Shown: positions 1-58,814 of the stretch, piece by piece
Numbering within the stretch: position 1 is the stretch's first letter
Layout: each line of letters opens with the position of its first letter
DNA from: Lishizhenia tianjinensis
GTDB lineage: Bacteria > Bacteroidota > Bacteroidia > Flavobacteriales_D > Crocinitomicaceae
Assembly (NCBI RefSeq): GCF_900116425.1
Contig: NZ_FPAS01000007.1
Location: 1-58,814 of the forward strand
Length of the DNA stretch: 58,814 nt
Direction of reading: 5' to 3'
Program-made: the position numbers and the translations under genes
Notes under the pieces: model-generated
What the model saw: the letters and a program-made list of their open reading frames with translations, nothing else
Told to the model about the DNA's origin: nothing
Database searches by the model: none

Positions 1-351
1 ATGTTAATTGCTACCTCAGACATAGGATGTGTAGATACCATCGTAAAAATGGTAACTGTAGAACCAGAGGTAATCATGTATGCACCAAATACCTTTACAC
101 CAGATGGTGATGAATACAACAATTCATGGAGAGTGTTTGTAGAAGGTATAGATGTTTACTCAGTAGAATTGACGATTTACAACAGATGGGGAGAAGTAAT
201 ATGGAAAAGCTTTGACCTTGAACAACAGTGGGATGGAACCTACAATGGAAAACAAGTTCCAACTGGAGTTTATACCTGGACCTTTAAGGCTAGAAACAAA
301 CAAGACGATGCTAAATTCACGAAAACAGGTTATGTTCAAGTGATGCGTTAA
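1..351 (+). CDS. C-terminal end of a T9SS-exported protein (gliding-motility-type CHU_C domain), partial
   Basis: Only the last 116 residues are in the window; the frame is open at base 1, so the gene begins upstream and the first ATG need not be a start. The visible part is a typical gliding-motility-associated C-terminal domain (TIGR04131/CHU_C): 'NTFTPDGDEYNNSW', then 'IYNRWGEVIW', 'WDGTYNGKQVPTGVYTW' and a final short beta strand. In Bacteroidota this domain sends large secreted or surface proteins through the type IX secretion system. The cargo domain is not visible, so its substrate or adhesive role is unknown. A strong terminator follows at 374-403, so this is the last gene of its transcript. 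The same domain type ends the protein at 29418-31496. Confidence 0.85.
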   Translation: MLIATSDIGCVDTIVKMVTVEPEVIMYAPNTFTPDGDEYNNSWRVFVEGIDVYSVELTIYNRWGEVIWKSFDLEQQWDGTYNGKQVPTGVYTWTFKARNKQDDAKFTKTGYVQVMR

Positions 352-373
352 TGTTTGATTTATTTATATGTGA

Positions 374-403
374 AAATCCCGACTGAACAAGTCGGGATTT
401 TTT
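374..403 (+). terminator. Rho-independent terminator after the T9SS cargo gene
   Basis: A perfect 11-bp stem (374-384 with 390-400, arms AAATCCCGACT/AGTCGGGATTT) with a 5-nt loop runs straight into a T-run. Confidence 0.85.
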
Positions 404-434
404 GTGTTTATAGAAGTTCTAAGCATTAACTTAT

Positions 435-442
435 TATTTTTG
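435..442 (+). promoter_or_regulatory. Candidate -7 box (TATTTTTG) upstream of hutU
   Basis: TATTTTTG matches the Bacteroidota -7 consensus TAnnTTTG and lies 51 bp before the hutU start, after the terminator of the previous gene. No TTG stands at the expected distance upstream, so the call is tentative. Confidence 0.35.
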
Positions 443-493
443 TAACATTCCTCAAATTTGGGGAGAAATTGAATTAAAGAAAGACTTAAAAAC

Positions 494-2491
494 ATGACGT
501 TAGAGGAATTTCAAAGAGATATACAGGAAGGAATACCTAGTGTGGTTCCTGCCAAAAAAGAATACGAAAAGGACATAAACCATGCGCCAATTCGTAAAAA
601 GATTTTATCGAAGGAAGAAGAAAAATTAGCCCTTAAAAATGCTTTGCGTTACTTCCCAAAGGAACAACACGCTGAGTTGATTGAAGATTTTAAAGAAGAA
701 TTGGATAAATATGGGCGTATCTACATGTTGAGATACAGACCAGATTACAAGATGTACGCACGTCCTATTGACGAATATCCAGGTAAATCATTGCAGGCGA
801 AAGCAATCATGTTGATGATACAAAACAACTTGGATTATGCAGTTGCTCAACACCCACACGAGTTAATCACTTACGGTGGAAATGGAGCCGTTTTCCAAAA
901 CTGGATTCAATACCGTTTAACGATGAAGTACTTGTCTGAAATGACAGACGAGCAAACCTTAGCCATGTACTCTGGTCACCCAATGGGATTGTTCCCATCA
1001 CACAAGGATGCACCGAGAGTGGTTGTTACAAACGGTATGATGATTCCTAATTATTCTCAACCAGATGACTGGGAGAAGTTTAACGCATTAGGCGTTACGC
1101 AATACGGACAAATGACAGCAGGTTCTTACATGTACATAGGGCCACAAGGTATTGTGCACGGAACTACAATTACTGTATTGAATGCGGGACGTAAAGTTGC
1201 CAAAAATGGAGAAGGATTAGCAGGAAAACTTTTCCTTACTGCAGGTTTAGGAGGTATGTCTGGAGCGCAGCCAAAAGCAGGTAACATTGCTGGTTGTATT
1301 ACAGTTTGTGCAGAAATCAATGAAAAAGCTACACATACGCGTCACTCACAAGGTTGGGTAGATGAAGTAATTACTGATTTGGATGAATTGGTAACACGCG
1401 TAAATAAAGCGAAAGCAGATAAAGAAATAGTTTCTATTGCTTACCAAGGAAACATCGTTGATGTATGGGAGAAATTTGATGAAGCAGGAGTTTATGTGGA
1501 TTTAGGTTCAGACCAAACATCTTTACACAACCCTTGGGCGGGTGGTTATTATCCTGTTGGTTTGACTTTAGAGGAGTCGAACGACATGATGGCCAACAAC
1601 CCAGAGCAATTCAAAAAAGAAGTTCAAGCTACTTTGGTGCGTCATGCTAATGCAGTAAATAAGCACACAGCTAAGGGTACATATTTCTTTGACTACGGAA
1701 ACGCGTTCTTGTTAGAAGCTTCTAGAGCAGGTGCTGATATTATGGCAGAGAATGGTATTGATTTTAAATACCCTTCTTATGTGCAAGACATCATGGGACC
1801 TATGTGTTTCGATTTCGGTTTTGGTCCGTTTAGATGGGTGTGTGCATCAGGTAAACCAGAAGATTTACAAAAGACGGATGAAATTGCTTGTCAAGTGTTA
1901 GAAGAGTTGATGAAGGAGAGTCCTGCAGAAATTCAACAACAGATGGCAGACAACATTCAGTGGATCAAAGGTGCGCAAGAAAATAAATTAGTAGTAGGTT
2001 CTCAAGCACGTATTTTATATGCAGATGCTGAAGGACGTATGAAAATAGCTGAAGCCTTTAATAATGCAATTGCTGCAGGTGAGATAGGACCCGTTGTTTT
2101 AGGTCGTGACCACCACGATGTTTCTGGAACGGATTCTCCATACAGAGAAACATCTAACATTTATGATGGATCTCGTTTTACAGCAGACATGGCTATACAA
2201 AACGTTATCGGTGATGGATTTAGAGGTGCTACATGGATTTCTATACACAACGGTGGTGGTGTAGGATGGGGAGAAGTAATCAACGGTGGTTTTGGTATGC
2301 TTCTCGACGGTACATCTGAAGCGGATAGACGTTTGAAAATGATGTTACACTGGGATGTGAACAACGGAATTGCGCGTAGAAACTGGGCAAGAAATGAAGG
2401 TGCTATTTTTGCAATTAAACGAGCAATGGAAAAAGAACCTTTATTAAAGGTTACCTTGCCGAATATAGTAGATGAAGATTTGTTGTCGTAA
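494..2491 (+). CDS. hutU: Urocanate hydratase (urocanase), long form
   Basis: Converts urocanate to 4-imidazolone-5-propionate in histidine breakdown, using tightly bound NAD+; cytoplasmic. At 665 residues it belongs to the long urocanase form shared with animals (about 676 aa), not the roughly 555-residue form of Pseudomonas. Family blocks are clear: 'TYGGNGAVFQNW' near residue 127, 'MYSGHPMGLFPS' near 158, 'QYGQMTAGSYMYIGPQG' near 203, the NAD-binding glycine-rich 'GLGGMSGAQPKAG' near 251, and the active-site region 'GFGPFRWVC' with Cys450. The ATG at 494 sits close behind a candidate promoter and suits the family N-terminus. It is monocistronic, with a terminator directly after it; no hutH, hutI or hutG gene lies in this window, so the rest of the pathway must be elsewhere. 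Confidence 0.97.
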   Translation: MTLEEFQRDIQEGIPSVVPAKKEYEKDINHAPIRKKILSKEEEKLALKNALRYFPKEQHAELIEDFKEELDKYGRIYMLRYRPDYKMYARPIDEYPGKSLQAKAIMLMIQNNLDYAVAQHPHELITYGGNGAVFQNWIQYRLTMKYLSEMTDEQTLAMYSGHPMGLFPSHKDAPRVVVTNGMMIPNYSQPDDWEKFNALGVTQYGQMTAGSYMYIGPQGIVHGTTITVLNAGRKVAKNGEGLAGKLFLTAGLGGMSGAQPKAGNIAGCITVCAEINEKATHTRHSQGWVDEVITDLDELVTRVNKAKADKEIVSIAYQGNIVDVWEKFDEAGVYVDLGSDQTSLHNPWAGGYYPVGLTLEESNDMMANNPEQFKKEVQATLVRHANAVNKHTAKGTYFFDYGNAFLLEASRAGADIMAENGIDFKYPSYVQDIMGPMCFDFGFGPFRWVCASGKPEDLQKTDEIACQVLEELMKESPAEIQQQMADNIQWIKGAQENKLVVGSQARILYADAEGRMKIAEAFNNAIAAGEIGPVVLGRDHHDVSGTDSPYRETSNIYDGSRFTADMAIQNVIGDGFRGATWISIHNGGGVGWGEVINGGFGMLLDGTSEADRRLKMMLHWDVNNGIARRNWARNEGAIFAIKRAMEKEPLLKVTLPNIVDEDLLS

Positions 2492-2512
2492 GCAACAAGA
2501 TAAAAGATAAAG

Positions 2513-2543
2513 AAAAGGTCTCCAGGTTTGGGGACCTTTTTCT
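2513..2543 (+). terminator. Terminator after hutU
   Basis: Stem 2513-2523 with 2530-2540 (AAAAGGTCTCC/GGGGACCTTTT, one wobble) followed by T-rich sequence. It lies between hutU and the convergent LysR gene and may serve both. Confidence 0.75.
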
Positions 2544-2546
2544 TTA

Positions 2547-3434
2547 TTATTCTACCCTAAATCCTTCGCTTAATAAGTCAACGATGTAGAGTATATTTTT
2601 GAGTACGGCGCTTTTATCATCCTTTCTATAGTTTACAAAAAGATCAATTTCCTGATCTATATCTATGAATCTAACACCAGGCATTTGTGCCATTTGGAAA
2701 GATTTAGGTAAGATAGATACCCCTAAATTTTTAGAAACCAAACCTAAAATCATAGACCCAAAATCAGATTCTATACTCACGTGAGGGTCAAATTCTGCTT
2801 CATTGAATAATTGGCGGAGTAAACTTGAATAGAAAGTAGTGTAGTGCAACCCCGACATAATAAAGTTTTCTTCCTTGAGTTGTGCTAGTCCTGTGAAGTT
2901 TTCGCGGGTTAACCAATGTTTTTCGGGAACTACTATACATATATTTTCTTTGTACAACTGTTTGTATTGTATGGCAGGGTTTCGTACTGCCTCTCTACTA
3001 AAAGCAAGGTCTATGGTGTAATTCAATAAGAGGTTTCCATGGTTCTGATCTGTGGGTTCCATCAGGTCCATTTTTAGTTGGGGTAAACTACTGGAGATGC
3101 GTTCCAAAACAGCAGGTAAAAAACTAAAGGAAATAGATCCGGGGTAACAAATGTTGATGTAACCCGTTGCTCCCTCATCAATTTTTTTGGCGTGCAAATG
3201 TGTTCGGTCTATTTCATCAATCAATACTTCCCATTTGTCTTTTAAAAAACGTCCGGCCTCTGTGAGTTTTACATTGCGTTTGTTGCGCTCAAAAAGTTCA
3301 ACACCCAATTCATCTTCCAAGGCTTTTATTCTTCTACTCAAGGAAGATTGGGTGATGTAGACCTTTTCTGAAGTACGCCAAAAGTGAAGTTCTTTTGCCA
3401 AAATGAGGAAATATCTTATTTGTTGAATGTCCAT
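2547..3434 (-). CDS. LysR-family transcriptional regulator
   Basis: A 295-residue protein with the usual LysR layout: an N-terminal winged helix-turn-helix (about residues 1-60, with 'ITQSSLSRRIKALEDELG' as the recognition region and 'LFERNKRNVKLTEAG' as the wing), then a periplasmic-binding-protein-like effector domain (about 90-290). It is transcribed divergently from the LysE-family exporter gene at 3543 with a 108-bp shared spacer, the common arrangement in which the LysR protein controls the neighbouring exporter and itself. The effector is not predictable from sequence; an amino acid or amine is the simple guess, given the exporter family. The start ATG at 3434 gives the standard short LysR N-terminus. 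Confidence 0.93.
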   Translation of the reverse strand: MDIQQIRYFLILAKELHFWRTSEKVYITQSSLSRRIKALEDELGVELFERNKRNVKLTEAGRFLKDKWEVLIDEIDRTHLHAKKIDEGATGYINICYPGSISFSFLPAVLERISSSLPQLKMDLMEPTDQNHGNLLLNYTIDLAFSREAVRNPAIQYKQLYKENICIVVPEKHWLTRENFTGLAQLKEENFIMSGLHYTTFYSSLLRQLFNEAEFDPHVSIESDFGSMILGLVSKNLGVSILPKSFQMAQMPGVRFIDIDQEIDLFVNYRKDDKSAVLKNILYIVDLLSEGFRVE

Positions 3435-3444
3435 TAATGTGAAA

Positions 3445-3464
3445 ATTGCATTAGTAGTGCCAAT
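3445..3464. promoter_or_regulatory. Candidate LysR-type operator between the divergent genes
   Basis: The spacer between the divergent LysR and LysE genes contains ATTG-N12-CAAT (3445-3464), an imperfect dyad compatible with the T-N11-A LysR box. It lies just outside the LysR start codon, suitable for autoregulation. Assigned by pattern and position only. Confidence 0.35.
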
Positions 3465-3542
3465 ATCGACATTTTTTAGAAGAATATTAGTCTTTTTCTT
3501 TGTACCGTGAATTGAAAGTCAGTTCTAATTATTCATCCTTTA

Positions 3543-4163
3543 ATGAACTATATCATGGGAATAGAGAGTGTTTTAGCATTTTTAAGTATTGCTGTATTAT
3601 TTATTATAACTCCGGGTATTGATACGTTTTATGTATTAAACAATACTTTGTTGCGAGGAAGGTCTGCTGGACTTCAATCGGGATTGGGAGTAAATGTGGC
3701 CATGTTTATTCAAATTATTGTTTTAGGATTGGTCTTTAGTTTTGCCATCGCTCAGTTTGACGTTGTGCTGCAAGTCATTAAAATAGCCGGTGCAATTTAT
3801 TTAAGTGTTTTGGGTGGTAAATTGATTTTGAAAACAACGCGAATTGAGGAAACGCAAGAGAAGGCTACCAATGCTTTTTGGGGTGGAATGTTAACCAATT
3901 TTTTAAACCCAAAAGCAGCCTTGTTTATCGTAGCTTTCTTTCCACAATTTATAGAGCAAGAAAGTTTAACAAATCCCTTTCCTTACTTAAGCTTGGGTGT
4001 GTTGTATACCTTACTTGGGATTTTGTGGTTTACACTTTTGGCAATATTGGGAGGTAAATTACACCACTATTATAAGAAGGAAACAAAAGGGAAAGCCATT
4101 TTTCAGCACTTTGTTGGTTTGCTGTTCATCTTCTTTGGTTTTCTAATGATAGTGATGCCTTAA
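3543..4163 (+). CDS. LysE/RhtB-family amino-acid exporter
   Basis: A 206-residue integral membrane protein with six hydrophobic segments and the LysE-family hallmarks: an early 'ITPGIDTFYVLNNTLLRGRSAGLQSGLGV' region (PGP-like motif, residues 22-50) and 'NFLNPKAALFIVAFFPQF' near residue 119. Members export amino acids or homoserine lactones from the cytoplasm. It is paired with the divergent LysR regulator, the classic lysG-lysE-like arrangement, which suggests induction by the exported compound. A start at the second Met (3555) is equally possible. A terminator at 4188-4215 ends the unit. Confidence 0.9.
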   Translation: MNYIMGIESVLAFLSIAVLFIITPGIDTFYVLNNTLLRGRSAGLQSGLGVNVAMFIQIIVLGLVFSFAIAQFDVVLQVIKIAGAIYLSVLGGKLILKTTRIEETQEKATNAFWGGMLTNFLNPKAALFIVAFFPQFIEQESLTNPFPYLSLGVLYTLLGILWFTLLAILGGKLHHYYKKETKGKAIFQHFVGLLFIFFGFLMIVMP

Positions 4164-4187
4164 TTGGTGGGAATAATATAGATGTTG

Positions 4188-4215
4188 AAACAAGTCTTTT
4201 AAGAGGCTTGTTTTT
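4188..4215 (+). terminator. Terminator between the LysE gene and convergent rlmF
   Basis: Stem 4188-4198 with 4203-4213 (AAACAAGTC paired with GGCTTGTTT plus two more pairs) followed by a run of Ts in the plus direction. It lies 2 bp from the rlmF stop codon. Confidence 0.7.
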
Positions 4216-5163
4216 TTATTTCCAACGCGTCACTCTCCAATTTTGTTGTTCTTCTTTGTTAAGGAAGGTCCAAGCAACGATGCGGGTAGATTTATTTCCC
4301 GTACCCATTTCTATGGTTTTAATGTCAGTGGCATGGAAGCGTTCCAAAGCTTTGTACATTCCTTTCAAGTTCGATTGTTTAGAAACAAGGGTAGTGAACC
4401 AAAAGCAATTTTTGCCAAACTTCTTACTTTCTTTAATCATTTTATGGAGGAATTTGTTTTCACCACCTTCGGTAATAAGTTCGTTACTGATACCTGCAAA
4501 ATTGAGCAAAGGGTCTTTGGAAGTTTTACCACTTAAGTTTTTTACTTTACGTTCTGATCCCTTTTTGGCATCCTCTGCGGAAGCATGAAAAGGAGGATTA
4601 CACATAGTGAAATCTACAGATTCATTTTTGTCTATTATGCCGTAGAAAATGTCCTTAGGGTTGTGCTGCAACATAAGGTTTACTTTGGGTGCTATTGCTG
4701 GATTGTGATCCATAATGTTTTGTGCACTAAATAAAGAATGCTCAGAAATATCAGATCCTATGAAATTCCAGTTGTATTCTACAACTCCTAGTAAGGGGTA
4801 AATACAGTTAGCACCTACACCAACATCTAAAAGCACAACTTTATCTCCATCGGGAAGTTTACCGTAGTTGCTTTCTTTTAGGAGATCTGCTAAGTAATGA
4901 AGGTAGTCAGCCCTACCGGGGATGGGTGGACACAAATTTCTATCTGGGAAATCCCAATATTGGATGCCATAATAGTGTTTGAGCAAGGCTTGGTTGAGGA
5001 GTTTTACGGCTTTTGGGTTGGCGAAATCTATAGACTTTTCTCCCAGTTTGTTCTGTTTAAGATGTTCAGAAAGTTCGGGTACGGCAATTAACAAAGCCTC
5101 CAAATCATACCTTTCGTTGTTCTTATTGTTGGGGTGTAATCTTGATTTTTTTTCTTGCGCCAT
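4216..5163 (-). CDS. rlmF: 23S rRNA (adenine(1618)-N6)-methyltransferase
   Basis: Methylates A1618 of 23S rRNA using S-adenosylmethionine. At 315 residues it is close to the E. coli enzyme (YbiN/RlmF, 308 aa). The basic N-terminus is followed by 'YYGIQYWDFPDRNLCPPIPGRADYLHY' (about 64-90, family-specific), the SAM-binding motif I 'LLDVGVGANCIYPLLG' (about 111-126), and the N6-adenine methylase catalytic motif 'CNPPF' (188-192) with 'HASAEDA' after it. It stands alone, converging on the LysE gene. A -7 box sits just upstream on the minus strand. Confidence 0.94.
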   Translation of the reverse strand: MAQEKKSRLHPNNKNNERYDLEALLIAVPELSEHLKQNKLGEKSIDFANPKAVKLLNQALLKHYYGIQYWDFPDRNLCPPIPGRADYLHYLADLLKESNYGKLPDGDKVVLLDVGVGANCIYPLLGVVEYNWNFIGSDISEHSLFSAQNIMDHNPAIAPKVNLMLQHNPKDIFYGIIDKNESVDFTMCNPPFHASAEDAKKGSERKVKNLSGKTSKDPLLNFAGISNELITEGGENKFLHKMIKESKKFGKNCFWFTTLVSKQSNLKGMYKALERFHATDIKTIEMGTGNKSTRIVAWTFLNKEEQQNWRVTRWK

Positions 5164-5483
5164 TTTTTTGCCTTTGTTACAAAGATAGCAGCATTCTATT
5201 AGTCTGAGTTACCAGAAAGCGCAGAGCAGAAGAATATTTTAAGATTAATTTTTTATAAAAGTTTTATGATCAGTAGGGTATAGATTTAGGAGGGATGATA
5301 AGTGTCTCGCTTTTTTTTAGGTTTGATTTTCAGGGAATAAGACAGGGTGTAACGTAGTGATTAGTTTTTAAATCTTCAGGGTGAAGTGTTTAGAATGAAA
5401 TTAAATAATTGGTTATGAGGGTGAAGGCTTAGAATTTTTGTTATTTTCATAACACCTATTAATAACAAATTACAACTAAAATT
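5164..5483. other. Gene-free spacer between rlmF and the DUF2853 gene
   Basis: These 320 bp hold the start region of rlmF (minus strand, see the -7 box) and the leader of the DUF2853 gene (plus strand). I see no further open frame of plausible composition and no strong hairpin. Confidence 0.6.
5180..5187 (-). promoter_or_regulatory. Candidate -7 box for rlmF (TATCTTTG on the minus strand)
   Basis: The minus strand reads TATCTTTG, a perfect TAnnTTTG, 17 bp before the rlmF ATG. No clear TTG stands 19-21 bp further upstream. Confidence 0.5.
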
Positions 5484-5822
5484 ATGAGTAAAAGAAGTGA
5501 CTTGATCAACAAGTATCACCAAGAAATGAACACACTAAACATTTCTTACGATGCAGCATTATTTGAAAAAGTAGTAATCGGCTGCGGTCCTGCAATTTTC
5601 ACTAAAGATTCTGAAACGGTATCAGCGAGTAGCGAAACTGAATTGAAAACAGTTCGTCAAAACTTTTTAATTAAGAAGTTAGGTTTAGCTGATACAGCGG
5701 AATTGGATAAAGCCATAGACGAGGTAATTGAAAAATTGGGTAGGTCCAACAAGCACAAGTACAGAGCTATTTTTTACTACCTCTTAGTCGAGAAGTTTAA
5801 AAAGGCTTCGGTTTACGCATAG
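5484..5822 (+). CDS. DUF2853 family protein
   Basis: A 112-residue soluble protein matching the DUF2853 family over its whole length: 'MSKRSDLINKYHQ' at the start, the central 'GCGPAIFTKDSETVSASSETEL' with 'NFLIKKLGL', and the terminal 'SNKHKYRAIFYYLLVEKF'. A mostly helical small protein is expected; no biochemical role is established. It is monocistronic, with a hairpin terminator 20 bp after the stop. No signal peptide or membrane segment is present, so it should be cytoplasmic. Confidence 0.88.
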   Translation: MSKRSDLINKYHQEMNTLNISYDAALFEKVVIGCGPAIFTKDSETVSASSETELKTVRQNFLIKKLGLADTAELDKAIDEVIEKLGRSNKHKYRAIFYYLLVEKFKKASVYA

Positions 5823-5842
5823 TTTAGCGTTATTGAACTGTG

Positions 5843-5871
5843 AAAGTCGCATCGAAAGGTGCGGCTTTTTT
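5843..5871 (+). terminator. Terminator after the DUF2853 gene
   Basis: An 11-bp stem (5843-5853 with 5858-5868, three G-U pairs) closed by a GAAA tetraloop and followed by a T-run. Confidence 0.8.
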
Positions 5872-5873
5872 TA

Positions 5874-5945
5874 GTTATGAGTTATGAGTTATGAGTTAGG
5901 GGGGAGTTTTAAATTTTGAACCTTACATTTTGAATTCAGAATAGA
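5874..5945. repeat. Heptamer-phased intergenic repeat patch
   Basis: Three perfect tandem copies of the 7-mer GTTATGA occupy 5874-5894, followed by GTTAGG. After a short interruption, 5911-5945 can be cut into consecutive 7-mers of related words (AAATTTT, GAACCTT, ACATTTT, GAATTCA, GAATAGA). No reading frame uses the region. The same words and the same 7-nt phase recur at 58520-58697. Confidence 0.7.
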
Positions 5946-6101
5946 ACCCCAGCCCGGGGGTGGAGTGGCAGCTGGCCGAAGGGGATGGGTAGCAAATGTT
6001 GCGGAAAGGATACGACCAGCGGAAGTGTGCTAGACGCATTACTCTTGCTTGCCATGGCCTTTGGATACTACAACGGAAAACCCGATAAGGATGCCGATTA
6101 A
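5946..6101. other. GC-rich intergenic element, possibly a dispersed Bacteroidota repeat or Flavo-1-like RNA
   Basis: The stretch from CCCCAGCCC at about 5947 to about 6098 is clearly richer in G+C than everything around it. Its first half (AGCCC..GGAGTGGCA, then GGTAGC, GCGGAAAGGATA and CAGCGGAAG) has the order of words I remember from dispersed intergenic elements of Flavobacteria, which may correspond to the Flavo-1 RNA family; that link is from memory and unproven. GCTGG at 5971-5975 can pair with CCAGC at 6016-6020, and GCAA/TTGC forms a small inner stem at 5992-6002. It lies in the leader of lpd but ends well before its candidate promoter. Confidence 0.4.
5985..6101 (+). CDS. Possible 38-residue small membrane protein (doubtful)
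   Basis: A short open frame inside the GC-rich element encodes an N-terminal 'MGSKCCGKD', a hydrophobic stretch 'LDALLLLAMAFGYYNG' (about 16-31) and an acidic tail 'KPDKDAD'. The composition is protein-like, with two adjacent cysteines and one membrane-length segment. Against it: the start ATG lies within sequence that looks like an RNA or repeat element, no terminator follows, and spacing to the AAGGGG before the ATG is too short for a ribosome binding site. It may be a remnant or coincidence. Confidence 0.2.
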   Translation: MGSKCCGKDTTSGSVLDALLLLAMAFGYYNGKPDKDAD

Positions 6102-6175
6102 AAGACAAAGCAAAAGAAATAGAAATTTGTGCAGTTTTTATCTGTAAAAATCGGGGCTTACTTGACATGAAATTC

Positions 6176-6183
6176 TAAATTTG
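6176..6183 (+). promoter_or_regulatory. -7 box (TAAATTTG) for lpd
   Basis: TAAATTTG is a perfect TAnnTTTG 20 bp before the lpd ATG. A TTGAC at 6162-6166 is too close for the usual -33 spacing, so only the -7 element is called. Confidence 0.5.
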
Positions 6184-6203
6184 CAGTAATCAATTAAATT
6201 GAC

Positions 6204-7607
6204 ATGAGTAAATACGACGTTACAATAATAGGATCAGGTCCTGGAGGATATGTTGCGGCAATTAGATGTGCGCAATTGGGTATGAAAACAGCTATCATAG
6301 AAAAGTACGACACATTAGGAGGTACTTGTTTGAACGTAGGTTGTATTCCTTCTAAGGCATTGTTAGATTCTTCTGAGCACTACCACAATGCAACACACAC
6401 TTTCGAAGAGCACGGAATTAAGGTTGAAAACGTGGCAGCTGACATTACTCAGATGATAGCGCGTAAAGACAAAGTGGTTGAGCAAACATGTAGTGGGGTG
6501 AAGTTCTTGATGGACAAAAACAACATTGATGTGCACCACGGAGTTGGATCTTTTGTAGATAAAAACACCATTAAGGTTACAGATAAAGACGGTAAGGAAA
6601 CTACTTTGGAAACAAAGAACACAATTATCGCAACAGGGTCTAAGCCCAACTACTTCCCAGGAATGGAGCCAGACAAGAAGCGTATTATTACCTCTACTGA
6701 AGCTTTGGCCTTGAAAGAAATTCCTAAAAACTTGATCGTTATCGGTGGTGGAGTTATTGGATTAGAGTTAGGTTCTGTTTACGCTCGTTTAGGTACTGAA
6801 GTACAGGTGGTAGAATTTGCAAAATCTATCATCCCTACCATGGATGGAACGATGGGGAAAGAGTTAACAAAGGTGTTGAAGAAATTGAAAATGAAGTTCA
6901 ACATGGAGCACCGTGTACAGTCTGTTGAAAATACAGGTGAAGGTGTGAAAGTAACTGCATTGAATAAAAAAGGTGAAGAGGTAGTTTTAGAAGCAGATTA
7001 CTGTTTAGTTTCTGTAGGTAGAAAGCCTTACACGGATGGATTAGGATTAGAAAACGTTGGTGTTGCTGTGAATGACAGAGGTCAGATAGAAACAGACAGT
7101 CACTTAAAAACAAACGTTGACGGTATTTACGCTATTGGTGATGTTGTGAAAGGAGCAATGTTGGCACACAAAGCGGAAGAAGAAGGAGTATTTGTTGCTG
7201 AGCACTTGGCCGGACAAATTCCTCACATCAACTACGATTTGATTCCAGGTGTAGTTTACACTTGGCCAGAGGTTGCTGCTGTTGGTAAAACAGAAGAAGA
7301 ATTGAAAGAAGCTGGAGTTGCTTACAAAGTTGGATCTTTCCCGATCAAAGCTTTGGGTAGAGCAAGAGCAAGCATGGATATTCAAGGTTTGGTTAAAATT
7401 TTGGCTGACAAAGAAACAGACGAGATTTTGGGTATGCACATCATAGGAGCAAGAGCGGCAGATTTAATTATGGAAGGTGTTACAGCTATGGAGTACAGAG
7501 CTTCTGCTGAAGACATCGCTAGAATTTCTCACCCTCACCCAACGTACAGTGAAGCGGTAAAAGAAGCTGCAATGGCGGCAACTGAAGATAGAGCAATGCA
7601 CATTTAA
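6204..7607 (+). CDS. lpd: Dihydrolipoyl dehydrogenase (E3)
   Basis: FAD-dependent disulfide oxidoreductase that reoxidises dihydrolipoamide in the pyruvate, 2-oxoglutarate and branched-chain 2-oxoacid dehydrogenase complexes, passing electrons to NAD+. The 467-residue length is standard. It has the N-terminal FAD Rossmann motif 'IIGSGPGGYVAAI', the redox-active 'GGTCLNVGCIPSK' (Cys42 and Cys47), the NAD-binding 'VIGGGVIGLELGSVYARLG', the second FAD contact 'IYAIGDV', and the C-terminal catalytic 'HPHPTYSEA'. It is not next to E1/E2 genes here, so it probably serves several complexes. A -7 box precedes it and a strong terminator follows. Confidence 0.97.
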   Translation: MSKYDVTIIGSGPGGYVAAIRCAQLGMKTAIIEKYDTLGGTCLNVGCIPSKALLDSSEHYHNATHTFEEHGIKVENVAADITQMIARKDKVVEQTCSGVKFLMDKNNIDVHHGVGSFVDKNTIKVTDKDGKETTLETKNTIIATGSKPNYFPGMEPDKKRIITSTEALALKEIPKNLIVIGGGVIGLELGSVYARLGTEVQVVEFAKSIIPTMDGTMGKELTKVLKKLKMKFNMEHRVQSVENTGEGVKVTALNKKGEEVVLEADYCLVSVGRKPYTDGLGLENVGVAVNDRGQIETDSHLKTNVDGIYAIGDVVKGAMLAHKAEEEGVFVAEHLAGQIPHINYDLIPGVVYTWPEVAAVGKTEEELKEAGVAYKVGSFPIKALGRARASMDIQGLVKILADKETDEILGMHIIGARAADLIMEGVTAMEYRASAEDIARISHPHPTYSEAVKEAAMAATEDRAMHI

Positions 7608-7625
7608 GATGTGAAGTTATATTGG

Positions 7626-7657
7626 AAAAGGTCTCCCGAAACGGAGGCCTTTTTTTG
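7626..7657 (+). terminator. Terminator after lpd
   Basis: Stem 7626-7636 with 7643-7653 (11 bp, one wobble), loop CGAAAC, followed by seven or more Ts. Confidence 0.85.
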
Positions 7658-7700
7658 TGCCCATAGTTTTGTATTTTAGGGGATGTAAATTAAAGTCCCC

Positions 7701-8042
7701 ATGAAAAACATACTTCCTTTATCTGTATTGATGGTGTTGGTGAGCTGTAAAAAGCCTGATATTAAAACGGATGTACCTGATTGTATAGAGCAGAAAATAA
7801 GCAAATTGTATAACGACAAGGTGCAGAATCCGCCTGCTAAAGTTTACAAATGGGAAGTGGATGGAGAAGTGTATTATTTATTTACGGCCGATTGTTGCGA
7901 TCAATACAGCTATTTGTATGATGAGGAGTGTAAGGTAGTTTGTGCCCCTACGGGTGGATTTACGGGAGGTGGAGATGGAACTTGTCCTGAATGGCAAGGT
8001 GAAGTAGTAGAAACTTTGGTTTGGGAAGATGATAGGGATTAG
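7701..8042 (+). CDS. Small lipoprotein, cysteine-rich (DUF6970-like)
   Basis: A 113-residue exported protein. The signal peptide ends in the lipobox 'LVSC' with Cys16 as the lipidation site, so it should be anchored in the membrane by Lgt. The mature part has 'NPPAKVYKWEVDGEVYYLF', a 'DCCDQYSYLYDEECKVVCAPTGG' cluster and 'GDGTCPEW', a pattern I associate from memory with the Bacteroidota family DUF6970. Five closely spaced Cys suggest disulfides or metal binding; function is unknown. It is the first gene of a tight run of four (to 9637); its stop lies 1 bp before the next probable start. Confidence 0.75.
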   Translation: MKNILPLSVLMVLVSCKKPDIKTDVPDCIEQKISKLYNDKVQNPPAKVYKWEVDGEVYYLFTADCCDQYSYLYDEECKVVCAPTGGFTGGGDGTCPEWQGEVVETLVWEDDRD

Positions 8043-8043
8043 A

Positions 8044-8553
8044 ATGGATGTGAGAAACCCTTACTTTAATTATCATTTTTCAATTGCACTACTGCTTTCT
8101 ATTATACTAATTCCGTCTATTTCTGGAATTTTCTTTGATGATTTACTTTGGTTCTATGCTTTGGGTGTAAAGAAGTTAAAATTGGTTGTTCTTGGAGTGA
8201 TTCTTTATTACGAAGCAAAATTAACAAGCTTTAAATGGTATATGAATGTTGTTATACTTACGGCAGTGGGGATAGTGATTGATTTCCTAAGTAAAATTAT
8301 GCACTGGCCAAACTTTATCATTGGATTAAAATACCTTCCCTTGCTATTTTTTGTTTTTGCGATAGTGGTTCATTGGAAGAAAAAGGATAGACCTTTTTAT
8401 CATCTACTCTTTTTAACGTATATTCCTTTAATGTTTCTACATCTTAATTTTAGGATGAGTGAAACCATGTGGTGGTGCGACTTTTTGCTTACGTTGGTAA
8501 TTTGGATAGTAAGCTTAATCGTATTGTTCCGAAAAGAAAAAAGTAGATTATGA
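8044..8553 (+). CDS. Integral membrane protein, tandem paralogue A
   Basis: A hydrophobic protein of about 169 residues with roughly five membrane segments and no recognised domain. The ATG at 8044 follows the upstream stop by 1 bp and aligns better with the next gene's start than the ATG at 8029, which would overlap the lipoprotein gene by 14 bp. It is similar to the next gene from end to end: both have 'LLLS..LIPSISG' or 'LLSLIAIPAASG', then a short loop with 'LW', then 'KLKLVVLGVILYYE' or 'GLQLFLIFVIIFFE' and a similar third helix. The two are a tandem duplication. The last codons overlap the next ATG by 4 bp, so the genes are probably translationally coupled. Confidence 0.7.
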   Translation: MDVRNPYFNYHFSIALLLSIILIPSISGIFFDDLLWFYALGVKKLKLVVLGVILYYEAKLTSFKWYMNVVILTAVGIVIDFLSKIMHWPNFIIGLKYLPLLFFVFAIVVHWKKKDRPFYHLLFLTYIPLMFLHLNFRMSETMWWCDFLLTLVIWIVSLIVLFRKEKSRL

Positions 8554-9059
8554 CAACTAAAAAAACATATCACTTAGTACTCTTTGTACTTTTAAGTTTA
8601 ATTGCAATACCTGCAGCATCAGGTTTGTTAACGGGGAATTATCTCTGGTATCAAACCTTGAATGTGAAAGGACTTCAACTCTTTTTGATCTTTGTGATTA
8701 TCTTTTTTGAGTTTCGATTGGCCGAAAAGAAATGGTTGCAAATTCTTATAGGTGTAATAGGTGGAGCCGTTGTTTTGGGCTACATTTTTAAACTATTACA
8801 AATACAAGGCACCAAAGAGTTGTTCTTATTAGGGGCGCTCTTGTTTCCTATTCCAGTTCTAATAAAAGGTGTTGTAAATAAAGGGAGAGGCTTGCTAGAA
8901 TTTGTGGTTTCTTTGTACATAGCTGCGCACGCCACTTTTATGATTTATCCACATTTAGATGGCCTTTGGAAGATAGATGCCGGCGTATTGTTTGCTGCTT
9001 GGGCAGCAAGTGCATTGCTCTTTTTCTGGGGCGTTTTAAAGAAGGATAGGGCGTATTGA
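8550..9059 (+). CDS. Integral membrane protein, tandem paralogue B
   Basis: A 169-residue protein with about five hydrophobic helices, a diverged copy of the preceding gene (same length, same helix spacing, shared 'SG....LW' and '..FFE' or '..YYE' positions). No catalytic or transport motif is visible. The start overlaps the previous stop and its own TGA overlaps the next ATG by one base, so the three membrane-protein genes form one translational unit. Function unknown; the context gives no substrate. Confidence 0.7.
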   Translation: MTTKKTYHLVLFVLLSLIAIPAASGLLTGNYLWYQTLNVKGLQLFLIFVIIFFEFRLAEKKWLQILIGVIGGAVVLGYIFKLLQIQGTKELFLLGALLFPIPVLIKGVVNKGRGLLEFVVSLYIAAHATFMIYPHLDGLWKIDAGVLFAAWAASALLFFWGVLKKDRAY

Positions 9060-9637
9060 TGGAAAAAGTAAAGCATTCTTTTTTAAAGAGAATTCTGTTT
9101 ACTATTCTCTCACTGTTTTTAGTTTTTCAAAGTATTCATTTAACGAAAGCTCTTTGGAAAGAGGAAGAATTGAGCAGTGTTGAATGCTTCATTTGGTCTT
9201 TTTTGTTGAACCTTTTTGTAACCGGTGTCTTTGCCTTTTTATCATTTGCTTTTCCCATTTCTAAACTCTTTAACCCAACTTTTTATTCCAATGTTTCGGC
9301 ATCAAGAATTGTGGGTTTGTATAGTTTTTTTGGCGTAAAATATTTTAAGAAGCTGTTGATGTTCTTTTATTGGGGACGGAAGAAACAGAGAAAGGAGTTT
9401 TTTTCTGGTGGGAAGAAAGGAATTGATGCTCTTGACTTTAAAAGTAAACAAGCAGAAATAGGTCACTTTTTACCCTTCATGGTCTTACTTGTGTTAAGCG
9501 TTGTTATTTTTATACAGGGAAAAGTACTGTTAAGTGCCTTGATTTTAGCCATTAACCTTTTGGGTAACTTTTATCCTGTGCTCATGCAGCGCAAACTCAG
9601 GCTGCGACTTCAAGTTTTCCAAAACATTAAAAAATAA
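9059..9637 (+). CDS. Predicted integral membrane protein with a possible CrtO-type acyltransferase C-terminus
   Basis: A 192-residue membrane protein with about four helices. I place the start at the ATG at 9059, which overlaps the upstream TGA by one base; a TTG three bases earlier is possible. The middle has 'SFAFPISKLFNPTFY' and a basic loop. The C-terminal third has 'IGHFLPFMVLL', a helix, then 'INLLGNFYPVLMQRKLRLRL', whose N..NFYP..(L/M)QR..R.R spacing resembles the end of glycosyl-diaponeurosporenoate acyltransferase (CrtO)-like proteins. That resemblance is from pattern memory and needs a profile search. No carotenoid gene is nearby. Confidence 0.6.
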   Translation: MEKVKHSFLKRILFTILSLFLVFQSIHLTKALWKEEELSSVECFIWSFLLNLFVTGVFAFLSFAFPISKLFNPTFYSNVSASRIVGLYSFFGVKYFKKLLMFFYWGRKKQRKEFFSGGKKGIDALDFKSKQAEIGHFLPFMVLLVLSVVIFIQGKVLLSALILAINLLGNFYPVLMQRKLRLRLQVFQNIKK

Positions 9638-9643
9638 TCAACT

Positions 9644-9686
9644 GTATATTGTGCTTATTTGATATACATTTGCTAAATTAGTATAT
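9644..9686 (+). promoter_or_regulatory. Three alternating GTATAT/ATATAC half-sites plus a -7 box before the IS1-type regulator
   Basis: GTATAT at 9644-9649, ATATAC at 9662-9667 and GTATAT at 9681-9686 (the last overlapping the ATG at 9685) form two overlapping inverted repeats whose half-site starts are 18 and 19 bp apart, just under two helical turns. Inside lies TACATTTG (9665-9672), a match to TAnnTTTG. A DNA-binding protein on these sites would block promoter and start codon, so autoregulation by the downstream gene is the natural guess. Confidence 0.45.
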
Positions 9687-10104
9687 GTCAGAGAAAAAAT
9701 GCCCCAATTGTTCCAGTGAAAATTTCGTTAAAAGCGGGATTGTAAACAAGCGACAACGTTATAAATGCAAAGATTGTTCTTACTATTTTACTGTGTTTAA
9801 AGAAGGAAAGAAAATCTCTGATTATTACGTAAATAAAGCCTTGCAGTTGTATTTAGAGGGGTTGACCTATAGAGAAATAGAACGCGTTTTAGGCGTATCA
9901 CACGTTAGCGTTTTGAACTGGGTGAAGAAGTACAAAGTAAAACGACCAGAACGCACCAATTATCATCCTTCCTATAAAATTTTAAATGCCGCAGAATTAG
10001 CAAACTACTTTAAAGATACGGAAAACCTGAAGGGCTCTGGTGCCATAGTTACCGAGTTGGGAGACAAGTTTATGCTGATTAAATGGGAGCGTTTTAAGGA
10101 TTAA
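9685..10104 (+). CDS. IS1/InsA-type zinc-ribbon and helix-turn-helix protein, probably a domesticated regulator
   Basis: A 139-residue protein with two parts. The N-terminus has a zinc ribbon (Cys6, Cys9, Cys28, Cys31; 'CPNCSS' and 'CKDC') followed by a helix-turn-helix (about 57-82, 'LTYREIERVLGVSHVSVLNWVKKY'), the layout of the InsA/IS1 transposase N-terminal region. The C-terminal 50 residues ('NAAELANYF', 'GSGAIVTELGDKFMLIKW') are not transposase-like and no DDE catalytic domain or inverted repeats follow, so this is not a working insertion sequence. It sits just upstream of a porin and symporter operon and its start overlaps symmetric half-sites. I infer a transcription factor derived from a transposase that controls itself and perhaps the following genes. 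Confidence 0.75.
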   Translation: MSEKKCPNCSSENFVKSGIVNKRQRYKCKDCSYYFTVFKEGKKISDYYVNKALQLYLEGLTYREIERVLGVSHVSVLNWVKKYKVKRPERTNYHPSYKILNAAELANYFKDTENLKGSGAIVTELGDKFMLIKWERFKD

Positions 10105-10211
10105 AACTATAAGGTTTACAATTTTATATATCACTTTAGCAAACTTCATAAGTTTATTTCAATTTGGTCATAGGAAAAAATAGCGCTTTAGCTATTGAAA
10201 TTCAAATGACT

Positions 10212-11441
10212 ATGAAAACTACTATTTGCTATGGAGCGCTCTTTTGCGCTTTACTCTTTGGAGGAGCGGCACAGGCTCAAAAGTCACCAGATATCTATAA
10301 AGGTGGATTGAAAGTGAGTCTGAATGATGATGGCTCCAAATATTTCAGATTAATTTCTTGGGCCCAAATTCAAGCGGCTTATTCAGATAATGTAGCCCCT
10401 AATGCTTCACCTGTAAATTTCAACCTCAGAAGAGCACGTGTGTTGATGTACTCTCAAATTTCAAAGAAATTTCTCATCCTTACCCATTTTGGATTGAACA
10501 GTTTAAACGCAGGGAATATGTCACCCGTAGGTACAGGTGCCAATGCACAACTCTTTTTCCACGATGTTTGGGGACAGTACTCAGTTGGTAAAAATCATGC
10601 GGTAGGAGCGGGACTCCATTATTTTAATGGTGTTTCTAGGTTGAACAACCAAAGTACTCTAAATATGATGACTTTAGACAACAACCGCCAATCGTGGTCT
10701 ACCCTTGGATTAACCGATCAATTTGCGCGACATCTTGGGATATTTGCCAAAGGTGCTATTGGGAAGTTACAATACAGAGTGGCCATGAATGATGCCATGA
10801 CCAATGGTTTGGATATGCGTGATCCTGAATTAAACGGAGGAGCGGTTTACGGAGGAAAACGTTTACTAGGGTCTCAAAAAGCAGGGTTTGCCTACGCCGG
10901 TTATTTCGAATACCAATTCTGGGATAAAGAATCGAATTTCTTGCCTTTTAAAGTAGGAACCTATGCCGGTTCTAAAAAAGTTTTAAATGTAGGAGCAGGT
11001 TTCTTTGCGCATCCTAACGGGGCTGTGGTTGCCACAGATACAGTGGGAGGTATGCGTGGTGAAAATGTTCTGCTTTTTGCCGGAGATGTTTTCTATGAAC
11101 AACCTATAGGGTCTAAAGGCGGAGCTATTTCGGCTTACGCTACTTATCAAATGAACGATTACGGAGAAGATTATTTATTCAGTGCATATGGAACGGGGAG
11201 CATGATTTATGGCCATGTTGGTTATGTAATTCCTGGTAGAGCTGACAAGCCAAAAATTCAGCCCTATGTTTCGTATGCGGTGAACCAGTATGACGCTTCT
11301 AATATCAATAGAAATGTATTGGGCGTGGGAGTAAACTACTACTTAACTGGGCACCATTCTAAATTAACCCTTGAGTATAAACAGCAACAGTTCGGTGCAA
11401 CCACAAACGGAGTTACGCTGCAAGCTATGATATACCTATAA
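10212..11441 (+). CDS. Outer-membrane porin (phosphate-selective-porin-like)
   Basis: A 409-residue exported beta-barrel protein. I choose the ATG at 10212 because it gives a clean signal peptide ('MKTTICYGALFCALLFGG', cleavage after 'AQA'); an ATG at 10206 and a TTG at 10164 are open in frame but less likely. The mature protein begins 'QKSPDIYKGGLKVSL', then 'NLRRARVLMYSQISKKFLILTHFG', typical of Bacteroidota porins of the Porin_O/P type, with alternating strands and a terminal hydrophobic residue. It lies 11 bp upstream of the symporter small subunit, so it should carry the same solutes across the outer membrane that the symporter takes up, most likely small carboxylates. Confidence 0.82.
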   Translation: MKTTICYGALFCALLFGGAAQAQKSPDIYKGGLKVSLNDDGSKYFRLISWAQIQAAYSDNVAPNASPVNFNLRRARVLMYSQISKKFLILTHFGLNSLNAGNMSPVGTGANAQLFFHDVWGQYSVGKNHAVGAGLHYFNGVSRLNNQSTLNMMTLDNNRQSWSTLGLTDQFARHLGIFAKGAIGKLQYRVAMNDAMTNGLDMRDPELNGGAVYGGKRLLGSQKAGFAYAGYFEYQFWDKESNFLPFKVGTYAGSKKVLNVGAGFFAHPNGAVVATDTVGGMRGENVLLFAGDVFYEQPIGSKGGAISAYATYQMNDYGEDYLFSAYGTGSMIYGHVGYVIPGRADKPKIQPYVSYAVNQYDASNINRNVLGVGVNYYLTGHHSKLTLEYKQQQFGATTNGVTLQAMIYL

Positions 11442-11452
11442 ACTATAAAGCT

Positions 11453-11722
11453 ATGAGTAAAGACAAAGAAAATGCAAAAGCCTATTGGAAGGAAAACCTA
11501 AGGTACCTCACCATTTTGTTGGTGATATGGTTTGTGGTTTCCTATGTTCTCGGAATCTTATTTAGAGAAGAATTGAACCAATTTAAGTTGGGAGGCTTTA
11601 AACTCGGATTTTGGTTTGCACAGCAAGGATCCATCTATGTGTTCTGTATCCTGATTTTTGTTTATGTACGCTTGATGAACAAATTGGACAAGAAATACGG
11701 TTACGAAGAGAAAGAAGATTAA
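11453..11722 (+). CDS. DUF4212 small subunit of a sodium:solute symporter
   Basis: An 89-residue membrane protein with two helices, matching DUF4212 (TIGR03647): 'AYWKENLRYLTILLVIWFVVSY', 'GFKLGFWFAQQGSIYVF' and a charged tail 'LDKKYGYEEKED'. Family members always accompany the large VC_2705-type symporter, as here (21 bp upstream of it), like YjcH beside the acetate permease ActP of E. coli. Its exact job is unknown; it is taken to be an accessory subunit in the cytoplasmic membrane. Confidence 0.92.
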   Translation: MSKDKENAKAYWKENLRYLTILLVIWFVVSYVLGILFREELNQFKLGGFKLGFWFAQQGSIYVFCILIFVYVRLMNKLDKKYGYEEKED

Positions 11723-11743
11723 TAATGAAATTAAAATAAGATT

Positions 11744-13522
11744 ATGTCAGTAGAAGTATGGACTTATATACTAGTGGGAGTAACCTTCTCCCTCTATTTT
11801 GGAATTGCGATTTGGGCGAGAGCCGGATCGACCAAAGAATTTTATGTTGCAGGTGGAGGGGTTTCTCCGCTAGCAAATGGTATGGCCACAGCGGCCGATT
11901 GGATGAGTGCGGCTTCCTTTATTTCCATGGCCGGAATAATTTCTTTTAGTGGATATGATGGTTCAGTTTATCTTATGGGATGGACAGGTGGTTATGTACT
12001 TTTAGCCTTATTGTTGGCTCCTTATTTAAGGAAGTTTGGAAAGTTTACAGTTCCTGATTTTATTGGAGATAGATACTATTCGAATGCAGCAAGAACAGTT
12101 GCGGTTATCTGTGCTTTGATAGTTTCCTTTACGTATGTTGCCGGACAAATGAGAGGTGTGGGAATTGTGTTCTCTCAGTTTCTTCAAGTGGATATTGTTT
12201 TAGGGGTTATTATAGGTATGGCAGTTGTACTTGTATTCGCCTTTTTAGGAGGAATGAAAGGTATTACCTATACCCAAGTAGTTCAGTATTGTGTATTGAT
12301 TTTTGCCTTCATGGTTCCCGCTATTTTTATCTCCTTTCAAATGACAGGAAATCCAATTCCTCAATTGGGAATGGGAAGCAAGATGTCTGACGGAACTTAT
12401 ATTTTGGATAAACTCGATTCTTTACACACAGAATTAGGGTTTAAAGAATATACCAGTGGTTCTAAATCTACATGGGATGTTTTTGCCATTACTTTGGCTT
12501 TGATGGCAGGTACGGCAGGATTACCTCACGTAATTGTAAGATTCTTTACCGTGCCTAAGGTGAAGGATGCACGTAAGTCTGCAGGATTGGCCTTGTTGTT
12601 TATTGCTATTCTTTATACAACAGCGCCGGCAGTATCTGTATTCGCGAGAACAAACTTGATTCAAACCGTAAGTGAAACTTCTTATTCTGAAATACCAGCT
12701 TGGTTTAAGAACTGGGAAGAAACGGGCTTGATTGCTTGGTCAGACAAAAATGGGGATGGAAAAATTCAATATGTTGCGGGTTCTGCTATAGACGGGAAAA
12801 AGCCAGTTTTTGGTCCTGAAAGAGGTGTGAATGGTGAACGAATGGTAACCAATCCTAACCTTTCTGAAGTTAATGAATTATACGTAGATAGAGATATCAT
12901 GGTATTGGCCAATCCAGAAATTGCAAAGCTTCCAAACTGGGTAATAGCCTTAGTAGCAGCGGGTGGATTAGCAGCGGCATTGTCAACGGCAGCTGGATTG
13001 TTGTTGGTGATCTCAACTTCTGTTTCGCATGATTTGGTGAAAAAACAAATCAAACCAGATATCTCAGATAAAGGAGAGTTATTGGTGGCACGTATCAGTA
13101 TTTTTGTCGCTGTTATTGTTGCTGGTTTATTTGGTATTTACCCTCCAGGATTTGTAGCAGCCGTTGTGGCCTTGGCCTTTGGTTTGGCGGCAGCATCTTT
13201 CTTCCCGGCTATTATTTTAGGAATCTTTGATAAGCGCATGAACAAAGAGGGAGCCATCGCCGGAATGGTTGTAGGTATCGTATTGATGTTGTACTATATG
13301 ATACGTTTCAAAACTGGATTAATCGGAGTAATGGATCCATCTCCAGCCGAAGACTGGTGGTTTGGAACCTCTCCAGAAGGATTCGGAACCATTGCCATGT
13401 TAATCAACTTCACGGTTTCTGTAGTGGTTTCTAGGTTAACTCCACCTCCTCCGAAAAATGTGCAAGAAATTGTAGAAGATATTCGTATACCTTCAGGTGC
13501 GGGAGAGGCGCAACAACATTAA
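11744..13522 (+). CDS. Sodium:solute symporter, VC_2705 subfamily (ActP-like carboxylate permease)
   Basis: A 592-residue SLC5-type transporter with about 13 helices, probable importer of acetate or a similar short carboxylate with Na+. 'FYVAGGGVSPLANGMATAADWMSAASF' (about 33-59), 'GLPHVIVRFF' (about 259-268) and 'LAAALSTAAGLLLVISTSVSHDLV' are SLC5/ActP signatures. A family-specific loop inserted after about residue 320 carries 'SDKNGDGKI' (Asp334, Asn336, Asp338), which resembles the first half of a calcium loop but lacks the acidic residue expected at position 12. It forms an operon with the porin and DUF4212 gene, and a 13-bp terminator follows, separating it from the sensor genes. Confidence 0.93.
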   Translation: MSVEVWTYILVGVTFSLYFGIAIWARAGSTKEFYVAGGGVSPLANGMATAADWMSAASFISMAGIISFSGYDGSVYLMGWTGGYVLLALLLAPYLRKFGKFTVPDFIGDRYYSNAARTVAVICALIVSFTYVAGQMRGVGIVFSQFLQVDIVLGVIIGMAVVLVFAFLGGMKGITYTQVVQYCVLIFAFMVPAIFISFQMTGNPIPQLGMGSKMSDGTYILDKLDSLHTELGFKEYTSGSKSTWDVFAITLALMAGTAGLPHVIVRFFTVPKVKDARKSAGLALLFIAILYTTAPAVSVFARTNLIQTVSETSYSEIPAWFKNWEETGLIAWSDKNGDGKIQYVAGSAIDGKKPVFGPERGVNGERMVTNPNLSEVNELYVDRDIMVLANPEIAKLPNWVIALVAAGGLAAALSTAAGLLLVISTSVSHDLVKKQIKPDISDKGELLVARISIFVAVIVAGLFGIYPPGFVAAVVALAFGLAAASFFPAIILGIFDKRMNKEGAIAGMVVGIVLMLYYMIRFKTGLIGVMDPSPAEDWWFGTSPEGFGTIAMLINFTVSVVVSRLTPPPPKNVQEIVEDIRIPSGAGEAQQH

Positions 13523-13540
13523 TTAGAAATGAAAATTATA

Positions 13541-13574
13541 AGGAAAAAACAACTCATTTGGGTTGTTTTTTCCT
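13541..13574 (+). terminator. Terminator after the symporter operon
   Basis: A perfect 13-bp stem (13541-13553 with 13562-13574) with an 8-nt loop; the descending arm holds a six-T run. It divides the transport operon from the sensor operon. Confidence 0.85.
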
Positions 13575-13587
13575 ATTTTAACCTACC

Positions 13588-13782
13588 ATGAAAAAAAGGC
13601 ATGAACAAAAATTTGTAGTTCTTTCCATCGTCGCTTTGCTGGCATTTAATGTGCCCTTTGTATTGATGTTTGATAGCAACGAAGCCGTGGGTGGAATACC
13701 TGTGTTATACCTCTACATTTTTAGTGTTTGGTTGCTCATTGTATTATTTGCTTACCGTATCCTTTCTAAGTTCTATGAATAG
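13588..13782 (+). CDS. Small two-helix membrane protein heading the sensor operon
   Basis: A 64-residue protein with a basic start ('MKKRHEQK') and two hydrophobic helices (about 10-29 and 40-58) separated by a short 'FDSNEAVGG' loop. It overlaps the histidine-kinase start by 8 bp. Similar tiny membrane proteins precede SLC5-type sensor kinases in other bacteria, and their role is not established; an accessory subunit of the sensor, parallel to DUF4212 for the transporter, is a reasonable inference. Confidence 0.75.
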   Translation: MKKRHEQKFVVLSIVALLAFNVPFVLMFDSNEAVGGIPVLYLYIFSVWLLIVLFAYRILSKFYE

Positions 13783-16462
13783 TGCTGTTTTATTCATGAT
13801 TATTTTGGCCTACCTCGGGCTAATTTTCTACATCGCTTTTCTAGCAGAGAAACAACGTACACGCAAATGGGTGAATAATCCTTATATCTATTCTTTGTCG
13901 CTAGCGGTGTATTGTTCGGCATGGACCTATTATGGGAGTGTGGGGAAGGCAGCTAATTCAGGCTACGACTTCTTGACCATTTACCTGGGGCCAGTCATCG
14001 CATTACCTCTATGGATAGTTGTGATACGCAAAGTGCTCCGCATATCCAAAAATCATAACGTATCTTCCATTGCAGATTTTATTTCCTTGCGCTATGGAAA
14101 AAATAGAGCCTTAGGAGCTGTGGTGACGCTGGTATGCTTGTTGGCTACCATTCCTTATATATCTCTGCAATTAAAAGCCATTTCAGACACCTTTCACATT
14201 ATGATAGGGGATGCCTTGAACACAGGGAAGGCTGTCCTTCAAGATTCCACCTTTTACATTGCTTTGCTCTTGGCTATTTTTGCCACTTTCTTTGGAACCC
14301 AGACTTCTGATGCTACCGAAAAACACAAGGGGATTATTGCTTCCATCGCCTTTGAATCCATACTCAAATTAGTCTTCTTTTTAATCATAGGTGTCTATGT
14401 AACGTTTGGAATGTTCAACGGACCGGATGATGTTTATCAACAAATCTCAAAAACAGAAAATTTTGAATCTATAAGCCGACTCGGAGGCTTGGAAAACGCC
14501 TTCAATTGGTCTTTTATGATAGCGCTTTCCTTTATGGCTATTTTCTTATTGCCACGTCAATTTCAGGTTACTGTGGTTGAGAACACGCGTGTGAAGCATT
14601 TGAAGAAAGCGATTTGGCTCTTTCCGCTTTACTTATTGCTCTTTAATTTCTTTGTGATTTACATCGCTTGGGGAGGAAATATTTTAATTGGAGATGCCTC
14701 AAAAGCCGAGTATTACTCCATTCTACTTCCCTTACAAAATGGAAATGTATGGTTGGCTTTGCTGGTCTTTTTAGGTGGGTTTTCGGCTGTGATATCCATG
14801 GTGGTTGTTTCTACTTTGGCCTTGAGTACTATGGTGAGTAACAACCTCATCATTCCTTATGGATTTTTAGGAAGGTTTATTCAAGGACAAACCCAGCGTA
14901 ATACAGAATCTATTAAAAACATAAGAAGGGTTTCCATCTTTTTAATCATAGCCTTGGCTTATTTGTTTTACATCAGTTTTACCACTCAAATTCCACTAAT
15001 ATCCATAGGGTTGATGGCTTTTGTGATTGTTGCGCAGTTGGGACCATCGTTTTTTATTGGACTCTATTGGAACAGGGGGGCAGCCAAAGCTTCTATTATT
15101 GGAATTGTAATCGGAGTACTCATCACCATTTATACTTTTGTACTTCCGCATACCTTAGAAGCAATAACTGGAAATAATGATTTCTCTGTATATGGTCCAT
15201 GGGGGATTTCATTTCTGCGACCTCAAGCCTTGTTTGGATTATCGTTTTTAAGTCCTACAGCCCATGCTTTTCTCTGGAGTATGACCTTTAATATTTTAGC
15301 TTACCTCACCTTTTCTTTAACCACTAAGGGGAATTATAGAGAAAGAAATTTTGCAGAGCTTTTTGTAGACGACAAGAATTTTTCTAACCTTCAGGATAAT
15401 GCACTTGTGTGGAAAGGGGAGGCCTATGTGGCAGATATAAAGAATGTATTGAATAGGTTTTTGGGTGAAGAAAGAACGAACAGGGCCTTATCGCTTTTTT
15501 TTCGAAAATATGAACTACCTCCCGATACACAAACTGCCGATGCACGTCTTATAAATTTTTCAGAAAAGCTGTTGGCCTCGCGCTTGGGGGGTGCTTCAGC
15601 TCAAATTTTAATAGCCAATGTTGTAAAAGAAGAAGAAGTGAGTTTGGTAGAGGTGCTAAAAGTGTTGGAAGAAAGCAAAAAGACTATAGATAATAATAAA
15701 CTCTTGCAAGAGAAGTCAGAAGAACTAGCAACATTGGCATATCAACTACAATATGCCAATGAGGAATTATTGATAAAAGATAAGCAAAAGGATGAATTCC
15801 TAGATACCGTTGCTCACGAGTTGAAAACACCGCTTACAGGAATACGTGCTTCTACAGAACTTTTGATAGATGATTTGGAGGAAATGCCACCTGAATTGAA
15901 GACCCAGTTTTTAAGTAATATTCTACAAGATGCAGACAGACTTTCTCGTTTGATTAATAATATTCTCGATTTTGAAAAGTTATCTACAGGAAGGACGGAT
16001 TTAGATCTTCAGATTAGAGATATTTACACCACTGTAAAAGCAACGTGTAGTAGTTTTCAAACTTTGGCAGCAAGTAAGAATTGCAAGTTGGTACTAAAAA
16101 CAGAAGAGAGTGTATATTTAAGGTTTGATCATGATAGAATTACCCAGGTTTTGACGAATTTACTTTCCAACGCTTTAAAGTTTGCCGATCCCGAAATAGG
16201 ATGCATAGAGGTAGATTATAAAAGAAAGTCAGGCGAATTAGTAGTATATGTAATAGATAATGGAACAGGTGTACCCGAAGAAGACGAGAAGTATATCTTT
16301 GAAAAGTTCTTTCAATCGAATCACCAAAACAGAATTAAGCCCAGCGGTAGTGGGTTTGGCTTGGCGATTTCTAAGCAAATTGTAGAAGTGCACAAGGGAA
16401 CAATAAAATACAAAAAGAATGAGAAGGGTGGAGCTACTTTTAGTTTTAGCTTGCCTCTTTAA
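13775..16462 (+). CDS. Sodium:solute symporter-like sensor histidine kinase with STAC domain
   Basis: An 895-residue membrane sensor of the CbrA-like class. The start at 13775 ('MNSAVLFMIIL') gives a first helix; an upstream frame extension overlaps the previous gene and is unlikely. The first about 520 residues are an SLC5-like membrane domain ('YTYYGSVGKAANSGYDF'-like region, 'FFGTQTSDATEKH', 'LLPRQFQVTVVENT'). A STAC linker follows (about 540-640, 'FLGEERTNRALSLFFRKY'), then a short coiled coil, the H box 'AHELKTP' (His681), N box 'LTNLLSNALKF', and G boxes 'DNGTGVPEEDEKY' and 'GSGFGLAISK'. It should sense solute or ion flux at the membrane and phosphorylate the response regulator encoded next. 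CbrA-type sensors control carbon-source use. Confidence 0.93.
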   Translation: MNSAVLFMIILAYLGLIFYIAFLAEKQRTRKWVNNPYIYSLSLAVYCSAWTYYGSVGKAANSGYDFLTIYLGPVIALPLWIVVIRKVLRISKNHNVSSIADFISLRYGKNRALGAVVTLVCLLATIPYISLQLKAISDTFHIMIGDALNTGKAVLQDSTFYIALLLAIFATFFGTQTSDATEKHKGIIASIAFESILKLVFFLIIGVYVTFGMFNGPDDVYQQISKTENFESISRLGGLENAFNWSFMIALSFMAIFLLPRQFQVTVVENTRVKHLKKAIWLFPLYLLLFNFFVIYIAWGGNILIGDASKAEYYSILLPLQNGNVWLALLVFLGGFSAVISMVVVSTLALSTMVSNNLIIPYGFLGRFIQGQTQRNTESIKNIRRVSIFLIIALAYLFYISFTTQIPLISIGLMAFVIVAQLGPSFFIGLYWNRGAAKASIIGIVIGVLITIYTFVLPHTLEAITGNNDFSVYGPWGISFLRPQALFGLSFLSPTAHAFLWSMTFNILAYLTFSLTTKGNYRERNFAELFVDDKNFSNLQDNALVWKGEAYVADIKNVLNRFLGEERTNRALSLFFRKYELPPDTQTADARLINFSEKLLASRLGGASAQILIANVVKEEEVSLVEVLKVLEESKKTIDNNKLLQEKSEELATLAYQLQYANEELLIKDKQKDEFLDTVAHELKTPLTGIRASTELLIDDLEEMPPELKTQFLSNILQDADRLSRLINNILDFEKLSTGRTDLDLQIRDIYTTVKATCSSFQTLAASKNCKLVLKTEESVYLRFDHDRITQVLTNLLSNALKFADPEIGCIEVDYKRKSGELVVYVIDNGTGVPEEDEKYIFEKFFQSNHQNRIKPSGSGFGLAISKQIVEVHKGTIKYKKNEKGGATFSFSLPL

Positions 16463-16479
16463 CAATAGAGCAGAAGGGT

Positions 16480-16842
16480 ATGAGTAGGAAAATAGTGATA
16501 GTGGATGATGAACCGAACATAGTAATGTCTTTGGAATATGCTTTTAAAAAGAAGGGTTTCCAAGTTTTTATTGCCAGAGATGGAGAGGAGGCGTATGAAA
16601 CCATAAGCAGAGAGGTGCCTGATGCAGTAATTCTAGATATTATGATGCCCAAAGTAGATGGGTTCCAAACTTTGGAAAGAATCAAAGCGAACCCAGATTT
16701 GAAAAATTGTAGCGTCGTTTTCCTATCTGCAAAAAATAAAGAAAGTGATATCGCAAAAGGGTTAGAATTGGGTGCTGATAAGTATTTGGTAAAACCTTTC
16801 TCTGTGAAGAAAGTAATTTCAGAGGTACAAGAACTCCTTTGA
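16480..16842 (+). CDS. Single-domain response regulator
   Basis: A 120-residue receiver domain with no output domain. The acidic pocket 'IVDDEPN' (Asp9, Asp10), phosphoacceptor Asp53 in 'ILDIMMPKVDG', Ser83 in 'FLSAK' and Lys105 in 'VKPFS' are all present, so it should be active. It lies 17 bp after the sensor kinase, its evident partner. With no DNA-binding domain it must act by protein contact or pass the phosphate on; the output target is not in the window. In many relatives the gene for acetyl-CoA synthetase follows; here it does not. Confidence 0.93.
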   Translation: MSRKIVIVDDEPNIVMSLEYAFKKKGFQVFIARDGEEAYETISREVPDAVILDIMMPKVDGFQTLERIKANPDLKNCSVVFLSAKNKESDIAKGLELGADKYLVKPFSVKKVISEVQELL

Positions 16843-16858
16843 TGTAAAAGATGAAAAT

Positions 16859-17077
16859 ATGAAGTTTAAATTATCTCCTTTAACCTCAGATATAGTGCTG
16901 AGTATTTATATAGTGGTGACCTTAGCTTTTCGCTTTTATTATGAAAGTGCGGCAAATGTTACTCCAGGACTTTCACTGGCCTTTGGAGTTTGTTTCCTAA
17001 TTTTTCCAATAGTACTAATCAAAGCAAAGTTTTTAAACCCGAATTGGTTTGGGCTGTTTAAGTCGAAGAAGTCCTAA
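16859..17077 (+). CDS. Small two-helix membrane protein
   Basis: A 72-residue protein with two hydrophobic segments (about 10-27 and 36-56) and a basic C-terminus 'FKSKKS', expected in the cytoplasmic membrane. It starts 17 bp after the response regulator and probably shares its transcript. I do not recognise a family. Confidence 0.6.
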   Translation: MKFKLSPLTSDIVLSIYIVVTLAFRFYYESAANVTPGLSLAFGVCFLIFPIVLIKAKFLNPNWFGLFKSKKS

Positions 17078-17162
17078 ATCGTTTATTCTCAAATGATCCG
17101 TTGACTTTCGTCAATTTTATCCGTTCTGTATCGTCTAATTTTAATGTATAAAACATTGAGTT

Positions 17163-17378
17163 ATGAAAAAGAACATGGGTAAAATAGACAGAAATGTGAG
17201 AATAATTATTGCAGCAATTATTGTTGGAGCTGCCTACATGGATGTAATATCGGGTACGTTAGAAGTTGTATTGCTAGTTTTAGCAGGAATATTTGTTTTA
17301 ACGAGTGTTATTAATTTTTGTCCCTTGTATGCGCCTTTCAAATTTAGTACACGCAAAAAAGACAAGGCAGTTCAGTAA
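17163..17378 (+). CDS. DUF2892 (YgaP-type membrane) protein
   Basis: A 71-residue protein of the DUF2892 family: 'KNMGKIDRNVRIIIAAIIVGAAY' forms the first helix, a second helix follows, and the end is 'FCPLYAPFKFSTRKK', where the 'CPLY' motif is typical. Family members are small inner-membrane proteins, sometimes fused to rhodanese domains; role unknown. The short perfect dyad TTGAC-TTTC-GTCAA (17101-17114) lies about 50 bp upstream and may be an operator. Confidence 0.85.
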   Translation: MKKNMGKIDRNVRIIIAAIIVGAAYMDVISGTLEVVLLVLAGIFVLTSVINFCPLYAPFKFSTRKKDKAVQ

Positions 17379-17430
17379 TTTTTTTTAAAGCAATTGGCTT
17401 ACGTTTCCTTCATCTTTTTATCTTGCTACT

Positions 17431-17775
17431 ATGAAAACTTTAGAAGCGAGCAGGGTAAACCTTATGGTAATGGACATGGATAAATCCATAGTTTTTTACA
17501 CAGAAACACTTGGATTTCAACTCCTGAATAGGTGGGGGAATCACTATGCAGAAATTCAAGCGGTGGATTTAACAATAGCCCTGCACGAGAATACAAAGAA
17601 CCATCAAATAGGTACTGCGAGTTCCATTGGTTTTGGAGTTAGCGCATTTGATGATGAGGTGGAGGCATTGAAAACAAAAGGAATAACCTTAAGCCTTGAA
17701 GATGATGCTTATATCCGTCTAGCTCATTTTACAGATCCTGATGGGCATCCTCTTTTTTTAGCGGAAAGAAAGTAA
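17431..17775 (+). CDS. VOC (glyoxalase/bleomycin resistance) family protein
   Basis: A 114-residue protein with the two beta-alpha-beta-beta-beta modules of the vicinal-oxygen-chelate fold: 'ASRVNLMVMDMDKSIVFYTETLGFQL' at the start and 'FTDPDGHPLFLAERK' at the end, the latter a VOC hallmark. Metal ligands of glyoxalase I are not clearly conserved, so a specific reaction cannot be named. It stands alone between small genes. Confidence 0.85.
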   Translation: MKTLEASRVNLMVMDMDKSIVFYTETLGFQLLNRWGNHYAEIQAVDLTIALHENTKNHQIGTASSIGFGVSAFDDEVEALKTKGITLSLEDDAYIRLAHFTDPDGHPLFLAERK

Positions 17776-17840
17776 GGGCTTGGGATGTAACGGTTTAAGG
17801 TTTTTTAGTTATTTTTAAATAGTAACTAAAAGCAATTGCC

Positions 17841-18362
17841 ATGAAAATATACAGAACTCTTCTTCTCTTACTTCTCGTAGGTATTTCTACCTTATCCAAT
17901 GCGCAACTGTTAAGTTCGGGATGGCAAAGAAATAATAACTTTTTAGATTTTGAAATTGAAGATGGATATGTTGCTGCAGGTGGACTAGGATACACTTACG
18001 CTCATAAGATTTTTTGCAGAACATATCTAGGTGTGCGTGGAGGATTTTTTGTTCATGATAAAGATGCTTACCCTGGAGATTATGGTACGCCCTTTAGTAC
18101 AAGTTTAGATGCAGTAGCCTTTTTTCATATACTTGGTCCTCTTAATATTCAGGTGAATTATGGGAGGTATAGACATAATTTTCTTAAGGAATCTAATATT
18201 GCATTTAGTTCACCAGCTATGCGTTTGCAAATAGAAGCCAATGTTATTTTGGGAAGGAAAGTGATGTTGAAATATGGCTATAACTTTTTCGGAAACTTGA
18301 AAGAAATTAGAGAGAACGATTGGCCCTATAAGGCGTTTGTTGGAGTTGGAATCCGCTTATAA
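17841..18362 (+). CDS. Exported protein, probable small outer-membrane beta-barrel
   Basis: A 173-residue protein with a signal peptide ('MKIYRTLLLLLLVGISTLSNA', cleavage after about residue 21). The mature part alternates hydrophobic and polar residues ('AGGLGYTYAHKIFCRTYLGVRGGFFV', 'VMLKYGYNFFGN') and ends 'FVGVGIRL', as in small eight-stranded barrels. No family recognised. Confidence 0.65.
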   Translation: MKIYRTLLLLLLVGISTLSNAQLLSSGWQRNNNFLDFEIEDGYVAAGGLGYTYAHKIFCRTYLGVRGGFFVHDKDAYPGDYGTPFSTSLDAVAFFHILGPLNIQVNYGRYRHNFLKESNIAFSSPAMRLQIEANVILGRKVMLKYGYNFFGNLKEIRENDWPYKAFVGVGIRL

Positions 18363-18396
18363 TTGAACCTTTTTACAAATTTATTGTTAGCCTAAT

Positions 18397-18864
18397 ATGA
18401 AGTTCAATATTCTCACATTTGTCATCTTTTTAGTCATTAATTTCGGTGCTCTAGCTATAGGCGGATTGTTTACTACCGAAGGAGTTTCTTCTACTTGGTA
18501 TGCGGAACTCAACAAAGCACCATGGACCCCACCAGGATGGTTCTTTGGTTTTGCATGGACAACCATTATGTTGTGCTTTTCCTTCTATATGGAAAAACTA
18601 TGGCGCCTAGAAGAGAACAAAAAACAAGTCTTATTAATTTTCCTCTTTCAAGTGCTATTAAACATAGGTTGGAATCCGCTTTTCTTTTATCTCCACGAAG
18701 AAGCATTAGGACTCTTAGTTATCTTAGCTTTAACCCTAGTGGTGAGTTTTTTCTTGTTTAACTATAGAAAACAATTAGGGGCGGCGAGTATATTCATCCT
18801 TCCGTATTTCATTTGGATACTTGTTGCAAGTTCGTTGAATGCCTATATAGTTTGGATGAATTAG
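18397..18864 (+). CDS. tspO: TspO/MBR family protein
   Basis: A 155-residue membrane protein with five helices and the TspO pattern: 'WYAELNKAPWTPPGWFFGFAWTTI' (about 30-53) and 'NIGWNPLFFY' (about 88-97). Bacterial TspO proteins bind porphyrins and have been linked to tetrapyrrole export or breakdown and to oxygen or stress responses. It stands alone here, with no heme or pigment gene beside it. The signal-like first helix is part of the fold. Confidence 0.92.
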   Translation: MKFNILTFVIFLVINFGALAIGGLFTTEGVSSTWYAELNKAPWTPPGWFFGFAWTTIMLCFSFYMEKLWRLEENKKQVLLIFLFQVLLNIGWNPLFFYLHEEALGLLVILALTLVVSFFLFNYRKQLGAASIFILPYFIWILVASSLNAYIVWMN

Positions 18865-18906
18865 AAATCAACTTTTTAAGTATCTTTTCCTCACAAAACA
18901 TGCTTC

Positions 18907-19707
18907 ATGAAACCGGAAGAGAATTACATCGCCATCAACAAAGACAATTGGAATCAGCGTATTGCTGCGCATTTAACCTCAGATTTTTATGATCATGAAA
19001 GTTTTAAAGCCGGTAATTCATCTTTAAATGAAATAGAATTAGATCTCTTCGAAGATTTAAAGGGAAAAAGGGTGTTGCATTTACAATGTCACTTTGGTCA
19101 GGATACCATTTCCTTAGCTCGCATGGGGGCATCTACAGTAGGGGTTGACTTATCGGACGAGGCCATCAAAGTTGCAAAAGCTTGTGCCCAAGAATTAAAT
19201 GCCGATGCCTCATTTATTTGTTGTGATGTCTACGATTTACACCATCATCTCGATGAAAAATTTGATGTGGTATTTACCTCCTACGGAACCATAGGCTGGT
19301 TGCCAGATATGGAGAAATGGGCAAAGGTAATAAGTCATTTTCTTAAGCCGAATGGACGTTTATATTTTGTAGAATTCCACCCCGTAGTTTGGATGTTTGA
19401 TTATGACTTCAAGGAAGTGGCCTACAACTATTTCAATACAGAAGCCATCGTCGAAGAGCAAGAAGCTACGTATGCAGATTCCACCGTCGAAATTAATGCC
19501 AAGGCGGTTTCATGGAATCATCCCATTAGTGAAGTGGTGAACAATCTTATACAAGCAGGTATGGAAATCGAAGTTTTGAATGAGTACGATTATTCTCCTT
19601 ACAACTGTTTTAAGCATACCCAGAAAGTTGCAGACAGAAAATATAGAATTGTTCACATGGGGAATAAATTGCCGATGGTGTATGCAATAAAAGCGGTAAG
19701 GAAATGA
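18907..19707 (+). CDS. Class I SAM-dependent methyltransferase
   Basis: A 266-residue soluble enzyme. SAM motif I is 'RVLHLQCHFGQDTISLARMGA' (about residues 55-75), followed by 'VGVDLSDEAIKVAKA' for the ribose-binding acidic loop and 'FDVVFTSYGTIGW' for motif IV. A long C-terminal part ('WNHPISEVVNNLIQAGM', 'EYDYSPYNCF') is typical of a conserved bacterial subgroup of unknown substrate. Its stop overlaps the next start by 4 bp. Confidence 0.88.
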   Translation: MKPEENYIAINKDNWNQRIAAHLTSDFYDHESFKAGNSSLNEIELDLFEDLKGKRVLHLQCHFGQDTISLARMGASTVGVDLSDEAIKVAKACAQELNADASFICCDVYDLHHHLDEKFDVVFTSYGTIGWLPDMEKWAKVISHFLKPNGRLYFVEFHPVVWMFDYDFKEVAYNYFNTEAIVEEQEATYADSTVEINAKAVSWNHPISEVVNNLIQAGMEIEVLNEYDYSPYNCFKHTQKVADRKYRIVHMGNKLPMVYAIKAVRK

Positions 19708-20285
19708 AAGGAGTTAATTTGATTATCCTTTTGTTTATTGTTGTGTCATGCAAAGAAAATGCTCCGCCAGCTTTTGAAACTTCCGTTGTTTTAAATTCTT
19801 TGGTTATAAGAAGAGAAATAGGGGATAGAAATCATCCTCTTTCTAAATTGTCCTTTGAAGATAGTTTGGTAAAGTATGAACTTGCAATTAGTGAAAATTT
19901 CTTTGGTTATGGCGAGGATGTTATAAATTACACCAATACTAATTTTGGGACAATTGGAATATCAATCCTTGGAAAAGGTGAATTTCACAGAGATTCGGTA
20001 TTAAGAGAGTTAAGGCCGTATTTAAGTTGTTATACTAAGGATTGTAATTATACTGCTTTTGAGTATAGCGTGCTTTTGAACGATACTGTTTTTCGCATCG
20101 ATAGATCTTCTAATAAAGAAGGTGTTGATTTTTGTTCCGCATTGTTCTCTAAATTTTCTAGAATAGAAAAGAGCGTGGAGATGAGGTTTGAGAATGAGTA
20201 TAAAATTGACTCAAGCTTTTTTTTATTCGATTCGAGTTTCGATTCAATTTCCAGAACTTTAGAGCTTATTGATAAAAAATCCTAA
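19704..20285 (+). CDS. Lipoprotein of unknown function
   Basis: A 193-residue protein with a lipoprotein signal peptide ('MKGVNLIILLFIVVSC', Cys16). The mature part is charged and has no recognised domain; two later cysteines ('LSCYTKDC') might form a disulfide. It overlaps the methyltransferase stop by 4 bp, so it is probably co-transcribed, though a functional link is not obvious. Confidence 0.65.
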   Translation: MKGVNLIILLFIVVSCKENAPPAFETSVVLNSLVIRREIGDRNHPLSKLSFEDSLVKYELAISENFFGYGEDVINYTNTNFGTIGISILGKGEFHRDSVLRELRPYLSCYTKDCNYTAFEYSVLLNDTVFRIDRSSNKEGVDFCSALFSKFSRIEKSVEMRFENEYKIDSSFFLFDSSFDSISRTLELIDKKS

Positions 20286-20358
20286 ATCCTTCTTCTATTG
20301 CACCAAATCATTTGTGAACCATGATCATCCTCCTTAGTTTTAAAGAAAATTCTAATCC

Positions 20359-21288
20359 ATGAAATTTTCCTTACTACTGGTGCTTTTAGTACATCTAACT
20401 GTTTTCGCACAAAAAGAGGTGTACGTTTATAAAAACCCAAAAGACAGTACGCGTAACGCCTATTTAAAAATAATACCGGATACTGATAGTATAAAAGGCA
20501 TGGTCGTAAGAGACTTTACGCGTTTACCCGATACTGCTAAAGCTTCTCCTTATCAATTTCAAAATTTATGTTCTGAAAAAGGAATTTTAACCCTTTACAC
20601 CAGTACCACGGTTGTTTTTCCAGAATTATTTGTAGAAGATTCTGTCATGCAAATGTTAGACGATATCATAGCTGAAGTTGTACAGGATCATCAAATACCT
20701 AGACAAAATATTTTTATTGGAGGTATTTCTGCCAGCGGAGCAAGAGCTTTGCGCTATACTGCATATTGCGCCCAAGGTAAGTCACAAAACAACATTCAGA
20801 TTAAGGGGGCTTTTTCTGTAGATTCCCCTTTAGATCTTACGCGCTTTTATTCTTCAATCGACCGAAATAAAGAAAATTTCTTGGCTGGGATGAAATGGGA
20901 GGCGGATTACATGGAAAATTATTTTCTTGAGCATTTCAAGGGGGATATATACTACAATGCCAAAGCTTACGAAGATGCCTCTGTTTACTCACAACATAAG
21001 GAGGGAGGAGGAAACGCCGTTGCCTTAAAAAATGCTTCCTTAATTCTTTTTCATGAACCCGACATTGATTGGTGGCTCAAAGAAAGGGGGTGTTCTTATT
21101 ATGATATTAACTCTTTTGATATTGCAGCTTTTGTGATGGAGTTACGTGCGCAAGGGAATGACGATGTGACTTTGATTACAACCACTGGTAAAGGGTTCGA
21201 TAGAAAAGGGAATAGAAAGCCTCATTCTTGGACTATAGTGAATGAAGTTTTGTTAATGAATTGGATAATGGAAAGATTAGATGGATAG
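20359..21288 (+). CDS. Exported alpha/beta-hydrolase-like protein
   Basis: A 309-residue protein with a signal peptide ('MKFSLLLVLLVHLTVFA'). The core has 'NIFIGGISASGARALRY' (about 117-133), which looks like the nucleophile elbow of alpha/beta hydrolases, in a variant G-I-S124-A-S126-G form instead of strict GxSxG. The C-terminal 'KPHSWTIVNE' offers a catalytic-position His. An esterase or peptidase acting in the periplasm is plausible, with unknown substrate. It overlaps the metallophosphoesterase gene by 8 bp, so the two are likely coupled. Confidence 0.65.
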   Translation: MKFSLLLVLLVHLTVFAQKEVYVYKNPKDSTRNAYLKIIPDTDSIKGMVVRDFTRLPDTAKASPYQFQNLCSEKGILTLYTSTTVVFPELFVEDSVMQMLDDIIAEVVQDHQIPRQNIFIGGISASGARALRYTAYCAQGKSQNNIQIKGAFSVDSPLDLTRFYSSIDRNKENFLAGMKWEADYMENYFLEHFKGDIYYNAKAYEDASVYSQHKEGGGNAVALKNASLILFHEPDIDWWLKERGCSYYDINSFDIAAFVMELRAQGNDDVTLITTTGKGFDRKGNRKPHSWTIVNEVLLMNWIMERLDG

Positions 21289-22120
21289 ACGAAAATTCTT
21301 AAAACGTACCTTTTGGAGTGCAATAGGTGTTGGTGTAGCAAGTGGAGTGTATGCCTGGCAAATCGAACCTTTTTGGTTAGAATATGTAAGGGTGAAAATG
21401 CCCGTTAAAAATCTTCCGGACCACCTGGTAGGAAAAACACTCATGCAAATTAGTGATATCCATGTCGGAGATAGGTTTGACTATCAATACCTCATTGACT
21501 CATTTCAAGAAGCTCAAAAGTATAAACCCGACTTCGTAGTCTATACCGGTGATTTTGTTTCCTATGAAAATGAGGGACAATTGATACAATTAGAAGAGGT
21601 GATGCAACATGCGGTAAAAGGAAAGTTTGCAACCGTTGGTATTTTAGGAAACCATGATTATGGTCATGGATGGGCCATGCAAGAAGTGGCAGACAAAATA
21701 TGTGAAATCAATCAAAAAGCTGGACTTACCATGTTAAAGAACGAGCAGCACGAATTTGAAGGGTTGAATTTTATAGGTTTTGATGATTATTGGGCGTTGA
21801 ATTTTGACAAAGAACTCATGCAAAATCATGATGCAAGTAAAGCTAATATCGTACTTTGTCATAATCCAGATGTCTGCGATTTAGATGTGTGGAATAATTA
21901 CCAAGGATGGATCTTGTCGGGGCATACACATGGCGGACAATGTAAGCCACCCTTTTTACCTCCACCCATGCTTCCCGTTAAAAATGAAAGATACAGCGCC
22001 GGAGAAATAGATCTTCACGATGGTAGAACCTTATACATTAATAGAGCCCTAGGTCATTTATGGCAAGTTCGATTTAATGTAAGACCGGAGATTACGTTGT
22101 TTGAGTTAAGTAAATGTTAG
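21281..22120 (+). CDS. Calcineurin-like metallophosphoesterase, YkuE/LpxG-like, with Tat-type signal
   Basis: A 279-residue phosphoesterase. The N-terminus 'MDRRKFLKRTFW' followed by a hydrophobic stretch fits a twin-arginine signal or anchor (RRxFLK). The metal-binding blocks are complete: 'MQISDIHVGD' (D, H), 'YTGDFV' (GD), 'LGNHDYG' (GNHD), 'VLCHNPD' and 'LSGHTHGGQ' (GHTH). Relatives include Bacillus YkuE and chlamydial LpxG, so a phosphodiester such as a lipid or UDP-lipid intermediate is a possible substrate; this is inference. tatA is at 33603 in this window. Confidence 0.88.
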   Translation: MDRRKFLKRTFWSAIGVGVASGVYAWQIEPFWLEYVRVKMPVKNLPDHLVGKTLMQISDIHVGDRFDYQYLIDSFQEAQKYKPDFVVYTGDFVSYENEGQLIQLEEVMQHAVKGKFATVGILGNHDYGHGWAMQEVADKICEINQKAGLTMLKNEQHEFEGLNFIGFDDYWALNFDKELMQNHDASKANIVLCHNPDVCDLDVWNNYQGWILSGHTHGGQCKPPFLPPPMLPVKNERYSAGEIDLHDGRTLYINRALGHLWQVRFNVRPEITLFELSKC

Positions 22121-22230
22121 TCCTTTTTTATACACAAGTTAAGACCTCATTTTTAGAGTAAAAACTTTACCGTTAAATGTGTTTTTTAGGTGATTCATCC
22201 AATTCTTTACATGACATTGAAATATGCGTA

Positions 22231-22238
22231 TATATTTG
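22231..22238 (+). promoter_or_regulatory. Candidate -7 box (TATATTTG)
   Basis: A perfect TAnnTTTG 34 bp before the next gene start. The nearest TTG (22217-22219) is only 11 bp away, closer than the usual spacing. Confidence 0.4.
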
Positions 22239-22272
22239 GCTACACACTATTAATCCTTAAAAAAACACTGCT

Positions 22273-23094
22273 ATGTTTAACCCAAAGTTCATCGCATTTC
22301 TATTTGTTTTAGTTTTTAGACTTGCTATACCGAACGTGAGTTTTTCTCAGACAAAGAATAAGGCACTACCAGAATTTAGTGCATCCACTTTGCTCTTAGG
22401 TGATTGGCAATTGGTAGGTATAGAGAATAATTATAAGGCATGTTATTTAACCAATCGTGTACAGGCGGTGAAAGGTGAAAACGAATTGTCTCTTAGTTTT
22501 TCAAATGAAAATGTAACCAAGTTAAAGGCCGACAAGAAATCTGTGTTCACCTATGAAATTGTGGAAGATTCTCTTTCTCGAACATTGATACTCAAAGAAG
22601 GTGAAGCGAACTTCAGGTACACCATAGTGGAAGTCAATCATTTTTCGCTGATAATTAGTTCTGAACTTTCGGTTTCAACAGGTTTAGATCAAACAACAGA
22701 GACCGTTTACTATACTTATTTAAGAAAGGAAAACGAGGAGGCGAATCTTCAAAATATATTAGGAGTTTGGAGTATTTGTTCAGATAGCGTAGTGCAAGAT
22801 TTTACCTTAGCTTCGAATACTATTTTTACCTTTTATAAGAACACTAATTTAGGTTGTGACGGCGTGAGTAAATTGGATTTAGAAATCAATAATTCTAACT
22901 TTCAACTTTTGCAGAATGTTAGCTTGGAACACGAAAAAAGTTACAAGTTCATTAGTTCTAATTTAATCGTTAACTTAGACAAGAATCTTATTTATTTTCA
23001 AATGAACAAAGGGCTTGTATTTGATATTATTACCCTAACAAATGATGTATTGGAGATTCGATTGAATGAAGAATTAAGTAAAAGAATTCAATAA
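22273..23094 (+). CDS. Exported protein with two lipocalin-like halves
   Basis: A 273-residue protein with a signal peptide (about 1-26, ending 'VSFSQ'). Two segments start alike, 'LLGDWQLVGIE' (about residue 41) and 'ILGVWSICSDS' (about 161), and each continues as an all-beta domain of roughly 110 residues, so the mature protein appears to be an internal duplication of a small barrel of the Bacteroidota 'lipocalin-like' sort. Function unknown. Confidence 0.6.
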   Translation: MFNPKFIAFLFVLVFRLAIPNVSFSQTKNKALPEFSASTLLLGDWQLVGIENNYKACYLTNRVQAVKGENELSLSFSNENVTKLKADKKSVFTYEIVEDSLSRTLILKEGEANFRYTIVEVNHFSLIISSELSVSTGLDQTTETVYYTYLRKENEEANLQNILGVWSICSDSVVQDFTLASNTIFTFYKNTNLGCDGVSKLDLEINNSNFQLLQNVSLEHEKSYKFISSNLIVNLDKNLIYFQMNKGLVFDIITLTNDVLEIRLNEELSKRIQ

Positions 23095-23102
23095 GTTAGT
23101 GC

Positions 23103-23561
23103 ATGAAATTACACCATTTAAAAGACAGGAAATCATTTTCAGGACATAGGGAGAAACAAAAGTTTCAGCGTTTGCAAAAGCTGGTAGTCACCTTAAATAA
23201 ATATTCTCTTTCTGAAGAATTGGTTGTGCTAATTAATAAAGAAATTGATTTGTTGAATGGCATAGAAAATCACCCTCGAATTTTTAAGCGACAATTAAGG
23301 GTATCTCAAAATAGAATTTTATCAAAGTTAGAACGCAAGGCAAAAATTGTAACCAAACATCATTACAGAAATATGTGGCTGGCCCTCGGATTAGGAGTTT
23401 TTGGTGTGCCCATAGGAGTTGTGCTTTCTTCAGTATTGGATAATTCTGGTTTAATAGGTGTAGGTTTTCCTTTTGGAATGCTAATCGGAATAGTGCTTGG
23501 AAATCAGATGGATAAGAAAGCGGCGGCGAAAGGAAACCAAATTGATATCGTGATGGTATAA
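23103..23561 (+). CDS. Membrane protein with basic N-terminal domain and glycine-rich helices
   Basis: A 152-residue protein. The first about 85 residues are charged and helical; then come two hydrophobic helices ('LALGLGVFGVPIGVVLSSVL', and a second rich in Gly, 'GVGFPFGMLIGIVLG') and a basic end 'QMDKKAAAKG'. The glycine pattern resembles glycine-zipper membrane segments. No known family. It begins 8 bp after the preceding gene and likely shares a transcript. Confidence 0.6.
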   Translation: MKLHHLKDRKSFSGHREKQKFQRLQKLVVTLNKYSLSEELVVLINKEIDLLNGIENHPRIFKRQLRVSQNRILSKLERKAKIVTKHHYRNMWLALGLGVFGVPIGVVLSSVLDNSGLIGVGFPFGMLIGIVLGNQMDKKAAAKGNQIDIVMV

Positions 23562-23591
23562 AAGTCTGGACAACTCTTCTTAATTATTGTA

Positions 23592-23611
23592 CGTAGTTCA
23601 AATAAACTACG
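23592..23611 (+). promoter_or_regulatory. Hairpin abutting a start codon
   Basis: CGTAGTT (23592-23598) and AACTACG (23605-23611) form a perfect 7-bp stem with a 6-nt loop, ending one base before the ATG at 23613. No T-run follows, so it is more likely a translation-level element or an operator than a terminator. Confidence 0.3.
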
Positions 23612-23612
23612 A

Positions 23613-24287
23613 ATGAGGATTATTTTAACAGCTTGTTTGATTTTATTTCTTAACCTGCTAACAGCTCAAGAAAGGTTTGAATTTAATTTGGCCACGAATG
23701 GTTATGCCAATACCGCAAATTTCCGCGGACATAAAGTCTTTAAAGAACATTTTGTTTGGAGCGTGGGCGTTAATTTTTCCTCTTTTGGTGTTTTTTCAAC
23801 TAAATTTCCGGAGAGTCAAGCAAAGACTTTTCATCCTACTTTTAAAAGAGTAGAGGTAGGGCTAAGTACGGAAGAAGGAGAGAATTTTTGGCTCAAAGAG
23901 TTTAGACATCATGCTACTGGTGTAGGTTTGGATATAGGTCTGGGATATTTTCTAAACTTTAATTCGAAGAGTGGTTTGCGAGTTGGTGGTTTTTTACGTG
24001 GAACTCATGTTAAGTCTGAAGTAAAAGCAATCTATTATAATTCGGAGTTGAAAAATCATAAGTTTAGAGGGTTCTCAGATTATCATTATTTGCTATCACC
24101 CATCCTGGCGGTTTACTATACCCATAGGGTTTTACCTCGTGTGAGTCTTATTGCTGGAATGGAAACTCTGATGAACTTCAGTTTAAATCCAGAGCTATAC
24201 CGATCTATGGATTATAGAGACAACATTTTGGGTACGCGTTGCAAAGCTGTATTCGGATTTACATTGTTTTTAGGGGGAGAAGATTAA
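23613..24287 (+). CDS. Exported protein, probable outer-membrane beta-barrel
   Basis: A 224-residue protein with a signal peptide ('MRIILTACLILFLNLLTAQ'). Strand-like segments ('GVGLDIGLGYFLNF', 'GLRVGGFLRGTH', 'LLSPILAVYYTHRV') and the terminal 'AVFGFTLFLGGED' suggest a beta-barrel. No family recognised. A hairpin sits immediately before the start. Confidence 0.6.
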   Translation: MRIILTACLILFLNLLTAQERFEFNLATNGYANTANFRGHKVFKEHFVWSVGVNFSSFGVFSTKFPESQAKTFHPTFKRVEVGLSTEEGENFWLKEFRHHATGVGLDIGLGYFLNFNSKSGLRVGGFLRGTHVKSEVKAIYYNSELKNHKFRGFSDYHYLLSPILAVYYTHRVLPRVSLIAGMETLMNFSLNPELYRSMDYRDNILGTRCKAVFGFTLFLGGED

Positions 24288-24310
24288 ATTTACAGCTACA
24301 AAACTACTCT

Positions 24311-24841
24311 ATGCAAAGAAAAGTTATCCTTTATATTTCTTGTTCACTCGATGGATATATCGCCAAACCGAATGACGATTTAAGTTTCCTAAATCCCATG
24401 ATGGTAGAGGGAGAGGATTATGGGTATACCGATTTTGTTCAAACCATAGACACGGTAATTGTTGGGAGAAAAACCTATGATTGGGTAGTGAAGGAAGTAG
24501 GATATTTTCCGCACCAAGACAAAGAAAGTTATATTGTTACCAGTCAGCCTAAAGAAAGCCTTGGTCTAACTCATTTTTATACCGGAAGCTTGAAGGAATT
24601 GGTTAGGTCCCTCAAAAGTAGAGCTGGTAAAAACATCTATTGCGACGGTGGAGCTCAGCTGGTAAATAATTTGTTGAAAGAAGATTTGTTAGACGAAATT
24701 ATACTTTCTATTATCCCCATAACTTTAGGACAAGGCGTCAAACTATTTGAAGAGGGTATTCCTGAACATGTATTAGAATTGCATGAAACAAAATCCTTTA
24801 AAACAGGCTTAGTTCAATTGCATTACCGCATAAATAAGTAA
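24311..24841 (+). CDS. RibD C-terminal / dihydrofolate-reductase-like protein
   Basis: A 176-residue protein of the RibD_C/DHFR-like reductase family (YwjB/YyaP group). I use the ATG at 24311, which gives the canonical 'MQRKVILYISCSLDGYIAKPNDDLSFL' start; the frame is open further upstream but overlaps the previous gene. 'DTVIVGRKTYDWV' (about 46-58) and 'IYCDGGAQLVNNLL' (about 109-122, NADPH-binding GG) are the key blocks. It is separate from riboflavin genes and its true substrate is unknown. Confidence 0.88.
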   Translation: MQRKVILYISCSLDGYIAKPNDDLSFLNPMMVEGEDYGYTDFVQTIDTVIVGRKTYDWVVKEVGYFPHQDKESYIVTSQPKESLGLTHFYTGSLKELVRSLKSRAGKNIYCDGGAQLVNNLLKEDLLDEIILSIIPITLGQGVKLFEEGIPEHVLELHETKSFKTGLVQLHYRINK

Positions 24842-24967
24842 GGAACAGTTTTAACATTTCACCAAGGATTTATCGTCTTTTCTTTACATTTTTAGCATAT
24901 CTTCTTCTCAAGGAGATAGAAAGCATAAAAACTATTATCTTTCGCTCTTAATCCTAAAGAATACACA

Positions 24968-25831
24968 GTGAATTTAGCTATAGATTGGAAAGTTGATGCA
25001 GAATTAATTGATGGATGGAGTACACCTAATTTATACGGACTTCTTTTCGTTACCGGGTTGTTCATCGGTTTTTTTGTGGTAAAACGCATGTTCAAAAAAG
25101 AAGGCGTTCCAGATGAACAATTAGACAAGTTGTTGATGTACATGGTTGTAGCAACCATAGTAGGAGCTCGTTTAGGTCATGTGTTGTTCTACGGACCTTA
25201 TTGGGACGGTATGCACCCTGATGGTTATTGGCAAGAAGGATATTTTTCTCATCCCTTGAATATCTTAAAAGTTTGGGAAGGTGGATTAGCGAGTCACGGA
25301 GGAGCGATTGCCATACTCATTGCTTTGTTTATCTACAGTAAAAAGGTTTCTAAAAGACCTATGTTGTGGATTTTGGATAGAATAGTAGCGCCTATTGCCA
25401 TTGCTGGTTGTTTTATACGTTTAGGGAATTTGGTAAACCACGAGATAGTAGGTATTCCTACAGATCTACCTTGGGGATTTATCTTTAACAACGAAACCAG
25501 AGACTTAATGTTAGATACTAATGGAGATGGTGTGATGGAACACGTACCGCGTCATCCAGCACAGTTGTACGAAGCTCTTTCGTACATCGTTATTTTCATT
25601 GTTTTGATGTTTATGTATTGGAAAACCAAAGCGAAGGAAAAGCAAGGATTGATTTTTTCTATCTTCCTTATTCTTTTATTTGGCGCAAGATTCTTGGTAG
25701 AAATTGTGAAAGTGGGTCAGGCAGATAGAGATGCCGGAATGATCTTAAATACAGGTCAATGGCTTTCCATTCCTTTCGTATTATTCGGAATAGGCTTATT
25801 GATTTGGGTCAACAGAAAGAAAACAGTTTAA
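24968..25831 (+). CDS. lgt: Prolipoprotein diacylglyceryl transferase
   Basis: Transfers diacylglycerol from phosphatidylglycerol to the lipobox cysteine of prelipoproteins, the first step of lipoprotein maturation in the inner membrane. The 287-residue protein has about seven helices, the 'GGLASHGGAI' active-site region (about 105-113), the Lgt signature around 'GCFIRLGNLVNHEIVG' (about 147-162) and 'RHPAQLYEAL' (about 195-204). The start is a GTG at 24968. A 14-residue loop before the HPAQ motif carries 'LDTNGDGVME' (Asp183, Asn185, Asp187), a calcium-loop-like string unusual for Lgt. Likely clients in this window are the lipoproteins at 7701, 19704 and 33066. A UUCG-loop terminator follows. 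Confidence 0.95.
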   Translation: MNLAIDWKVDAELIDGWSTPNLYGLLFVTGLFIGFFVVKRMFKKEGVPDEQLDKLLMYMVVATIVGARLGHVLFYGPYWDGMHPDGYWQEGYFSHPLNILKVWEGGLASHGGAIAILIALFIYSKKVSKRPMLWILDRIVAPIAIAGCFIRLGNLVNHEIVGIPTDLPWGFIFNNETRDLMLDTNGDGVMEHVPRHPAQLYEALSYIVIFIVLMFMYWKTKAKEKQGLIFSIFLILLFGARFLVEIVKVGQADRDAGMILNTGQWLSIPFVLFGIGLLIWVNRKKTV

Positions 25832-25839
25832 AAATAATG

Positions 25840-25863
25840 AAACCACTCTTCGGGGTGGTTTTC
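25840..25863 (+). terminator. Terminator after lgt with UUCG tetraloop
   Basis: A 9-bp stem (25840-25848 with 25853-25861) closed by C(TTCG)G, an extra-stable tetraloop, with Ts on the descending side. Confidence 0.75.
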
Positions 25864-25903
25864 AACTTTAGTATACCTCAAAAGAGGAGAAAAAATTAGA
25901 GTG

Positions 25904-26854
25904 ATGAACAGAATTACAGAATTATTTAAGATAGAGTTTCCGCTTATTCAAGCTGGTATGATTTGGTGTTCAGGATGGGAATTGGCTTCGGCCGTTTCAA
26001 ATGCTGGAGGATTAGGTATTATTGGTTCGGGTAGTATGTACCCTGAAATTTTGGAGGAGCATGTAATAAAATGTAAAGCAGCAACAGACAAACCTTTTGC
26101 AGTGAATTTACCCATGTTATATCCAGATATAGACAAGCACATAGAAACGATCATTAAACATAAAGTGCCCATCGTTTTTACTTCTGCCGGAAATCCGAAA
26201 ACCTATACTGCTTACTTAAAGGAACATGGAATTACCGTAGTACACGTTGTTTCTAGTGTGAAGTTTGCGCAAAAAGCAGAAGCTGCAGGTGTAGATGCGG
26301 TTGTAGCAGAAGGTTTTGAAGCGGGTGGACATAACGGTAGAGATGAAACGACCACGCTTTGTTTAATCCCTATGGTAAAAGAAGCGATAAATATTCCTTT
26401 GATTGCTGCAGGTGGTATAGGTACAGGTAAAGGTATGTTGGCAGCTATGACCTTAGGTGCAGATGCCGTACAAATTGGAAGTAGGTTTGTTGCTTCAGAA
26501 GAATCATCGGCGCATCAAAACTTTAAGCAAACTGTAGTGGATGCAGCTGAAGGAAGCACGATGTTGACATTGAAGGAAATTACACCTGTGCGTTTGATTA
26601 AAAATGAATTTTACCAAAAGGTAGAGCAAGCTTACCAAGCGTGTAATTCACCTGAACAGTTGAAAGAATTGTTAGGGAGAGGAAGAGCGAAAAAGGGAAT
26701 GTTCGAAGGAGATTTGGTAGAAGGAGAACTAGAAATCGGTCAAATTTCTGGGTTGATTCACAAAGTAATGCCAGCGGCAGAAATAGTAAAAGAAATTATA
26801 GCAGAATATAGAAGTTCAATTGCAGCATTGCAAGAGGATAAATTTCAATTTTAG
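25904..26854 (+). CDS. FMN-dependent nitronate monooxygenase / FabK-like protein
   Basis: A 316-residue TIM-barrel flavoprotein of the nitronate monooxygenase/enoyl-ACP reductase II family. Visible blocks: 'FPLIQAGMIWCSGWELASAVSNAGGLGIIG' (first FMN phosphate region), 'VVAEGFEAGGHNG' with the His of the active-site loop (about 133-145), and 'PLIAAGGIGTGKGM' followed by 'GADAVQIGSRF'. The ATG at 25904 is preferred over the GTG three bases before. Because fabI is present at 42101, a detoxifying or other reductive role is more likely than the main fatty-acid reductase role. The peptidase gene follows after 3 bp. Confidence 0.9.
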   Translation: MNRITELFKIEFPLIQAGMIWCSGWELASAVSNAGGLGIIGSGSMYPEILEEHVIKCKAATDKPFAVNLPMLYPDIDKHIETIIKHKVPIVFTSAGNPKTYTAYLKEHGITVVHVVSSVKFAQKAEAAGVDAVVAEGFEAGGHNGRDETTTLCLIPMVKEAINIPLIAAGGIGTGKGMLAAMTLGADAVQIGSRFVASEESSAHQNFKQTVVDAAEGSTMLTLKEITPVRLIKNEFYQKVEQAYQACNSPEQLKELLGRGRAKKGMFEGDLVEGELEIGQISGLIHKVMPAAEIVKEIIAEYRSSIAALQEDKFQF

Positions 26855-26857
26855 TAG

Positions 26858-28105
26858 ATGATAGAATATCACAAATTTGAGTTAGAGAATAAGTTGAGGG
26901 TGATTTTCCATAGGGATGTAACAACACCTATGGCTGTGGTAAATACAATTTACGATGTAGGTGCCCGAGACGAAAATGCCAACAAAACAGGTTTTGCCCA
27001 TTTGTTTGAGCACTTGATGTTTGGCGGATCTGCAAATATTCCAGACTTTGACGGTCCACTGCAAAGAGCGGGTGGTGAGAGCAATGCTTTTACCAGTAAT
27101 GATGTAACCAATTATTACGATGTAATTCCAGCTCAAAACATAGAAACGGCACTCTGGTTAGAAAGCGATAGAATGTTGAACTTGGCTTTTACAGATAAGT
27201 CTTTGGAAGTACAACGAAACGTCGTTATAGAAGAATTTAAACAGCGTTACTTAAATCAGCCCTACGGAGATGTTTGGTTGAAGTTTAGACCACTGGCCTA
27301 TAAAGTGCACCCGTATCAATGGGCTACGATAGGGAAGAAGGTAGAACACATAGAGGAGGCTACTATGGAAGATGTGAAGGCGTTTTTCCAAAAGCACTAT
27401 AATCCGTCGAATGCAGTTTTGTGCATTGCAGGAAACTATGAAAATGCTCAGGTGGAAGACATGGTGCAAAAGTGGTACGGAGATATTCCTCAAGGAGAAA
27501 AGTACTTGCGTAACTTGCCCGTAGAGCCAGCTCAAACAGCATTTAGAGAAGAAACCATAGAAAGACCTGTACCTGCCGATGCTTTTTATTACGGTTTTAG
27601 AATGCCTGGTAAGCAAGATGAACGCTATTATGTTGCCGATTTATTGTCTGATCTTTTAGGGCGTGGAAAATCTTCACGTTTGTACAAGAAATTGAAAAAG
27701 GAATTAAACCTGGTTTCAGAGATATCTGCGTACATCTTGGGGGCTCATGACGAAGGTATGCTTATGATTTCTGGGAAACTTAACAAAGGAGAAAGTTTTG
27801 AAAGACTAGATGAAGAAATCTGGCGTGTCATCGATGAGGTGAAAACACATAGCATGCCGGTGGAGGAATTAACCAAGATTAAGAATAAAGTAGAAACTAC
27901 AAAAGTGTTTACCGAACAAGGTATCTTAAGCAAGGCTATGAATTTAAGTTTACACGAGTTGTTGGGAGATGCAAACGGTGTAAACTTGGAGCAAGGTCAT
28001 TATGATGCCATTACTTCTTCGGCGATACAAAACTATGCCCTAGAGCGCATGGTGAAAACGAATTGTTCATTGTTGAAAATAAAAGCGAAAGAGGATGCTA
28101 GATAG
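26858..28105 (+). CDS. M16 family zinc peptidase, catalytic subunit
   Basis: A 415-residue M16B (processing-peptidase-like) enzyme. The inverted zinc motif HxxEH is complete: His48-Leu-Phe-Glu51-His52 in 'FAHLFEHLMFGG', and the distal Glu lies in 'NVVIEEFKQRY' near residue 127. The second half ('PGKQDERYYVADLLSDLLGRGKSSRLYKKL') is the substrate-cradle domain. It overlaps the next gene, an M16 protein without the zinc motif, by 11 bp, so the two should form a heterodimer like mitochondrial processing peptidase or the PqqF-like pairs. No signal peptide is seen. Confidence 0.93.
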   Translation: MIEYHKFELENKLRVIFHRDVTTPMAVVNTIYDVGARDENANKTGFAHLFEHLMFGGSANIPDFDGPLQRAGGESNAFTSNDVTNYYDVIPAQNIETALWLESDRMLNLAFTDKSLEVQRNVVIEEFKQRYLNQPYGDVWLKFRPLAYKVHPYQWATIGKKVEHIEEATMEDVKAFFQKHYNPSNAVLCIAGNYENAQVEDMVQKWYGDIPQGEKYLRNLPVEPAQTAFREETIERPVPADAFYYGFRMPGKQDERYYVADLLSDLLGRGKSSRLYKKLKKELNLVSEISAYILGAHDEGMLMISGKLNKGESFERLDEEIWRVIDEVKTHSMPVEELTKIKNKVETTKVFTEQGILSKAMNLSLHELLGDANGVNLEQGHYDAITSSAIQNYALERMVKTNCSLLKIKAKEDAR

Positions 28106-29351
28106 ACGTATACAACCAGAAGTAAATACCTTGGAGGATATCTCTTTTGTTCATCCTCAACACTTCGATATTAAAAACGGAATTCAATTACACTGGATCA
28201 ATACAGTGGCAGATGATGCGGTAAAAATAGACTTGGTATTCGATGCAGGAAGCAGAGCTGAGCAACCAGCATTGGCTTCCTTTGCAAATAGCTTGTTAAT
28301 GGCAGGTACTCCAAAGTATAGCGCCGATGAGTTACACGCACGCTTAGATGGTTTGGGTGGGTTTTTTCATGCAGAAACTTCAAGAGAAGGGGCTACGGTT
28401 ACTTTGTACGGACTCCGCAAAAATATATATGCCCTTTTTACTTTGTTAATAGAGGCTATTTCTGAAGCAAATTTCCCTCAAAAGGAAGTCGATCAATTGA
28501 TCAATCAAAAGCAACAGAGTTTTAAAGTTTCTTCTGAGAAAGTTAGTTTTATTGCCCGTAGGTTGTTTACGCAAAATGTTTTTGCAAATTCACCTTACGG
28601 CACAGTTACTCAATACGAGGATTACGCGAAAATAACTCAAGAGGCTATTCAAGCCTTTCATAAGAAACATTACTTGCAAGGTTTGCAGAAGGTTTGTGTG
28701 GTGGGAGATTTAGATCCTATTACTATCGATGAAATGATCTCATTGGTAAAACCTATGGTAGGTGAGCTTGCAACAAATTTCTTAACCGAAGTTGAAAATA
28801 CTAAGGGAGAATTTAGACAAGAAAAGGAAGGTGCGGTGCAAACAGCTATACGCATCGGTAGAATTTTGTTTAACAGAACTGCAGAGGATTACCTTAAATT
28901 TTCGGTTATGAATACCATTTTTGGAGGTTATTTCGGAAGTCGCCTGATGTCTAACATTAGAGAGGATAAAGGATATACCTATGGTATTGGATCTGGTTTA
29001 GCAGAAATGAGAAAATTGGGGTACTTCTTTATTTCCACGGAGGTAGGTAAGGATGTAGCCGATAAAGCTTTGGAAGAAATTAAACACGAAATTGAGCGCT
29101 TGCAAACAGAATTAGTAAGTGAGGAAGAGTTGAGCTTGGTGCGTAATTATACCATAGGACAAATGCTTAAGGCCTCTGATGGACCTTTTGCAATGATGGA
29201 CAGGTATCTTGGAGTAGCAGATTTTGGTCTCGATTACGATTACTACACCCAGAAGATAGAATTGGTTAAATCTATTACTCCAGAAGAAATCAGAGAAATG
29301 GCCAAAAAGTATCTGAAATGGGAAGATATGACCGTTGTCTTAGCGGGCTAA
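28095..29351 (+). CDS. M16 family protein, non-catalytic partner subunit
   Basis: A 418-residue M16 homologue. At the place of the HxxEH motif it has 'ALASFANSLLMAGTPKYSA', so the zinc site is lost, while fold-related stretches such as 'TIFGGYFGSRLMSNIREDKGYTYGIGSG' (about 277-304) are well conserved. Together with the overlapping active gene upstream this is the usual active/inactive pair of Bacteroidota. It should hold substrate and complete the chamber of the peptidase. Confidence 0.92.
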   Translation: MLDRRIQPEVNTLEDISFVHPQHFDIKNGIQLHWINTVADDAVKIDLVFDAGSRAEQPALASFANSLLMAGTPKYSADELHARLDGLGGFFHAETSREGATVTLYGLRKNIYALFTLLIEAISEANFPQKEVDQLINQKQQSFKVSSEKVSFIARRLFTQNVFANSPYGTVTQYEDYAKITQEAIQAFHKKHYLQGLQKVCVVGDLDPITIDEMISLVKPMVGELATNFLTEVENTKGEFRQEKEGAVQTAIRIGRILFNRTAEDYLKFSVMNTIFGGYFGSRLMSNIREDKGYTYGIGSGLAEMRKLGYFFISTEVGKDVADKALEEIKHEIERLQTELVSEEELSLVRNYTIGQMLKASDGPFAMMDRYLGVADFGLDYDYYTQKIELVKSITPEEIREMAKKYLKWEDMTVVLAG

Positions 29352-29417
29352 CAACTTTTTACTTTTTCTTGCGTTCTATAAGTAATAACTCAAGAAAATC
29401 AACGTTAAAAAATACAG

Positions 29418-31496
29418 ATGCAACTGCGTCAACAAATATTCATTTTCATTATTACTGTGGTTCTTGTCATGTTTACAGGAACCACTTTTTCTGTTGCGCA
29501 ATCTTTAGGGGCGAAAACCGTAATTCCAGCTCCTCAAATTAATTGTATACAAACCGATGCTACCAATAATTTAATTATTAATTGGACCTCAGCTACAGAC
29601 CCAGATGGCAGCTTTGTTGAATATCAGGTACACGAATTGGCCAACGGTCAACTCACAAGTTCGAATACGATTGCAACAAATAGTTATGCTTCCACTTTAT
29701 CAGCTACACAGGCTTATCCTTTTTTCTTAGGACTTGTTTCCAATGATAATGGGAATGTTACCAGTTACAGTGATACCGTTCGAAATATCTTTCTAGAGTT
29801 AAATAATCCTAGTAATGGTACGGCGGTTTTGAATTGGAATGTACCCCGAACGAATCCACTTCCGGGCTTTGGAACGAACTACGAAATTTACCGTGAATAC
29901 CCTGTGGGTACATGGACCTTAATAGCAACACCTCCTTATACCACAACTTCATATATAGATACCATAGATATTTGTAGTGCTTTTTTAAATTACCGCATAG
30001 AATTGCCTACAACCACTTGTGCATTTACCAGCAATATAGAGGGCGATGATTTTCAAGATGACATCGTTCCGGATATTCCTGAACTTGGACATGTGAGTTT
30101 TGTGGAAGCTTCAGGACAATATGAGGTAACTTGGGGAGCAAATAGTCAAGATGATACCTATGGTTATGTAATTTACATGCAAGATGCCAATGGTGTTTTT
30201 ATAGAGATAGACACGGTCTACGGAATTAACGCAACCAGTTATAACTATACTCCAACTGGAGATGGGCCTTTTCGATTTACAATAGCAGCTTTTGATAGTT
30301 GTTTTACTATGGCAACGCCACCTACTTACCAAACTTCAGCAAAGGGTTCGCCACACAAGAGTATGTGGTTAACCGGAGGGAGTTCGGCTTGTTCACAAGA
30401 TGTAGAGTTGAACTGGACTGCCTACCAAGGTTTTGGAGCAACCATCGTTTATGATGTGTATTCTCGAGTTTTAGGAGGGGCATGGCAATTAGAGGGAACA
30501 ACAGATCAATTGAGTTATGTTTTTGCTCGTGTTCCAGGTACAGATTACGATTTTAAAATTGTAGCAAGAATAGCCGGAGAAGAAGCAACGAGTAACATCC
30601 ATAACCAGCCTTGGGAAGGTGCATCAGGTCCTAGTGTGGCATATATTTCTCACGCCAGCGTGGTGGGAGATGAAATTGAAATTGTACATAAAGTAAGTTT
30701 AGACGGAGGTATTCAAAGTGTGAAACTGCAACGTTTAAACCTGTTGAATGCGACCTATGAAACCATAGATGAAAAAGCCGTTGGAAATGGAGTTGTTACC
30801 TTTTATGATGCAGATGTAGATGTGTATGATGAGGTGTATGAATACCAAACCGTAATGATAGATAGTTGTGGAAATGAGTATCCTCCCATCAACATTGTAC
30901 AAAACATGGTGCTACAAACCAATATAGACCCCCTTAGTCTTTTGGTGGAAATGCAATGGACGGAATATGAAGAATTCTTGGGTACAACAGTGAGTTACGA
31001 AATTTACAGAGGTATTGATGGAGTGATGGAAGATCTTCCTTTAACCGTAATGGGAGCAAATAATAGGTTCTACTCAGAGTCTTTAGCCGGAGTTGTGGAT
31101 GAAGATTTTACGGGTCAAGTTTGTTATTACGTGAAGGCAAAAGAAGGAGCAAATCCTCTAGGAGATAGTGATTCAAGCGCTTCAAATATTTCATGTGTTA
31201 TTTTAGAACCTTTGATTTACATTCCAAATGCATTTTCCGTGAACGGTGCTAACCCTGTGTTCTATCCGGTTACAAATTATCACCAATTAGAACAGTACGC
31301 ATTTACCATCTATAACCGTTACGGCCAAGTACTTTTTCATACAGAGGAAAAAGGTGAAGGATGGGATGGTTATTTGGAAAATGGTCAAATTGCCCGAGAA
31401 GGGGTTTATGTGTACCGCCTAAGTTTACGTGATGGAAATGGAATAGAGGTTTTACGTCATGGTCACCTTACCCTTTTAAACGCTACAGACGAATAA
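29418..31496 (+). CDS. Secreted multi-domain protein with T9SS gliding-type C-terminal domain
   Basis: A 692-residue protein with a signal peptide (about 1-27, ending 'FSVAQ'). It consists of several fibronectin-III-like beta domains ('NNLIINWTSATDPDGSFVEYQV', 'YEVTWGANSQDDTYGYVIY', 'DVELNWTAYQGFGATIVYDVY', 'SLLVEMQWTEYEEFLGTTVSY'), then the CHU_C domain ('IPNAFSVNGANPVFYPV', 'FTIYNRYGQVLF', 'GWDGYLENGQIAREGVYVY') for type IX secretion. The tandem Ig/Fn-like architecture suggests a surface adhesin or structural protein rather than an enzyme. It appears monocistronic. Confidence 0.88.
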   Translation: MQLRQQIFIFIITVVLVMFTGTTFSVAQSLGAKTVIPAPQINCIQTDATNNLIINWTSATDPDGSFVEYQVHELANGQLTSSNTIATNSYASTLSATQAYPFFLGLVSNDNGNVTSYSDTVRNIFLELNNPSNGTAVLNWNVPRTNPLPGFGTNYEIYREYPVGTWTLIATPPYTTTSYIDTIDICSAFLNYRIELPTTTCAFTSNIEGDDFQDDIVPDIPELGHVSFVEASGQYEVTWGANSQDDTYGYVIYMQDANGVFIEIDTVYGINATSYNYTPTGDGPFRFTIAAFDSCFTMATPPTYQTSAKGSPHKSMWLTGGSSACSQDVELNWTAYQGFGATIVYDVYSRVLGGAWQLEGTTDQLSYVFARVPGTDYDFKIVARIAGEEATSNIHNQPWEGASGPSVAYISHASVVGDEIEIVHKVSLDGGIQSVKLQRLNLLNATYETIDEKAVGNGVVTFYDADVDVYDEVYEYQTVMIDSCGNEYPPINIVQNMVLQTNIDPLSLLVEMQWTEYEEFLGTTVSYEIYRGIDGVMEDLPLTVMGANNRFYSESLAGVVDEDFTGQVCYYVKAKEGANPLGDSDSSASNISCVILEPLIYIPNAFSVNGANPVFYPVTNYHQLEQYAFTIYNRYGQVLFHTEEKGEGWDGYLENGQIAREGVYVYRLSLRDGNGIEVLRHGHLTLLNATDE

Positions 31497-31566
31497 AATT
31501 TTGTCTAAACAAGCACAAAAAACTACAATTTTTAAGCTACTATTTTACCCCTCTAAATCTTCTTGC

Positions 31567-31574
31567 TATCTTTG
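31567..31574 (+). promoter_or_regulatory. -7 box (TATCTTTG) for the M50-smr operon
   Basis: Perfect TAnnTTTG ending 7 bp before the ATG at 31582, implying a very short leader. No TTG stands at -33 (TTTT instead). Confidence 0.5.
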
Positions 31575-31581
31575 ATTAATT

Positions 31582-32526
31582 ATGGACGAATTTGAATCTT
31601 ATTATCCTCAAAAACCGCATTTGGTTGAGAAAGAGAGTAGGGGAAACATGGCATCTACTGTGTTTTCACTCTTGCTTTTCATCATTACTTTTGCGTGGTT
31701 TTTAGGAGGTGATTACAGCCTTATTTTCATGCTTGTGGCAGTATTGGTGATTCATGAATTGGGTCATTTTGCCCTCATGAAACTTTTCAATTACAAAAAT
31801 GTTCGCATGCTGTTTATTCCCTTAATGGGAGCTTTTGTACATGGAAAAAAGAAAATCTACTCGCAAAAAGAAAGGGCTTTAGTGTTGTTGGCCGGACCTT
31901 TACCTGGGATTATCGTAGGCTTGGCATGTTTGTATTTTGGATCTGACACTGAAATGAGTTGGTTGCTAGAAATTGGTGTATTGTTTTTGGTCTTGAATGT
32001 CTTAAACCTCATTCCTTTAGATCCCCTAGACGGAGGTCAACTCTTGAAAAATATGTTTTTTGGAAAGTTTGAGTTACTGCAATTAATCTTTGCTTTGCTT
32101 TCTTCTTTAACGGTAATAGTTGCAGGATGGATATGGCAAGAGTGGATCATCGTTGCCTTTGGTTTTTTCCTAGGGGTAAGGGTGAGAAATATTCAAAAGT
32201 TGTACAACATTCGTAAGGATATGAAGGAAGAGCATTTGGCTTATGTTTCAACCTACGAAGAGTTGAGTAACAAGGACTTTGCAGGAATTAAACAAATCGT
32301 AATGGAGTATACACCGGCCCTTAAGGTGTATGAAGAACAAGCTCCGCAAGAAAAATTTGATGCCATTATTGCCTCACAGGTGAATGGTGTCTTAATTGCT
32401 CCAACCAAAAGAGATGCTAGTTTTTTGTTTAAACTAGTTGTCATGGCCATTTGGATAGCCTCTTTTGTGGCGAGTATTTACATGGTGTTAAACACGAATT
32501 TTTCTACAATTTTCAATGAATTATAA
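31582..32526 (+). CDS. Site-2-protease-type (M50) membrane metalloprotease
   Basis: A 314-residue intramembrane zinc protease. It has the HExxH motif in 'IHELGH' (His58, Glu59, His62) and the second metal motif 'NLIPLDPLDGG' (Asp150), both inside hydrophobic helices. 'ALVLLAGPLPGIIVGL' is another family block. A C-terminal cytoplasmic extension (about 205-280) precedes one last helix. No PDZ domain is present, so it is not the RseP type, and its substrate is unknown. It overlaps the Smr gene by 11 bp and heads a six-gene run ending at 36529. Confidence 0.9.
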   Translation: MDEFESYYPQKPHLVEKESRGNMASTVFSLLLFIITFAWFLGGDYSLIFMLVAVLVIHELGHFALMKLFNYKNVRMLFIPLMGAFVHGKKKIYSQKERALVLLAGPLPGIIVGLACLYFGSDTEMSWLLEIGVLFLVLNVLNLIPLDPLDGGQLLKNMFFGKFELLQLIFALLSSLTVIVAGWIWQEWIIVAFGFFLGVRVRNIQKLYNIRKDMKEEHLAYVSTYEELSNKDFAGIKQIVMEYTPALKVYEEQAPQEKFDAIIASQVNGVLIAPTKRDASFLFKLVVMAIWIASFVASIYMVLNTNFSTIFNEL

Positions 32527-33064
32527 AATAGGAGAGAAGGTCACTTTTATGAGTGAGGCAGGTTATGCCGTTATACAATCCTTCAAAGACGCAAATACTG
32601 TTATTATACAAGATGAAACGGGTTTTAATAGAGATTACCCCATTTCGGAATTGGTGAAAATACAAAGTGAAAATTATGCTGGAGGTGGTTATGCCGACAA
32701 GGATAATATAGAGTATGAAGCAGAAATCAAGCACACCATAAAAGAACAGCGCTTAGATTTTGATACCACAGACAAACAGCAAGTGTGGGAGATAGATTTA
32801 CACATGCACGAAATTGTTGAAGACGATTCTGCTTACGATGGGGGCGCGAAATTGAGAAAGCAAGTGCGCGAGTTCAAAGCGTTTTACAAAAATGCGCGTA
32901 AAAATCACATCCGTAAAATCATAGCCATTCACGGTGTGGGAGAGGGAATCTTGAAAAATGAAATCAGAACTTATTTGGATACCCAAGAGTTTTTAGAATA
33001 TTATGATGCCGATTACCGAGAGTATGGTAAGGGTGCAACAGCAGTTGAATTACAATACAAATAG
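32516..33064 (+). CDS. Smr domain protein with short N-terminal SH3-like domain
   Basis: A 182-residue protein. The first about 50 residues ('IGEKVTFMSEAGYAVIQSF', 'TVIIQDETGFNRDYPISELV') look like the SH3-like domain of Bacteroidota DUF2027 proteins. The C-terminal Smr domain has 'IDLHMHEIVED', the central 'IIAIHGVGEGILKNEIRTYL' and 'GKGATAVEL'; such domains have nuclease or nucleic-acid binding activity. The usual longer central region of DUF2027 proteins is missing, so this is a compact version. The following gene begins one base after its stop. Confidence 0.85.
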   Translation: MNYKIGEKVTFMSEAGYAVIQSFKDANTVIIQDETGFNRDYPISELVKIQSENYAGGGYADKDNIEYEAEIKHTIKEQRLDFDTTDKQQVWEIDLHMHEIVEDDSAYDGGAKLRKQVREFKAFYKNARKNHIRKIIAIHGVGEGILKNEIRTYLDTQEFLEYYDADYREYGKGATAVELQYK

Positions 33065-33065
33065 G

Positions 33066-33563
33066 ATGAAAAAAATTATCGTTTTAGGGGCTTTGTTTGG
33101 CCTTGTTGCTTGTGGAGAAGCAAGTAAAAAAGAAGTTGTCGTTAAAGAAGAAGTTAAGGTTGTTAACGGAGATACTACAATTTCTAGAACTACAGAAACT
33201 GTAGATGCAGGTTCGGCTACATCTGGTGAACAGAAAGAAATTAATATTCGTATTGTTGGACCAAATGAGTTTGTAGAAATTGCAGCGACTGAAAAAGGTC
33301 AGGTTATAGATGTAAGAACTGCAGCAGAGTTTGAAGGAGGACACTTGGAAGGTGCGCAAAACCTTGATTTTTTAAACGGTGATTTCCAAGCTGCCCTTCA
33401 AAATATGGATAAATCAGCGCCCGTATTGGTGTACTGTCAATCAGGAGGAAGATCTGCAAAAGCAAGAACCATGTTAGAAGAAGCAGGTTTCGAAAATATT
33501 GTTGAAATGGAAGGTGGATACAGAAATTACACGCTTGTTCAAGAAGCGAATTCTAAGCACTAG
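33066..33563 (+). CDS. Rhodanese-domain lipoprotein
   Basis: A 165-residue protein; the ATG at 33066 gives a proper lipoprotein signal with lipobox 'LVAC' (Cys16), while a longer frame reaching back into the Smr gene is spurious. A charged, Val/Lys/Glu-rich linker (about 20-60) leads to one rhodanese domain with 'VIDVRTAAEFEGGHLEGAQNLDF' and the active Cys124 in 'CQSGGRS'. It should be lipid-anchored outside the cytoplasmic membrane and handle sulfane sulfur or thiol redox there; the acceptor is unknown. Confidence 0.9.
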   Translation: MKKIIVLGALFGLVACGEASKKEVVVKEEVKVVNGDTTISRTTETVDAGSATSGEQKEINIRIVGPNEFVEIAATEKGQVIDVRTAAEFEGGHLEGAQNLDFLNGDFQAALQNMDKSAPVLVYCQSGGRSAKARTMLEEAGFENIVEMEGGYRNYTLVQEANSKH

Positions 33564-33590
33564 GCATAGCCTTACTTTCTACATTATTCT

Positions 33591-33598
33591 TAATTTTG
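33591..33598 (+). promoter_or_regulatory. -7 box (TAATTTTG) directly before tatA
   Basis: A perfect TAnnTTTG ends 4 bp before the tatA ATG, so transcription from it would start at or inside the codon; leaderless translation, or use of the second ATG at 33609, is implied. Confidence 0.4.
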
Positions 33599-33602
33599 CG
33601 AC

Positions 33603-34016
33603 ATGTTAATGTTTCTAAGTGGAGTGGCAGGCTCCGAAATATTCGTAATACTTTTATTTGTTCTCATTTTCTTTGGGGCCAACAGTATTCCTGGTTTAGC
33701 AAGAACTTTAGGACGTGGGTTTAGACAGATAAAAGATGCAAGTCAGGAAATCCAAGACGAGATTTCCAAATCGACGCAAAATATGAAGAAAGACCTCAAT
33801 TTAGAAGGTCGAGCTAGAAATCTTCAGGATAGTATTCAAAGGCCGTTAGACCAAATGGCGCAAGACATAGAGGAAGGATTAGAAGGTGGGGTGGTTCATC
33901 GTAAACCACCTCGCCAATATGTTGCTCCTCAAGCTCCTCAAAAGCAAGAGGAAACTAAACCTATGGACCAAGACACTACTACTAATTCAGAAAACAAGAA
34001 TACACCAGAAGCATAA
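33603..34016 (+). CDS. tatA: Twin-arginine translocase subunit TatA/TatE
   Basis: A 137-residue protein with the TatA layout: a short periplasmic start, one membrane helix (about 11-27), the hinge 'FFGANSIPGLARTLGRG' with the conserved Phe-Gly, an amphipathic helix ('FRQIKDASQEIQDEI') and a long acidic, Gln/Pro-rich tail. TatA forms the pore for folded proteins carrying RR signals; one likely client in the window is the metallophosphoesterase at 21281. tatC is not here. The stop overlaps the next start by one base. Confidence 0.93.
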   Translation: MLMFLSGVAGSEIFVILLFVLIFFGANSIPGLARTLGRGFRQIKDASQEIQDEISKSTQNMKKDLNLEGRARNLQDSIQRPLDQMAQDIEEGLEGGVVHRKPPRQYVAPQAPQKQEETKPMDQDTTTNSENKNTPEA

Positions 34017-34975
34017 TGTTAGCAGATTTAGCAATACTCATCGGAGGATTAATCGTACTTATTGTAGGAGGAGAATTTTTAGTAAAAGGAGCAGTTGGAA
34101 TAGCTTTCAAAGCACATCTTTCAACCTTGGTAATCGGTTTAACCGTAGTTTCTTTTGGTACTTCAGCACCGGAATTATTGGTTTCTATAAAAGCAGCTTT
34201 TCAAGGAGCGCCTGATATAGCAATCGGTAATGTTGTAGGATCTAACATTGCAAACATTTCTTTGGTTTTGGGTATTACAGTAATGGTTTATGGCCTTACG
34301 GTAGCCAGAGATACAAAAATCTACGATTGGCCTAAAATGTTCTTGAGTTCTATTCTCTTCTACATTTTTGCATTAGACGGTATAATTGTATGGTTCGAAG
34401 GATTAATCATGTTAATCTTACTTATTCTATACATTGCTTTTATTGTAACAAAATCTCGTAAACAAACTAAGAAGGAAAAGGCTGAAATGACAGAAGAAGA
34501 GTTAGAAGCTCCTTCGTCTTTAGGGAAGTCATTTTTATTCTTAGCCTTAGGACTTGTAGGTCTATACTTCGGAGCAACTTGGTTGTTAGATGGAGCTGTA
34601 TCCTTAGCAAAAGAGGCAGGACTAAGCGAACGTGTAATCGGTATTACCATCATCGCATTTGGTACTTCTGTTCCAGAATTGATTACGTGTGTAGTAGCAG
34701 CCTACAGAAAAGAAACAGCAATATCCATCGGGAACCTTATTGGTAGTAACATCTTTAACATCATGGCCGTAATTGGTATTACCGCTATCATTCACCCTAT
34801 ACAAGTTAGTCAGCCATCTTTAGACTTTGATTTTCTTTGGATGATAGGTTTTGCCCTGTTGCTTTTACCTATGATTTGGATAGGCAAAAAAGTTGGGTTT
34901 TGGAAAGGACTCATCCTTTTCGGAACTTATGTAACGTACATCGTTCTCTTACTTTTAGATAATTCAGCGCAGTAA
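34016..34975 (+). CDS. CaCA-family calcium/sodium antiporter (YrbG-like)
   Basis: A 319-residue membrane exchanger with about ten helices and the two inverted alpha repeats that form the ion site: 'GTSAPELLVSIKAAF' with 'AIGNVVGSNIANISLVLG' (about 57-88) and 'GTSVPELITCVVAAY' with 'SIGNLIGSNIFNIMAVIG' (about 217-248). Both essential Glu residues are present. It exchanges Ca2+ for Na+ or H+ across the cytoplasmic membrane. The next gene starts 3 bp after its stop. Confidence 0.95.
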   Translation: MLADLAILIGGLIVLIVGGEFLVKGAVGIAFKAHLSTLVIGLTVVSFGTSAPELLVSIKAAFQGAPDIAIGNVVGSNIANISLVLGITVMVYGLTVARDTKIYDWPKMFLSSILFYIFALDGIIVWFEGLIMLILLILYIAFIVTKSRKQTKKEKAEMTEEELEAPSSLGKSFLFLALGLVGLYFGATWLLDGAVSLAKEAGLSERVIGITIIAFGTSVPELITCVVAAYRKETAISIGNLIGSNIFNIMAVIGITAIIHPIQVSQPSLDFDFLWMIGFALLLLPMIWIGKKVGFWKGLILFGTYVTYIVLLLLDNSAQ

Positions 34976-34978
34976 GAT

Positions 34979-36529
34979 ATGCCGCTACTGAACTCCAAAA
35001 GAACCCTCATGCTTGCCTTATTGGCAACGGGGATGGCGGGTATAGTAGCTGAGTATATTTTGGCCACTTTGGCTACCTACTTTTTAGGAGATTCTGTTTT
35101 TCAGTGGACCATCATTCTGTCCCTTATGCTCTTTTCTATGGGCTTGGGAAGTAGAATAAGTAGATGGATTAAATCAAATCTTGAAGCTTGGTTTGTAGGA
35201 ATTGAGTTTACGCTCTCCATCCTTACCTCTTTATCTTCCTTATTCGTCTACCTATTGATGCCTCATCTTTCCAATTTGGCACCTTCCATTTATTTATTGG
35301 CCATCGTCATAGGAGCCTTAATTGGTATGGAAATTCCTTTGGTAACACGTATCAATGCAAAAAATGCGGAGTTGAGAACCAACATTAGCGAGGTGATGGA
35401 AAAGGATTATTTTGGTTCTTTGTTGGGAGGACTTTTCTTTGCTTTCGTCGGAATCAAGTATTTAGGAATTACCTATACACCGTTTATCGTTGGTGGGGTT
35501 AACCTCATTGTGGCTGTTTTGGTTTTTTTCAAGTTCAAGAAATACATCCTTCAAGGATTATTAAATAAATTAAGTGTCTTTGGGGGAGTTGTGGTGATCG
35601 CCATATTGGGAGGTTTGTATTTTTCAGAACCCATTGTGCTATACGGAAATCAGAATTTATACACGGGGAAAGTAGTTTTTAGTGAACAAACACCTTATCA
35701 GAAAATCACCATCACCAAATGGCAGAAAGATTATTGGCTTTACCTCAATTCAGGTAAACAGTTAAGCACTTTTGATGAATGGATGTATCATGAGCCCTTG
35801 GTTCATCCAGCTGTTCAATTGGCGGGTAAACCAAAACATGTTTTGCTCATGGGAGCGGGAGATGGATGTGCCATTAGAGAATTATTGAAATATCCTTTTA
35901 TCGATAGTATTACGCTTGTTGATTTAGATCCGAGAATGATAGAAATAGGTCAAACACAACCTATTTTACGTAAGGTAAATCAAGATGCATATCAATCCTC
36001 TAAGGTAAATGTTGTAGTTGGTGATGCCTTCAATTATTTAGAGAAAACCCCCAAAGTATACGACGTTATTATTGCCGATTTTCCAGACCCACGAAGTGTA
36101 GATTTGAGTCGTTTATATTCGAAAGAGATGTACAATTTGGTGTATCATCGATTATCCCACAATGGTGTATTCATCACTCAAGCGGCGAGTCCGTACTACA
36201 CCACAAAAGCATTTCGTTGTATAGAGAAAACCATGCAAGCGGCTAATTTCAATGTGCTGCCTTTACACAATCACATCTATACTTTCGGTGAATGGGGCTG
36301 GATGATGGGAACAAAGAAGTTACCCGCATCTTTCATGAAAGAAAAAATTGAGGCCATGACTTGGGAAACTATCCCTACCAAATTTTTAACCCCTTCTGCC
36401 AGTCAGATGATTACGAATTTTGGTGGAGACTTGGTAGAAGTAGATAGCAATGATTTGAAAATCAATAGTATTTACAACCCTGTGCTCTACAGGTATTACG
36501 GCGAAGGAAACTGGAGTTATTACTTCTAA
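34979..36529 (+). CDS. Membrane protein with spermidine-synthase-like domain
   Basis: A 516-residue fusion: about seven membrane helices in the first 215 residues ('LMALLATGMAGIVAEYILATL', 'LIGMEIPLVTRIN') followed by a spermidine-synthase-like Rossmann domain. There 'LLMGAGDGCAIRELLKY' stands for the aminopropyltransferase motif I, 'SITLVDLDPRMIEIG' binds the nucleoside, and 'IIADFPDPRSVDLSRLYS' corresponds to the 'DSTDP' gate of classical enzymes but lacks that exact sequence. Such membrane-fused forms are common in bacteria; polyamine synthesis is not proven for them. It ends the run that begins at 31582. Confidence 0.85.
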   Translation: MPLLNSKRTLMLALLATGMAGIVAEYILATLATYFLGDSVFQWTIILSLMLFSMGLGSRISRWIKSNLEAWFVGIEFTLSILTSLSSLFVYLLMPHLSNLAPSIYLLAIVIGALIGMEIPLVTRINAKNAELRTNISEVMEKDYFGSLLGGLFFAFVGIKYLGITYTPFIVGGVNLIVAVLVFFKFKKYILQGLLNKLSVFGGVVVIAILGGLYFSEPIVLYGNQNLYTGKVVFSEQTPYQKITITKWQKDYWLYLNSGKQLSTFDEWMYHEPLVHPAVQLAGKPKHVLLMGAGDGCAIRELLKYPFIDSITLVDLDPRMIEIGQTQPILRKVNQDAYQSSKVNVVVGDAFNYLEKTPKVYDVIIADFPDPRSVDLSRLYSKEMYNLVYHRLSHNGVFITQAASPYYTTKAFRCIEKTMQAANFNVLPLHNHIYTFGEWGWMMGTKKLPASFMKEKIEAMTWETIPTKFLTPSASQMITNFGGDLVEVDSNDLKINSIYNPVLYRYYGEGNWSYYF

Positions 36530-36663
36530 TCCTATCCTTCTAAAATTTTAGTTGTGCAATAAGTACAGCTATTTTATCGTTTTTTTAGAGAATCCAAAAA
36601 TTATTCTGTAACCATTTTCTAATGGAGTATTATTAGTATGTAGAATCTGCAAGTTCTGCGTAC

Positions 36664-36679
36664 TGCAAACCAGTTTGCA
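36664..36679. promoter_or_regulatory. Perfect inverted repeat in the ECF sigma leader
   Basis: TGCAAAC-CA-GTTTGCA, a 7-bp dyad with a 2-bp centre, 27 bp before the ECF start. The geometry suits a protein-binding operator better than an RNA hairpin. Confidence 0.35.
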
Positions 36680-36706
36680 AAAAGTAAACTATAAAACCAA
36701 AAAGCG

Positions 36707-37276
36707 ATGAGTATTAACCCAGTGTATCACCAAACAAGTTCTAAGTTAGACCAGGAACGCGTTTGGGTACAACGTGCAAAAAAGAATCCGGAGGACTTTG
36801 GGCCGTTGTATAGGAAATATCACGAGCAGATTTTTAGGTATGTACACCAGAGAATGGACGACACCGAACAGGCTTTCGATGTTACTTCTCAGGTGTTTTT
36901 AAAAGCCATCAAAAACATTCACAAATTCGAATTCAGAGGTGTTCCTTTTGGATCATGGCTCTATCGTATAGCAAAGAGTGAATTGTACCAGGCTTTTAGA
37001 GATAGAAAAGTGAAACGTACAGTGAATATTGAAACCCTGCACATCACCGAAATCATTGAAGAAATGGATGAAGTGATCAGTGATGAGAATCAAAAAAGAC
37101 TGTTTAATGCCATAGCTCAACTCAAGGAAGAAGACGTTCAAATTCTTGAATTGAGGTATTTTGAAAAGCGACCTTATAAAGAAATTGGCGAAATTTTGGA
37201 AATAACTGAGAACAATGCCAAGGTAAAATCTTTTAGGGTTTTGGAGAAGTTGAAAAAAATAATTTTTAAAAACTAG
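36707..37276 (+). CDS. ECF-type RNA polymerase sigma factor
   Basis: A 189-residue sigma-70 family protein of the extracytoplasmic-function group. Region 2 spans about 20-95 ('FGPLYRKYHEQIFRYVHQRMDD', 'VFLKAIKNIHKFEFRGVPFGSWLYRIAKSE'), and region 4 about 125-185 ('LKEEDVQILELRYFEKRPYKEIGEILEITENNAKVKSFRVLEKL'). It lacks regions 1 and 3. The next gene, 5 bp downstream, encodes a single-span membrane protein that is the obvious anti-sigma candidate. A perfect dyad lies upstream and may mark its control. Confidence 0.94.
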   Translation: MSINPVYHQTSSKLDQERVWVQRAKKNPEDFGPLYRKYHEQIFRYVHQRMDDTEQAFDVTSQVFLKAIKNIHKFEFRGVPFGSWLYRIAKSELYQAFRDRKVKRTVNIETLHITEIIEEMDEVISDENQKRLFNAIAQLKEEDVQILELRYFEKRPYKEIGEILEITENNAKVKSFRVLEKLKKIIFKN

Positions 37277-37281
37277 CGGTC

Positions 37282-39039
37282 ATGAATAACCGAAAAATGA
37301 ATTTGGATAGGCCCAAGATTTCATCAGAAGAAATCAGAAATAGACAGAATTTTGATCAAATCTTGGGCAACCTAAAGGCACTGCACAAACCCTTCTATAA
37401 AAAGACGTGGTTTTGGGGTACCACAGGTTTAGCCACCGTCGCCGTGGCAATTGGTTTATCGACATTAATAACAAACGAAAATAATCTAGATGAGAACAAT
37501 ACTACTTTAGCGTCAACCACAGCTTTAGCCCCTTTAAGTGAAGCAGATAATTTAGAAGACACACCTTGTATACAAACTCCTGTTGATGGACAAGATGTGC
37601 CTTACGAAACATTTAAAGTTTTACCAGGAAAAGACACCACCATCTCAACAGCCAACGGATCTACAATCAGCTTTAAAGCAGCTACGCTAATGGCTCCAGA
37701 TAATACTTCTGCTGTAGATGTTAAGGTGAGATATTTTGCAGATAAAGCCAGCGCTTTTGTTGCGGGTATTCCAATGACGGTAGAAGAAGGTGCCTTCGAA
37801 TCTGCTGGTATGTTAGAAGTACGAGGTACTCAAAATGGAGAAGAAGTAGGGATTAACCCGAAAGCACCTTTGGCCATAGACATGCAAATGTATAAACCGA
37901 GCGAAGGTTTCAATTTCTATTACCTCAACGAAGATAATGGAGGATGGGAAGACTCTAAATGTGTGTACAGCGATGCGAGTTCTAAGGAGAGGAAAACAGA
38001 CGCTGAACCTGTTGCAAAGTCTCAAAAAGTTACTTTAGAAAAGGAGTTAGCTCCACAAGAGAAAATTGAAATCCAAGAAAGAATAGCGGAGATAGATGTG
38101 GAGCTTGTGGAATTGAAAAAGCAAGAACCACAACGTGCCGACTACAAATTGGTTGAAAATCAGAATTTAGTTTTCGATTTAGACTATGACGTAAAAGAAT
38201 TTCCAGAGTTGGAGAAATTACAAGGAGTAGGTTTTGAAGCTTTGCCCAATCAAAAACAATATTCAGATATTGTCAAAGAGAATTGGGATAATGTGAAGTT
38301 GCAATTGCTAGAAGAAGGTCAATATAAAATTACTTTCATCAAGGGAAGAAAAACAAATTACTTAATTGCACGCCCTGTGTTGTCTGGAAACGATGAAAAA
38401 GAAGCGGAGGAATTATTTAACATGGTAATGAGTGACATCAAAGAGCGCAAAGAAGAATTAGTCTTGGAGAAAAAGGCGTTGGAAAAGCGTCAAGAAGATG
38501 TGCAGTTGCAAATGAAAAAGTTAATCGAAGAGCAAAAGGCAGCGCGACTTAAGGACATGGAACTTAGAAAAGCTATGTTTGAGGCACAACAACAAACCAT
38601 GGCAATGGGAAATGCAATTTACAAAGCCACGGCAAGTTTCGAAGCTTTTCAATGGGGAGTATACAACTGTGATTCTCCAAGAAAGTTTCCGAATCCTGCA
38701 CCCTTGGCTTTTAATTATTACAGTGATGGAGATAATATGCAAGTACAAAAAGCCTATGTCTTTAGTTTTAGTAAGGAAGCTAGATTCGAATATACAGCTG
38801 GCTATTTTGGGCTACAGTCTTTAGAAAAAATAGGATTTCACCATGGGAAAAATGTGATATTTGTTCAAGATAAAAATGGTAAACTTGCCTATGCATCTTT
38901 TAGCGAAAGTGATTTACCAAAGGAAGGTGTACATAATTTCAAATTAACATCTATCTTAAATGCGGATTTTACAGCAGAAAATATTAAAGCTATACTCGGT
39001 GAAAAGACTCCTTCTACTGATAATGTTGCTTTGCGTTAA
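37282..39039 (+). CDS. Single-span membrane protein, candidate anti-sigma factor
   Basis: A 585-residue protein with a short cytoplasmic N-terminus (about 1-42), one membrane helix (about 43-63, 'WFWGTTGLATVAVAIG') and a large outside part. The outer part starts with a beta domain found in many Bacteroidota surface proteins ('DTTISTANGSTISFKA', 'VKVRYFADKASAFVAGIPM', 'FESAGMLEVRGTQNGEEV'), then a long charged coiled coil (about 375-440) and a C-terminal domain. Position and topology (ECF gene 5 bp upstream, cytoplasmic N-terminal piece, single span) suggest it holds the sigma factor, with the beta domain as sensor. The cytoplasmic part has no recognisable zinc anti-sigma motif, so this is inference. 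Confidence 0.7.
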   Translation: MNNRKMNLDRPKISSEEIRNRQNFDQILGNLKALHKPFYKKTWFWGTTGLATVAVAIGLSTLITNENNLDENNTTLASTTALAPLSEADNLEDTPCIQTPVDGQDVPYETFKVLPGKDTTISTANGSTISFKAATLMAPDNTSAVDVKVRYFADKASAFVAGIPMTVEEGAFESAGMLEVRGTQNGEEVGINPKAPLAIDMQMYKPSEGFNFYYLNEDNGGWEDSKCVYSDASSKERKTDAEPVAKSQKVTLEKELAPQEKIEIQERIAEIDVELVELKKQEPQRADYKLVENQNLVFDLDYDVKEFPELEKLQGVGFEALPNQKQYSDIVKENWDNVKLQLLEEGQYKITFIKGRKTNYLIARPVLSGNDEKEAEELFNMVMSDIKERKEELVLEKKALEKRQEDVQLQMKKLIEEQKAARLKDMELRKAMFEAQQQTMAMGNAIYKATASFEAFQWGVYNCDSPRKFPNPAPLAFNYYSDGDNMQVQKAYVFSFSKEARFEYTAGYFGLQSLEKIGFHHGKNVIFVQDKNGKLAYASFSESDLPKEGVHNFKLTSILNADFTAENIKAILGEKTPSTDNVALR

Positions 39040-39409
39040 TGTGTACGCCCAAGCGCAAGAGAAAGATAAGATTAAGATAAAAAAGAAACCTACGGAAGTT
39101 GATTTTTTACCACACATAAATGGAGTTTATGATGGCGAAATAGCCGTTGAAAAAATTTGCTTTGGAGATGGAATAAAGAATAACCTGGGCTACCAGGTTT
39201 TTTCTTTTCAAATTACTTATGTAAAGGAAGGTACAACGGTTACTGAATATATTCGTTCGAATCAAATACCCGATACGGTGTGTGCTCAGCTTCAATTTTT
39301 TAATTTAAATCAACGAATATTTATTACTGCCATAAAAGCACTAGATCATTCCGGGCGATTGATAACTTTGGAGCCGTTTAGTTTAATTCCCATAAAAGAA
39401 GATGAATAA
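38999..39409 (+). CDS. Small exported protein in the ECF operon
   Basis: About 136 residues. The frame is open from an ATG at 38960, but a GTG at 38999 gives a clean signal peptide ('VKRLLLLIMLLCVNVYAQA') and I prefer it. It overlaps the preceding gene by 41 bp, an unusually long overlap that suggests a start further down could also be used. The mature part is small and beta-rich, with two cysteines ('KICFGDG', 'DTVCAQ'). Unknown function; probably periplasmic and part of the sigma operon. Confidence 0.6.
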   Translation: MKRLLLLIMLLCVNVYAQAQEKDKIKIKKKPTEVDFLPHINGVYDGEIAVEKICFGDGIKNNLGYQVFSFQITYVKEGTTVTEYIRSNQIPDTVCAQLQFFNLNQRIFITAIKALDHSGRLITLEPFSLIPIKEDE

Positions 39410-39794
39410 GTTATTACTCCTATTATTGTTTATAGGTCTTTCTTTAAATTTATCGAGTCAAGACACCATAAAGATTAGAGCGGCAAAGCCAAAACTATAT
39501 CAAGGTGTGTCTACAGAAATTGCTTCGTGGTACCTCTATTTTTCGAATGAGGTTTATTATTTATGTAAACTTCCCAACAAAAGAACGAAGGAAGCCATGG
39601 ATTGGTTTGAAAAGCGAAAAGATTCTCAAAATGTATATAAGGGGAGTTTATATGAAGGCAAAGACACCACACTTACGCTTTCAAAAGAAAATAATAGTTC
39701 AGAAAAATTGAAATTTTATTTTCATCAGGGGGAGGGTGTTATTGTACTTGTTTCAACGACAGACGGAGTGAAATTTAAGTTTAATGAAGTTTAA
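39402..39794 (+). CDS. Small exported protein
   Basis: A 130-residue protein with a signal peptide ('MNKLLLLLLFIGLSLNLSSQ') and a mature part without recognised domain. Its start overlaps the previous stop by 8 bp, so it belongs to the same operon (36707-39794). A role in the ECF-controlled envelope response is only a guess from context. Confidence 0.6.
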   Translation: MNKLLLLLLFIGLSLNLSSQDTIKIRAAKPKLYQGVSTEIASWYLYFSNEVYYLCKLPNKRTKEAMDWFEKRKDSQNVYKGSLYEGKDTTLTLSKENNSSEKLKFYFHQGEGVIVLVSTTDGVKFKFNEV

Positions 39795-39839
39795 ACGTTT
39801 TTAAGAAAGATAAGAACTATTGGTCTCTCCATTAGGGTG

Positions 39840-39870
39840 TTGTGAATTCCAATGAGGATCTCTATATTTG
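39840..39870 (+). promoter_or_regulatory. Complete Bacteroidota promoter TTG-N20-TATATTTG
   Basis: TTG at 39840-39842 and TATATTTG at 39863-39870 are separated by exactly 20 bp, the consensus geometry, 32 bp before the DUF6089 gene. Confidence 0.75.
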
Positions 39871-39902
39871 TTCTATAACCCACAGTTGAATTCAGCAAAA
39901 TT

Positions 39903-40838
39903 ATGCGCATTTCTATTCTACTATCCTTTTTACTACTGAGCAGTTTTGGCTTTAGTCAATTCGGTGGTTTTAGTGGTCGTAACTGGAAGCGAAATACCCG
40001 TGAATTTAGAATGGGCTTTGGAGCTACAGGTTTCTTGGGCGATCTAGGTGGTAGAGATCAAATCGGTACGGATTATTCTCCCATAGATTTAGATTGGAAG
40101 GCAACCTCGTTTTCTTTCATGACAGGATACAGATGGAGGTTTGCACCACAGTGGGCCTTTACCTCAGACCTAAGTTTTGGTATGTTAAGAGGTAGCGATC
40201 AATTTACCCAAGAAATTATTAGAAGCAGCAGAAATCTTCACTTTAGAGCTCCTGTAATTCATTCTTCAAACCGATTAGAATTCATTGTTTATGCTTATGA
40301 GAAGTCGGGCAGGAGGTATGATTTAAGTGTTAGAAAGGGAAGTCACCACTACAACAATCAGATTTATCTTTTTGCCGGAGTTGGAGCTATGTGCTTTATT
40401 CCGCAAGCGGATTTTGGTTCGGGATGGACGAATTTGAGACCTTTAAGTACAGAGGGACAAGGATTTGCTGACGGCGCTAAAAAATATTCAAACTTTACGG
40501 TAACAGTTCCACTTGGTTTAGGTATGCGTTTGGCAACCGGGAAATACTGGAGACTAGGAATTGAAGCTACTTATCACATGACTTATTCTGATTATATAGA
40601 CGATGTTTCAACCGTTTATTACGATCCAGCAGTTTTGGCGGCTTCTATTGGACCTGATGCTGCTTTGGCATCGAATCCTGCTATCGGAAATCAGAACTGG
40701 TTTGCACCCGGTCAACAGCGTGGTGACCCCAGTACAAAAGATGCAATACTTTACGTAAACTTGGTCTTTTCGAAGAATATTACAGTTTCTTCCTTTAGAA
40801 TTAGAACCGAACGTTGGAAAGGGAAAACCAAGTTTTAA
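39903..40838 (+). CDS. DUF6089-type outer-membrane beta-barrel protein (PorG-like)
   Basis: A 311-residue exported protein with signal peptide 'MRISILLSFLLLSSFGFS'. The mature start 'FRMGFGATGFLGDLGGRDQIG' and the strands 'FMTGYRWRFAPQWAFTSDLSFGMLRGSD', 'NQIYLFAGVGAMCFIP' and 'VPLGLGMRLATGKYWRLGIEATYHMTYSDYIDDVS' fit DUF6089, the family that includes T9SS protein PorG. It may be part of the secretion apparatus used by the cargo proteins of this window, or only a paralogue; sequence alone cannot decide. It has its own consensus promoter and a terminator behind it. Confidence 0.8.
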   Translation: MRISILLSFLLLSSFGFSQFGGFSGRNWKRNTREFRMGFGATGFLGDLGGRDQIGTDYSPIDLDWKATSFSFMTGYRWRFAPQWAFTSDLSFGMLRGSDQFTQEIIRSSRNLHFRAPVIHSSNRLEFIVYAYEKSGRRYDLSVRKGSHHYNNQIYLFAGVGAMCFIPQADFGSGWTNLRPLSTEGQGFADGAKKYSNFTVTVPLGLGMRLATGKYWRLGIEATYHMTYSDYIDDVSTVYYDPAVLAASIGPDAALASNPAIGNQNWFAPGQQRGDPSTKDAILYVNLVFSKNITVSSFRIRTERWKGKTKF

Positions 40839-40860
40839 GGTTTACGAAATTACAATAGTA

Positions 40861-40888
40861 AAAAGAGGAGTTGTATCCTCTTTTTTTT
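40861..40888 (+). terminator. Terminator after the DUF6089 gene
   Basis: Stem 40861-40869 with 40876-40884 (AAAAGAGGA/TCCTCTTTT), 6-nt loop, followed by Ts. Its loop contains the first base group of the pyrD -33 element. Confidence 0.8.
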
Positions 40889-40901
40889 GTGCTTATTTTT
40901 G
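40871..40901 (+). promoter_or_regulatory. pyrD promoter TTG-N20-TATTTTTG inside an inverted repeat
   Basis: TTG (40871-40873) and TATTTTTG (40894-40901) are 20 bp apart. The dyad TTTGTGC (40886-40892) and GCACAAA (40901-40907) brackets the -7 box. The promoter overlaps the preceding terminator hairpin. Confidence 0.7.
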
Positions 40902-40918
40902 CACAAATCTTACGACGA

Positions 40919-41947
40919 ATGTACAAGTTATTAAAGCCAATTCTTTTTAAATGTGATCCAGAGAAAGCCCATCACTTTATTTTTAAAATGATGAAAATCT
41001 CTTTGAATACACCTGTGGTTAAATCCATTTTTAGAAGCGTCTATACTTTAGAAGATAAGCGTTTAGAAAGAGAGGTGTTTGGATTGAAATTTAAAAACCC
41101 TGTTGGTTTAGCAGCTGGTTTTGATAAGGATGCGAAACTCTTAAATGAACTCGAGAACCTTGGTTTTGGTTTTATAGAATTAGGAACAGTAACACCTCGT
41201 CCGCAAGAAGGAAACCCAAAGAAAAGACTGTTTAGATTAATTGGCGATGAAGCAATAATCAACAGAATGGGATTCAACAACCAAGGGGTGAAAGCCATGG
41301 TTGAAAAATTGAAAAAACGCAATACTAATATTATTGTTGGTGGAAACATCGGTAAAATGACGAGCTCTACGCCTGATCAATACACTGGTGATTACGTTGA
41401 ATGTTTTACTGAACTCCATCCTTATGTAGATTACTTTACGGTAAATGTGAGTTGTCCAAATGTGGGAAGTCATGCCAAATTACAAGACAAAGATTTCTTG
41501 GTAGACTTATTAAATGCCCTGCAAGACTACAACCAAAAGCAGAGTAAACCAAAACCTATTTTATTAAAGATTGCGCCAGACTTAAATACCATACAGTTAG
41601 ACGAAATGGTAGAGTTGGTAGCAGAAACAAAGATAGACGGAATCATTGCGGCAAACACATCTGTAAATAGAGAAGGTTTAAAAGCAGATAATCTGGATGA
41701 AATTGGAATGGGAGGATTATCAGGAAAGCCCATAGCAAAAAGGTCTACAGAGGTAATTCGCTACTTAGCAGAAAAATCAAACGGAAGCTTCCCTATTATT
41801 GGAGTGGGGGGGATACACTCTGCTGAAGATGCTTTGGAGAAATTAGAAGCCGGAGCAAGTTTAGTACAAGTTTATACAGGATATATATACAAAGGACCAA
41901 GCTTAGTAAAGGAAATTAATAAAGCTATTTTGAAGGCAGGAAAGTAA
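40919..41947 (+). CDS. pyrD: Dihydroorotate dehydrogenase, quinone-dependent (class 2)
   Basis: Fourth step of UMP synthesis: oxidises dihydroorotate to orotate, passing electrons to quinone at the membrane. The 342-residue form starting at the ATG at 40919 has the class-2 N-terminal helices ('[21 protein letters not shown]') that bind quinone; an extension further upstream overlaps the promoter. '[16 protein letters not shown]' (FMN site), '[10 protein letters not shown]', 'VNVSCPNV' with the catalytic Ser region of class 2, and '[30 protein letters not shown]' (phosphate site) are present. pyrG is also in the window. Confidence 0.96.
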
Positions 41948-41972
41948 TTCTTGTTGACTAAAAATATAAGGA

Positions 41973-42005
41973 AAACCCATCTTGTTAGAGGTGGGTTTCT
42001 TTTTG
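41973..42005 (+). terminator. Terminator after pyrD
   Basis: Stem 41973-41981 with 41990-41998 (AAACCCATC/GGTGGGTTT), 8-nt loop, then CTTTTT. Confidence 0.8.
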
Positions 42006-42076
42006 TATAAGGATTATGCACATGGGGCTGTGGTCATAAACCTGACAAAAAAGTGTAGGAATATCCCCGATAATTC

Positions 42077-42084
42077 TAAATTTG
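42077..42084 (+). promoter_or_regulatory. -7 box (TAAATTTG) for fabI
   Basis: Perfect TAnnTTTG 16 bp before the fabI ATG; no TTG at consensus distance. Confidence 0.5.
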
Positions 42085-42100
42085 TACCAAAGCATTAATT

Positions 42101-42919
42101 ATGGCAAATAACTTATTGAAAGGAAAAAGAGGGATTATTTTTGGAGCCCTTAATGATATGTCTATCGCTTGGAAAGTGGCAGAACGTGCACACGAAGAAG
42201 GAGCGGAGTTTGTATTAACTAATGCACCTATCGCTATGCGTATGGGAGCAATTAACGATTTGGCAGAGAAAACTGGATCTATCGTTATCCCAGCGGATGC
42301 AACTAGCGTAGAAGATTTGGAAAAATTAATCCAAGAAGCAATGGATCACCTTGGAGGTAAAATCGATTTCATTTTACACTCTATTGGTATGTCGCCAAAC
42401 GTAAGAAAGAAAAAGCATTATACAGATATTAACTATAACTACTACAACCAAACATTAGACGTGTCTGCAGGATCTTTACACAAGATCTTGGCTACAGCTC
42501 AAAAAATGGATGCCTTAAACGAATGGGGTTCTGTTGTAGCGTTAACGTACATTGCAGCTCAACGTATCTTCCCAGATTACAACGATATGGCAGATGCTAA
42601 GTCATTGTTAGAGTCTATCACAAGAAGTTTTGGTTACCACTACGGTATCAAGAAGAAAGTGAGAGTAAATACAATTTCTCAGTCGCCAACAGTTACTACA
42701 GCTGGTCAGGGTATCAAAGGATTTGATGAATTCATCAATTTCTCTGAGCAAATGTCTCCACTAGGAAATGCATCAGCAGTGGCTTGTGCAGATTACTGTA
42801 TTTCTATGTTCTCTGACTTAACAAGATATGTAACCATGCAGAACTTATTCCACGATGGAGGATTCTCTAATACGGGAGTAACGCAACAGGTAATCGAAAG
42901 GTTTGGAAGCGAAGACTAA
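42101..42919 (+). CDS. fabI: Enoyl-[acyl-carrier-protein] reductase (NADH), FabI
   Basis: Reduces enoyl-ACP in the last step of each fatty-acid elongation round. A 272-residue short-chain-dehydrogenase-type protein starting 'NLLKGKRGIIFGALNDMSIAW', the FabI form of the nucleotide site. The catalytic pair is Tyr160 and Lys167 (Y-x6-K in 'YNDMADAK'); the usual FabI 'YNVMGxAK' is slightly changed. 'IDFILHSIGMSP' and 'GNASAVACADYCISMFSDL' are further family blocks. It is a single-gene unit with its own -7 box and terminator. It is the target class of triclosan. Confidence 0.95.
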   Translation: MANNLLKGKRGIIFGALNDMSIAWKVAERAHEEGAEFVLTNAPIAMRMGAINDLAEKTGSIVIPADATSVEDLEKLIQEAMDHLGGKIDFILHSIGMSPNVRKKKHYTDINYNYYNQTLDVSAGSLHKILATAQKMDALNEWGSVVALTYIAAQRIFPDYNDMADAKSLLESITRSFGYHYGIKKKVRVNTISQSPTVTTAGQGIKGFDEFINFSEQMSPLGNASAVACADYCISMFSDLTRYVTMQNLFHDGGFSNTGVTQQVIERFGSED

Positions 42920-42938
42920 TTGAAAAAAAACATAAATT

Positions 42939-42969
42939 AGGGGTGGCAGTTTTGGCTACCCCTTTTTTG
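42939..42969 (+). terminator. Terminator after fabI
   Basis: Stem 42939-42947 with 42955-42963 (AGGGGTGGC/GGCTACCCCT region, one wobble) followed by six Ts. Confidence 0.8.
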
Positions 42970-43005
42970 TACATGCTAAAACCGAGCTATTAAACACCCT
43001 TAACT

Positions 43006-45264
43006 ATGAAATATTTAAGCCTTTGCTTGAGTCTACTTTCTGTATTCTTTCTGCAAGCACAAATAGATTTTAATAACTACGAAAAGGTTAAATCCAAAGG
43101 AGAAATTCCCGAAAGTTTTAAACTTACCTTGGATGAACGTTACAACCAAGACCTAAAAGTAGACTATGGCCTTAGTGGCTATGAACAAAAGGAGTACGTT
43201 TTCATGAAAGCAACCTCTTTAGACAACCTCATTCAATCTGGTTTGGTGGTCTATGGGGATGATATGACAAAGTACATCGAAGATTTGGCCAAAAAACTCC
43301 TTAAAGATGATGAATATATTTTTGATGAGCTGAGCTTTTTTACCCTACGTTCTAATGTTGCTAATGCTTTCATTACTGGTGATGGAATGGTTTTCGTAAC
43401 CATGGGACTCTTATCTCAATTGGTTTCAGAAAGTGATTTGGCTTTTGTTTTATCCCACGAAATTGCTCATTACGAAGAAAAACATGTACTTAATTCTTTT
43501 AAAAGAAGAAAGGAATTAGAACGTGCCAACATAGAGTTGGAAATAGAAGATTTTAGCACCTATAGTAAACAGCACGAAACAGAGGCAGATTCTTTAGGAC
43601 TTATTAGATATTTAGAAGCAGGATATAGCATAGACCAAATCGAACAAGTCTTTGATATTTTAATGTATTCGCACTTGCCCATAGATGAAGTAAGTGTGAG
43701 TAAGGAGTTCTTGGTGGGAGATTTAGCTCATATTCCAGAAGAATATTTAATGTTGGAAGAAAAAGCCATTGACTATACAGAAGATTACGATGATACAAAG
43801 AGTTCTCATCCCAATATTAAAAGCAGAAAACAATTTGCGCTTAAACTATATAAGCAAGAATTAAGCAAGTTTAAGGGGACGCAACAATATTTATTGGGAG
43901 AAGATAGGTTCAATCAAATAAGAAGTATAGCTCGTTTTGAACGCGTACAGAACTGGTTGTATTCGAGAGATTACGCCAACTGTTTGTATGAAATTGCTAT
44001 TCTGGAAAAACAGTACCCAAATAATAAACACCTGATGCGTTCAAAAGCATTGGCTTGGACAAATGCCGCGGTTTACGCCGTAGAAGGGTCTAATAAAGAT
44101 GTGTTTACAGATCCAGATGATTTAGAAGGGAAAATAGCGGGGGTAAATTATTTCTTTGACCAATTAACCGATGACGATTTTGTGGTGTATGCCCTGCGCA
44201 ATGTTCTGAATCTCAAGGAGCACTTTCCCAACGATAAAATGTTTGAGAAAATGGAGAACACTTTACTTCATTTAATGCTTTTAGAGGATTTAGATTTGAC
44301 AAAATTCTATGCCAAGAGTTTAACACAAACAGCCCAAGAGTTGGAAGCCTTGAAAACGAAGCGAGATACAAGCCTTGTTGAGCAAAAAGAAACGGATAAA
44401 AATAAATACGGCTACACCCAAGAGGAGTGGGAAAAGTTATCGAAATATGATAAAATAAAAATTAAAAAATCTTTTGTAGATGATGGGGTGATCACGGCTT
44501 CAGATAAAATTGATAGTTCGGAGTATCTACTCTATGCCTTATCCGATATAGCACGAGATGAAAAGTATTTAGAACTTTTTTCAACCTACAAAGAAGCATT
44601 TAAAGCCAAAGAAGAATTGCAAGATTCTATAAATGAACTTAATCCAAGGCAATATGTTGCGTACTTGGAAGCACAGCCAACGTTAGATTTAAGTGAGGAA
44701 AAATTAATTTTTGTAGAACCCGTAGCGGTGCGTAAAAACTTTGGGGTTGTACAATACAATAAAACCTTAAAGCTGAGCGAAAAAATGCATGAGGTTTACG
44801 ATGAATACCCTTATGTACATGGAAAACAAAATGCAATTGTGAATTTAAATAAGCACAATTTGGCAGAAGTCGGCACAGAAGGATACAATGCCAGAGCTGC
44901 CTTAGAAAGATATTTTTACAGGTATTTAGACCTGGGGTCGAGTTATTACGTAAACCCAGATATGGAAGAGTTTGAACAAATTTCGAAAGAGTACAACAGC
45001 GATTATTTTGTTTTTTCTTTGTTGCTAGATGATAAGAAGTTAACCCTAGATCCCAATTATGTCTACCTTTCATTTTATACCTTGTTTATTATCTTACCTC
45101 CACACATTGCCGTGGAATTAACCAAGATGCACAAGGTGAGGTACGATGTTGTTGTGTTTGATTTACACTCTGGAGATGTTGTGAAACAAAGCTCGTATTC
45201 CTTCAACGCTAGGCCAAGTAAAACAATCTTGAGTTTATACCTAAATGATATTTTAAATAATTAA
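43006..45264 (+). CDS. Exported M48-family metalloprotease, large form
   Basis: A 752-residue protein with a signal peptide ('MKYLSLCLSLLSVFFLQA'). The peptidase domain (about 60-280) has the zinc motif 'SHEIAHYEEKH' (His151, Glu152, His155) and the third ligand region 'HETEADSLGLIRYLEAGYS' near residue 193, as in BepA-type M48 proteases. After it lies a long helical region without recognised repeats (about 290-560), and a C-terminal beta domain. Periplasmic quality control of outer-membrane or lipoproteins is the known task of related enzymes. It precedes an outer-membrane-protein gene by 3 bp, which supports an envelope job. Confidence 0.88.
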   Translation: MKYLSLCLSLLSVFFLQAQIDFNNYEKVKSKGEIPESFKLTLDERYNQDLKVDYGLSGYEQKEYVFMKATSLDNLIQSGLVVYGDDMTKYIEDLAKKLLKDDEYIFDELSFFTLRSNVANAFITGDGMVFVTMGLLSQLVSESDLAFVLSHEIAHYEEKHVLNSFKRRKELERANIELEIEDFSTYSKQHETEADSLGLIRYLEAGYSIDQIEQVFDILMYSHLPIDEVSVSKEFLVGDLAHIPEEYLMLEEKAIDYTEDYDDTKSSHPNIKSRKQFALKLYKQELSKFKGTQQYLLGEDRFNQIRSIARFERVQNWLYSRDYANCLYEIAILEKQYPNNKHLMRSKALAWTNAAVYAVEGSNKDVFTDPDDLEGKIAGVNYFFDQLTDDDFVVYALRNVLNLKEHFPNDKMFEKMENTLLHLMLLEDLDLTKFYAKSLTQTAQELEALKTKRDTSLVEQKETDKNKYGYTQEEWEKLSKYDKIKIKKSFVDDGVITASDKIDSSEYLLYALSDIARDEKYLELFSTYKEAFKAKEELQDSINELNPRQYVAYLEAQPTLDLSEEKLIFVEPVAVRKNFGVVQYNKTLKLSEKMHEVYDEYPYVHGKQNAIVNLNKHNLAEVGTEGYNARAALERYFYRYLDLGSSYYVNPDMEEFEQISKEYNSDYFVFSLLLDDKKLTLDPNYVYLSFYTLFIILPPHIAVELTKMHKVRYDVVVFDLHSGDVVKQSSYSFNARPSKTILSLYLNDILNN

Positions 45265-45267
45265 GCC

Positions 45268-46086
45268 ATGAGAAATATTTTACTAATAACAGCAACGTTA
45301 ATTGCTTTCTCTGGCTTTAGCCAAAAGAAGGTAGGCTACTTCGGGAAGAAGAACTTTATATCCATTGGAGCCAATCCAACCTTTGATTTTAAACTGGGAG
45401 ACTTTTTGGATTCTCCTTTATACCTCGATGGCGAGGATGTGAAAAGACAAGGTGTGTTTACCTTTAGACCAGGTGGGATCAACCTTGGCTATAGTCGTGC
45501 AATCTCCAACCGATTTTTAATAGGAGCCATTTACCGCAGGTCTAATTTTAAATTATATCATCCACAACCCTACAGCACGGGAACAGTTTATTCTCCCATT
45601 TCAATGGAAAGAAATCAATTTTCTGTGCATGTTGAATTCTCATCGTATGAATGGAATTCTCTTATTATGGGGAATTTTATGAATAGAATAGAAGTTGGCT
45701 ATGAAAAGGCAAACTTACCTTTGGAGGGAGAAATTAAGACCGTATTTGAGTCTAGTTTGGGCGAGGATCAACAACTTTCAGAGCAATCTGTGGTAAATAC
45801 CTTCGGGTATGAAAATATTTACACGAAACCGGAATCTTTTGGAAATAGCGGCTTGTTCTTACGTTATTCCGCTATGCAATCTATGCCGTTGTCAGAAACA
45901 TTTATTCTGCGATATGGTTTTGATGCCACTTTCCACCTTACGTATATGGAGATGTTCAGAGGTGAATTGGATTATTTCAACTGGACACAGGAAGAAGTAA
46001 AATATGGCATCACAGTCAATACCTTTAAATTGATGGCTTTTAGAAGTATCGTAAACTTTAGAACGGAATTGATTATTGCATTATAA
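45268..46086 (+). CDS. Exported protein, probable outer-membrane beta-barrel
   Basis: A 272-residue protein with a signal peptide ('MRNILLITATLIAFSGFSQ'). Strand-like segments ('FISIGANPTFDFKLGDF', 'GGINLGYSRAISNRFLIGAIYRRS', 'LFLRYSAMQSMPL') and the end 'SIVNFRTELIIAL' fit a barrel. It starts 3 bp after the M48 protease gene, so it could be a substrate or partner. No family named. Confidence 0.65.
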   Translation: MRNILLITATLIAFSGFSQKKVGYFGKKNFISIGANPTFDFKLGDFLDSPLYLDGEDVKRQGVFTFRPGGINLGYSRAISNRFLIGAIYRRSNFKLYHPQPYSTGTVYSPISMERNQFSVHVEFSSYEWNSLIMGNFMNRIEVGYEKANLPLEGEIKTVFESSLGEDQQLSEQSVVNTFGYENIYTKPESFGNSGLFLRYSAMQSMPLSETFILRYGFDATFHLTYMEMFRGELDYFNWTQEEVKYGITVNTFKLMAFRSIVNFRTELIIAL

Positions 46087-46102
46087 AGAAGATTATAGAA
46101 AT

Positions 46103-46133
46103 AAAAAAGGGGCTTCATTGAAGCCCCTTTTTT
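46103..46133. terminator. Bidirectional terminator between convergent genes
   Basis: A perfect 14-bp stem (46103-46116 with 46120-46133) with a 3-nt loop, six As on one side and six Ts on the other, so it ends transcription from both strands. It sits between the stops at 46086 and 46135. Confidence 0.9.
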
Positions 46134-46134
46134 A

Positions 46135-47061
46135 TTATAACATAGGATCTATGTGTCGTGTTTTCTTTTCTTCAAAGATATCAGCAATAGTTACCAATAT
46201 TCCCGTTTCTTCTACACCTCCGAAGTCTGGGTTCACAGCGGTTCCAAAAGTCTTCATGGTAGGAGAGAGGTGCATGTAAATGTTTACCAAAGGCGGTACA
46301 TTTTCTCCTCTTGAACGTATGTACTGATTCAATACTTTAAAACCATCTTTAAAATCTAAATCTTTCAATAAAGCTGCATATTCAGCATCATTTCCTTCTG
46401 TTTGTAAAGGATGTTTGGGCGAAAGTAAATTTTCTTTGTCAGGAAAATAATGGTGCATGAAATGCAAAAGGAAATCTCTACATTCTTTATCATAATCAGG
46501 GTACATCGTAACCTTACCAAAGAAGTATTTGATGTTAGGGTTCGTTACGGTTAACGCTCCTAAACCATCCCAAATGTTGTCTAAAGCAAATAATCCCTTA
46601 CGCGGGTTAACAGAGGGTTGAAAGTTAGGTTGCACCCAACTTCTACCCAATTCTATGGTGTCTGGAAGATAGTTTTCAATAAAGTCTTCTGAGAAATCAA
46701 AGTAGTGTGCCGTGCTCAATTCAGGCTCCCCTTCTTCACGAATGGCATTCTTACATTCTATGAAACGGTATCCCCCAATTATTTCCTTGTCTTCCTTACT
46801 CCAAACAATAAGTTGCTGGTAAGAATTTTCATTCGTATCAAATTCATCTAGATCTAAAGAAAGACCTGTTCCTCCTCCTGCCGCTCTAAAGGTAACCTCG
46901 CGCAAACGTCCAATTTCTTTAACAACGTTGGGTGCGTTTTGGTTGTTGACAATATAAATTTCATTATCTCCTTTACGCGTGGTGCGTACCCATCTCTCCT
47001 GATTCAATTCCTTTTCCAATATTTCAACTGGAATAGGAGCTATTATATCTTTACTTGTCAT
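46135..47061 (-). CDS. glsB: GNAT/OlsB-type N-acyltransferase, probable GlsB of glycine-lipid synthesis
   Basis: A 308-residue protein of the acetyltransferase group that includes OlsB and the hemolysin-like N-acyltransferases: 'GRLREVTFRAAGGGTGLSLDLDEFD' (about 51-75), 'LIVWSKEDKEIIGGYRFIE', 'ELGRSWVQPNFQP' and 'DNIWDGLGALTVTNPNIKYFFGKVTM'. In Bacteroides the adjacent genes glsB (N-acyltransferase) and glsA (O-acyltransferase) make glycine lipids, and this gene overlaps a PlsC-type gene by 11 bp in the same way. I infer that it forms the amide-linked 3-hydroxy-acyl amino acid. Ornithine or another amino acid as substrate is not excluded. Confidence 0.7.
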   Translation of the reverse strand: MTSKDIIAPIPVEILEKELNQERWVRTTRKGDNEIYIVNNQNAPNVVKEIGRLREVTFRAAGGGTGLSLDLDEFDTNENSYQQLIVWSKEDKEIIGGYRFIECKNAIREEGEPELSTAHYFDFSEDFIENYLPDTIELGRSWVQPNFQPSVNPRKGLFALDNIWDGLGALTVTNPNIKYFFGKVTMYPDYDKECRDFLLHFMHHYFPDKENLLSPKHPLQTEGNDAEYAALLKDLDFKDGFKVLNQYIRSRGENVPPLVNIYMHLSPTMKTFGTAVNPDFGGVEETGILVTIADIFEEKKTRHIDPML

Positions 47062-47872
47062 ATTGCTTTTCTAAAGCGTATACTTTGTTTTTAATTTCTT
47101 GTGCCCAGGCTTTATCACTTTTGCTTTTGTCTAAGCTTTTCGCCGGGATAGGTGTACCGAACAATACGCGCATCTTTTTATTGTTCTGCTTGTAGAGTTC
47201 ATTTACAAGATACAACATTTCTATGTTTCCCTTGATTCCTATTTTCTTTCTAATGTTTGATAAACGATAAAAGAAGTTAGATAGTTCGCCATTGATGTGA
47301 ACGGGAATGATCGTGTTGTTATAGCGTTTAGATCGTGTAATGAAAGTTTTCTTCCATTCTAAATCTTCTACATGACCTTTGATTTTTCTACTGACCAAAC
47401 CTGCAGGAAATACGCAAATCAATTGATCTGTCCCAAAAAGCTCATCTACCTTGCGCAAAGATTCCTTCTGATTCTTCCCTATTTTATCTACTCCTATGAA
47501 AATCTCTTTTAAGTTTTCTAGGTTTAAAAGCACATCATTTACGATGAATTTAATGTCCTTTCGTTTGTGTTGTAGTAGGGTGACAATAGCCATGGCATCC
47601 ATTCCTCCCAAAGGGTGATTTACGGCCAATACACACGGACCACTATCTGGAACATTTTCTAGTCCTACCGTTGATAGTTCTATATTGAATTTGTCTATAA
47701 CGGCCTGACAGAACTCAAAACTATTGAGGTCTTTATGTTCATCAATAAAGGCATTTACATCTTGTTCGTGTAGAATTTTTTGAACATAACGAATGATAAA
47801 GCCAGGTATCCATTTCAGGAGATTGGCATTTTTCTGAGCGATGATATTTCTAACATCTATGAATTTCTTCAT
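47051..47872 (-). CDS. glsA: PlsC-type O-acyltransferase, probable GlsA of glycine-lipid synthesis
   Basis: A 273-residue acyltransferase. The catalytic motif is 'NHPLGGMD' with His86 and Asp92, i.e. five residues between them, not the four of the PlsC HX4D motif. 'ICVFPAGLVSRKIKGHVEDLEWKKTF' (about 153-178) matches the P-rich substrate block, and a basic C-terminus follows. Overlapping the OlsB/GlsB-like gene, it probably adds the second, ester-linked acyl chain to an N-acyl amino acid, yielding a zwitterionic membrane lipid. The upstream gene for the HU/SPOR protein is only 8 bp away, so all three may be co-transcribed. Confidence 0.75.
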   Translation of the reverse strand: MKKFIDVRNIIAQKNANLLKWIPGFIIRYVQKILHEQDVNAFIDEHKDLNSFEFCQAVIDKFNIELSTVGLENVPDSGPCVLAVNHPLGGMDAMAIVTLLQHKRKDIKFIVNDVLLNLENLKEIFIGVDKIGKNQKESLRKVDELFGTDQLICVFPAGLVSRKIKGHVEDLEWKKTFITRSKRYNNTIIPVHINGELSNFFYRLSNIRKKIGIKGNIEMLYLVNELYKQNNKKMRVLFGTPIPAKSLDKSKSDKAWAQEIKNKVYALEKQYDK

Positions 47873-47880
47873 TTTTCTAT

Positions 47881-49125
47881 CTATTGTCGAGAAACATAAG
47901 CCCCACTAACTTCTTGTTTTGCTGCAGGAAGTGCATCTACAGCTTCTTGGAAACTGCTATAACTGTTCATGGAAACTCTGTGTAAGCCGCCAAAGATACC
48001 AATGATTTCCGCATTGTAGCCCTTGGCTCTTAATTCTTCCACTTGTTTTTCTGCATTTTCAAGCTCGGAGAAGTTTCCACAAATCATTTTGTATTTTCCA
48101 GAAGTTTGAACGGGTGTTGTTGTGATTTCTTCTACTGTTTCCTCGGCAACATCATTATCCTCGTCAACTTCCGTTTCTTCTATTGCAGTTTCTGTTTGCT
48201 CTAGAGTTGTAACAGTATCTGTATCTACCAATGTTTCATTACGTAAAGTAGTGTCGGCAACGACCTCTTCTTGTTCAGTAGCGGCTTGTTCTTCCACCTC
48301 TGGAGTTACTTTAACTTCTGTTTTAGGAGTTTCTTCCTTATTATCGGCAAAGTAAGATTGAATTTTTTCAAGTTGTAAGGCTGCAAAAGTTCCAGCTCCT
48401 ATAATTAAAACCAAGATGATAATTAATCCAACTCTGTTTTTCTTCTTTTCCTTTTTAGGAGGAACAGTAACCACCTTTTTAACGGTAGCAACCTTAATAC
48501 CTTCCGTTTTAGGCTGAGGTGTAGGATCTTTTGCTTTGCTTTCTTTTTCAGTTTCTTCTTCCTTTTCCTCAGAAATCACTTCTTCCACCGGAGTAGGAGG
48601 AATGTAAGTATTTACTTTTTTAGGAGTTTCTTCGTCTGGTTTTTCTTCAATATCCTCAACGGGAGTTTCTATTTCTTCCGAAATGCTAAGTGTGTCTTCT
48701 ACTTCATTGTTTGAAAGCTCAACTTCATCCGCAGGAGACAGCTCTTCCTCGGCTTGAGCTTCCTCTTCTTCAACTATGGTCTGCACCGCTGCAACGCCAA
48801 CATCTTTTATCTTTTCCCAAGGAACAAAAACGATTTTCCCATCTTTGTTTTTGGTGAAAGAACCGAATTCAAACATGTCGTAAGATTCACCCTTATCTAA
48901 TTGAGCATTGATCTCTCGAACATATTTAGATATGAAATTCAAGGCTTCTTGCTCATCCATGTTAGAGTTCTCCACAATGAAATTCACCAATTTTCCATCG
49001 TTGAATTTCAAGTACTCATTAAAAAGTAAATCACCTGTTTTTTCATTGGCAATGATAATGGCCCCGAATTCGGGGATGATAACCGTACTTTCTAATTGAA
49101 GTAAAAGCTGAAGATACTTATTCAT
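47881..49125 (-). CDS. HU-CCDC81-like / SPOR domain membrane protein
   Basis: A 414-residue protein typical of Bacteroidota. The first about 105 residues form a HU/CCDC81-like domain ('MNKYLQLLLQLESTVIIPEFG', 'FNDGKLVNFIVENSNMDEQEAL', 'FEFGSFTKNKDGKIVFVPW'). A long acidic, Glu-rich and Pro-rich linker follows, then one membrane helix after 'KKEKKKNR' (about 228-246), a second acidic Thr-rich linker and a C-terminal SPOR domain (about 342-412, 'KYKMICGNFSELENAEKQVEELRAKGYNAEII'). SPOR domains bind denuded peptidoglycan at division sites, while the cytoplasmic HU-like domain could touch DNA, so it could link envelope and chromosome. That link is inference. Confidence 0.88.
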   Translation of the reverse strand: MNKYLQLLLQLESTVIIPEFGAIIIANEKTGDLLFNEYLKFNDGKLVNFIVENSNMDEQEALNFISKYVREINAQLDKGESYDMFEFGSFTKNKDGKIVFVPWEKIKDVGVAAVQTIVEEEEAQAEEELSPADEVELSNNEVEDTLSISEEIETPVEDIEEKPDEETPKKVNTYIPPTPVEEVISEEKEEETEKESKAKDPTPQPKTEGIKVATVKKVVTVPPKKEKKKNRVGLIIILVLIIGAGTFAALQLEKIQSYFADNKEETPKTEVKVTPEVEEQAATEQEEVVADTTLRNETLVDTDTVTTLEQTETAIEETEVDEDNDVAEETVEEITTTPVQTSGKYKMICGNFSELENAEKQVEELRAKGYNAEIIGIFGGLHRVSMNSYSSFQEAVDALPAAKQEVSGAYVSRQ

Positions 49126-49160
49126 GGCAAGCTATTTATGTTTAAAAATAGAGTTTTGAA

Positions 49161-50015
49161 TTAAAACAATTCATTAAAACTGAAGGTTTCCGATAAACGT
49201 ACGCCTTTTTCTGTTTGTTGTACGGTACAACATTCATTTACGCTATCGTGCTCTAAGAACAATATGTATTCCTCCTCTGCAGCGCGTTGTAAGAATTTTC
49301 CTTTTTCGTCCAAGGTTAAAAGCGGTCTAGTGTCGTAGCCCATAACATAGGGCAAAGGAATGTGCCCTGTACTTGGCAAAAGATCGGCCATGAAAACCAA
49401 GGTTTTTCCTTTGTACTTGATGTGGGGTATCATTTGACTTTCTGTATGTCCATCCACAAACAATAAGTCGATGTTGTTGAATACATTCTTAGCAAAATCT
49501 CCTTGTCTATCCACAAATTTCAATTGTCCAGATTCTTGAATAGGCAGAATGTTTTCTGATAAAAAAGAAGCTTTTTCTCTGGCATTGGGCTCTGTTGCCC
49601 ATTTCCAGTGCTTCTCTGTGCTCCAGTAGGTAGCATTTTTAAACACGGGCTCAAATCCAGTTCTGTCTTTGTTCCAGCGAATGGCTCCTCCACAGTGATC
49701 AAAGTGTAAGTGTGTTAAGAATACATCCGTGATATCATCCGGAGAGAATCCTAATTTTTTTAAGTTGCCTTGTAAGCTATCGTCTCCAAATAAGTAGTAG
49801 TGAGAAAAGAACTTTTCTGACTGTTTATCTCCTATACCGGTGTCAATTAAAATCAAACGATCACCGTCTTCAATTAACATAGAACGCATAGACCAATCAC
49901 ACATGTTGTTAGCATCTGCTGGGTTGGTTTTACTCCAAAGAGTTTTGGGTACAACACCGAACATTGCACCACCATCTAATTTGAAATTTCCTGTATTTAA
50001 AGGGTAAATAGTCAT
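49161..50015 (-). CDS. MBL-fold metallo-hydrolase
   Basis: A 284-residue metallo-beta-lactamase-fold protein. Metal motif 'THLHFDHCGG' (His102, His104, Asp106, His107), then 'DGHTESQMIPHI' with the next His and 'VFMADLLPSTGHI' with the bridging Asp. 'LIDTGIGDK' precedes the motif. Overall it resembles lactonase-like (AiiA/AttM-type) or other quorum-quenching MBL proteins of about 280 residues, but the substrate cannot be fixed. No signal peptide. A terminator for an upstream minus-strand gene lies 46 bp before its start. Confidence 0.88.
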   Translation of the reverse strand: MTIYPLNTGNFKLDGGAMFGVVPKTLWSKTNPADANNMCDWSMRSMLIEDGDRLILIDTGIGDKQSEKFFSHYYLFGDDSLQGNLKKLGFSPDDITDVFLTHLHFDHCGGAIRWNKDRTGFEPVFKNATYWSTEKHWKWATEPNAREKASFLSENILPIQESGQLKFVDRQGDFAKNVFNNIDLLFVDGHTESQMIPHIKYKGKTLVFMADLLPSTGHIPLPYVMGYDTRPLLTLDEKGKFLQRAAEEEYILFLEHDSVNECCTVQQTEKGVRLSETFSFNELF

Positions 50016-50060
50016 AGCTTCTTATTTTGCCCCTAAGTTATTAAGAGATTTGTAATAAAC

Positions 50061-50096
50061 GAAAAAGGTCGCACTATTTTGTGTAGTGCGACCTTT
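50061..50096 (-). terminator. Strong terminator for the 51-codon gene (minus strand)
   Basis: A perfect 13-bp stem (50064-50076 with 50084-50096, arms AAAGGTCGCACTA/TAGTGCGACCTTT on the plus strand) with a 7-nt loop. On the minus strand it runs into TTTTT, while on the plus strand only three Ts follow, so it serves minus-strand transcription. Confidence 0.85.
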
Positions 50097-50142
50097 ACCG
50101 AAACTAAAACTAAACTATGAAAATTATTGTACCTAATTTTCT

Positions 50143-50298
50143 TTATTCCAATTCGGGGCTACCACCGAGAATAGAGATAAAGAAAACGAACCCTGGTACC
50201 GGGCTGTTAGCGCTATATGCTAACCTGTGGTTTTCCCTTACAACCAACAAATCGTATTGTAAACCTCTTTTAAAATTTTTCACTATTTCTAGCTTCAT
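50143..50298 (-). CDS. Small 51-residue protein with own promoter and terminator
   Basis: A short open frame on the minus strand starts at the ATG at 50298-50296 and ends with TAA at 50145-50143. The product starts 'MKLEIVKNFKRGLQYDLLVV', continues 'RENHRLAYSANSPV' and has a hydrophobic C-terminal stretch 'PGFVFFISILGG' followed by 'SPELE'. It has no cysteine. A consensus promoter (TTTG-N20-TATCTTTG) lies 40 bp upstream and a 13-bp terminator 47 bp downstream; that exact framing of such a short frame argues for a real gene. The hydrophobic part is too short for a certain membrane span. I recognise no family and suggest no function. Alternatively the transcript is a regulatory RNA. Confidence 0.6.
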   Translation of the reverse strand: MKLEIVKNFKRGLQYDLLVVRENHRLAYSANSPVPGFVFFISILGGSPELE

Positions 50299-50337
50299 TT
50301 GAAAAGAGATGTTGTATGCTTTTCTCTAAATGCGGTG

Positions 50338-50369
50338 CAAAGATACATCCACTTTAAAGGGGATACAAA
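50338..50369 (-). promoter_or_regulatory. Complete minus-strand promoter TTTG-N20-TATCTTTG
   Basis: On the minus strand TTTG (plus 50366-50369) and TATCTTTG (plus 50338-50345) are separated by exactly 20 bp, the best Bacteroidota promoter match in the window. It directs transcription into the 51-codon gene. Confidence 0.75.
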
Positions 50370-50499
50370 TTTATTTTGGCAACAAAAGTTACATTATTGG
50401 AAACCAGAGTGTTTACGTATGCTGTTGAAGTGGAATTAATTAACGACTAAGTACTTAACTTGTAGACAGGTATTGATGAACTAGAAGAGGGTAGGAATG

Positions 50500-50528
50500 A
50501 AAAAAGCCCCAGTAAAACTGAGGCTTTT
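50500..50528 (-). terminator. Terminator after yidC (minus strand)
   Basis: Stem 50502-50512 with 50518-50528 (AAAAGCC..CAG paired with CTG..GGCTTTT, one mismatch); on the minus strand it is followed by six Ts. It separates yidC from the 51-codon unit. Confidence 0.8.
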
Positions 50529-50546
50529 AAGTATGATAGAACAAGA

Positions 50547-52529
50547 TTATTTTTTCATTTTCTCTTGCTGAGCTTTTTGCATTTGCTCAAGTCTTTCTTG
50601 GAATTTAGACTTCTTAGCTTTTTTAGTACCACCTGCATTTTCTGCTTTTTTAGCAGCCATTTTAGCTTTTAATTTCTCCTCATCTACAAAGAAGTTCTTA
50701 ATCAATACCATAGTTAAGATAGACATCAATGTTGAGATGAAGTAGTAGTAACTTAAACCAGATGAGTAATTGTTAAAGAAGAAGATCATCATGATAGGGA
50801 AGAAGTACATGATGTATTTCATGTTCGGCATTCCCTCTTGTTGCGGTTGTTGCATGTTACTACTGTTCAAAATCGTGTAGATTAAAGTAGTTGCCGCCAT
50901 CAACAAAGTGAATAAACTCACGTGATCTCCGTAGAAAGGAATATCAAAACTTAAGTTAGCAATGCTATCGTAAGATGATAAATCCTCTGCCCATAAGAAG
51001 CTCTTTTGTCTTAACTCAAAACTAGAAGGGAAGAATCTGAAGACGGCAAACAAGATAGGCATCTGTATCAACATAGGTACACATCCTGCCAAAGGCGAAG
51101 AACCTGTTTCCTTGTACAAGGCCATGGTCTCCATTTGCTTTTTCATAGCATCCTCTTTGTTCGGGTATTTCTTGTTTAACTCTTCTATCTCTGGTTTTAA
51201 GATACGCATCTTAGCAGATGATGTAAACATCTTCCATTGAATAGGAGTTAATACAGATTTAACTACGATAGTCAATAATAAGATAGCAATACCCAAGTTA
51301 ATTCCGAAGCTTGCAAACCAGTTAAACAAAGGTTGAATTGCATATACGTTTACCCATCTAAAGATACCCCAACCTAAGTTGATGATGTCTTCTGTTTCGT
51401 TGTTGTAAGACGCTAATAATTCGTAATCATTAGGACCAAAGAACCAGTTGATTTTTACAGAACCGTTGTCTGTAGAAGTCATCCCTAAATTCAATTGTGC
51501 TTGGTAGTCTTTGATGTGTGTATCGTAAAATGGAGAGTTTTCAGAGAAAGTAGTAATCTTCAAATCTGTACCATTCTTACCGAAACCATTCGCTGGCATC
51601 ATGATAGAAGAGAAGTAACTTTGCTTGAAAGCGATCCAGTCTAATTCTCCTTCAAACTCATCTTGATCATCATCAGAAGCTTCTGACAAGTAATCGTAGT
51701 TTTCATTTTTCTCTTTAAAGAAAACAGTTGAAATTCTTCTTTGCTCTGAAAGTAAACGCTCAGTTTTTGTCAATTTTGCTTGCCAATCTAACATTACGTT
51801 TTGCGGAGTAACTTCTCCCAATCCGTGCATACGGATTTCGTAAGTCATATCGTATTTTCCATCTTCTAAAGCGTAGATGTACTCAATAGACTTGTTTCCA
51901 CCTAAAGAATGACGTAAGGTTACATTGTTTTCGTTCTGACTAACAATTTCGAAAGCTTTCTCAGCAGTAGAATAAACTCCACCCTCGTAAGGGAAACGAA
52001 GTGCATTGCTTGCGTGATCACCATCGATTAATTCCAAAGCCGTAATTACACTGTCTTCTTTAGCGAAGTTCTCATAGCTTTCAAATTCTTTTAAAAGAAC
52101 GTTTGCTACTCTACCACCTTCAGTGTGTAATTCTATCTTTAATTTATCATTCTCTATCCAAACAGAGGTATTCTCAATTGCTGTTGTTGTAGTAGGTGTT
52201 TGTAATCCTCCAACAATAACAGTGTCTTTTTGAGTAAGCGTATCTGTGAAAATAGGGTTGTTTAATGAGTCAGTCGCTTGGATCCATGTAGAATCTTCGG
52301 TCATGATCATTTTCGCTTGTAGGTTATTGGCTACAGCTACTTGCTTTGCCTCTTCCAAAGAAATTGTATCCTGAGCTTTTGTAATTGCGGCTAAAGAATC
52401 TGCAACAGCTTGTTCCCTTGCTTCAATTTGTGCTTGGCGAATTTCCTCTTCTGTGGGTTGATTGAAGTAGGTGTAAAGGGCCAAAAGTCCCCCTATCAAA
52501 CCTAATCCAATAATTGTATTTCTATCCAT
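50547..52529 (-). CDS. yidC: Membrane protein insertase YidC
   Basis: Inserts and folds inner-membrane proteins alone or with SecYEG. The 660-residue protein has an N-terminal anchor (about residues 5-19), a linker, the large periplasmic beta domain (about 100-375) and the conserved five-helix core: 'NLGIAILLLTIVVKSVLTPIQWKMFTSSAKMRILKPEIEELNKKY' (about 415-460), 'ETGSSPLAGCVPMLIQMPILFAVFRFFPSSFELR' and the last helices before 'NYSSGLSYYYFIS'. A basic C-terminal tail ('KKAKKSKFQERLEQMQKAQQEKMKK') can bind ribosomes. It begins 9 bp after pyrG and shares its transcript. Confidence 0.97.
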   Translation of the reverse strand: MDRNTIIGLGLIGGLLALYTYFNQPTEEEIRQAQIEAREQAVADSLAAITKAQDTISLEEAKQVAVANNLQAKMIMTEDSTWIQATDSLNNPIFTDTLTQKDTVIVGGLQTPTTTTAIENTSVWIENDKLKIELHTEGGRVANVLLKEFESYENFAKEDSVITALELIDGDHASNALRFPYEGGVYSTAEKAFEIVSQNENNVTLRHSLGGNKSIEYIYALEDGKYDMTYEIRMHGLGEVTPQNVMLDWQAKLTKTERLLSEQRRISTVFFKEKNENYDYLSEASDDDQDEFEGELDWIAFKQSYFSSIMMPANGFGKNGTDLKITTFSENSPFYDTHIKDYQAQLNLGMTSTDNGSVKINWFFGPNDYELLASYNNETEDIINLGWGIFRWVNVYAIQPLFNWFASFGINLGIAILLLTIVVKSVLTPIQWKMFTSSAKMRILKPEIEELNKKYPNKEDAMKKQMETMALYKETGSSPLAGCVPMLIQMPILFAVFRFFPSSFELRQKSFLWAEDLSSYDSIANLSFDIPFYGDHVSLFTLLMAATTLIYTILNSSNMQQPQQEGMPNMKYIMYFFPIMMIFFFNNYSSGLSYYYFISTLMSILTMVLIKNFFVDEEKLKAKMAAKKAENAGGTKKAKKSKFQERLEQMQKAQQEKMKK

Positions 52530-52538
52530 TTCGTATGA

Positions 52539-54152
<1,614 letters not shown>

Positions 54153-54175
54153 TTAAATTTTGTAACTACGGGGCG

Positions 54176-54183
54176 CAAAGATA
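54176..54183 (-). promoter_or_regulatory. -7 box (TATCTTTG) for pyrG-yidC
   Basis: The minus strand reads TATCTTTG, a perfect TAnnTTTG, 27 bp before the pyrG ATG. A -33 TTG at the usual distance is not evident. Confidence 0.5.
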
Positions 54184-54409
54184 CAACAAACTAATCCTAA
54201 TAACCATAAGTTGAACGGCTTTTTCTATGAATAAATGTCAAGAACAGTTATATGTGTTACTTTCTATTTCTAATTGATTTAACGGTAGAGTGTTAACCTA
54301 AGAAGCGGCATAGATGTCTCAAATTGATATTACAGAGGGATAATGGAGAATGTAGCAAAGGTGGAGAACATATTATTTTTATTTTTACGGGTAATATAAT
54401 TACGTTACT

Positions 54410-57400
54410 ATGAAACACCTAATTCTCATACTATCTATCTTATTTTTTGTTCAATCCAATTTCCTTCATTGCCAAACTACAGGATTAGTAGATACGACTT
54501 ATAATACTTACAATATTGATGTTGAATTCAGTGGGTTTGATGATTTGGTTAAGTCTGTAATACCACTTCCAAATGGAAAGTATTTGGTTGCTGGATTTTT
54601 TCAAGAAGTTGATGGAGATTCTTTAAATCGTATTGCTCGATTAAATAATGACGGTACTGTAGATGCCTCTTTCAATGTGGCGGGTGCTGGGTTTGACAAT
54701 TACGTTTATGGGATGAAACAATTAATAAATGGGAATTACGCAGTTTGGGGAGGTTTTTCGACTTATAATAATCAGGTTGCTGAAAAAGTGGCTATTATAA
54801 ATTCAAATGGTAATCTTATATATGGTTTTAATAATCTAGATACCGTTTTCACCTATGTTGAGGCCCTTGATGAATTTTCTAATGGTGATTTAGCTATAGC
54901 CGGTTTTTATTCAAATCCGATTCCAAATTTCCATAGTAAAATGTTTAGGTACAGTCAGCAAGGCGTAAGGGATACATCTTTTGATAGTGGTATAATTACT
55001 GATCAAGGCATTAGGGAAATACTAATAAATTACAATGATGATGTTTTCATTTCTGGTAGGTTCAATGCTGTTAATGGTCAGCAGCAATATTGTATTGCGA
55101 AATTTGATTCGATAGGTGTTTTAGATTCTACATTTAATTTGGACTTTCAGCCTTCAAGTTATTTATCGATCTCAAATATGATTGTTCCTGATATGTATTT
55201 GTTGATGGACAGTAGTATTTTGATTAGTACCAGTAATATCTCCAGTATTGGAGGTACAGCATGTTCGAATATTTTGAAACTAAGAAATGATGGGAGTTTG
55301 GATATCACATTTATTGACGGTGCGAACTCTTTAGTAAATCATGGTATGGTAGAGTCTGCTTCTGGTACATTATACATTGGAGGAAGAAAATTTGATTCCA
55401 ATGGTGTTGAAGATTCGTCATATTTAAGAGGGACAGGAACTGGAATCTTCGATTATGCTGGTAAGCTGGTGTCATTTGGTTCTGATATATTAAGAAGAAA
55501 TATTGGAGGAGAATTAGATGCAACATTTCGGCAGAATAAAGGAGTTTTTGGAAGAGTGAATGTTGTAGAACCTTTGCCCGATGGAAGGTATTATTTGGGA
55601 GGTACGTTTACATCTGTAGATAAAAATGAATTGTTCGGAGTCGCAAGAATGATGCAGGATGGAACCGTTGATCCAACATTTGATTTTAATCCTGGTTTGA
55701 CAAGGACCTTTGAAAGTTCAATTTTCCCGACTTATGTTTTAAATGATATTGATGTGCAATCGGATGGGAAATTACTTTTAGCTGGTGAATTTGACATGGT
55801 GCACAAGTCTTTTCATGAAGGAGTAGTTCGATTGAATCAAGATGGTAGTTTAGACACAACATTTAAAATGTATCCTACTTATATAGGTGAGTTGTTAGAA
55901 GTTTCAGCCTTGGATAATGGAAAGGTTTTAGTTTTTGGTGAAGCTGGGTTTTCTGGTGTGGGTAATGGTTTAGGATATAGCAGTTTAATTCGATTGAATT
56001 CAGATGGTTCACTAGATAGTTCTTTTCAATTTGATTATACCGTTCTGAACTCTATAGGCCAGATTAATGATGTAGCTTTTTTACCATCAGGTAAAATAGC
56101 CCTTTTGGTTTCTTATACTTGGTATTATGCGCAGCCTTCAGATCCGGAGATATTTATAGTTAATTCAGATGGAAGTATAGATCAGAATTATAATAATTCT
56201 ACTGACTTGGTGGGAACGCAAAATAAAATCTCATATGATAGTCAAGGTAATTTAATTATCGCACTATCTCATTTGTCGGGACCACCGAATACATATGGAG
56301 GGGTTGAAATACCGAATTTGATAAAAATTTCACCTAGTGGTGCTTTGCTTACCCAGTTTGCTCCAGCTATTGATAGTTTGTATGATGTTAAAGATTTTTT
56401 AGTATTGCCGAATGATCAAATAGTCTTGGTTTATGGAGATAGTTTGATTCGACTGAATACAGATGGATCAAGGGACTATAGTTTTTTAGGAGTTGCAGGC
56501 AGATTCAAAGGATTTAATGTAGGTCATCTGGAATTTGTAGCTGCAACGGGTGATATTATCGCAGGTGCTTATGGGAATGTGTCAAGTAGTAACAATTATA
56601 CCCCGGGTATTTTTCGCTTCGAAACAGACTATTCTACAGATTGTTCCAACAGAGACTTGGTTGTAGAACATTTTTCTGATATTACCTGTTCGAATGCCGG
56701 TGCTTTGGAAATTAAAGCCTTAAATTATCAGGGAGATATCATGTGCTCTTGGGATAACGGTCCATATGTATTAAATGATACGCTGTTTACAACCACCGTT
56801 CCTGGTCCACATTATTTGAGTGTTTACGATACAGCTGGGTGTAGTGTTAATTTAGCTTATATATTTTCAGGGTCTCCCAACCAGTATGCTGTAGATGATC
56901 GCTTGAACTTAAGTCCTGGAAGTTTCAGACCTGGATTCCCGTCATCCATAGATATAGTGTATCAGAATGATGGATGCTTACCAAGTACAGGAGAGGTGCG
57001 TTTGGTTTTGGATTCTTTGCTGAGTTATAGTTCAGCATGGATAGCTCCTGATCAAATTAATGGTGATACGCTGATTTGGAATTACACCTCAATTAATAAT
57101 GATTCACTTTCTTATGCCAATAGAGTTTTTGTAGGGGTAAGTTTACAAGCTCAAATAGGAGACTTTGTGTACTTAACAGCCAGTATGAATGGAGCTCCAG
57201 ATGTTGATTCCACCAATAATTCTCAAATTATGATAGGCCCTGTAATCAACGGTTATGATCCAAATGATAAATCGGTTTACCCCATAGGGGAGTGTACGCC
57301 TCATTTTGTGGAGGAGGGACAAAAGTTTACGTATACTATTCGTTTTCAAAACACAGGAAATGCTGAAGCTGTGAATATTCATATAGACGATACCTTAAGT

Positions 57401-58453
57401 CCTTTTCTAGATCCAAATTCAGTGAGAGTGATCGCTTCTTCCCATGATATGTATACGGAATTGTTGGGGAGTAATCTTCTTAGATTTAAGTTTGACAGTA
57501 TTATGTTAATCGATAGTTTGTCTAGCCCCGAGGGAAGTAAAGGCTATGTGATTTTTGAAGTGGATCACATTGCTCAAGTTTTTGATGAAACCTATATTGA
57601 TAATCAAGTCGGAATTTATTTTGATTTTAACCCAGCGGTTATTACAAATACTGTATACAATACCATTAAAACACAGGGCTACTTGCAAGCTCCTCAGCAA
57701 ATGTCATTGCAAGATTGTGACTCTGTATACTGGGAAGGTGATTATTATAACCAAGCCGGTGTGTATGAGAAAACGTATTCCAATATTTATGGGTGTGATT
57801 CTACCTTGGTTTTAGATTTAAATCTTTCGCATAGTATTGAATTAAAAGACACCGTGGCAGCATGTAATGAATTCTATTGGCCAGAAACAGGGCAGGTTTA
57901 TGGAAGTAGTGGTGAGTATCAAGCAATATATTCTGCAATTAATGGATGTGATTCTATTTTAACTTTGAACCTAGATATAACAGAGGTTGATTATAACATA
58001 GGTGTTGCTTCGGATGGATCTCTTTTCCCAATAGATTCTTTGCTTGGCTCAACTTACCAGTGGTTTAACTGTGATAGTAACTATATGGTTTTACCGAACG
58101 AAACGAATGCTACCTACCTTCCAGCAATAGAAGGAATGTATTCGGTTCAGATAGTTAATGGAGCATGTTCAGATACTTCGTCATGTTTTCTTGTGGATTA
58201 CTTAAGTACGCAAAATTTTGACTTGAATACCATAGAGGTTTATCCCAATCCTGTACATGATGATATTAAAGTACGTTCAAAAGAGCCTATAACTAGTTTG
58301 AGAGTCATAAATAACTTAGGCCAACAAATGGGTTCAGCCCAACCTAACAGTCGAGAATATATATGGGATGTAACGAATTTTACCCCGGGAGTTTACTTAT
58401 TGCAGATAACCAGTGCGACCGAAGTTAAAACAGTAAGGGTCATTAAAAACTAA
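54410..58453 (+). CDS. Large secreted delta-60-repeat protein with T9SS type A sorting domain
   Basis: A 1347-residue protein with signal peptide ('MKHLILILSILFFVQSNFLHC'). About the first 750 residues are beta-propeller-like delta-60 repeats, with at least ten copies of the pattern [L/M/V/F]..[D/N]GxxDxx[F/Y] (for example 'LNNDGTVDASF', 'LRNDGSLDITF', 'MMQDGTVDPTF', 'LNQDGSLDTTF', 'LNSDGSLDSSF'). Then follow domains of the DUF11/DUF7619 kind ('YDPNDKSVYPIGECTPHFVEEGQKFTYTIRFQNTGNAEA', near 950-1080) and two short repeats ('CDSVYWEGDYYNQAG', 'CNEFYWPETGQVYGSSG'). The C-terminal type A sorting signal is 'VYPNPVHDDIKVRS' to 'GVYLLQITSATEVKTVRVIKN'. A surface or extracellular structural/adhesive role is likely; no catalytic site seen. 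Confidence 0.9.
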   Translation: MKHLILILSILFFVQSNFLHCQTTGLVDTTYNTYNIDVEFSGFDDLVKSVIPLPNGKYLVAGFFQEVDGDSLNRIARLNNDGTVDASFNVAGAGFDNYVYGMKQLINGNYAVWGGFSTYNNQVAEKVAIINSNGNLIYGFNNLDTVFTYVEALDEFSNGDLAIAGFYSNPIPNFHSKMFRYSQQGVRDTSFDSGIITDQGIREILINYNDDVFISGRFNAVNGQQQYCIAKFDSIGVLDSTFNLDFQPSSYLSISNMIVPDMYLLMDSSILISTSNISSIGGTACSNILKLRNDGSLDITFIDGANSLVNHGMVESASGTLYIGGRKFDSNGVEDSSYLRGTGTGIFDYAGKLVSFGSDILRRNIGGELDATFRQNKGVFGRVNVVEPLPDGRYYLGGTFTSVDKNELFGVARMMQDGTVDPTFDFNPGLTRTFESSIFPTYVLNDIDVQSDGKLLLAGEFDMVHKSFHEGVVRLNQDGSLDTTFKMYPTYIGELLEVSALDNGKVLVFGEAGFSGVGNGLGYSSLIRLNSDGSLDSSFQFDYTVLNSIGQINDVAFLPSGKIALLVSYTWYYAQPSDPEIFIVNSDGSIDQNYNNSTDLVGTQNKISYDSQGNLIIALSHLSGPPNTYGGVEIPNLIKISPSGALLTQFAPAIDSLYDVKDFLVLPNDQIVLVYGDSLIRLNTDGSRDYSFLGVAGRFKGFNVGHLEFVAATGDIIAGAYGNVSSSNNYTPGIFRFETDYSTDCSNRDLVVEHFSDITCSNAGALEIKALNYQGDIMCSWDNGPYVLNDTLFTTTVPGPHYLSVYDTAGCSVNLAYIFSGSPNQYAVDDRLNLSPGSFRPGFPSSIDIVYQNDGCLPSTGEVRLVLDSLLSYSSAWIAPDQINGDTLIWNYTSINNDSLSYANRVFVGVSLQAQIGDFVYLTASMNGAPDVDSTNNSQIMIGPVINGYDPNDKSVYPIGECTPHFVEEGQKFTYTIRFQNTGNAEAVNIHIDDTLSPFLDPNSVRVIASSHDMYTELLGSNLLRFKFDSIMLIDSLSSPEGSKGYVIFEVDHIAQVFDETYIDNQVGIYFDFNPAVITNTVYNTIKTQGYLQAPQQMSLQDCDSVYWEGDYYNQAGVYEKTYSNIYGCDSTLVLDLNLSHSIELKDTVAACNEFYWPETGQVYGSSGEYQAIYSAINGCDSILTLNLDITEVDYNIGVASDGSLFPIDSLLGSTYQWFNCDSNYMVLPNETNATYLPAIEGMYSVQIVNGACSDTSSCFLVDYLSTQNFDLNTIEVYPNPVHDDIKVRSKEPITSLRVINNLGQQMGSAQPNSREYIWDVTNFTPGVYLLQITSATEVKTVRVIKN

Positions 58454-58461
58454 TTGTTGAA

Positions 58462-58490
58462 GATCCACCTCTAAAAGGTGGATTTTTTTA
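58462..58490 (+). terminator. Terminator after the delta-60 gene
   Basis: Stem 58463-58470 with 58476-58483 (ATCCACCT/AGGTGGAT), 5-nt loop, then seven Ts. Confidence 0.85.
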
Positions 58491-58519
58491 TTGCCCTATA
58501 TATAAGGTATAAAATACAA

Positions 58520-58610
58520 GTTAAGAATGATGAGTTAAGAGTTAAGAAAGCTGAATTAAGAATTCTTATAAGTAGAAGTATTCAATTTTGAATTTTGAAT
58601 GATGAATTAA
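58520..58610. repeat. Heptamer-phased intergenic repeat patch (A/T-rich words)
   Basis: From 58520 to 58568 the sequence reads as consecutive 7-mers: GTTAAGA, ATGATGA, GTTAAGA, GTTAAGA, AAGCTGA, ATTAAGA, ATTCTTA. After a short gap, 58583-58610 reads CAATTTT, GAATTTT, GAATGAT, GAATTAA. The words resemble those at 5874-5945. No coding potential is visible. Confidence 0.7.
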
Positions 58611-58627
58611 ACCTGGTGCAGTTGTTT

Positions 58628-58697
58628 AATTTCAAATCTCCAATCTCCAATCTCCAATCTCCAATTTCAAATATCGAATCTCCAATTTCAAATTTAT
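58628..58697. repeat. Heptamer array of AATCTCC/AATTTCA units
   Basis: Ten consecutive 7-mers, nearly all beginning AAT: AATTTCA, four perfect AATCTCC (58635-58662), AATTTCA, AATATCG, AATCTCC, AATTTCA and a final AATTTAT-like unit. Phase is kept throughout although the word changes, as in the patches at 58520 and 5874. Confidence 0.8.
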
Positions 58698-58814
58698 TTA
58701 TGCTGTTAGCCGCGCTATTCGTTCTACTCCGTTGTGTTCGGCTTAGTGGTCTATGGTCAAACAACAAGTTTCTTGCAGTCACTTTCTGTTTTCCCTATCC
58801 CACACAGCCGCTCC
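58698..58814. other. GC-richer sequence of unknown nature at the window end
   Basis: After the heptamer array the base composition becomes clearly richer in G+C than the surrounding DNA up to the window edge. A GGTCTATGGTC word (58749-58759) continues the 7-nt habit. A plus-strand frame opens at 58699 and is still open at the edge, but its composition does not look like a typical protein; no gene is called. It may be the start of a dispersed element, as next to the first repeat patch. Confidence 0.4.

Follow-up and report, generated by a model that had tools for sequence, protein, structure and literature searches.

A candidate small RNA unit carrying a tRNA-Asp-type promoter and leader between yidC and an MBL-fold hydrolase gene of Lishizhenia tianjinensis

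Does the gap between yidC and the gene of an MBL-fold hydrolase in Lishizhenia tianjinensis hide a small protein gene or the gene of an RNA? In the 58,814-nt stretch of DNA that was analyzed (the window), this gap holds a 51-codon frame, a promoter, and a terminator, all on the minus strand. The upstream gene (50547 to 52529, minus strand) was assigned to yidC by profile matches to 60KD_IMP and YidC_periplas, and the downstream gene (49161 to 50015, minus strand) to the MBL-fold hydrolases by a match to Lactamase_B; the NCBIfam model nearest to the latter, the YtnP lactonase, matched below its cut-off. The gene that follows upstream of yidC (52539 to 54149) is presumably pyrG.

The sigma-A-type promoter TTTG-N20-TATCTTTG was located by sequence match at 50338 to 50369 on the minus strand, exactly as the first-pass annotation of this DNA had described it. 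It is one of three matches to the looser pattern TTTG-N17-22-TAnnTTTG in the window, and the remaining two lie inside genes, one within yidC and one within the gene 52539 to 54149. The form TTTG-N19-21-TATCTTTG did not occur in 400 kb of the same genome, and TATCTTTG alone occurred there 25 times. In Flavobacterium, the -7 box TAnnTTTG sits at -12 to -5, according to the available part of the source (PMC9723704). With the same placement, the predicted transcription start falls near 50333 and the predicted RNA has a length of about 273 nt.

On the other side of the frame, the terminator scan with a shuffle control identified an intrinsic terminator at 50064 to 50096 (minus strand) with a perfect 13-bp stem, a 7-nt loop, and a T-rich tail, in which TTCGTTTATT comes after the T's of the stem. 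None of 500 dinucleotide shuffles of the unit reached a perfect hairpin of 13 pairs, the longest having 12, and the earlier description of this terminator is thus confirmed. A general terminator scan of positions 48000 to 52600 with loose criteria returned three sites, with 3.3 expected. The 3' side of yidC was likewise found to carry its own terminator-like hairpin, as had been proposed, at about 50500 to 50528; it was read by eye and is absent from the output of the general scan. Its own promoter and its own terminator give the unit, at the level of sequence, the features of an independent small RNA, and together with the hairpin behind yidC they support the proposed independent unit of about 270 nt.

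The terminator end and the start codon of the hydrolase gene are separated by 48 nt on the same strand, and this gap holds only a weak -7-like match (TAACTTAG, five of six positions, a score equalled by 44% of shuffled upstream regions). Both features would suit a 5' leader or attenuator of the hydrolase gene, in which a conditional terminator lets read-through transcribe the hydrolase. We regard such a conditional leader as very unlikely, since upstream folding hardly competes with the terminator: the fold up to the terminator competes little for its 5' arm, with a gain of 3.2 kcal/mol. Nor did whole-family BLASTN, among the matches listed, reveal another MBL or yidC gene accompanied by the unit. 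An antiterminator was considered separately, and secondary-structure prediction, carried out without pseudoknots or ligands, gave no competing alternative pairing.

A feature unseen in the first-pass annotation came from the first approximately 75 nt of the unit, which resemble the leader that stands before tRNA-Asp in other genera of the family Crocinitomicaceae, with a 5'-terminal hairpin, then a spacer that contains ACA, and then a helix enclosing a second, inner hairpin. The 5'-terminal hairpin P0 (GCATTTAGAGAAAAGC, 50318 to 50333, minus strand) is common to the tRNA-Asp leaders of other genera. In the predicted fold it is followed by the leader helix P1 (50264 to 50309, minus strand), whose 8 bp pair 50309 to 50302 with 50271 to 50264, and by the inner hairpin P2 enclosed in it (50293 to 50282, minus strand; 4 bp, GCUA-GAAA-UAGU). 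P0, P1, and P2 form when the leader is folded alone, and folds of the whole transcript replace P0 by other pairing.

The resemblance was recovered by three kinds of search. In BLASTN of the unit against 58 relatives, six matched at an E-value of 0.001 or better; in five of them the match lay just behind a tRNA-Asp promoter, at the start of the leader, and the sixth (L007) lay elsewhere. The leader pattern TTTGCANNGCNTTTNNNGAAANGCAYACA, with up to two mismatches, gave 15 matches in 99 other genomes of the family, 13 of them directly before tRNA-Asp (12 assigned by ARAGORN and one by reading, in L176, where the gene is cut by the contig end) and two, in L181 and L182, not in this position. In the genome of L. 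tianjinensis itself, a related pattern at up to three mismatches was present only at the 50061 to 50369 site.

The third search used the covariance model R1, which begins after the TTTG of the promoter and for which 16 tRNA-Asp leaders of other genera supplied the sequences. These were 16 of 23 extracted leaders; L168, L169, and L170 were omitted as longer and L198, L213, L201, and L202 as diverged. The 23 did not include the leaders of genus g6 and some others, many of which carry long inserts. R1 models P0 and P2, not P1. It matched the stretch 50272 to 50337 (minus strand) from end to end (model positions 1 to 74 of 74) with 32.3 bits, the top score in the window (E-value 3.6e-6; next match 16.3 bits). 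On the whole genome, the site again ranked first (E-value 2.1e-4; next match 23.5 bits), these E-values being rough by the tool's own statement. The second genome match falls inside a 670-codon open frame, and the next seven of the ten genome matches, when checked, had no tRNA nearby.

The two tRNA-Asp genes of L. tianjinensis itself (G000:C2, from 762368 and 762485) are preceded by another kind of leader, unmatched by R1 at an E-value of 10, and R1 consequently misses some members of the group. The region of this tandem pair (L183:1496-2110, G000:C2 from 762363) continues with further tRNA-Asp-like fragments that have CATCCCCAAGCATCTTGGGGACGAG between the anticodon and the T-loop; ARAGORN calls the first two genes only.

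The leader in the family was described from the tRNA-Asp upstream regions of 30 selected genomes, 26 of them giving a match. These regions share a plan, with some variation: the 5' hairpin P0 comes first, then a spacer, and then the helix P1, which encloses the inner hairpin P2 and closes at the tRNA's first G. The closing helix has the form CAA...UUG; of 38 distinct leaders, 26 have a best helix that starts with CAA or CAG after ACA or ATA. RNAalifold on 16 leaders kept P0 and P2; both sides of the three P2 pairs change in 7, 6, and 2 of the 16 sequences, and no pair is broken. At least six P1 pairs ending on the first base of the tRNA are formed by 29 of the 38 leaders, compared to 43% with the 3' strand taken from another genus, a weak control because the strands are alike in sequence. 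In a few leaders the best helix is located elsewhere than at the first base of the tRNA. Since the closing helix reaches this base, the leader may influence tRNA processing.

Rfam searches of eight tRNA-Asp loci returned tRNA matches only and no family for the leader, and in the literature no title or abstract start was found describing such a tRNA-Asp leader, which is no proof of absence. The leader stands before tRNA-Asp in many of the loci L168 to L180 and L194 to L223, for example, at L200:1427-1500, L195:1425-1500, and L194:1426-1500. In L168, L169, and L170 (genus g9), a conserved stretch, CAAGTCTCGTATGGCTGCGGGAATCAGAAAAGCTCTGCAAGT, lies right behind tRNA-Asp.

The unit shares with the family leader the TAnnTTTG-type promoter, a 5' GC(U/A)UUU...AAAGC-like hairpin, the ACA-containing spacer, a closing helix ending in G (the GG of the 8-bp P1 in the unit, G1 of the tRNA in the tRNA leaders), and the inner hairpin. 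It differs from the family leader in the P2 loop, which is GAAA in the unit and UGUU, UGUA, or UUUA in many tRNA leaders, and in the sequence of P1 (UCUCUUUU/AAAAGAGG). Unlike the leader element of Crocinitomicaceae, the unit does not stand directly before a tRNA-Asp gene.

ARAGORN found no tRNA in the window, and the tRNA model RF00005 had no match at 49900 to 50560 up to an E-value of 10. The RNA body at 50097 to 50263 (minus strand), judged by searches and folding, has no detected relatives and is not a recognizable tRNA. A degenerate tRNA-Asp in the body was also considered and rejected: local alignment paired GGTTAG and GGGTTCG, but 16 to 22% of shuffles did as well, and alignment of tRNA-Asp anchored at the leader end scored below the shuffle mean and was reached by 82 to 88% of shuffles.

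The folding z-score of the whole transcript was -5.34 in one run and -6.0 in another, decreasing in magnitude to -2.7 without the terminator; the body by itself gave -1.8 and the leader by itself -1.0. The low value is mostly due to the terminator, so that the structure of the transcript is only slightly above that expected from its composition. Within the body, hairpins were predicted at 50224 to 50206 and 50205 to 50189. In BLASTN against 239 other genomes of the family, the body (the unit without its first bases) gave only short and weak matches among the matches listed, the best of these covering 30 bases with an E-value of 8.7e-6.

The neighborhood was also compared among relatives. In 29 relatives, no yidC was present in the 1500 bases upstream of the MBL gene (1287 in one). 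In the stretch of up to 420 bases after yidC, also read in 29 relatives, the MBL gene followed directly in two, L042 and L044, both of genus g12, and the intergenic gap there could not hold the unit. Elsewhere among the relatives, some kilobases separate yidC from the MBL gene. Among the best 80 of 578 GTDB loci found with the MBL gene, yidC lay within 4000 bases before it in one, L157, which is probably the same genome as L042, and none of these 80 loci had a BLASTN match to the unit at an E-value of 0.01. Many of the GTDB loci are labelled Crocinitomicaceae, Brumimicrobium, or Fluviicola. By these BLASTN and locus comparisons, the unit was seen in one genome only, none of the relatives compared being labelled as the same genus.

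These observations would also suit a transcribed relic, in which a tRNA-Asp promoter and leader, displaced and parted from its tRNA, now yields a functionless transcript whose length is limited by the terminator. The resemblance of the leader is clear, the body lacks detected relatives and folds just slightly better than shuffles, and the unit was seen in a single genome. As the body has no detected relative, it bears no sign of selection, which keeps the relic a serious rival. Promoter, P0, P1, P2, and the perfect 13-bp terminator are nevertheless all intact, beyond what decay should leave, and the body contains no significant remnant of tRNA-Asp in the anchored alignment. On balance, we consider a relic improbable, at roughly half the weight given to a functional RNA.

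Searches against known RNA families and mobile sources returned no significant match to the unit. Rfam gave no match in the whole window at the gathering score, and at an E-value of 10 the region 49900 to 50560 gave 14 weak matches, all with E-values of 0.23 or worse and far below the gathering scores. Plasmid, phage, and viral sources of the unit gave no match. The 6S-Flavo family (RF01685) was tried as a candidate and had no match to the unit at an E-value of 10 and none in the genome at 0.001; it was likewise silent in 14 of 14 control genomes.

The 51-codon frame is present at 50143 to 50298 on the minus strand with an ATG start, as the first-pass annotation had it, and its coding status is doubtful. 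A frame of at least 51 codons on the same strand was found in 4.8% of 1000 dinucleotide shuffles (ATG starts only, 1.7%) and on either strand in 11.4%, so that the length is mildly beyond chance. When codon usage was tabulated from 319 long ORFs of this genome, the score of the frame was 0.068 per codon, which places it at the 26th percentile among gene fragments. This gene-like score was reached by 3.5% of 705 spurious ORFs, and in an earlier estimate with 45 long ORFs of the window, 1 of 90 spurious frames scored as high as the 51-codon frame; in both cases ORFs with a minimum of 150 or 120 codons, rather than annotated genes, served for training. Both codon estimates lean towards coding when set against spurious ORFs.

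These codon scores, the rarity of an ATG frame of this length, and a helix of residues 2 to 29 predicted by AlphaFold from the single sequence (fair confidence; block means 85, 77, and 64; mean pLDDT 66) speak for a small protein, which would be a basic peptide, hydrophobic in its C-terminal segment, and may be encoded on a dual-function RNA. The predicted helix does not decide the coding question, and an equally high codon score was found in 28.6% of 112 small intergenic ORFs, the 51-codon frame itself among these. The start context is unremarkable by the 319-ORF set (22% of genes as low or lower) and poor by the 45-ORF set (no gene as low), the smaller training set being more favorable to a protein in codons and less so in start context than the larger one. 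Moreover, the start codon and the first codons fall within the tRNA-type leader.

The tBLASTn search that had been proposed as a check of the product found no relative in 138 loci of relatives, several of them sharing a genome, with a best E-value of 0.70 (140 loci counting two of the own genome). The product likewise had no relative in viral contigs, plasmids, phages, Pfam, or PHROGs, and its single match in NCBIfam, with an E-value of 0.28, is due to chance. Of the two possibilities left side by side in the first-pass annotation, the protein is therefore disfavored by the missing relatives and by the start codon inside the leader, codon usage being inconclusive, and the RNA fits better. We judge a small protein to be unlikely, and a lineage-specific non-coding RNA appears more likely than a new 51-residue protein.

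The reading we favor, though with little more than an even degree of confidence, is that the unit represents a lineage-restricted, probably non-coding RNA of about 270 nt placed on a displaced tRNA-Asp promoter and leader. Transcription would begin at the strong housekeeping promoter and proceed at a housekeeping-like rate. The transcript would be shielded from decay by its 5'-terminal hairpin and by the stem of the terminator, and the leader would be followed by the body of about 170 nt until the terminator ends the RNA after about 273 nt. Such a stable RNA may act untranslated, most likely in trans by base pairing. Its origin probably lies in a displaced or duplicated tRNA-Asp promoter and leader, as the present tRNA-Asp pair is located elsewhere in the genome and lacks the leader of the unit. 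Targets were predicted in 367 start regions within 459 kb of the genome, and the best duplex of -35.5 kcal/mol did not stand above the shuffles, six shuffled RNAs reaching best values of -31.1 to -40.9 kcal/mol.

A more far-reaching version of a functional RNA, which we hold to be highly improbable, would make the family tRNA-Asp leader itself a regulatory RNA that binds a factor, for example, of tRNA processing or elongation. Freed from the tRNA at this site, it would act in trans and titrate the factor or link it to new targets, and the tRNA-Asp genes of this genome would have lost the element.

Two known kinds of loci come near to the favored non-coding RNA. Independent small transcripts (indep TRs) of Flavobacterium psychrophilum, such as Rfp18, have a median length of 176 bp, and of the 45 that are non-antisense, 18 are strongly structured; they are without coding potential, in the available part of that report (PMC9723704). 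The unit resembles them as a short independent unit, and TAnnTTTG promoters occur in that species; the indep TRs, however, were found in transcriptome data and tend to be conserved throughout that species, while the unit is known here from one genome, and the available text mentions no tRNA-type leader for them, such as the unit has (PMC9723704). The second is tRNAOther of Bacillus cereus, which, as far as the available part of the source describes it, is likewise a tRNA-gene-related RNA locus not serving translation; it is a predicted pseudo-tRNA, whereas the unit has no recognizable tRNA-like body (PMC3399842).

If expressed, the unit would be a new small RNA gene made from a tRNA promoter and a structured leader before an unrelated sequence, and would illustrate a concrete way in which small RNAs can arise in bacteria. 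The site also draws attention to the structured tRNA-Asp leader in many genera of one family, without an Rfam match at the eight loci searched, and this family leader may be more generally interesting and useful than the orphan unit.

Two further observations were made in the window. In a coarse folding scan with 172-nt tiles and 40 shuffles per tile, low z-scores were obtained at 36501 (plus strand, -5.0), 46001 (both strands, -4.7 and -3.95), and 38501 (minus strand, -3.47), and these tiles are perhaps terminators. On the plus strand opposite the unit, a 61-codon frame extends over 50117 to 50302, a length found in 2.6% of shuffles; it has a gene-like start context (CTAAAACTAAACTATGAAAATTATT) and codon usage that is not gene-like, and the terminator hairpin lies immediately upstream of it.
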